From an uncultured Pelagibacteraceae bacterium (lineage in GTDB: Bacteria; Pseudomonadota; Alphaproteobacteria; Pelagibacterales; Pelagibacteraceae): a stretch of 33,053 nucleotides of DNA. Location: the NCBI GenBank assembly GCA_902555665.1, contig CACDTF010000011.1:1-33053 (forward strand), in the 5' to 3' direction. Under the pieces are notes generated by a model that was not told the DNA's origin, searched no databases, and saw nothing but the letters and a program-made list of their open reading frames with translations. A program made the position numbers and the translations under genes. Below, in pieces: positions 1 through 33,053 of the stretch (position 1 is its first letter; each line of letters begins with the position of its first letter).

Positions 1-102
1 ACTTTAGCGGGATTTAAAGTTCCTAAAAAAGTTGTGTTCTGTGATTTGCCAAAAACTTCGACAGGAAAAATACAAAAGTTTGAATTAAGAAAACAAGTTT
101 AG
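1..102 (+). CDS. dmdB: Acyl-CoA synthetase, C-terminal end only (probable 3-methylmercaptopropionate-CoA ligase)
   Basis: Only the last 33 codons are in the window. The frame reads through from base 1 and ends in TAG at 100-102. The residues give the C-terminal domain of AMP-forming acyl-CoA synthetases: a K-V-P-K-K-V-V-F strand, then L-P-K-T-S-T-G-K-I-Q-K. In this family the Lys of T-G-K-I is the adenylation lysine. The family joins a carboxylic acid to CoA through an acyl-adenylate. The sequence alone does not give the substrate. The dmdB assignment is inferred from position: the DMSP demethylase gene lies just downstream, and its product, methylmercaptopropionate, is the DmdB substrate. 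Another short- or medium-chain acid ligase remains possible. Confidence 0.7.
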   Translation, partial: TLAGFKVPKKVVFCDLPKTSTGKIQKFELRKQV

Positions 103-108
103 GTAATT

Positions 109-885
109 TTGAATTTTCAATTGGAAAATAAAAATGTTTATGCTTCTGATGCAGGACAGGGTATTGATCAAAATAAAGAAACAATAGTATTTCTTCATGG
201 AAGTGGTCTTTCACATATTGTATGGTCTCTAACTGAACAGTTTTTTTCAAATAATAATTTTAACGTATTATCTATTGATTTACCTGGGCATGGTAATTCT
301 GATGGCCCTTGCTTAGATAGTATTGAAAAAATAGCTGATTGGTTGGAACAGGTTTTTAATAAACTTAATTTAAATAATTTAATTTTAATTGGTCATTCTC
401 AAGGTTGCTTGGAGATACTTGAATATGCTCATAAATATAAAAATAGATTAAAAAAGTTAGTTTTTATCGGAGGGTCAAATAAGATGCCAGTTCATCCAGA
501 TCTAATTGATCTAGCAAAAAATGGGGACTCTAATGCTGTTAAATTAATGATGAAGTGGGGTTATGAAGGTTCAAAAAGATTTATTGGAGGTAACCCAGTA
601 GAAAAAATAATACAATCACCTCGAGATATAAGAGACATACTGGCGGTGGACCTTGTTGCATGTAACAATTACAAAAATGGTTCTGAAGCTGCTAAATTAA
701 TAGAATTTCCATCAATGTTTATTTTCGGCTCTCTAGATAAGATGGTAAATCTAGAAGCTGGAAAAAAATTTTCTAGTCTTATTAACAACTCATCTACACA
801 CATAATCGAGGGTTGCGGTCATATGATTATGATTGAAAAAGCATTCGAAATGAGAGACAAGGTCTTAGAATTTTTAAAAAAATGA
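109..885 (+). CDS. Alpha/beta hydrolase of unknown substrate, coupled to dmdA
   Basis: This is a 258-residue cytoplasmic alpha/beta-hydrolase-fold protein with no signal peptide. Visible fold marks are the oxyanion-hole H-G-S-G at 30-33, the nucleophile elbow G-H-S-Q-G at 95-99 (Ser97), an acid in F-G-S-L-D (Asp210), and the catalytic histidine in G-C-G-H (His238). Residues of about 130-195 would form the cap. The start is TTG at 109, with AGG just upstream and no suitable ATG nearby. The gene lies 6 bases after the ligase gene, and its stop overlaps the dmdA start as ATGA. It is therefore probably translated with the DMSP demethylation genes. Possible roles are an acyl-CoA thioesterase or ester hydrolase in DMSP or methylthio-acid metabolism. 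The sequence does not decide between these, and no role is established here. Confidence 0.85.
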
Positions 886-1991
886 AAAGTTTTTCAATTG
901 CAAAATCGAGAAGGCTGAGAAGCACTCCTTATACCTCTAGAATAGAAAAACAAGGGGTTACGGCTTATACAATATATAATCATATGTTGCTTCCCGCAGC
1001 GTTTGGTTCAATTGAGGACTCATACCATCACTTAAAACAGTATGTTCAAATTTGGGATGTAGCTGCAGAAAGACAGGTGGAAATTTCTGGTAAAGACTCA
1101 GCGAAATTAGTTCAGTTGATGACTTGTAGAGATTTATCTAAATCGAAAGATGGAAGATGTTATTATTGTCCAATAATTGATGATAACGCAGGTCTGATTA
1201 ATGATCCAGTTGTACTTAGATTGAATGAAAATAAATGGTGGGTTTCTCTTGCTGACTCAGATGTAATATTATTTGCAAAAGGATTAGCTACTGGAAATAA
1301 ATTTGACGTAAAGATTTTTGAACCTGATGTTGATATAATGGCTATACAAGGTCCAAAGTCATTTGAATTAATGGAAAAAGTTTTTGGAGATAAGATAGTT
1401 AATTTAAAATTCTTTGGTTTTGATTATTTTGAATTTGGTGGTGATAAACATTTAATTGCAAGATCGGGTTGGTCTAAACAAGGTGGTTACGAAATTTATG
1501 TTGAGCATAATGTTTCTGGATTAAAATTATATGATCATCTTTTTGAAATTGGAAAAGAATTTAATATCAAACCAGGTTGTCCAAATTTAATAGAACGTAT
1601 TGAAAGTGGATTATTATCGTATGGAAATGATATCGATAATGGAGATAATCCATATGAATGTGGATTTGATAAATATATTAACATAGACAGCGAAGTTAAT
1701 TTTTTAGGCAAAGAGAAACTAAAAAAAATTAAATCTGAAGGAATTAAAAAAAAATTAATGGGAGTAATGCTTGATATAGATAAAATAAGTATTACAGGAT
1801 CATTAGACTTAAGTGATCAAGACAATAATATAATTGGAGAATTGAGATCAGCTTGCTATTCACCACATTTTAAAAAAGTAATTGGTATTGCCATGATGAA
1901 AAAATCGCATTGGAATATAGACCAGAACGTAAAAGCAAGCATAAATGGTGATATTTGCAGTGGTAAAGTTTGCGATTTACCTTTTATTTAG
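882..1991 (+). CDS. dmdA: Dimethylsulfoniopropionate (DMSP) demethylase
   Basis: A 369-residue member of the GcvT/aminomethyltransferase family. DmdA moves a methyl group from DMSP to tetrahydrofolate, giving methylmercaptopropionate and 5-methyl-THF. It was recognised from the DmdA-type N-terminus (S-T-P-Y-T-S-R-I near 14-21, then Y-N-H-M-L-L-P at 32-38), the W-D-V-A-A-E-R block at 58-64, and L-I-N-D-P-V at 105-110. The aspartate there (Asp108) matches the catalytic aspartate position of the family. Typical GcvT proteins share the fold but not this N-terminal motif. The length equals that I recall for the SAR11 enzyme. The ATG overlaps the upstream hydrolase stop by 4 bases, which suggests translational coupling. 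The gene supplies reduced sulfur and one-carbon units, which fits the marine SAR11 lifestyle. Confidence 0.95.
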
Positions 1992-2006
1992 TATAACAAC
2001 TTTAAA

Positions 2007-3002
2007 ATGAACATAGCTATAGTAGGTGCAACAGGAAATGTTGGGAGGAAAACTCTTGAAGTATTTGATAAAAAAAACTTCAAGTTTGATAATCTATATT
2101 TAGTTGCCTCAGAAAAAAGTGCAGGAAAAAAAATCTCTTTTAGAGATAAAGAGTATGTTATTGAAAATTTAGAGACATATGATTTTTCAAAAGCAGATAT
2201 AACTTTTTTTGCAGCAGGAGGAAAAATTGCTGAAAAATTTGCAGAAAAGGCTGCCAAGCACACAATTGTAATAGATAATTCAAGTTTTTTTAGGATGGAT
2301 CCTGATGTTCCATTGATCGTTCCACAAGTGAATGCAGCGGAAATTAAAAATATGAAAAAAAATATTATTGCCAATCCAAATTGTTCTACAGCACAACTTG
2401 TTATAGCGCTTAAACCACTACATAATTTATTCAAAATTAAAAGAGTTGTAGTTTCAACTTACCAATCTGTTTCAGGTGGCGGCAAAAGTCCAATGGACGA
2501 ATTAATTGATCAAACTAAACAATATTTAGACGGAAAAAAAATAGAGTCAAAAAATTTTACTAAACAAATCGCTTTTAATGTTATTCCACATATCGATGTT
2601 TTTGCTGATGATGGATATACAAAAGAAGAATTAAAAATGACAAATGAAACAAAAAAAATCTTAGATGAGTCAATTGAACTTACAGCTACATGTGTAAGAA
2701 TTCCTGTTTTAGTATCTCATTCGGAGTCTGTAAATATAGAATTTGAAAAACCATATACTTTAGAAAAAGTTAGAGATGTTTTAATTAAAGCAGATGGTTG
2801 TGAGGTTATCGATAGAAGAGAAAATGGAGGTTATAGCACACCATTTGAAGCAGCAGGAAGTGATGAGACATTTATATCTAGAATTAGGGAAGACAAAACA
2901 AAAAAAAATTCATTAAATTTGTGGATTGTATCAGACAACCTATTGAGAGGTGCTGCACTTAATTCAGTTGAAATTGCTGAAACAATTATTAATTCAAAAT
3001 AA
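2007..3002 (+). CDS. asd: Aspartate-semialdehyde dehydrogenase
   Basis: A 331-residue NADPH enzyme that converts aspartyl phosphate to aspartate semialdehyde, the branch point to lysine/diaminopimelate, threonine and homoserine/methionine. The N-terminal dinucleotide-binding loop G-A-T-G-N-V-G is at 7-13. The catalytic cysteine is in N-P-N-C-S-T (Cys126). The usual active-site partners are visible as Gln153 (T-Y-Q-S-V-S-G), Arg231 and His238 (R-I-P-V-L-V-S-H). Length is close to the family norm of about 330-345. There are 15 bases after dmdA and 3 bases before sdhC, so it is probably part of a long plus-strand transcript. No clear Shine-Dalgarno sequence is seen. Its placement between dmdA and sdhC has no obvious pathway reason. 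Confidence 0.96.
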   Translation: MNIAIVGATGNVGRKTLEVFDKKNFKFDNLYLVASEKSAGKKISFRDKEYVIENLETYDFSKADITFFAAGGKIAEKFAEKAAKHTIVIDNSSFFRMDPDVPLIVPQVNAAEIKNMKKNIIANPNCSTAQLVIALKPLHNLFKIKRVVVSTYQSVSGGGKSPMDELIDQTKQYLDGKKIESKNFTKQIAFNVIPHIDVFADDGYTKEELKMTNETKKILDESIELTATCVRIPVLVSHSESVNIEFEKPYTLEKVRDVLIKADGCEVIDRRENGGYSTPFEAAGSDETFISRIREDKTKKNSLNLWIVSDNLLRGAALNSVEIAETIINSK

Positions 3003-3005
3003 AAT

Positions 3006-3386
3006 ATGGAAAACAGACCTTTATCACCACACATACAGATTTATAAATGGCATATTTCTTCATTAGTATCTATTTCACATAGAATAACAGGAATAATTAA
3101 TTTTTTTGCAATCACATTAATATGTATTTGGTTTGCATTAATGCTTCTAGGAGAAAGTAATTATCAAATTATAAAAATTTTTTTAGAAACCTTTTTAGGT
3201 AAATTTATTTTAATTGGAATAACCTGGTCATTTAGTTTTCAAATGTTAAGTGAAGTAAGACACTTGATTATGGATTTGGGCTATGGATTTGAATTACAAA
3301 CAACAAGAATTACAGGTTTGCTAGTTATTTTTGGTTCGATTATTTTAACTATCCTAATTTATATAATTGGCAGAGGATTAATATAA
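3006..3386 (+). CDS. sdhC: Succinate dehydrogenase cytochrome b556 subunit, lacking the heme-ligand histidine
   Basis: A 126-residue membrane anchor of complex II with three hydrophobic helices at about 28-50, 62-80 and 103-122. The N-terminal R-P-L-S-P-H and S-I-S-H-R-I-T-G motifs are typical. Ser22 and Arg26 correspond to the ubiquinone-site Ser27 and Arg31 of E. coli SdhC. The second signature normally reads H-x3-[GA]-x-R-H-x3-D. Here it is Q-M-L-S-E-V-R-H-L-I-M-D at 79-90, so the axial heme histidine is Gln79 (codon CAA, 3240-3242) and the small residue next to it is Glu83. His86 and the D-L-G-Y-G that follow align without gaps, so the substitution is not an alignment artefact. The stop overlaps the sdhD start as TAATG. 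Confidence 0.95.
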   Translation: MENRPLSPHIQIYKWHISSLVSISHRITGIINFFAITLICIWFALMLLGESNYQIIKIFLETFLGKFILIGITWSFSFQMLSEVRHLIMDLGYGFELQTTRITGLLVIFGSIILTILIYIIGRGLI

Positions 3387-3715
3387 TGCTGCCAGTAACA
3401 AAAAAATGGTTATTCTTAAAAATTAGTTCCGCAATCTTATTACCTTTAATGCTTTGGTTTATTATAAATTTAGTGAATATTTATGATAAAAGTTATTTGG
3501 AAATAGTGAATTTTTTAACAACGCAACCTTCTAAATTCTTAATTGGGTTATTTTTAGTTATTGCTTATTTTTTTTCAGCTTTGACTATAAGTGAGGTTTT
3601 TGAAGACTATATTAACGATAAAAAAACCAAAAATGCCGCAAACAAAGTCCTAAATTTTTTTGCTATAACAATCCCAGTAATTACAATAATTGTAATTTTA
3701 AACTTAAATACATGA
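3386..3715 (+). CDS. sdhD: Succinate dehydrogenase membrane anchor subunit, histidine-free
   Basis: A 109-residue second membrane anchor of complex II with helices at about 9-32, 50-70 and 86-106. Identity comes from its place between sdhC and sdhA and from the E-D-Y motif at 73-75. That Asp-Tyr pair corresponds to E. coli SdhD Asp82-Tyr83 at the quinone site. In the usual protein the heme-b histidine lies 11 residues before this aspartate; here that position is Phe63 (TTT, 3572-3574). The nearby packing glycine is Thr67. The protein contains no histidine at all. An eight-T run at 3568-3575 is a place where a frame error could be suspected, but the frame is intact on both sides. It overlaps sdhC by 1 base and sdhA by 4 (ATGA). 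Confidence 0.9.
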
Positions 3716-5487
3716 AAGCATATAATATTATAGACCATGAGTACGATGTTGTTGTACTTGGAGCAGGTGGATCAGGTTTAAGAGCAGCAGTAGGGCTTAG
3801 CGAAGCTGGCTTAAAAACAGCTTGTATCTCAAAAGTATTTCCAACTAGAAGTCATACATCAGCTGCGCAAGGTGGTATTTCAGCTGCACTCGGTAACATG
3901 GGTGAGGATGACTGGAGATGGCATATGTATGATACTGTAAAAGGTGCAGATTGGTTAGGTGATCAAGATAGTATTGAATATCTATGTAAAGAAGCTCCTA
4001 AAGCAGTTTTAGAATTAGAGAAATATGGGGTTCCATTTAGTAGAACTGAAGAGGGAAAAATTTATCAAAGACCATTTGGTGGAATGACAAAAAATTATGG
4101 AAATGGAATAGTTCAAAGAACTTGTGCAGCAGCCGATAGAACAGGACATGCTATTTTACACACATTGTATGGACAAGCGTTAAAGCATAATACAGAATTT
4201 TTTATAGAATATTTTGCATTAGATTTGTTGATGAAGAATGGAGAATGTAAAGGCCTAATTGCTTGGAATTTGAATGATGGAACAATTCATAGATTTAGAG
4301 CGCATACAGTAATTATTGCTACAGGTGGTTATGGTAAAGTTTATTATTCAGCAACATCAGCACATACTTGCACAGGTGATGGTAATGCAATGGTTTTAAG
4401 AGCTGGATTACCGCTTCAGGATATGGAATTTGTTCAATTTCATCCAACAGGAATTTACGGCCATGGTACATTAATTACAGAAGGTGCGCGAGGAGAAGGG
4501 GGGTATCTTACAAATTCTAAAGGTGAAAGATTTATGGAAAGGTACGCTCCAAATGCAAAAGATTTAGCATCAAGAGATGTTGTTAGCAGATCCATGTCTA
4601 TAGAGATTAATGAGGGAAGAGGTGTTGGAAAAGATCAAGATCATGTTCATTTGAACCTAAGTCACTTAGATAAAGAGGTTATTGAAAGCAGGCTTCCTGG
4701 AATTACTGATGCAGCAAGATTATTTGCAAATGTAGATGTAACTAAGGAACCAATTCCTGTTGTACCAACAGTTCATTATAATATGGGTGGTATTCCAACA
4801 AACTATAAAGCAGAAGTTTTAACTGTAAATGGCTCAGAAAAAACTGTTCCAGGTTTAATGGCTATAGGAGAAGCGGCATGTGTTTCTGTTCACGGAGCAA
4901 ATAGACTTGGTTCTAATTCTTTAATTGATTTAGTAGTATTTGGAAGAGCAGCAGCTAAAAGAGCAGCTGAATTAGTTAAGCCAGGAACACCTCATGAAGA
5001 AATTCCCGAGTCAGAAACACAAAAATGTTTAGATAGATTTGATAAACTTAGAAATGCAGAGGGAGATAACAGTACTGCAGAACTTAGACTTTCAATGCAA
5101 AAAACTATGCAGTCCAAATGTGCAGTTTTTAGAACAGAAAAAAATCTTAAAGAAGGTGTAGATGAGATTAAAAAAACCTATGATGGTATGGACACAATCT
5201 CAGTTAAAGATAGGTCTTTAGTATTTAATACTGATTTAGTTGAAACATTGGAATTTGATAATTTAATAAGACAAGCAGTAACTACTGTAGAATCTGCATA
5301 TCATAGAAAAGAGAGTAGAGGTGCCCACGCGAGAGATGACTATCCAAATAGAGATGACGAAAAGTTTATGCAACATACTCTTGCTTGGTGTGATGGGAAA
5401 AATACAAAGATAAGTTACAGAGAAGTACACAAATCAACTTTAACAAACGAAGTTCAATATTTTCCACCACAAGAGCGAGTATATTAA
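3712..5487 (+). CDS. sdhA: Succinate dehydrogenase flavoprotein subunit
   Basis: A 591-residue catalytic subunit that oxidises succinate to fumarate with covalently bound FAD. The FAD-binding G-A-G-G-S-G-L is at 17-23, and the flavin-attachment histidine is in [10 protein letters not shown] (His48). The active-site blocks [23 protein letters not shown] and N-R-L-G-S-N-S are all present, so it should be fully active. Length is normal for the family. The ATG overlaps the sdhD stop (ATGA) and its own stop overlaps sdhB (TAATG), so the four subunits form one tightly coupled operon. The peripheral subunits look ordinary, unlike the membrane anchors. Confidence 0.98.
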
Positions 5488-6266
5488 TGGTTCAATTGAG
5501 TTTACCTAAGAATTCTGAAATTAAAAAAGGTAAATACTTTAAAGATAAAACAGGATCAAAAAATTTAAGAAAAGTAAATATTTATAGATGGGATCCATCC
5601 ACAGATGAAGGTCCTAGGATAGACACTTATGAAGTTGACATGGATAATTGTCCTTCAAAGGTCTTAGATATTTTAAATAAGATCAAAAATGAAATCGACT
5701 CAACTATAACATACAGAAGATCTTGTGCTCATGGTGTATGTGGTTCATGTGCAATGAATATGGGGGGTAAAAATGGCCTTGCTTGCACCACTCCACATGC
5801 TGAAATTGAAGGAGATATTGATATTTATCCTCTACCTCATTTAAAGGTTAAAAAAGATTTAATTGGTGATTTGGATGGATTGTACAAACAGTATCAATCA
5901 ATTGAACCTTGGTTAAAAAATAACTCAACAAAACAGACAACAGAAATTTATCAGTCTAAAGAAGATAGAGCAAAACTTGATGGTGCTTACGAATGCATTA
6001 TGTGTGCTTGCTGTTCTACATCCTGCCCAAGTTATTGGTGGAATGGAGATAAATATTTAGGTCCAGCAGTTCTGCTACAGGCTTATAGATGGATTATTGA
6101 TAGTAGAGATGAAGAGAGAAAAGCTAGATTAAAAAAAGTTTCTGATGAATTAAAATTATATAGATGCCATACAATATTAAATTGTACAAATGCATGTCCT
6201 AAGGGCTTGAATCCAGCAAAAGCTATAGCTGAAATAAAAAAAATGTTAGCAACAGCTAATGTTTAA
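5487..6266 (+). CDS. sdhB: Succinate dehydrogenase iron-sulfur subunit
   Basis: A 259-residue electron-transfer subunit that passes electrons from SdhA FAD to quinone. The N-terminal ferredoxin domain has the 2Fe-2S cysteines Cys80, Cys85, Cys88 and Cys100. The C-terminal domain has Cys170, Cys173 and Cys176 followed by Cys180-Pro, and Cys227, Cys233 and Cys237-Pro, which supply the 4Fe-4S and 3Fe-4S clusters. All three clusters therefore appear intact, so electrons can reach the quinone without heme b. The start ATG overlaps the sdhA stop by 1 base. A 39-base gap to mmsA follows. Confidence 0.98.
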
Positions 6267-6305
6267 ATAGACTATTCGATATTTTTGATCTAAAACACCG
6301 TATTC

Positions 6306-7799
6306 ATGAAATTAATAGAACACTTCGTAAACGGTAAAATAATTCCAGGATCTTCAGATAAAAAAGGTAAAGTTTTTAATCCAGCAACCGGCGAACAAGA
6401 GTCAGAGGTAAGACTTGCTTCAAGATCTGACTTAGATAGTGCTGTTGAAGTAGCAAAAAAAGCATTTGAAACTTGGTCTTTAAAACCTGCTCTACAAAGA
6501 GCTAGAATAATATTTAAATTTAAAGAATTAATTGAAAAAAATTCTGATGAATTAACGAAGTTAATAGTTTCAGAACATGGAAAAGTTTATGAAGATGCAA
6601 GAGGGTCTTTAACTAGAGGACTGGAGGTGGTAGAATTTGCTTGTGGAATACCACATTTATTAAAAGGTGAGTTTTCAGAAAATGTTGGTACCAATGTTGA
6701 TAGTTGGTCAATTAGACAACCATTAGGAGTTGTTGCAGGTATCACACCTTTTAATTTTCCTGCTATGGTACCAATGTGGATGTTTCCAATAGCAATAGCT
6801 TGTGGAAACACTTTTATTCTCAAACCATCTGAAAAAGACCCTTCTTGCGCAATAAGATTAGCAGAACTACTTTCTGAGGCGGGTCTTCCAGAAGGAGTAT
6901 TTAACGTGATAAATGGAGATAAAGAAGCTGTTGATGCAATTTTAGAAAACAAAGATATCAAAGCTGTTAGTTTCGTAGGATCTACTCCTATTGCAAAATA
7001 TATTTATGAAAATTCAGCTAAAAATGAAAAAAGAGTTCAAGCTTTGGGTGGAGCAAAAAACCATTTAGTTGTTATGCCAGATTGTGACTTAGATGGTGCA
7101 GTAAATGGTTTAATGGGTGCCGCTTATGGTTCAGCTGGGGAAAGATGTATGGCTCAATCAGTTGCTGTTGCGGTCGGAGATATCGGTGATGAACTTGTAT
7201 CAAGATTATCAAAAAAAGCTGAAGCTTTAAAAGTTGGTCCTGGAATGGATAAGGCATCAGAAATGGGACCTTTAGTTACAAAAGAACATTTAGAAAAAGT
7301 TACAAGCTACGTTGATTTAGGTGTCGAGGAAGGTGCAAAACTAGTGGTTGATGGAAGAGGTTTAAAACTTCAAGGTTATGAAAATGGTTTCTATATAGGT
7401 GGATGTTTATTTGATCATGTAAATAAAGATATGAGAATTTACAAAGAAGAAATATTCGGTCCAGTCTTATCAGTTGTTCGAGTAAAAACTTTTGAAGAAG
7501 CTGCAAAATTAATTAACGACCATGAGTACGGAAATGGAGTTAGTATTTATACAAGAGACGGTGATGCAGGCAGAACTTTTGCAAGTAAAATTCAAGTAGG
7601 TATGGTTGGTATTAACGTGCCGATCCCAGTTCCAATGGCATTTCATAGTTTTGGTGGTTGGAAAAGATCATTATTTGGAGATAGTGGAATGCATGGTATG
7701 GAAGGAATAAAATTTTATACTAAACTTAAAACAGTAACATCCAGATGGCCTTCAGGTGTCCGATCAAATGCGGAATTTGTTATGCCAACAATGAAATAA
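6306..7799 (+). CDS. mmsA: CoA-acylating methylmalonate-semialdehyde dehydrogenase
   Basis: A 497-residue aldehyde dehydrogenase of the MmsA type. It converts methylmalonate semialdehyde or malonate semialdehyde with NAD+ and CoA to propionyl-CoA or acetyl-CoA plus CO2. The catalytic cysteine is in A-G-E-R-C-M-A (Cys281). The A-L-G-G-A-K-N-H block at 247-254 has Asn252 where hydrolytic aldehyde dehydrogenases carry the general-base glutamate, which is the usual mark of the CoA-acylating subgroup. Roles known for the family are valine, inositol and beta-alanine breakdown. A DddC-like role in DMSP-derived malonate semialdehyde use is also possible. It sits between sdhB and mdh inside the TCA array. 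No clear Shine-Dalgarno is visible before the ATG. Confidence 0.93.
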   Translation: MKLIEHFVNGKIIPGSSDKKGKVFNPATGEQESEVRLASRSDLDSAVEVAKKAFETWSLKPALQRARIIFKFKELIEKNSDELTKLIVSEHGKVYEDARGSLTRGLEVVEFACGIPHLLKGEFSENVGTNVDSWSIRQPLGVVAGITPFNFPAMVPMWMFPIAIACGNTFILKPSEKDPSCAIRLAELLSEAGLPEGVFNVINGDKEAVDAILENKDIKAVSFVGSTPIAKYIYENSAKNEKRVQALGGAKNHLVVMPDCDLDGAVNGLMGAAYGSAGERCMAQSVAVAVGDIGDELVSRLSKKAEALKVGPGMDKASEMGPLVTKEHLEKVTSYVDLGVEEGAKLVVDGRGLKLQGYENGFYIGGCLFDHVNKDMRIYKEEIFGPVLSVVRVKTFEEAAKLINDHEYGNGVSIYTRDGDAGRTFASKIQVGMVGINVPIPVPMAFHSFGGWKRSLFGDSGMHGMEGIKFYTKLKTVTSRWPSGVRSNAEFVMPTMK

Positions 7800-7809
7800 A
7801 AGGAAATAA

Positions 7810-8772
7810 ATGACAAAAATATCTTTAATTGGTGCAGGCCAAATAGGCGGAACTCTTGCACATTTAATAGGAACAAAAGAATTAGTAAATGAAGTGGTTT
7901 TATTTGATGTAGCTAGTGGTATTGCAAAAGGAAAAGCATTAGATATTGCCCAATCTTCATCTGTAGATGGTTTCAATGTTAGGTTTTCAGGAACTGATAA
8001 CTATCAGGATATAAAAGATTCAGATGTAATTATAATTACAGCAGGTGTTCCAAGAAAACCTGGAATGAGCCGAGACGATCTTCTTGGAATTAATTTAAAA
8101 ATTATTAAACAAGTTGCTGAGGGGGTAAAGAAAAATGCTTCTAACGCTTTTGTGATCTGTATCACCAATCCTTTAGACGTTATGGTTATGGCATTTCAAA
8201 AATTTTCAGGTTTGCCATCAAATAAAGTTGTTGGTATGGCAGGTATTTTAGATAGTTCGAGATTTAAATTATTTTTATCATTAGAACTTAATGTGCCAGT
8301 AAGAGAAATTGAGGCAATGGTTATGGGTGGTCATGGTGACACCATGGTTCCTATGCCAAGATTTACAAAAATTTCAGGTAAACCATTATTGGATCTTGTA
8401 AAGGATGGAAAAATTTCTTCAGAAAGAGTCGAGGAAATTAATCAAAGAACACGAGATGGTGGTGCGGAAATAGTTAAATATTTAGAAAAAGGATCAGCCT
8501 TTTATGCGCCAGCAGCTTCAGGTGTTCAAATGGCAGAAGCATATTTAAATGATCAGAAAAAATTATTACCCTGCGCTGTACAATTAAATGGAGAATATGG
8601 TGTGAAAAATGTTTATGCAGGTGTTCCTGTTGTCATTGGAAAAGATGGTGTAGAAAAAATTGAAGAGATTAATTTAGATGAAAAAGAAAAAAAAGAATTT
8701 ATGCATTCAATAGATGCTGTAAAAGCTTTATGGGAAGCTGCATCTAAAATAGATCCTGATTTATCTAAATAA
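7810..8772 (+). CDS. mdh: Malate dehydrogenase
   Basis: A 320-residue NAD-dependent malate dehydrogenase of the lactate-dehydrogenase-like type that oxidises malate to oxaloacetate. The Rossmann loop G-A-G-Q-I-G-G is at 8-14 and Asp33 should bind the NAD ribose. Substrate and catalytic residues are Arg82, Arg88, Asp148, Arg151 and His175 (G-G-H-G-D). Arg82 in P-R-K-P-G-M-S-R points to malate rather than lactate. A purine-rich Shine-Dalgarno (AAAGGAA) lies just upstream of the ATG. It is 10 bases after mmsA and 2 bases before sucC, following the common alphaproteobacterial order mdh-sucCD-sucAB-lpd. Confidence 0.97.
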
Positions 8773-8774
8773 TA

Positions 8775-9935
8775 ATGAATATTCACGAGCATCAAGCTAA
8801 ACAAATATTAAAAAAATATGGAGCTGTAGTTCCTGAAGGAGTATTTGCGCTTAATGTTGATGAACTTATTCAAAAAGCAAAAGCACTCAAAACTGAGAAA
8901 TATGTGCTTAAAGCACAAATCCATGCTGGAGGTAGAGGAAAAGCTGGTGGTGTAAAAATTTTAAACTCTATTGAGGAACTAACGGTAGCAGCTAAAGAAT
9001 TACTTGGAAAAACACTAGTTACTCATCAAACTGGCCCTGAAGGTAGAGAGGTTAAAAGATTATACGTAGAAGAATCATCAAATATAGATAAAGAATTTTA
9101 CTTATCGTGCCTGGTTGATAGGGCAAGTTCTAAAATTGCATTTATATCAAGTGACCAAGGAGGGATGGACATTGAAGAAGTTGCAAGCAGTTCACCTGAA
9201 AAAATTATAACTATAAAAGTTGATATGGGTGATGAAATTTCTGAGTCAGACTGTGAAAAAATAATTAATATTTTTAATTTAAATGAAGACGCAAAAAAAC
9301 AAGCAATAACATTAATTAAATCAATATATAAAATGTTTGTGAGTACTGATGCAAACATGGTTGAAGTAAATCCATTAATTTTGACAAAAGAGGAAAAAAT
9401 TGTTTGTTTAGATGCAAAAGTTAATTTCGACTCTAACGCTTTATTCAGGCATCCAGAAATTGTTGAATTAAGAGATTTAAATGAGGAAGATCCTACCGAG
9501 ATCGAAGCTAGCAAGCATGATCTTGCATATATCAAGCTAGATGGAAGTATTGGCTGTATGGTAAATGGAGCAGGATTAGCGATGGCAACAATGGATATAA
9601 TTAAATTGTATGGTAAAGAGCCAGCAAATTTTTTAGATGTAGGCGGTGGCGCATCCAAAGAAAAAGTATCTGCTGCATTAAAGATAATTCTTTCAGATAA
9701 AAATGTTAAAGGTATTTTAATTAATATTTTTGGAGGAATAATGAGATGTGATGTCCTTGCCCAAGGAGTAGTTGATGCAGCTAAAGAAATTAATATTAGT
9801 ATACCTTTAGTTGTAAGATTAGCAGGTACAAATTTCAAGGAAGGAAAAGAAATTCTTGATAATTCTGGATTAAAATTAATTTCTGCAGAAAATTTAGATG
9901 ATGCTGCTAAGAAAATTGTTGAGGCGATAAAATAA
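8775..9935 (+). CDS. sucC: Succinyl-CoA synthetase beta subunit (ADP-forming)
   Basis: A 386-residue ATP-grasp subunit that, with SucD, makes ATP and succinate from succinyl-CoA. The N-terminus M-N-I-H-E-H-Q-A-K is characteristic. Lys46 and the G-G-R-G-K-A-G-G loop at 52-59 belong to the nucleotide site. V-E-V-N-P-L near 197 is the ATP-grasp metal region, and N-F-L-D-V-G-G-G-A and N-I-F-G-G-I in the C-terminal ligase domain contact the partner subunit. It starts 2 bases after mdh and ends 1 base before sucD. Length matches the family (about 386-390). Confidence 0.97.
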
Positions 9936-9936
9936 A

Positions 9937-10812
9937 ATGTCGGTTTTGGTAAATAAAAGTACTAAAGTAATTTGTCAGGGATTTACTGGCTCACACGGAA
10001 CATTTCATTCAGAGCAGGCTATAAAATATGGAACCAATCTTGTTGGTGGAGTTACACCAAAGAAAGGTGGACAAAAACATTTAGACAGACCAGTTTTTAA
10101 TAGCGTTTTAGAGGCAAAAAATGAAGTAGGAGCAGATGCAACGATGATTTATGTACCTGCTAAATTTGCAGCAGCAGCAATCATTGAAGCTATTAATGCA
10201 TCAATTGAACTTATCGTTTGTATAACAGAGGGAATTCCAATTCAGGATATGCTTAAGGTAAGACAAAAATTAAGTGGATCTAGTAGCAGATTAATTGGAC
10301 CCAATTGTCCAGGAATAATCACACCAGATGAATGTAAAATTGGGATTATGCCAGGAAGTATTCACAAAAGAGGAAGTGTTGGAATTGTATCAAGGTCAGG
10401 AACATTGACATATGAGGCAGTAGCCCAAACAACTGAAAATGGACTTGGTCAATCAACTTGTATTGGTATTGGTGGTGATCCTATTAATGGAACAAATTTT
10501 ATAGATTGTTTAGATTTATTTTTAAATGACTCTGAAACAGAATCTATTTTAATGATAGGTGAAATTGGTGGAACAGCTGAAGAAGAAGCGGCTGACTTTA
10601 TAAAAAATCATAAGATTAAAAAACCAATAGTTGGATTTATTGCTGGAATTACCGCTCCTCCAGGAAGGAGAATGGGGCATGCTGGTGCCATTATATCAGG
10701 TGGCAAGGGTGGAGCTGAAGATAAAATTAAAAAAATGGAAGAATGTGGTATTACAGTTGCCAAATCACCATCAATTATTGGAAAAACTTTATTTGATAAA
10801 CTGTCTAATTGA
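9937..10812 (+). CDS. sucD: Succinyl-CoA synthetase alpha subunit
   Basis: A 291-residue CoA-binding subunit partnered with SucC. The phosphohistidine is in R-R-M-G-H-A-G-A (His248), followed by the glycine-rich I-S-G-G-K-G-G loop. The N-terminal CoA-binding Rossmann region has G-F-T-G-S-H-G-T at 15-22, and G-P-N-C-P-G-I is at 121-127. All parts are present and length is normal. It follows sucC by 1 base. A 34-base gap before sucA holds a good Shine-Dalgarno (AGAGGGA), so sucA may be initiated independently. Confidence 0.97.
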
Positions 10813-10846
10813 AAAAAAATATTAGAGGGATATATTAAATAAAAAG

Positions 10847-13765
10847 ATGTCTTCATCAAAAAATCTTGATTTCGAAAAAACTTCATTTTTAAACAAATCT
10901 AATAGTGCATTTATAGAAGAAATGTATTTAAAGTTTGTAAATAAAGATGCTGATCTTCCAGAAAGTTGGGCAAATTATTTTGAGGGAATTGGTGAAGAAT
11001 TAAATGTTATAGCAAAAGAAATTAATGGTCCATCATGGGGACCTACTAAAAAAAAGATTGATATTGATGAATTACAAAAAAAAATAGAAGAACAAGATAA
11101 AAATGATTTTAATAATGTCAAATTAGACACTTCAGAAAAATTTAATTTTCAATTACTTGCTGACTCAAATAAAGATTCTATTAGTGCTGTAGCATTAATT
11201 AGAGCATATAGACTAAGAGGACATTTATTAGCGGATCTTGATCCTTTAGAAATGAGAGAGTCTGAATATCTAGATGAGCTTCATCCAGATTTTTACGGTT
11301 TTAAAAAAGAAAATTACGATAAGAAAATTTTTCTAAACGGGGTAATCAATCGCAAATATGCAAACATAAGAGAAATACTTAAGTTTATGAAGAAAACCTA
11401 CTGTGGAAAAATAGGTTATGAGTTCATGCACATTTCAAATCCAGATGAAAGAAAGTGGTTTAGAGACAGGATAGAGCAAGATAAAAATGCACTTCAATTT
11501 ACAAAAAATGGTAAAGAGGCAATTTTAAATAAATTAGTACAGGCAGAGGGATTTGAAAAATTTTTAGCTACAAAGTATGTGGGAACAAAAAGATTTGGTT
11601 TAGATGGTGGTGAAAGTTTAATACCTGCTCTCGAACAAATAATCAAAATTGGTGGTCAAAATAATATAAAAGAAGTTAAAATAGGTATGTCTCATAGAGG
11701 TAGACTTAACGTTTTGGCAAATGTTTTACAAAAATCTTATAAAAAAATTTTTAATGAGTTTGCTGGTGAGTTTAGTAATGATACTGAAGATAGTGCTGGA
11801 GATGTAAAGTATCATCTAGGAGCATCTTCAGATAGAGAATTTGATGGAAACTCAGTACACGTCAGTTTAACAGATAATCCTTCTCATTTAGAAGCTGTTA
11901 ACCCAGTTGTTTTAGGTCAAACAAGAGCCAAACAATTTTTTCATAAAGACCGTGAAAGAAATAAAGTTATACCTATTCTCATTCATGGGGATGCAGCCTT
12001 TGCTGGTCAAGGAGTTGTAGCAGAATGTTTTGCAATGTCTGGACTACCAGGACATAACACTGGAGGAACAATTCATATTATTGTTAATAACCAGATAGGA
12101 TTTACTACTAGTCCAAGATTTGCAAGATCTTCACCTTATCCATCTGATGTTGCAAAAATGGTAGAGGCTCCAATTCTTCATGTTAATGGCGATGATCCAG
12201 AAGCAGTTGTTTATGCAACTAGAATAGCAACAGAATTTCGATTAAAATTTAATAGAGACGTTGTAGTAGATTTAATTTGTTATAGAAGATTTGGACACAA
12301 TGAGGGAGATGAACCTTCATTTACTCAACCTTTAATGTATAAAAAAATTAGATCTCATCCCAGTGTTTACAAAATTTATGGAAATAAATTAGTAAACGAA
12401 AAATCTATTACTGAAGAATTATTAAATCAAAATGTTAAATCATTTAAAGATTTACTTGATGAACAATATAAAAGTGCAAAAGATTATAAACCTAAAATAG
12501 AATGGTTTGAGGGAACATGGTCAAGATATAAGCCTGAAAAAGGTAAAGATAAAAGGGGCATAACAGGTTTTGACGAAAATAAATTAAAAATAATTTCAGA
12601 TGAAATAAATAGTATTCCTGAGGAAAAAAATATTCATAAGACTATATCTAAAATATTTATTTCCAGAAAAGAAAGTATCAAAAAAGGTACTGGAATCGAT
12701 TGGTCTTCAGCTGAATCTTTAGCGTTTGGATCTTTGCTGGAAGAGGGATATCCAGTTAGACTTGTAGGACAAGACTCTGGAAGAGGAACATTTAGTCAAC
12801 GACATTCTGTACTGAGAAATCAAATAGATAATTCTAGGTATATTCCTCTTAATAATATTTCTAAAAATCAAAAGCAATTTGAAGTAGTAGATAGTTTTTT
12901 ATCTGAACTTGCGGTTTTAGGTTTTGAATATGGTTATAGTTTAGTAGAGCCAAACACACTTACTATTTGGGAAGCACAATTCGGTGACTTTGCTAATGGA
13001 GCTCAAGTAGTAATTGATCAATTTATTGCATCTGGTGAGAGAAAATGGAATAGAGCATCTGGTATAGTAATGTTATTGCCTCATGGATATGAAGGACAAG
13101 GACCAGAACATTCATCAGCAAGGCTAGAACGATTTTTACAACTATGCTCAAACGATAATATGCAAGTAATGAACTGTACAACTCCAGCAAATTATTTTCA
13201 CGCTTTAAGAAGACAAATGCATAGAAGTTTCAGAAAGCCACTAATCATAATGACACCAAAATCTTTATTAAGAAATAAGTATTGCGTTTCAAATTTAGAA
13301 GATTTTAACAAAAAAAATACTTTCCATAGAGTACTGTGGGATCATGCTATCGATCCTAAGTCTAAAGGATTTATTAAACTAAAAGAAAGCTCTAAAATTA
13401 AAAAAGTAATTCTTTGTTCTGGAAAAGTATATTTTGATTTATTAGATGCCAGAGAAAAGCTTAAAAGAGAGGATGTAGTGATGTATAGAATTGAACAATT
13501 GTATCCATTTCCAGCAAAAGCTTTGGTTAAGGAGTTAAAACCATATGCTGAAAATGCTGAATTTTTTTGGTGCCAAGAAGAACCAAAAAATATGGGTGCT
13601 TGGTTTTCAGTTAGAGATTATATCCAATGGACATTAGACACTTTAAAGGCTAATAATAATAAAATTTCTTATATAGGAAGAAGCCCAGACGCAACTCCTG
13701 CAACAGGATATGCCAAAAGGCATAATTCTCAACAACAAGAAATAATTAATAAGGTATTTGATTAA
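10847..13765 (+). CDS. sucA: 2-oxoglutarate dehydrogenase E1 component
   Basis: A 972-residue thiamine diphosphate-dependent decarboxylase that starts the 2-oxoglutarate to succinyl-CoA reaction. The N-terminal segment at about 15-50 resembles the conserved E1o helix that contacts E2. S-H-R-G-R-L-N at 282-288 and [10 protein letters not shown] at 380-389 mark the active site. The TPP/Mg motif runs from Gly381-Asp382 to Asn414-Asn415. It is slightly longer than E. coli SucA (about 933). The homologous pyruvate dehydrogenase E1 lacks this N-terminus, so I favour SucA strongly. It sits 5 bases before sucB. Confidence 0.97.
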
Positions 13766-13770
13766 TTTTA

Positions 13771-15069
13771 ATGAGTGAAAAAATAGTAGTCCCAGTTCTT
13801 GGCGAAAGTATAACAGAGGCGACTGTTGCAAAATGGTTAAAAAATGCAGGTGATACAGTCGAAGCAGATGAACCAATTGTAGAACTTGAGACAGACAAAG
13901 TAAACTTAGAAGTGCCATCTCCAATTTCTGGTGTGTTAACAGAGATAAATTCACAAGATGGATCAGTCGTTGAAGTAGGAGCATTATTAGGTTCTGTATC
14001 AGCAGAGGGTGGAGCGGTTAAATCTGCGCCGAAAATCAGTCAAGAAATAAAGAAAGAGGAAATTGTTCCTGCAGAGAGCAATGTAATAAAATTAGATGCA
14101 AATAAAAAAGAACCAAAAGTATTTGAAGAAAAAGAGATAGAAAATCCAAAAGAGAAACCTTTAGTTTTAACTGAGGAAGTTAAACCAGATGTTGCTCCAA
14201 AAAGAGATGTTAATCCAACATTGTCTCCAGCAGTGAGAAAAATAGTTGCTGAAAATAATATTGATATTAATTCAATTCAAGGCTCAGGCAAAGATGGAAG
14301 AGTTTTAAAAGGAGATTTAATAAGTTTGATGGGAGCAAATCCAAAACCATCTGAAAGAAAAATTCAATACGGTGAAGAAGAACGAATTAAAATGACCAGG
14401 TTGAGACAAACTATTGCGAAAAGATTAAAGCAAGCCCAAGAGAATGCTGCTCTTTTAACAACATTTAACGAGGTTGATATGAGCAGTGTAATGGAAATGA
14501 GAAAAGAAAATCAAGAGGATTTCCAATCTCGTTATGGGATAAAATTAGGATTTATGTCTTTCTTTGTAAAAGCATGTGTAGTTGCTTTAAAAAATTTCCC
14601 TGCGGTGAATGCTGAAATAGACGGAGATGAGATTATCTATAAAAACTATTACAATATTAGCTTTGCTGTTGGAACAGATAAGGGTTTGGTTGTTCCAGTT
14701 TTAAGAAATGCAGATGAATTATCTTTTGCTGATATCGAAAAAAATATTAAAGAAATTTCAGAAAAAGCACGAGATGGAAAGTTAACGATTGAAGATCTCC
14801 AGGGAGGAACATTTACAATAAGTAATGGAGGTGTGTATGGGTCTATGCTTTCAACCCCAATACTAAATTTACCTCAATCTGGAGTGTTGGGTATGCATAA
14901 TATAGTTGAAAGACCTGTTGTTTTAGACGGTGAAATAAAAATAAGACCAATTATGTATTTAGCATTATCATATGATCATAGAATTATTGATGGAAAAGAA
15001 TCTGTATCTTTCCTTAAAATGATTAAAGAAAACTTAGAAGACCCTAGAAGGTTGTTTTTAGATATTTAA
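13771..15069 (+). CDS. sucB: 2-oxoglutarate dehydrogenase E2 (dihydrolipoyl succinyltransferase)
   Basis: A 432-residue E2 core. One lipoyl domain (about 1-78) carries the lipoylated lysine in E-T-D-K-V (Lys43). A charged linker follows, then a peripheral subunit-binding domain at about 148-187 ([16 protein letters not shown]). The C-terminal acyltransferase domain ends with S-Y-D-H-R-I-I-D-G, giving catalytic His403 and Asp407. Genes on both sides (E1 and E3) fix the complex as 2-oxoglutarate rather than pyruvate dehydrogenase. There is no gap before lpd. Confidence 0.97.
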
Positions 15070-16470
15070 ATGTCAGAAAAATTTCAAGCTGTAGTTATTG
15101 GAGGTGGACCGGGTGGTTATGTGTGCGCGATCAGACTTGCTCAATTAGGATTAAAAACTGCATGTATAGAGTCTAGAGGGTCTTTGGGAGGTACTTGTTT
15201 AAATGTAGGTTGCATCCCATCAAAAAGCTTACTTAATCTGTCTGAAGAATTTGATAAAGTAAAAAGTTTAGCAAACAAAGGTATTGAAGTTGGTGAAGTA
15301 AAATTAAATTTAGACAAAATGATGAAAAGCAAAGATAAAGCTGTAACCGTTCTTACAAAAGGTGTTGAGTTTCTTTTGAAAAAAAACAAAGTTACTTATT
15401 TTAAAGGACACGGAAGTTTTAAATCTAAAGATGAAATTTTAATAAAGGATGATAAAAATAAAGAAACCATTATCCAAACAGAAAAAACAGTTATTGCAAC
15501 AGGATCAGTTCCAGTTTCATTACCAGGAATAGAGATAGATGAGAAAACAATTGTCTCATCAACAGGTGCTTTAAAGTTAGAAAAGGTACCTAAGAAAATG
15601 GTCGTAGTAGGAGGAGGCTATATAGGATTGGAGATGGGATCTGTATGGTCAAGACTTGGAGCAGAGGTGCAAGTTGTTGAATTTTTAGATCATATTACAC
15701 CTGGAATGGATAAAGAAATCTCTTCAGAATTTATGAAAATTTTAAAAAAACAGGGAATTAAATTTAATATGCAAAATAAAGTTGAAACAATTAAAAAAAA
15801 TACAGCAGGCGTAGTGATTTCAACTGTAGATAAAGATGGTAATAAAAATAGTTTTGAGTGTGATGTTGTTTTGATTTCTGTTGGTAGAAAACCTAATACA
15901 GATGGTTTGAATTTAGAGTCTGTAGGAGTAGATCTTGATGAAAGAAATAGAATTAAAACTGATAAAATTTTTAAGACTAACGTTGAAAATATTTATGCAA
16001 TAGGAGATGTAATTGTTGGTCCAATGCTTGCACATAAAGCGGAGGACGAAGGTATAGCAGTTGCAGAAAACATAGTTGGTCAATCTGGACATGTAAATTA
16101 TGATACAATCCCAGGAGTAATTTATACAACACCTGAAGTAGCATCAATCGGTAAAACTGAGGAACAATTAAAAGAATTAAATAAAAAATATAAAGTAGGG
16201 AAATTTTCGTTTATGGCTAATTCAAGAGCTAAGGCCATAGATGATGCGGAAGGTTTTGTTAAGATTTTAGCTGATGAGCAAACAGATAAAGTATTAGGTG
16301 CACATATAATTGGACCTCATGCAGGAGAATTAATTGCAGAGATTGGTGTTGCAATGGAATTTGGTGCAAGTGCAGAAGATATCGCCCGAACTTGTCATGC
16401 TCATCCAACGTTTTCTGAAGCAGTTAAAGAAGCTGCTTTATCAGTAGATAAAAGAGCAATACACTCTTAA
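15070..16470 (+). CDS. lpd: Dihydrolipoyl dehydrogenase (E3)
   Basis: A 466-residue flavoprotein that reoxidises the lipoyl groups of E2 and reduces NAD+. The FAD loop G-G-G-P-G-G is at 11-16, and the redox disulfide is Cys43 and Cys48 in [10 protein letters not shown]. The NAD-binding [10 protein letters not shown] is at 181-190. The C-terminal H-A-H-P-T-F-S-E block gives the His445/Glu450 proton relay. The first codon directly follows the sucB stop. In SAR11-type streamlined genomes this E3 may also serve other lipoate enzymes; that is inference. Confidence 0.97.
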
Positions 16471-16492
16471 TTTTTTTTCATATTATAAAAAT

Positions 16493-18448
16493 ATGAAATA
16501 TCCGATTCTAGTACCAAATATTTTTAATCATCCATTTACTTATGAAAGTAATTTAATTCTTAAAGTTGGTGATTATGTAATGGTACCTTTTGGAAAATCA
16601 AAAATTACCGGTGTTGTTTGGGACGAATTTGAAAAAAATAAAAATAAAAATTTTAAGACTAAAAAGGTAATCAAGAAATTAGACGTTACTCCATTAAAAA
16701 AAAATACAATCAATTTTTTAAATTGGTTTGCAGAATACAATCTTATCCCAAAGGGTATGGCATTAAAGTTAGTACTCTTAAGTAGTGATGCGGTAGAGAA
16801 CAAAGAAACTCAACTTTATCAAATATTTGATAGCAAAATTGAACAAAACTTAATCAAGCTGTCTAGTCATCAAAATAAAGCTCTAAAAAAAATGAATGTT
16901 TCAAATAAAAAATTTAGAGTTCATGTTTTACAAGGCACAACTGGTTCAGGAAAAACTTTAGTTTATTTTGAAGCGTTAAAACCACTGATAGAGAGGGGTT
17001 TTCAAGGATTAATTTTATTGCCAGAAATAGGTCTAACTAGTCAGTTTGAACAAAAATTTTTAGAATATTTTGGTTTTAAACCTGCAATTTGGCATTCAGG
17101 TATTTCAAAAAAAAAGAAAGAATTAATTTGGAGCGGAGTTTCTAATGGTAAAATAAAAATAATTATTGGTGCAAGATCTTCACTATTTTTACCATTTAAA
17201 AAATTAGGAATGATAATTGTTGATGAGGAACATGATCAATCATTTAAACAAGATGAAGGCATAACTTACAATGCTCGTGATATGGCAATTTCTAGAGCAT
17301 CTTTTGAAAATATTCCAATCAATTTGATTACTGCTGTTCCTTCTATAGAAACTTTTGAAAATATTAAAAAAGGTAAATACGAAGTTTCTAGATTAGATGA
17401 AAGGTACCAAAACGCAGCATTACCTAATTATGAAATTATTAATTTAAATAATACCAAACTTGAAAAACAATCATGGCTGTCAAATAAAATTATTGAAAAA
17501 GTTAATTTACATTTGGAAAAAAAAGATCAAGTTCTGTTTTTTTTAAATAGAAGAGGTTTTTCTCCAAATGCTTTATGCAATAAGTGTTTTACAAGTTTTA
17601 CATGTCCAAATTGTAGTATCAATTTAGTTTATCATAAAAATAAAAATAACTTATTATGCCATTATTGTGGATATAAATCTGATCTTAAAAGGAACTGTAC
17701 AAAAGAAGGCAATTGTGAATTTATTTTTAGTGGCCCTGGTGTTGAGAGAATTTCAGAAGAGGTCAAAAGAAAATTTCCTGAAAAAAAAATAGAGATTTTT
17801 TCAAGTGACACAATGAATAAAAAAGATTCTAAAGAAAAAATAGATAAAATTATTAATAATGAAACGCATATTTTGGTTGGAACTCAATTAATTTCAAAAG
17901 GTTTTCATTTTCCAAGCTTAAATTGCATTGTAGTTGTTGATATTGATCTTTCATCTCAAGGACATGATTTAAGAGGTGCAGAAAAAAATTTGCAGCTTTA
18001 TCATCAACTTTCAGGACGTGCAGGAAGAACAGGAAAGCCAGCAACGGTATATTTTCAAACTTATGAAAATAATACTAAGATGATTTCAGAAATTACAAGT
18101 AAAAATCCAGATATTTTTTTAGAAAGAGAACTAGAGATAAGAAAAAAAAATAAACTACCTCCATTTCAAAGGTTTATTTCTTTAATCTTAACGGGAGATA
18201 ATGAAATTAAATTAGAAAAAGAAGCTATTAATTTTAAAAATTTTATTGAAAATAAAATTGAAGGAAAAATATTAGGGCCAGTGAATGCTCCATTATTTAG
18301 ATTAAACAGAAAATTTAGAATTAGATTTTTAATTAGAGGCTTAAAATCTATGAAACTACAAAGCTCTCTTGCAAAAATTATTCCAAAATATAAATTTTCT
18401 TCTGGAATAAAACTTTCAGTTGATGTTGACCCAATTAACTTTAATTAA
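16493..18448 (+). CDS. priA: Primosomal helicase PriA, short N-terminus
   Basis: A 651-residue superfamily 2 helicase that restarts stalled replication forks. The N-terminal 3'-DNA-binding domain spans about 1-98. Walker A G-T-T-G-S-G-K-T is at 148-155 and Walker B D-E-E-H-D at 244-248. A cysteine cluster lies at 362, 365, 371, 374, 389, 392, 402 and 408. E. coli PriA has about 732 residues with Walker A near 225. Only about 25 residues separate the first domain from the helicase here, so the winged-helix domain seems to be missing. The last zinc knuckle is C-x5-C rather than C-x2-C. The ATG has no Shine-Dalgarno and lies in a small inverted repeat. The position before atpH is common in alphaproteobacteria. 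Confidence 0.94.
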   Translation: MKYPILVPNIFNHPFTYESNLILKVGDYVMVPFGKSKITGVVWDEFEKNKNKNFKTKKVIKKLDVTPLKKNTINFLNWFAEYNLIPKGMALKLVLLSSDAVENKETQLYQIFDSKIEQNLIKLSSHQNKALKKMNVSNKKFRVHVLQGTTGSGKTLVYFEALKPLIERGFQGLILLPEIGLTSQFEQKFLEYFGFKPAIWHSGISKKKKELIWSGVSNGKIKIIIGARSSLFLPFKKLGMIIVDEEHDQSFKQDEGITYNARDMAISRASFENIPINLITAVPSIETFENIKKGKYEVSRLDERYQNAALPNYEIINLNNTKLEKQSWLSNKIIEKVNLHLEKKDQVLFFLNRRGFSPNALCNKCFTSFTCPNCSINLVYHKNKNNLLCHYCGYKSDLKRNCTKEGNCEFIFSGPGVERISEEVKRKFPEKKIEIFSSDTMNKKDSKEKIDKIINNETHILVGTQLISKGFHFPSLNCIVVVDIDLSSQGHDLRGAEKNLQLYHQLSGRAGRTGKPATVYFQTYENNTKMISEITSKNPDIFLERELEIRKKNKLPPFQRFISLILTGDNEIKLEKEAINFKNFIENKIEGKILGPVNAPLFRLNRKFRIRFLIRGLKSMKLQSSLAKIIPKYKFSSGIKLSVDVDPINFN

Positions 18449-18449
18449 C

Positions 18450-18473
18450 CGCAAAAAAGAGGCCTTTTTTACG
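18450..18473 (+). terminator. Weak intrinsic terminator-like hairpin after priA
   Basis: Just after the priA stop, six A and one G (18453-18459) can pair with C and six T (18464-18470) around a four-base loop. An outer two-base C-G/G-C pair extends it across one mismatch. The stem is mostly A-T and no separate U-tract follows, so termination would be partial. It lies at the boundary between priA and the ATP synthase genes, where a terminator makes sense. Confidence 0.4.
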
Positions 18474-18483
18474 AATCCGCTAC

Positions 18484-18512
18484 TTGAAGACATAAGGGTC
18501 ATATGCTATTTA
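18484..18512 (+). promoter_or_regulatory. Possible sigma-70-type promoter for atpHAGDC
   Basis: TTGAAG (18484-18489) and TATTTA (18507-18512) are separated by 17 bases within the 108-base priA-atpH gap, one of the largest gaps in the plus-strand run. Both boxes are imperfect. The GC content of this gap (for example 18510-18520) is higher than in neighbouring spacers. The call rests on position and spacing only. Confidence 0.35.
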
Positions 18513-18556
18513 GGGCGTGATTTTTAAATAATCTTCAACATTATAGAGGAACCAAG

Positions 18557-19114
18557 TTGAGTAAAGACACCGGATTTTCAATAACTTCAGCTGAAAGGTA
18601 TTCTCTTGCGCTTTTTGAACTTTCAGAGGAAAACAATCTTTTAAGTCAGATCGAAGATCAGTCTTCATCTATTCTTAATTTAATTGATCAAAGTGAAGAT
18701 TTTTCTAATTTGATTAAAGATCCAACTACAAGCCAAGAAGATTTACTAAAAGTAATCTATACAATCTCTGAAAATAATAAATTTGAGTCTTTATTTAAAA
18801 ATTTTTTAAGTTTCTTAATTCAAAAAAGACGTTTCTTTTTTATTGAACGTATCCTTAAAAGCTTTATCGAAATTTGTTCAAGAAAAAGAGGTGAACTTAA
18901 GGCAGAATTAAAATCAGCAAAAGAATTATCTAATGAAGAAATTGCAAAAATTACAGAGGAGTTAACAAAAAATTTTAGCTCAAAAATAAAATTAAACTAC
19001 AAACATGATGAAAGTTTAATAGGAGGTTTAGTAGTACAAGTAGGAAGTACTATGGTCGATACCTCAATTAAAAATAAATTACAACAAATCGAAAATAGAA
19101 TGATAGAGGCATAA
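18557..19114 (+). CDS. atpH: ATP synthase F1 delta subunit
   Basis: A 185-residue subunit that ties the F1 head to the peripheral b stalk. The N-terminal helical domain includes S-A-E-R-Y-S-L-A-L-F-E-L (near 11-22), typical of the OSCP/delta family. The C-terminal part holds D-E-S-L-I-G-G-L-V-V-Q-V-G, the family signature. The start is TTG at 18557, preceded at good spacing by GAGGA (18546-18550), and no better ATG is present. It is the first gene of atpHAGDC. The F0 genes are elsewhere, as is usual in alphaproteobacteria. The stop directly abuts atpA. Confidence 0.95.
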   Translation: MSKDTGFSITSAERYSLALFELSEENNLLSQIEDQSSSILNLIDQSEDFSNLIKDPTTSQEDLLKVIYTISENNKFESLFKNFLSFLIQKRRFFFIERILKSFIEICSRKRGELKAELKSAKELSNEEIAKITEELTKNFSSKIKLNYKHDESLIGGLVVQVGSTMVDTSIKNKLQQIENRMIEA

Positions 19115-20650
19115 ATGGAAATAAATCCTTCAGAAGTTACAAAAATATTAAAAGAACAAATTAAAAATTTTGGTGATAAAGCAGAAGTTACAGAAGTTGG
19201 TCAAGTTTTATCAGTTGGAGACGGTATTGCCAGGATCTATGGTTTGGATAATGTTCAAGCTGGTGAAATGGTAGAGTTCGCAGATGGTTCAAAAGGTATG
19301 GCTCTAAACTTAGAAAGTGAAAACGTTGGTGTTGTAATTTTTGGTGATGACAGAAATGTTAAAGAGGGGGATGTAGTAAAAAGAACTGGTAATATTGTTG
19401 ATACTCCAGTTGGAAAAGAATTATTAGGAAGAGTAGTGGATGGTTTGGGAAATCCTATCGATGGAAAAGGACCATTAGATAAAGGAATTAAAAAAAGCAG
19501 GGTGGAAGTTAAAGCACCTGGTATTATTCCACGACAATCAGTAAGTGAACCAATGCAAACTGGTCTTAAATCAATTGATAGTCTAGTTCCGATTGGAAGA
19601 GGGCAAAGGGAATTAATTATCGGCGATAGACAAACTGGTAAAACAGCCGTTGCAGTAGATGCAATTATTAATCAAAAAAAAATTAATGAATCTGGTGATG
19701 AAAAACAAAAACTGTATTGTATATATGTTGCAGTTGGACAAAAAAGATCAACAGTAAGACAAATTCAAAAAACATTAGAAGAAGCTGGAGCTATGGAGTA
19801 CACAACAATCGTTGCTGCTACTGCATCGGACTCTGCTCCTCTACAATTCTTAGCACCATATACAGGTTGTGCTATGGGTGAGTATTTTAGAGATAATGGA
19901 ATGCATGCGTTAATAATTTACGATGATTTGTCTAAACAAGCAGTTGCTTATAGACAAATGTCATTGCTATTAAGAAGACCCCCAGGACGTGAGGCTTATC
20001 CTGGAGATGTATTTTATCTTCATAGTAGATTACTTGAAAGAGCAGCTAAATTAAGTGACGAACATGGTGGTGGATCACTTACTGCACTGCCAATTATTGA
20101 AACACAAGGTGGAGACGTATCCGCGTTCATTCCTACTAACGTTATTTCAATTACAGATGGACAAATTTTCCTTGAAACAGAACTATTTAACCAAGGTATA
20201 AGACCTGCAATTAACGTAGGTTTATCAGTATCTAGGGTTGGTTCATCAGCTCAAACTAAAGCGATGAAAAAAGTTTCTGGTTCAATGAAACTAGAGCTAG
20301 CACAATACAGAGAAATGGCAGCTTTTGCTCAATTTGGATCTGATTTAGATGCATCTACTCAGCAACTTTTGAATAGAGGCTCTAAGTTAACTGAACTTTT
20401 AAAACAAAAACAATATTCACCCATGACTGTTGCAGAACAAGTTATTTCAGTATTTTGTGGAGTAAAAGGTTATCTTGATGATATTGATTTAAAAGACGTT
20501 GCTGAATTTGAGAGCAAGATTATTGAAAAATGTAAATCAGATAAGCCTGAAATTATCGAGTCAATTTTAAGTTCAGGAAAACTTGAGGAAGATAAAGAAA
20601 AATTACTTGTTGAGGTAATCACTCAATTAAAAGGAAATTTTAAATCTTAA
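19115..20650 (+). CDS. atpA: ATP synthase F1 alpha subunit
   Basis: A 511-residue non-catalytic nucleotide-binding subunit of the F1 hexamer. The P-loop G-D-R-Q-T-G-K-T is at 170-177, and the family signature [14 protein letters not shown] is present further on. The N-terminal beta-barrel (about 25-95) and C-terminal helical domain are complete. It begins with no gap after atpH, and the gap to atpG is 6 bases. Confidence 0.98.
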
Positions 20651-20656
20651 TAATTT

Positions 20657-22949
<2,293 letters not shown>

Positions 22950-22950
<1 letters not shown>

Positions 22951-23342
22951 TGAGTGAAGAGTTTAAAGTTGAAATAGTAAATCCTGAAAAATCTTTTTTA
23001 GTAAAAGATGATGTTTCAGAAGTTGTGGTCCCTGCTTTTGAAGGAGAGATGGGAATATTAAAGGATCATATTTCTATTATTTCCTTTTTGAAACCTGGGA
23101 TAATTAAGATTTTATCAAAATCAGGTGATGAAAATTACTATATTGAAGATGGGATTGTTGAGTTTAAAAATAACAATCTATCTATTTTAACAAGTACAAT
23201 TTTCAATCTTGCTGATATGGATAAATCAAAGCAACAAGATTTACTTAAACAGGCAGAAGAAGAGGCTAATAAAACTGATATAAATGATCAATCTAAGTAT
23301 TTAGCAGATCAAAAAGTTGAAGTTCTAAAAACCCTAAATTAA
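22950..23342 (+). CDS. atpC: ATP synthase F1 epsilon subunit
   Basis: A 130-residue rotor subunit with the N-terminal beta-sandwich (F-K-V-E-I-V-N-P-E near 5-13, V-V-V-P-A-F-E-G-E-M-G-I-L at 25-37) and a short C-terminal helical part rich in Lys, Gln and Glu. It ends the atpHAGDC cluster. Its last 9 bases overlap the tail of the convergent rppH gene, and only a seven-T run without a hairpin follows its stop, so no clear terminator separates the two transcripts. Confidence 0.95.
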
Positions 23343-23807
23343 TTTTTTTACCTTTTCTTTAAGCTCTTTGTAAATATGATGTTTAAAATCAACCACAACA
23401 TCAGTAATTAAATCTAAGTCAATCCACTTCCAATCTAAAAATTCAGGATTAGATGTATTAATATTTATCTCATTATCATTTCCAATAAACCGCATTAAAA
23501 ACCATTTTTGCTTCTGACCTTTGTACTTACCTTTCCAAATAATACCTAGTAATCTATCGGGTAAATCATAGGTTAATGTACCATCTAATTCTTTTATAAG
23601 TTCTACGCTTTTGATACTTGTTTCTTCCTCTAGTTCTCTAAATGCAGCTTTTAAATTATCCTCTCCCTCATCAACACCACCCTGAGGCATTTGCCAAAAA
23701 TTTTTGGGATTATCTATTCTTTTTGCTACAAATACTTTATTTTCTTTATTCAATAACACAATTCCGACCCCACTTCTCAGTGGTAAATCTTTAAAATTTT
23801 TATTCAT
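23334..23807 (-). CDS. rppH: Nudix hydrolase, RNA pyrophosphohydrolase-like
   Basis: A 157-residue Nudix protein. RppH removes pyrophosphate from the 5' end of mRNAs to trigger decay. The W-Q-M-P-Q-G-G-V at 38-45 is the RppH-type motif. The Nudix box runs from Gly43 with Glu49, Arg57-Glu58 and Glu61-Glu62; the usual glycine near its end is Ser64. I place the start at ATG 23807, one base past the ctp stop and after ACGGA. An in-frame ATG at 23834 would overlap ctp by 26 bases and add nine residues unlike family N-termini. It is the last gene of the minus-strand operon. Another diadenosine-polyphosphate-type substrate is possible. Confidence 0.88.
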   Translation of the reverse strand: MNKNFKDLPLRSGVGIVLLNKENKVFVAKRIDNPKNFWQMPQGGVDEGEDNLKAAFRELEEETSIKSVELIKELDGTLTYDLPDRLLGIIWKGKYKGQKQKWFLMRFIGNDNEININTSNPEFLDWKWIDLDLITDVVVDFKHHIYKELKEKVKKLI

Positions 23808-23808
23808 A

Positions 23809-24948
23809 TTATCCGTTAAGTAACTTAACAGCATAGTTTAATTGATTATCAGTATCAGTTTTTATTCTAAAATCATCACCTTCTTCATTTACTTCAATAT
23901 CTGGTCTAACACCTACTTCAGAAATAGATTTTCCAGAGGGAAGATAATATTTTGCGACAGTTAATCTGATAGCTCCACGATTTTTTAAAGGAATAATTGA
24001 TTGCACAGAACCTTTACCAAAGCTATTTTCACCAACGATGATTGCTCTTTTGTGATCCTTTAAAGCTCCAGCAACAATTTCAGATGCAGATGCTGAACCA
24101 TAATTAATTAAAACCAGTAATGTTTTTCCGTCAGTAATATCTCCTTTTTTTGCAAACCATTTTCTATTTTCAGATTTTTTTCTGCTTTTTGTTGAAACTA
24201 TCTCTCCATTTTCCAAAAAAAAATCTGATATCTTTATTGCTTGAGACAAAAGACCCCCAGGATTATTTCTTAAATCCAAAATGAATGAATTTAAGTTGTT
24301 ATCTTTTTTAAGTTTTTTAATTTGTTTTTCTATTTGATCACTACTGTTATCATTAAATGAAGTAAGCCTGATGTATCCAATATTTTCATCTATAATTTCA
24401 GATTTTACAGATTGAACCTGAATAACTTCTCTTATGATATTAAATGTTAACGCTTTTCTTTCACCTCTTCGTCTTATTGTTAACTCTATTCCAGAACCTA
24501 CAGGTCCTCTCATTAAATCAACAGCTTCACTTAATGATTTTCCTTGAACCTGAATATCATTTATTTTTACTATGTAGTCACCAGCTTTTAATCCAGCTCT
24601 GGATGCAGGTGTATCATCTATTGGTGAAATTACTTTTACCACACCAGCCTCCATGCTAACTTCAATTCCTAGTCCACCAAACTCACCACTGGTTTCTGTT
24701 TGCATTTCATCAAATATTTTAGGCGACATGTAGGATGAATAAGGATCTAAAGATTGTAAAAGTCCATTGATTGCAGAGTCCATACTTTCAGATTGGTTGA
24801 ATTCATCAACATATTCTTTATTAATTTTTTCTAAAACCTCACCGAAGAGATCAATTTTTTTATAAATATCAATTTCAGCTGAAATTACTGTTTTATTTAA
24901 ATAAAAAATAGAGAAAAAAATTAATAATAAAAATTTAATTTTTTTCAT
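23809..24948 (-). CDS. ctpA: S41 family carboxy-terminal processing protease
   Basis: A 379-residue periplasmic serine protease of the CtpA/Tsp family that trims or degrades exported proteins from their C-terminus. A signal sequence lies at 1-24 (M-K-K-I-K-F then a hydrophobic stretch ending near I-S-A-E). A PDZ domain is at about 85-160 (G-G-L-G-I-E-V, G-D-Y-I-V-K-I-N). The protease core follows, with the Ser287/Lys312 dyad in G-S-A-S-A-S-E-I and F-G-K-G-S-V, spaced 25 residues as in E. coli Tsp. The start ATG at 24948 overlaps the rsfS stop as ATGA. A longer in-frame start at 24984 would put 12 charged residues before the signal peptide and is less likely. Confidence 0.93.
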   Translation of the reverse strand: MKKIKFLLLIFFSIFYLNKTVISAEIDIYKKIDLFGEVLEKINKEYVDEFNQSESMDSAINGLLQSLDPYSSYMSPKIFDEMQTETSGEFGGLGIEVSMEAGVVKVISPIDDTPASRAGLKAGDYIVKINDIQVQGKSLSEAVDLMRGPVGSGIELTIRRRGERKALTFNIIREVIQVQSVKSEIIDENIGYIRLTSFNDNSSDQIEKQIKKLKKDNNLNSFILDLRNNPGGLLSQAIKISDFFLENGEIVSTKSRKKSENRKWFAKKGDITDGKTLLVLINYGSASASEIVAGALKDHKRAIIVGENSFGKGSVQSIIPLKNRGAIRLTVAKYYLPSGKSISEVGVRPDIEVNEEGDDFRIKTDTDNQLNYAVKLLNG

Positions 24949-25295
24949 ATCATCACTTTCTCTTTTGGAATTAGCTCTGACCAAATTTTTTCTAATTCAT
25001 AAAATTTTCTTTTTTCTGGATGAAAAATATGAACAATCAAATCAATCCCATCAACAAGTTTCCATTCTCCACTTTCTTTACCCTCAATTTTTGAGTCTTT
25101 TACACCGTTATTTTTAAGTTTTTCTAAAACTTGTTCTGATAAAGATTGAATATGTCTAGATGATGTTCCACTTGCTATGATCATATAATCAGCCATAGAA
25201 CTTTTGTCTTTAAGATCAATAGTTACAATGTCTTGAGCTTTATTTAAATCTAGTGTGTTGATTACAATTTCTTTTAAGTCTGAAATTTTGTCCAT
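24945..25295 (-). CDS. rsfS: Ribosomal silencing factor
   Basis: A 116-residue RsfS/Iojap protein. It binds ribosomal protein L14 on the large subunit and blocks subunit joining during starvation. Family marks are the A-D-Y-M-I-I-A-S-G-T-S-S-R-H block near 51-64, and G-E-W-K-L-V-D and I-V-H-I-F-H-P in the second half. It follows nadD by 17 bases, the common nadD-rsfS pairing in bacteria, and it overlaps ctpA by 4 bases. Confidence 0.95.
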   Translation of the reverse strand: MDKISDLKEIVINTLDLNKAQDIVTIDLKDKSSMADYMIIASGTSSRHIQSLSEQVLEKLKNNGVKDSKIEGKESGEWKLVDGIDLIVHIFHPEKRKFYELEKIWSELIPKEKVMI

Positions 25296-25312
25296 TAATT
25301 GAATTTAGATTA

Positions 25313-25834
25313 TCAAATTTTTCTTAATTGAGAAGATGAAATGTTGACTTTATTAAACTCAATAAACTCTAGATTGGCCTTACTAAGTTGCTTAAATGTC
25401 TTTGATTTTAAAGAATTTTTTTTATACCCATGTCTATCAAAAACTAGGATGTTACATTTTTGTGAAATTAATTTAGATTTATGCCATTTATGAAAATTAA
25501 TAAGGTTGTCGGCACCCATTAAAAAATAAATTTCAATGCTTTTATCTTTTTTTAAATGATTGATTAAATTAATAGTTTTATTTGATTTAATAATTTTTTC
25601 ATAAAATTTAACTTGAATAAATGAATTTGTACCAATTATTTTTTTACAAAATTTAATTCTGTTAGCAACAGATGTTTTACTCTCTATTTTAAATGGATTT
25701 TTTTTTGTAATTGCCCAAATAACTTTTTTGAGTTTAAACCTTTTTTTTGCTTCCTTAGAAATTGCCAAATGTCCTTTATGAGCAGGATCAAACGATCCAC
25801 CTAATACACCAATTTTTATTTTTGTTTTATTCAA
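25313..25834 (-). CDS. nadD: Nicotinate-nucleotide adenylyltransferase, short C-terminus
   Basis: A 173-residue nucleotidyltransferase that adenylates nicotinate mononucleotide to deamido-NAD. The G-G-S-F-D-P-A-H-K-G-H loop at 11-21 is the signature. W-A-I-T-K-K-N-P-F-K, the G-A-D-N-L block and the final I-S-S-S-Q-L-R (an I-S-S-T-x-I-R equivalent) follow. Family members usually continue about 20-25 residues past this motif (Y-L-V-P and a last helix). Here the stop comes two residues after it. No other frame restores the tail, since rsfS begins 17 bases later. The start is TTG at 25834, one base after the proA stop. Confidence 0.9.
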   Translation of the reverse strand: MNKTKIKIGVLGGSFDPAHKGHLAISKEAKKRFKLKKVIWAITKKNPFKIESKTSVANRIKFCKKIIGTNSFIQVKFYEKIIKSNKTINLINHLKKDKSIEIYFLMGADNLINFHKWHKSKLISQKCNILVFDRHGYKKNSLKSKTFKQLSKANLEFIEFNKVNISSSQLRKI

Positions 25835-25835
25835 T

Positions 25836-27086
25836 TTAATTTCTTATTTTACCATTACTAGTGATTTCATATTTATATGAAATCAATTGATTTAAACCTA
25901 CAGGACCTCTTGGTGGCAGTGTATTAGTAGAAATTCCAACTTCCCCACCAAATCCAAATTCACCGCCATCAGCAAATTGAGTTGAGGTATTATGCATTGC
26001 AATTGAGCTTTTAACATTTTTTAGGAAATATTTTGCTGTCTTTTTATTTTTTGTAATGATGGAGTCAGTGTGCATAGTTCCGTATTTGTTAATATGCTTA
26101 ATTGCCTCTTCAGAATTTTTAACAACTTTAACAGATACAATTGATGATAAATATTCAGTTGACCAATCTTTTTCTTTTGCAGGATATACTTGACCATTAT
26201 AATAACTTTTCAAAATCTTATCGCCAATTATTTTACAACCACTATTTTCAAGTTCCTGCAAAATAGGATTACTAAATTTTTTGACTATATTTTTATGAAT
26301 AAGAATAGTTTCAGTAGCACCACAAATACTTGTATTTCTTAATTTAGCATTATAGACAACTTCTTTAGCCATTTTTAATTCTGCATCTTTATCTATATAA
26401 GTATGACAAAGTCCCTCTAAGTGCCCAATTATAGGTACTTTGGATAATTCTAAAACTTTTTTAACTAAATTTTTTCCACCACGAGGTATGATTACATCGA
26501 TATATTTTTTCATTTTAGAAAGCATAATATCCACAGGCTTCCTGTGTTTTGACTCGATAAATTGAATAAAGTTTTCATCAACTTTATTTTTTTTAAGTGC
26601 TTTTCTAAACAGCTTAGCTAAAGCTTTATTTGAATTTATGGCCTCAGAGCCTCCTTTCAAAATCACTACATTTCCAGATTTAAAACAAAGACTAGCAACA
26701 TCTGAAGTTACATTTGGTCTACTTTCGTAAATAATACCAATAACTCCAATTGGTATTGATACTCTTTTTATATTTAAACCATTTGGTCTTTTCCATTTGT
26801 CCAAAGTGTTGTCTATAGGGTCCCTTAATTTAGCTATTTTTAAAATAGAATTTATAATTTCATTTAATTTATTTTCATCCAAATGAAGTCTTTTGATTAA
26901 GTTCTCTTTTAACCCTCTTTTTCTTGCGTAATTAATATCTTTTGAATTTTGATTAATAATAAATTTTTTTTCATTCTTAATTAATTTCGCGTAATCATTT
27001 AAAACTTTATTTTTTACTTCAGTTGTAACTTTATACTCACTAGCTTTTCGAGCTTTTATTCCAATAAAATTCATATATTTAATCAT
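25836..27086 (-). CDS. proA: Gamma-glutamyl phosphate reductase
   Basis: A 416-residue NADPH-dependent aldehyde-dehydrogenase-fold enzyme, the second step of proline synthesis. The catalytic cysteine is in N-T-S-I-C-G-A-T-E (Cys255). E-S-R-P-N-V-T-S-D at 121-129, L-K-G-G-S-E-A at 143-149 and P-R-G-G at 201-204 are family blocks. The ATG at 27086 directly follows the proB stop; a second ATG four codons later (27074) is also possible and matches family N-termini equally well. It works with ProB, whose unstable product it reduces. Confidence 0.95.
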   Translation of the reverse strand: MIKYMNFIGIKARKASEYKVTTEVKNKVLNDYAKLIKNEKKFIINQNSKDINYARKRGLKENLIKRLHLDENKLNEIINSILKIAKLRDPIDNTLDKWKRPNGLNIKRVSIPIGVIGIIYESRPNVTSDVASLCFKSGNVVILKGGSEAINSNKALAKLFRKALKKNKVDENFIQFIESKHRKPVDIMLSKMKKYIDVIIPRGGKNLVKKVLELSKVPIIGHLEGLCHTYIDKDAELKMAKEVVYNAKLRNTSICGATETILIHKNIVKKFSNPILQELENSGCKIIGDKILKSYYNGQVYPAKEKDWSTEYLSSIVSVKVVKNSEEAIKHINKYGTMHTDSIITKNKKTAKYFLKNVKSSIAMHNTSTQFADGGEFGFGGEVGISTNTLPPRGPVGLNQLISYKYEITSNGKIRN

Positions 27087-29181
<2,095 letters not shown>

Positions 29182-29197
29182 TTAATTGGTTGTACTA

Positions 29198-29452
29198 TTA
29201 ATTGGGCTTTACAGAAACGAAAGTTCTATCTGATTTTGATTTTTTGAAGACAACTTTCCCTTTAACAACTGAAAATATTGAGTGATCTTTACCCATCCCA
29301 ACATTTTCACCCGGAAAAATCTTAGTTCCTCTTTGTCTAACAATTATATTTCCAGGAATTACTGTTTCACCACCATACTTTTTTACACCAAGTCTTCTAC
29401 CGGCACTATCTCGTCCGTTTCGTGATGATCCACCTGCTTTTTTTGTTGCCAT
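29198..29452 (-). CDS. rpmA: 50S ribosomal protein L27
   Basis: An 84-residue protein whose N-terminal tail reaches the peptidyl transferase centre. The sequence begins [15 protein letters not shown], followed by R-L-G-V-K and [10 protein letters not shown], all standard for L27. There is no N-terminal extension of the kind cleaved in Firmicutes. It is 14 bases after rplU. Confidence 0.98.
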
Positions 29453-29466
29453 AATTTACCTAATAA

Positions 29467-29865
29467 CTATTTGCTTACTGCTTCCTTAACTTCTTCTTTT
29501 TTTGAAGTTTTAGAAATTTTTTCAGCTTCTGATAACACTTTACCATCTTTTGAAAAAATTTTGTTAATTCTTATCATAGAATATTGTTGTCTATGCCCAT
29601 TTTTTCTTCTTGAATTCTGTCTTCTTCTTTTTTTGAAAATTAAAATAGTTCTATTTTTGCTATTTTTAATTAAATCAGCCTCTACTTTTGCGCCTTCAAC
29701 ATTTGGAGTTCCAATTTCAATTGATTTATCATCACCATATGCCAAGATATCATTGAACTCTATTTTAGTCTCAGGTTTAGAGTCTGGTAGTTTTTCAATC
29801 TTTAGAATTTCTCCAGATTTTACTTTATACTGTTTTCCACCTGTTTTTATTACTGCGTATGACAT
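29467..29865 (-). CDS. rplU: 50S ribosomal protein L21
   Basis: A 132-residue protein of the large subunit. The N-terminus M-S-Y-A-V-I-K-T-G-G-K-Q-Y and the R-R-R-Q-N-S-R-R-K-N-G-H-R-Q block are family signatures. After about residue 103, where E. coli L21 ends, there is a Lys/Glu/Ser-rich tail of about 30 residues, as in many alphaproteobacteria. I chose the ATG at 29865. A longer frame from a TTG at 29919 would begin inside the -35 box of the promoter that serves this gene, and its extra 18 residues do not resemble L21. Confidence 0.96.
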   Translation of the reverse strand: MSYAVIKTGGKQYKVKSGEILKIEKLPDSKPETKIEFNDILAYGDDKSIEIGTPNVEGAKVEADLIKNSKNRTILIFKKRRRQNSRRKNGHRQQYSMIRINKIFSKDGKVLSEAEKISKTSKKEEVKEAVSK

Positions 29866-29891
29866 AGTATGATTTAATTTAAAGTTACCGC

Positions 29892-29919
29892 AATATAGTT
29901 GTAGCCAGCCTTTAGTCAA
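29892..29919 (-). promoter_or_regulatory. Sigma-70-like promoter for rplU-rpmA-obgE
   Basis: Reading the minus strand, TTGACT (29919-29914) and TATATT (29897-29892) are separated by 16 bases; each box differs from consensus at one position. The predicted transcript start near 29885 leaves a leader of about 20 bases before the rplU ATG. It lies 11 bases past the gloB stop, and no intrinsic terminator is visible between them. Confidence 0.7.
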
Positions 29920-29929
29920 GCCGAATTAA

Positions 29930-30649
29930 TTAGAAATTATCCTTAAAATCTCTTAATTTTGAAAAGGTTTTAACATCTTTTGCTCTTAAAAATATATTAC
30001 ACTCCAATTCCTCTTTTAAAGTTGAGGGTATCGTAGGAACTCCATTTTCTCTTAATTTTTCTATTTTTTCTATTTTTTTTTGTAAATCTTTGTTTTCGGA
30101 ATCATATTTTTTGCAAAATTTTGCATTGTTAAGAGTATATTCATGACCACAATAAATTTTTGTATCTTCTGGTAATAATTTAATTTTGTTTAAAGATTCA
30201 AACATTTCCTCATAAGAACCCTCGAATATTCTTCCACAACCAAGTGAGAAAAGTGTATCTCCTGTAAAAACTATTTTTTCTTTAAAAAAATTAAAACAAA
30301 TATGACCTGATGTGTGTCCAGGTATATGCATAATTTTAGCTTCAAAGTTTTCAGCTTTCCATATTTGATTATCTTCTAACAATATGTCTATCTCTGGTAT
30401 TCTTTTCGAGTCCCCTTTAAAACCTACAACAACTGATCCATATTTTTTTTTTAATTCTTGATTTCCTCCAATATGATCATAGTGATGATGAGTATTAAGA
30501 ATGTATTTTAATTTTATATTTTTATTCTTTAGGAAATTTATTATTGGCTCAGCCTCACTGGGATCTACAATACACGCAGAATTGTTACTTTCGTCTATTA
30601 TTAAATAGCTATAGTTGTCTTGAAGACAAGGTATAATTTTAATACGCAT
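29930..30649 (-). CDS. gloB: Hydroxyacylglutathione hydrolase (glyoxalase II)
   Basis: A 239-residue metallo-beta-lactamase-fold enzyme that hydrolyses S-lactoylglutathione in methylglyoxal detoxification. The two-metal ligands are His54, His56, Asp58 and His59 in T-H-H-H-Y-D-H, His112 in P-G-H-T, Asp131 in G-D-T-L, and His169 in Y-C-G-H-E. The C-terminal helical region carries K-N/A-K-F type glutathione contacts. It starts 1 base after metW and ends the metX-metW-gloB cluster. A related thioester hydrolase activity is possible, but all marks fit GloB. Confidence 0.92.
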   Translation of the reverse strand: MRIKIIPCLQDNYSYLIIDESNNSACIVDPSEAEPIINFLKNKNIKLKYILNTHHHYDHIGGNQELKKKYGSVVVGFKGDSKRIPEIDILLEDNQIWKAENFEAKIMHIPGHTSGHICFNFFKEKIVFTGDTLFSLGCGRIFEGSYEEMFESLNKIKLLPEDTKIYCGHEYTLNNAKFCKKYDSENKDLQKKIEKIEKLRENGVPTIPSTLKEELECNIFLRAKDVKTFSKLRDFKDNF

Positions 30650-30650
30650 T

Positions 30651-31247
30651 TTATTTTTCTATCAAAAATATACCAAGATCTGCAAACAAATTTTTAACGC
30701 CTAAATTACTCTGATTTATTGTTGATTTATTAAGATTGTTTAAAGCGAGTGATTTAACAATCTGTATATCTTTTGATTTTACAAAACGAAAAAAATCTTT
30801 GATTGTGCACATGTGTAAATTTGGAGTGTTATACCATTCATCTGGTAATGTTTTTGTTATTGGCATTGTACCTTTAAATAATAAATGAAATCTTACTTTC
30901 CAGTATCCAAAATTAGGAATCGTAACTATTGCTTTTTTTCCAACTCTTAAAAGTTCATCTAAAACTAATTCAGGATTAAGAAAAGCTTGAAGGGTTTGAC
31001 TTAAAACAACATAATCAAATGATTTGTCTGGAAATTGTTTTAAGTCTTTTTCAGCATTTCCTTCAATTACAGTTAAACCTTTAGCAATACATTCTTGTAC
31101 TTTTTCTTTTGAAATCTCTAGTCCTCTTATATTTATGTTTTTATTATCCTTTAAAAATTTCATCAAAGTTCCATCGGCACAACCTACATCTAAGACTTTT
31201 TTATCTTTTTCAATTAAATCTGCTATTACCTGAAATTCATTTTTCAT
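30651..31247 (-). CDS. metW: Methionine biosynthesis protein MetW
   Basis: A 198-residue protein with a class I methyltransferase fold. The SAM-binding motif I is V-L-D-V-G-C-A-D-G at 18-26. L-S-Q-T-L-Q-A, I-P-N-F-G-Y-W and L-P-D-E-W-Y-N-T-P-N are MetW-specific blocks. MetW partners MetX and is needed for homoserine acylation in many proteobacteria; its own methyl acceptor, if any, is unknown. It lies 2 bases after metX and 1 base before gloB, so it shares the SAM-II-controlled transcript. Confidence 0.94.
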   Translation of the reverse strand: MKNEFQVIADLIEKDKKVLDVGCADGTLMKFLKDNKNINIRGLEISKEKVQECIAKGLTVIEGNAEKDLKQFPDKSFDYVVLSQTLQAFLNPELVLDELLRVGKKAIVTIPNFGYWKVRFHLLFKGTMPITKTLPDEWYNTPNLHMCTIKDFFRFVKSKDIQIVKSLALNNLNKSTINQSNLGVKNLFADLGIFLIEK

Positions 31248-31249
31248 AA

Positions 31250-32365
31250 TTAATTTTCTTCGTAAGATTTATCTAAAAAGTTTTTAAGTGCACTCAAGAA
31301 ATCAGGAACGTCTAGTAAAAAGGAGTCGTGACCCTTATCTGACTCAATTTCTACAAATCCAACATCAGCTCCTATTGAATTTAAAGCAATCACAATATCT
31401 TTGTTTTCTTGGGTTGGATAAAGCCAATCTGAAGTAAAAGAAATTATAAAAAATTTCGCGTTTGTATTTATAAATGCTTCTGAAAGATTACCATTGAATT
31501 GCTTAGCTAAATCAAAATAATCCATAGCTCTAGTAATATAAAGATAACTATTTGCATCAAATCTATCTACGAAAACTGAGCCCTGATATCTTAAATAACT
31601 TTCAATTTGAAAATCAGCATCAAATCCAAATTTAAGATCTTCTCTTTCTTGCAACTTTCGTCCAAATTTTTCCTGCAAACCTTTTTTAGATAAATAAGTA
31701 ATATGAGCTGCCATTCTAGCTACTGCCAATCCTTTTCCAGGATTAGTATCGTTTGATGTATAATTCCCATCTTTCCAGTTACTATCAGCTGTAATAGCTT
31801 GTCTACCTAGCTCGTTAAAAGCAATATTTTGAGCTGAATGACTGGATGTGGTTGCTATCGGTATCACTGTTTTAGATTTATCAGGAAAGTTGCTAATAAA
31901 CTGAAGGACTTGCATACCTCCCATTGAACCACCAGTTATAGAAAACAGTTTATCAATACCAAAATGATCAAGTAAATTATATTGAGCATTCACCATATCA
32001 TTAATTGTAATAACGGGAAAATTTGTTCCAAAAATTTTTTGATCAGGATCTTTATGACTTGGTCCGTACGATCCCATACATCCACCAATTACGTTAGAGC
32101 AAATAACAAAATATTTATTCGTATCGATAGCTTTATCAGGACCTACTGCATAACTCCACCAACCCTCTTTGTTAGTTACAGGGTTTATTCCGGTTACAAA
32201 TTGATCTCCTGTTAGAGCATGAAAAACTAATATCGCATTATCTTTTTTTGAATTAAGTAAACCGTAAGTTTCATAGGCTATCGGAAAATCTTTTATGGTT
32301 TTTCCACAGTCTAATTTAAGTGGTTTCTTTACAATTAAAGTTTTTATGTTTTTCTCAGTATTCAT
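31250..32365 (-). CDS. metX: Homoserine O-acyltransferase
   Basis: A 371-residue alpha/beta-hydrolase-fold transferase that acylates homoserine, the committed step of methionine synthesis. The nucleophile elbow G-G-S-M-G-G gives Ser147, with Asp313 (S-D-W-L-Y-P) and His346 (K-G-H-D-S) completing the triad. N-V-I-G-G-C-M-G-S and G-P at 91-102 is a MetX block. Homologues are usually labelled acetyltransferases, but proteobacterial MetX proteins that occur with MetW often use succinyl-CoA, so the acyl donor is left open. The leader carries a SAM-II riboswitch, which points to repression by S-adenosylmethionine. No Shine-Dalgarno is seen. Confidence 0.95.
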   Translation of the reverse strand: MNTEKNIKTLIVKKPLKLDCGKTIKDFPIAYETYGLLNSKKDNAILVFHALTGDQFVTGINPVTNKEGWWSYAVGPDKAIDTNKYFVICSNVIGGCMGSYGPSHKDPDQKIFGTNFPVITINDMVNAQYNLLDHFGIDKLFSITGGSMGGMQVLQFISNFPDKSKTVIPIATTSSHSAQNIAFNELGRQAITADSNWKDGNYTSNDTNPGKGLAVARMAAHITYLSKKGLQEKFGRKLQEREDLKFGFDADFQIESYLRYQGSVFVDRFDANSYLYITRAMDYFDLAKQFNGNLSEAFINTNAKFFIISFTSDWLYPTQENKDIVIALNSIGADVGFVEIESDKGHDSFLLDVPDFLSALKNFLDKSYEEN

Positions 32366-32399
32366 AGTTTTTGACTGTTTCGAATTGTGAGAAAAAAAA

Positions 32400-32450
32400 C
32401 TATTTTAGCGGTTTTTTTTAAGCGCTCGCAATTCAGTTAAATCAGCGCAT
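32400..32450 (-). ncRNA. SAM-II riboswitch upstream of metX
   Basis: On the minus strand the segment begins with GCGCTGATTTAA (32448 downward), continues to TTGC and AGCGC (32426-32422), and ends with GCTAAAA (32409-32403). P1 pairs GCGCT with AGCGC. These are the conserved blocks of the SAM-II (metA) aptamer as known from alphaproteobacteria. It lies in front of metX, a classic SAM-II target. Eight T residues follow at once (32399-32392), and eight A residues lie inside the aptamer (32419-32412). These could pair and form part of the switching structure; that last point is inference. Confidence 0.88.
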
Positions 32451-32454
32451 AATT

Positions 32455-32483
32455 TTTTTACTAGAACTTATTTATTATGTCAA
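32455..32483 (-). promoter_or_regulatory. Promoter for metX-metW-gloB
   Basis: On the minus strand a perfect TTGACA (32483-32478) is followed after 17 bases by TAAAAA (32460-32455), a partial -10 match. The expected start near 32449 coincides with the first base of the SAM-II aptamer, which supports both calls. Confidence 0.6.
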
Positions 32484-32496
32484 TTTTTTAAAAAAT

Positions 32497-32540
32497 CCTC
32501 TTATTCTCTATAAAATTTTGTAATTTTATCTATAAAGAGG
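32497..32540 (+). promoter_or_regulatory. Leader hairpin covering the candidate ribosome binding site of hisC
   Basis: ATAAAATT (32510-32517) and AATTTTAT (32522-32529) form a perfect eight-base stem with a TTGT loop. Outside it, CCTCTT (32497-32502) pairs perfectly with AAGAGG (32535-32540), across small internal loops. The only Shine-Dalgarno-like sequence before hisC, GAGGA at 32537-32541, is inside the outer stem, 16 bases before the ATG. This is seen in the sequence; a regulatory function is inferred. Confidence 0.45.
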
Positions 32541-32557
32541 ACATAAAATTAAAAAAA

Positions 32558-33053
32558 ATGATAACTCCAAATTTCAAAAAATTTCAAATTGAGGCTTATA
32601 AGCCTGGTAAATCAAAAGTTAAGAAACTTAAGAACGTAATTAAGCTTTCTGCAAATGAGTCTGCTTTAGGTATGAGCCCTAAAGCAAAGAAAATAATATC
32701 AAATAAAAATTTGAATTTAGATAAATATCCAGATGGAAAATCTCAAAATTTAAGAAAAGCAATATCTAAAGCTTATAAATGTAATTCTGAGAAAATTATT
32801 TGTGGAGCTGGTTCAGATGAAGTTATTCAAATGCTCTGTCAGTTGTTTTTAAACCCAAAAGATGAGGTTGTGGTACCAGAGTACAGTTTTTTAATGTACA
32901 GAATTTACTCAAAAATTGTAGGTGCAAAAGTTGTATTTGCAAAAGAAATTAATTTTAAAGTTTCAGTAAATGAAATTTTAAAAAAAATAACAAAAAAAAC
33001 TAAAATTGTGTTTTTAGCTAACCCAAACAATCCTACAGGAACTTACTTAACGA
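32558..33053 (+). CDS. hisC: Histidinol-phosphate/aromatic aminotransferase, 5' part only
   Basis: 165 codons are in the window and the gene runs off its end. It is a class I/II PLP aminotransferase of the HisC type: L-S-A-N-E-S near 30-35, K-Y-P-D-G near 55-59, the G-A-G-S-D-E phosphate-binding turn near 86-91, and N-P-N-N-P-T-G-T just before the edge. The PLP lysine would lie beyond the window. HisC transaminates imidazole-acetol phosphate in histidine synthesis. In many alphaproteobacteria a HisC paralogue near metXW and a prephenate dehydrogenase gene serves tyrosine and phenylalanine synthesis, so an aromatic aminotransferase role is a real alternative. It is divergent from metX with a 192-base control region between. 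Confidence 0.9.
   Translation, partial: MITPNFKKFQIEAYKPGKSKVKKLKNVIKLSANESALGMSPKAKKIISNKNLNLDKYPDGKSQNLRKAISKAYKCNSEKIICGAGSDEVIQMLCQLFLNPKDEVVVPEYSFLMYRIYSKIVGAKVVFAKEINFKVSVNEILKKITKKTKIVFLANPNNPTGTYLT

What the first reader, a model, noticed from the sequence alone, without database searches (positions are those of the whole stretch)
3006..3715. Complex II membrane anchors lack both heme b axial histidines
In E. coli-type succinate dehydrogenase the heme b ligands are one histidine in SdhC (His84) and one in SdhD (His71). Gapless alignment on the adjoining R-H-x3-D (SdhC) and E-D-Y (SdhD) motifs puts Gln79 and Phe63 at these sites. The small glycine four residues after each ligand, which packs by the heme, is Glu83 in SdhC and Thr67 in SdhD, and SdhD has no histidine anywhere. 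The quinone-site Ser22/Arg26 (SdhC) and Asp74/Tyr75 (SdhD), all SdhB cluster cysteines and the SdhA flavin histidine remain. This predicts a working ubiquinone reductase without heme b. An iron- or heme-saving change in an oceanic streamlined lineage is a plausible but unproven reason. I do not know of a description of this.
Basis: partly seen in the sequence, partly recalled or inferred. Interest (0 to 1): 0.78.

Follow-up and report, generated by a model that had tools for sequence, protein, structure and literature searches.

The report
SAR11 respiratory enzyme without heme ligands
The succinate dehydrogenase of this ocean bacterium (SAR11) has lost both amino acids that normally hold its heme, and so have nearly all the close relatives examined, so it probably works without heme, as yeast's enzyme was recently shown to do.

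Summary
Confirmed. sdhC (3006-3386) has Gln79 and sdhD (3386-3715) Phe63 where E. coli has heme b ligands His84 and His71; Glu83 and Thr67 replace the glycines four residues on. Quinone-site residues, SdhB cysteines and the SdhA flavin motif remain. It is a lineage trait: in the window's genus-level group 107 of 112 readable genomes (114 examined) lack both His. Groups holding genomes that match SAR11 IIIa/LD12 isolates by length keep both (9 of 9); neighbouring groups lost one; a second family lost only the SdhC ligand. Of 137 readable non-SAR11 rows 132 keep both.
Best reading: a working, heme-free ubiquinone reductase derived from a class C enzyme. Heme-free yeast complex II suggests how: there Gly-to-Glu at the same +4 position replaces a heme propionate. 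Here the Glu sits in the other anchor (SdhC E83), probably paired with SdhD Lys12. Acid at +4 goes with ligand loss in 60 of 66 tree rows against 0 of 33, but independent contrasts are too few for significance.
Heme absence was not measured; iron saving is unproven. Nine literature searches (listings, some passages) showed no description in SAR11. Heme-free complex II is known elsewhere: a new variant of a known kind.

The parts
3006..3386 (+). sdhC, large membrane anchor, 126 aa
   Evidence: TIGR02970 127.3 bits against cut-off 52.3; PF01127
3069..3083 (+). SdhC S22..R26: quinone-site Ser (E. coli 27), His25 (His30) and Arg26 (Arg31)
   Evidence: Ser and Arg present in every SAR11 row
3240..3242 (+). 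SdhC Gln79 (CAA) at the heme-ligand position (E. coli His84)
3252..3254 (+). SdhC Glu83 (GAA) in place of Gly four residues after the ligand (E. coli Gly88)
3261..3275 (+). SdhC His86 (E. coli His91, propionate contact) to Asp90 (counterpart of yeast Sdh3 Asp167 by spacing)
   Evidence: roles from passages of PMC3290573 and PMC13066397
3386..3715 (+). sdhD, small membrane anchor, 109 aa, no histidine
   Evidence: TIGR02968 46.9 bits against cut-off 41.8
3419..3421 (+). SdhD Lys12 (AAA), E. coli Arg20 position
3572..3574 (+). SdhD Phe63 (TTT) at the heme-ligand position (E. coli His71)
3584..3586 (+). SdhD Thr67 (ACT) in place of Gly (E. coli Gly75)
3605..3610 (+). SdhD Asp74-Tyr75, quinone site (E. 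coli Asp82/Tyr83)
   Evidence: DY in 115 of 115 distinct SAR11 rows
3712..5487 (+). sdhA, flavoprotein, with the SHTSAAQGG flavin-attachment motif
   Evidence: TIGR01816 964.7 bits, cut-off 727.35
5487..6266 (+). sdhB, iron-sulfur subunit, all three cluster motifs
   Evidence: NF004616 354.6 bits, cut-off 228

Best explanation
sdhCDAB encodes a working succinate:ubiquinone oxidoreductase descended from a class C enzyme (one bis-His heme b) that no longer binds heme. Electrons run FAD, [2Fe-2S], [4Fe-4S], [3Fe-4S], ubiquinone; the heme is off this path. In the ancestry of the window's genus and two neighbouring genera the SdhD ligand was lost together with Gly-to-Glu in SdhC (E83), Gly-to-Thr/Ser in SdhD (T67) and usually Arg-to-Lys in SdhD (K12); the SdhC ligand was then lost repeatedly (Gln, Phe). 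Proposed repair: the E83 carboxylate takes the place of a heme propionate and pairs with SdhD K12 (E. coli Arg20 site), mirroring yeast, where Glu112 of Sdh4 pairs with Arg97 of Sdh3; Asp90-Lys12 may repeat yeast Asp167-Lys73. Shown: sequences, distribution, conservation of catalytic residues, purifying selection. Inferred: heme absence, activity, the order of changes, the salt bridge.
For: Both ligands absent, catalytic and quinone-site residues kept. 107 of 112 readable g1 genomes lack both. dN/dS 0.036-0.148 (sdhC, 25 relatives) and 0.041-0.209 (sdhD, 24 of these, L018 dropped). No further sdhCD match at E 0.001 in 14 near-complete relatives and the own genome. A heme-free E. coli variant keeps a significant part of its activity and supports growth on succinate (PMC3290573 introduction). 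Natural heme-free yeast complex II with Glu at the same +4 position (PMC13066397 passages). Acid at +4 in 60 of 66 tree rows with a lost ligand, 0 of 33 without; outside SAR11 4 of 5 against 1 of 132.
Against: No spectrum or structure. SdhC His25 and His86 could in principle give other ligands. Three g1 genomes carry His at the SdhD site and two at the SdhC site. In f2 genera g8 and g10 the SdhC ligand is lost without an acid at +4, as is the SdhD ligand in L126, whose locus (L289) lacked SdhB and so is not in the tree; one non-SAR11 row (L340) has Glu at +4 with both His kept. Independent contrasts for the acid rule reach only p 0.0625-0.125. Lys at the Arg20 site also occurs in enzymes with both His (7 of 132 non-SAR11 rows; g9 in SAR11). 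E. coli loses stability and some activity without heme.
Confidence: 0.85

Rival explanations
1. Heme b is still bound, through other ligands such as SdhC His86 or His25, or as five-coordinate heme.
For: His86 and His25 remain; the SdhC anchor still matches the cytochrome b556 family. A paper title cited in PMC13066397 speaks of heme retention in E. coli axial-ligand mutants (title seen in a reference list only).
Against: Both ligands are gone, bulky Phe sits at one site and a carboxylate at the +4 Gly, and SdhD has no His at all. Yeast with one His left binds no heme. His25 itself is replaced in L168 and L264.
Confidence: 0.1
2. The heme pocket is filled by a lipid or another cofactor, as cardiolipin does in the Tetrahymena enzyme; the heme is replaced, not just dropped.
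For: Cardiolipin takes the heme position in Tetrahymena complex II (PMC10227065 passages); yeast buries a phospholipid deeper.
Against: Nothing in the sequence shows it; compatible with the best explanation rather than opposed to it.
Confidence: 0.3
3. Selection for saving iron or heme in the open ocean drove the loss.
For: The lost state fills the group that holds the marine Ia-length genomes, while groups matched by length to IIIa (the main SAR11 group of brackish waters) and freshwater LD12 keep the ligands.
Against: Ferrochelatase and bc1-type cytochrome b stay in 15 of 15 genomes tested; one heme is one iron of ten in a heme-bearing complex (established composition). The habitat contrast is essentially one clade against another, and the IIIa isolates IMCC9063 and HIMB114 come from marine sites while HTCC1062 is coastal (table).
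Confidence: 0.25
4. Assembly, frame or contamination artefact.
For: The window is from a 79% complete, 45-contig assembly.
Against: Same state in 60 of 60 further g1 genomes fetched, in 50 of 65 named Pelagibacteraceae/Pelagibacterales loci, and in single-contig genomes such as G011, G013 and G026.
Confidence: 0.01

Closest known systems
S. cerevisiae complex II (heme-free, cryo-EM; PMC13066397, passages seen)
   Same: Class C ancestry, SdhD ligand replaced (Tyr108), Gly-to-Glu at +4 in one anchor, Lys at the SdhD propionate site (mapping inferred), quinone site kept.
   Different: Yeast keeps the Sdh3 His and has the Glu in Sdh4; the window has lost both His and has the Glu in SdhC.
E. coli SdhCDAB and its engineered heme-free variant (PMC3290573 introduction read; the original variant paper not held)
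   Same: Same family and fold; the variant lacks heme yet supports growth on succinate.
   Different: E. coli binds heme; the variant is engineered, with lower catalytic rates, and heme is needed to stabilise the isolated enzyme.
E. coli fumarate reductase FrdABCD (class D)
   Same: Two anchor subunits, no heme.
   Different: The window's SdhD matches E. coli SdhD better in structure (Z 13.4 against 9.5 for 1kf6_D) and the anchors match the TIGR02970/TIGR02968 models in sequence.
Tetrahymena complex II (PMC10227065, passages seen)
   Same: Natural heme-free SQR.
   Different: Highly divergent, eight hydrophilic and seven membrane subunits, cardiolipin in the heme place; its authors class it as type D.

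Membership tests
Class C succinate:quinone oxidoreductase | SdhC and SdhD anchors of the cytochrome b556 / hydrophobic anchor families, three long helices each | tested here: met
   TIGR02970 and TIGR02968 above cut-off; SdhD helices 3-32, 49-75, 79-106; SdhC 17-47, 63-93, 97-125
Class C succinate:quinone oxidoreductase | One axial His for heme b from each anchor | tested here: not met
   Gln79 and Phe63
Class C succinate:quinone oxidoreductase | Bound heme b | not testable with these tools
   needs purified enzyme
Class C succinate:quinone oxidoreductase | Quinone-site Ser/Arg (SdhC) and Asp/Tyr (SdhD) | tested here: met
   Asp-Tyr in 115 of 115 distinct SAR11 rows
Class D (FrdABCD-like, heme-free) | Two anchors and no heme | not testable with these tools
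   heme absence predicted, not measured
Class D (FrdABCD-like, heme-free) | Descent from FrdC/FrdD anchors | tested here: inconclusive
   no FrdC/FrdD family for the two anchors at E 0.01; 1kf6_D matches with lower Z than SdhD; no tree of FrdCD was built

The most novel reading that the evidence does not exclude
Heme b of complex II has been lost naturally and repeatedly in bacteria, and the loss follows a structural rule: the glycine one helix turn after either ligand becomes a glutamate that stands in for a heme propionate, in SdhC in SAR11 subclade I-like lineages and in SdhD in several other alphaproteobacteria and in yeast. The complex II of the commonest ocean heterotrophs would then run without its textbook heme.
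Probability: 0.5. Interest if true: 0.75.

Novelty: new variant of a known kind. Interest (0 to 1): 0.66.

Why it matters
The role of heme b in complex II is a long-standing open question. SAR11 gives a natural series (both His, one His, none) in close relatives sharing the same operon, so its role can be tested by evolution as well as by mutagenesis. It also means that a textbook cofactor, and the label cytochrome b556 applied by annotation, would be wrong for a very abundant group of cells, and it bears on iron and heme budgets of ocean bacteria.

Tried and rejected
Artefact of one assembly: rejected (60 of 60 further genomes). A second heme-binding sdhCD set: no further match at E 0.001 in 15 genomes; one extra hit in G005 at E 0.226 inside a 494-aa frame, under the cut-off, was set aside. 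The Arg20-to-Lys change as a marker of heme loss: weak, since Lys also occurs with both His and contrasts are mixed. The acid rule as statistically proven: rejected, independent pairs 4-5 for and 0 against, p 0.0625-0.125; the Fisher p 1.8e-6 treats rows as independent and is given as description only. Single-sequence PDB search with SdhD gave only unrelated hits. A heterodimer model could not be made (one protein per job), so the E83-K12 pair is not tested in three dimensions. SAR11-order genomes without an SdhC match (32 of 297): 20 were checked with SdhA; 7 have a true SdhA, five of them cut at the N-terminal side; the rest show none or only distant flavoproteins. I read these mostly as assembly gaps, not proven.

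Rows dropped: L018 (sdhD unreadable) and L062 (contig end) in g1, L053 sdhD in g9; L145 (SdhC truncated) and L151 (other anchor type) outside SAR11. The 138 distinct non-SAR11 rows come from 158 loci: 157 readable in both subunits, 19 of them repeats of the same genome's locus or an identical one. The tree holds 99 of 161 possible rows: 42 named loci were left out as redundant and others because SdhA, SdhB or SdhD was not read; among these is L289, a ligand-loss row without acid. The dN/dS table covers 25 of the 29 nearest relatives; the script passed over four. Early regex tables missed or misplaced some motifs and were replaced by alignments; L242 is such a misplacement (both His).

Full report
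What is there. The window holds sdhC (3006-3386), sdhD (3386-3715), sdhA (3712-5487) and sdhB (5487-6266) in a tight operon. NCBIfam and Pfam assign all four above cut-offs. The genome (G000, 1.07 Mb, 45 contigs, 79% complete) has these two genes as its only PF01127 matches at E 0.001. Named relatives are Pelagibacteraceae, so the order is taken as SAR11. By SdhA+SdhB the nearest row is L165, uncultured Pelagibacteraceae isolate AG-390-G23, at 98% identity.

The two ligands. Read from the sequence: SdhC Q79 and E83; SdhD F63, T67 and K12, and no His in SdhD. The SdhD columns rest on a gapless profile alignment to E. coli 1nek_D and on a gapless structural alignment, 105 residues, Z 13.4, rmsd 1.8 to 2wdq_D, from a model with mean pLDDT 92.3. 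The SdhC columns rest on phmmer alignments to mitochondrial SDHC, which put Q79 on the heme His and E83 on the Gly; the SdhC monomer model (pLDDT 88.4) matches E. coli SdhC with Z 13.4 but rmsd 5.5. Quinone-site S22/R26 and D74/Y75, the Sdh[10 protein letters not shown] motif and the three SdhB cluster motifs are intact.

Distribution in the order. I examined 150 genomes by handle. Genus-level group g1 (the window's, own genome included): of 114, 107 lack both His, 3 lack only the SdhC His, 2 lack only the SdhD His, 2 unreadable. g5: 9 of 10 lack only the SdhD His, 1 both. g6: 2 of 6 lack only the SdhD His, 4 both. g2, g3, g4 and g7 (10 of 10): both His kept. In the second family f2, g9 keeps both in 2 of 3 (1 unreadable); g8, g10 and g11 (7 of 7) have lost only the SdhC His (Tyr or Asn). 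The g1 sample is not a random draw: 30 are the nearest to the window, 24 were picked for diversity or completeness and 60 were taken from the list. Of the 65 named Pelagibacteraceae/Pelagibacterales loci (the best 80 of 584 relatives were kept there), 50 lack both, 13 only the SdhD His, 2 neither. Many bear AG- names, which I recall as single-cell genomes, though part of the titles carry the tag MAG.

Names. Contig lengths agree with sizes printed for isolates in PMC3815206 Table 1 (passage): G011 1,308,759 and HTCC1062 1309 kb; G013 1,456,888 and HTCC7211 1457 kb; G026 1,343,202 and HIMB5 1343 kb, all subclade Ia, all lacking both His here (L259, L261, L263); G158 1,284,727 and IMCC9063 1284 kb, G007 1,237,371 and HIMB114 1237 kb, subclade IIIa, both His kept (L242, L249); G321 1,410,127 and HIMB59 1410 kb, both kept (L293). 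G009, 1,160,202, fits the LD12 isolate LSUCC0530, 1.16 Mbp (PMC6018831 passages), both kept (L248). These identities are inference from length.

Outside SAR11. Of 138 distinct rows (alphaproteobacteria and other members of the phylum; not a random sample, best matches and divergent ones were chosen), 132 keep both His, 5 have lost one or both, 1 is truncated. The five: L142, L143, L148 and L150 have Tyr for the SdhC His and Glu at the SdhD +4 Gly (L148 also lost the SdhD His); L126 has Tyr at the SdhD site and no acid. One row with both His (L340) has Glu at the SdhD +4 site.

History. A tree of SdhA+SdhB (99 rows, 849 columns, quick LG+G4 with SH-aLRT, no bootstrap) puts a clade with g1 (27 rows, support 100), one with g5/g6 (28 rows, 99) and the g7 pair (100) together (57 rows, 100), their order unresolved. 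On it the SdhC ligand state changes at least 11 times, the SdhD ligand 3, acid at SdhC +4 3 and at SdhD +4 4. The simplest reading is one combined change (SdhD His lost, SdhC Gly to Glu, SdhD Gly to Thr/Ser) followed by repeated loss of the SdhC His. In three g1 genomes the SdhD site is His again or still (L238, L277, L278); neighbouring rows have Tyr codons there, one base from His. Loss of one ligand followed by drift of the other fits a site no longer binding heme.

Selection. Against 25 close relatives dN/dS of sdhC is 0.036-0.148, and of sdhD 0.041-0.209 in 24 (L018 dropped). So the genes are not decaying. Asp-Tyr of the quinone site is kept in 115 of 115 distinct SAR11 rows.

Mechanism. 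In E. [quoted passage not shown] removal of heme did not turn E. coli Sdh into a strong producer of reactive oxygen (PMC5210497 passages). In heme-free yeast complex II (PMC13066397 passages) Tyr108 of Sdh4 replaces the ligand, Glu112 replaces a glycine and binds Arg97 of Sdh3 in place of a propionate, and Asp167 of Sdh3 binds Lys73 of Sdh4. By spacing to the Tyr of the quinone site (Tyr120 in yeast), Tyr108 and Glu112 are the window's F63 and T67 sites; Asp167 (ligand+11) is the window's D90; Lys73 falls on K12 from the range of the 9kps_D alignment, 1..108 to 62..156 (the 9qdl_D range would give 72). PMC3290573 (passage) notes that SdhD Arg20 and SdhC Arg31 are symmetry equivalents around the two propionates. 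The window's E83 is the symmetry mate of yeast Glu112, so its partner should be K12. This pairing is inference; no dimer model could be run.

How strong is the acid rule? In the 99-row tree 60 of 66 rows with a lost ligand have an acid at +4 in one anchor, 0 of 33 without loss do; L289, a loss row without acid, is not in that tree. Most of the 60 share one origin. On well-supported branches 4-5 independent pairs go with the rule and none against, p 0.0625-0.125; g8 and g10 are exceptions. It is a hypothesis with support, not a law.

Why lost? Ferrochelatase and bc1-type cytochrome b are present in 15 of 15 SAR11-order genomes tested, so heme is still made. One iron of ten per complex would be saved. 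The contrast of the Ia-like group with IIIa and LD12 fits an iron or heme economy but is one clade contrast, and the IIIa isolates come from marine sites. I leave the cause open.

Novelty. Nine searches in a library of 5.39 million open papers gave no description of missing heme ligands in SAR11 or other bacterial SdhCD in what I saw: the listed heads of each result (for instance 15 of 375, 10 of 247) and passages of the papers named here; most subscription papers and preprints are not in the library. Heme-free complex II itself is known: yeast and Tetrahymena and E. coli fumarate reductase. I file the case as a new variant of a known kind: class C by descent, failing the class C ligand test.

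Noticed in passing
L253-L257, L283 (f2 genera g8, g10) and L252 (g11): A second family of the order lost only the SdhC heme His (Tyr or Asn) while keeping the SdhD His and its Gly; possibly five-coordinate or no heme.
   Followed up: partly
L142, L143, L148, L150 (same genomes as L285-L288): Four other alphaproteobacterial lineages have Tyr for the SdhC His and Glu at the SdhD +4 Gly, the yeast-like arrangement.
   Followed up: partly
L340: An alphaproteobacterium with both His kept but Arg at the SdhC +4 site, Glu at the SdhD +4 site and Met at the Arg20 site: a possible intermediate or charge pair.
   Followed up: no
L151:1210-1881: A 0.9 Mb alphaproteobacterial genome has a single 224-aa anchor frame upstream of its flavoprotein, unlike sdhCD; looks like the one-subunit type (impression, not tested).
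   Followed up: no
L168 and L264, SdhC position of window His25: The His that packs against the heme in E. coli (His30) is Thr here, in genomes that also lack both ligands.
   Followed up: no
window 3006-3386: The NCBI equivalog model names this protein cytochrome b556 although it lacks the heme ligand.
   Followed up: no
G105, G132, G038 and others: 32 of 297 genomes of the order show no SdhC; of 20 checked only 7 have a true SdhA, five of them cut at the N-terminal side. Probably assembly gaps at this locus, worth a look.
   Followed up: partly
L147, L149 (genus g36, that of the HIMB59-length genome): SdhD has Gln at the +4 Gly while both heme His are kept.
   Followed up: no
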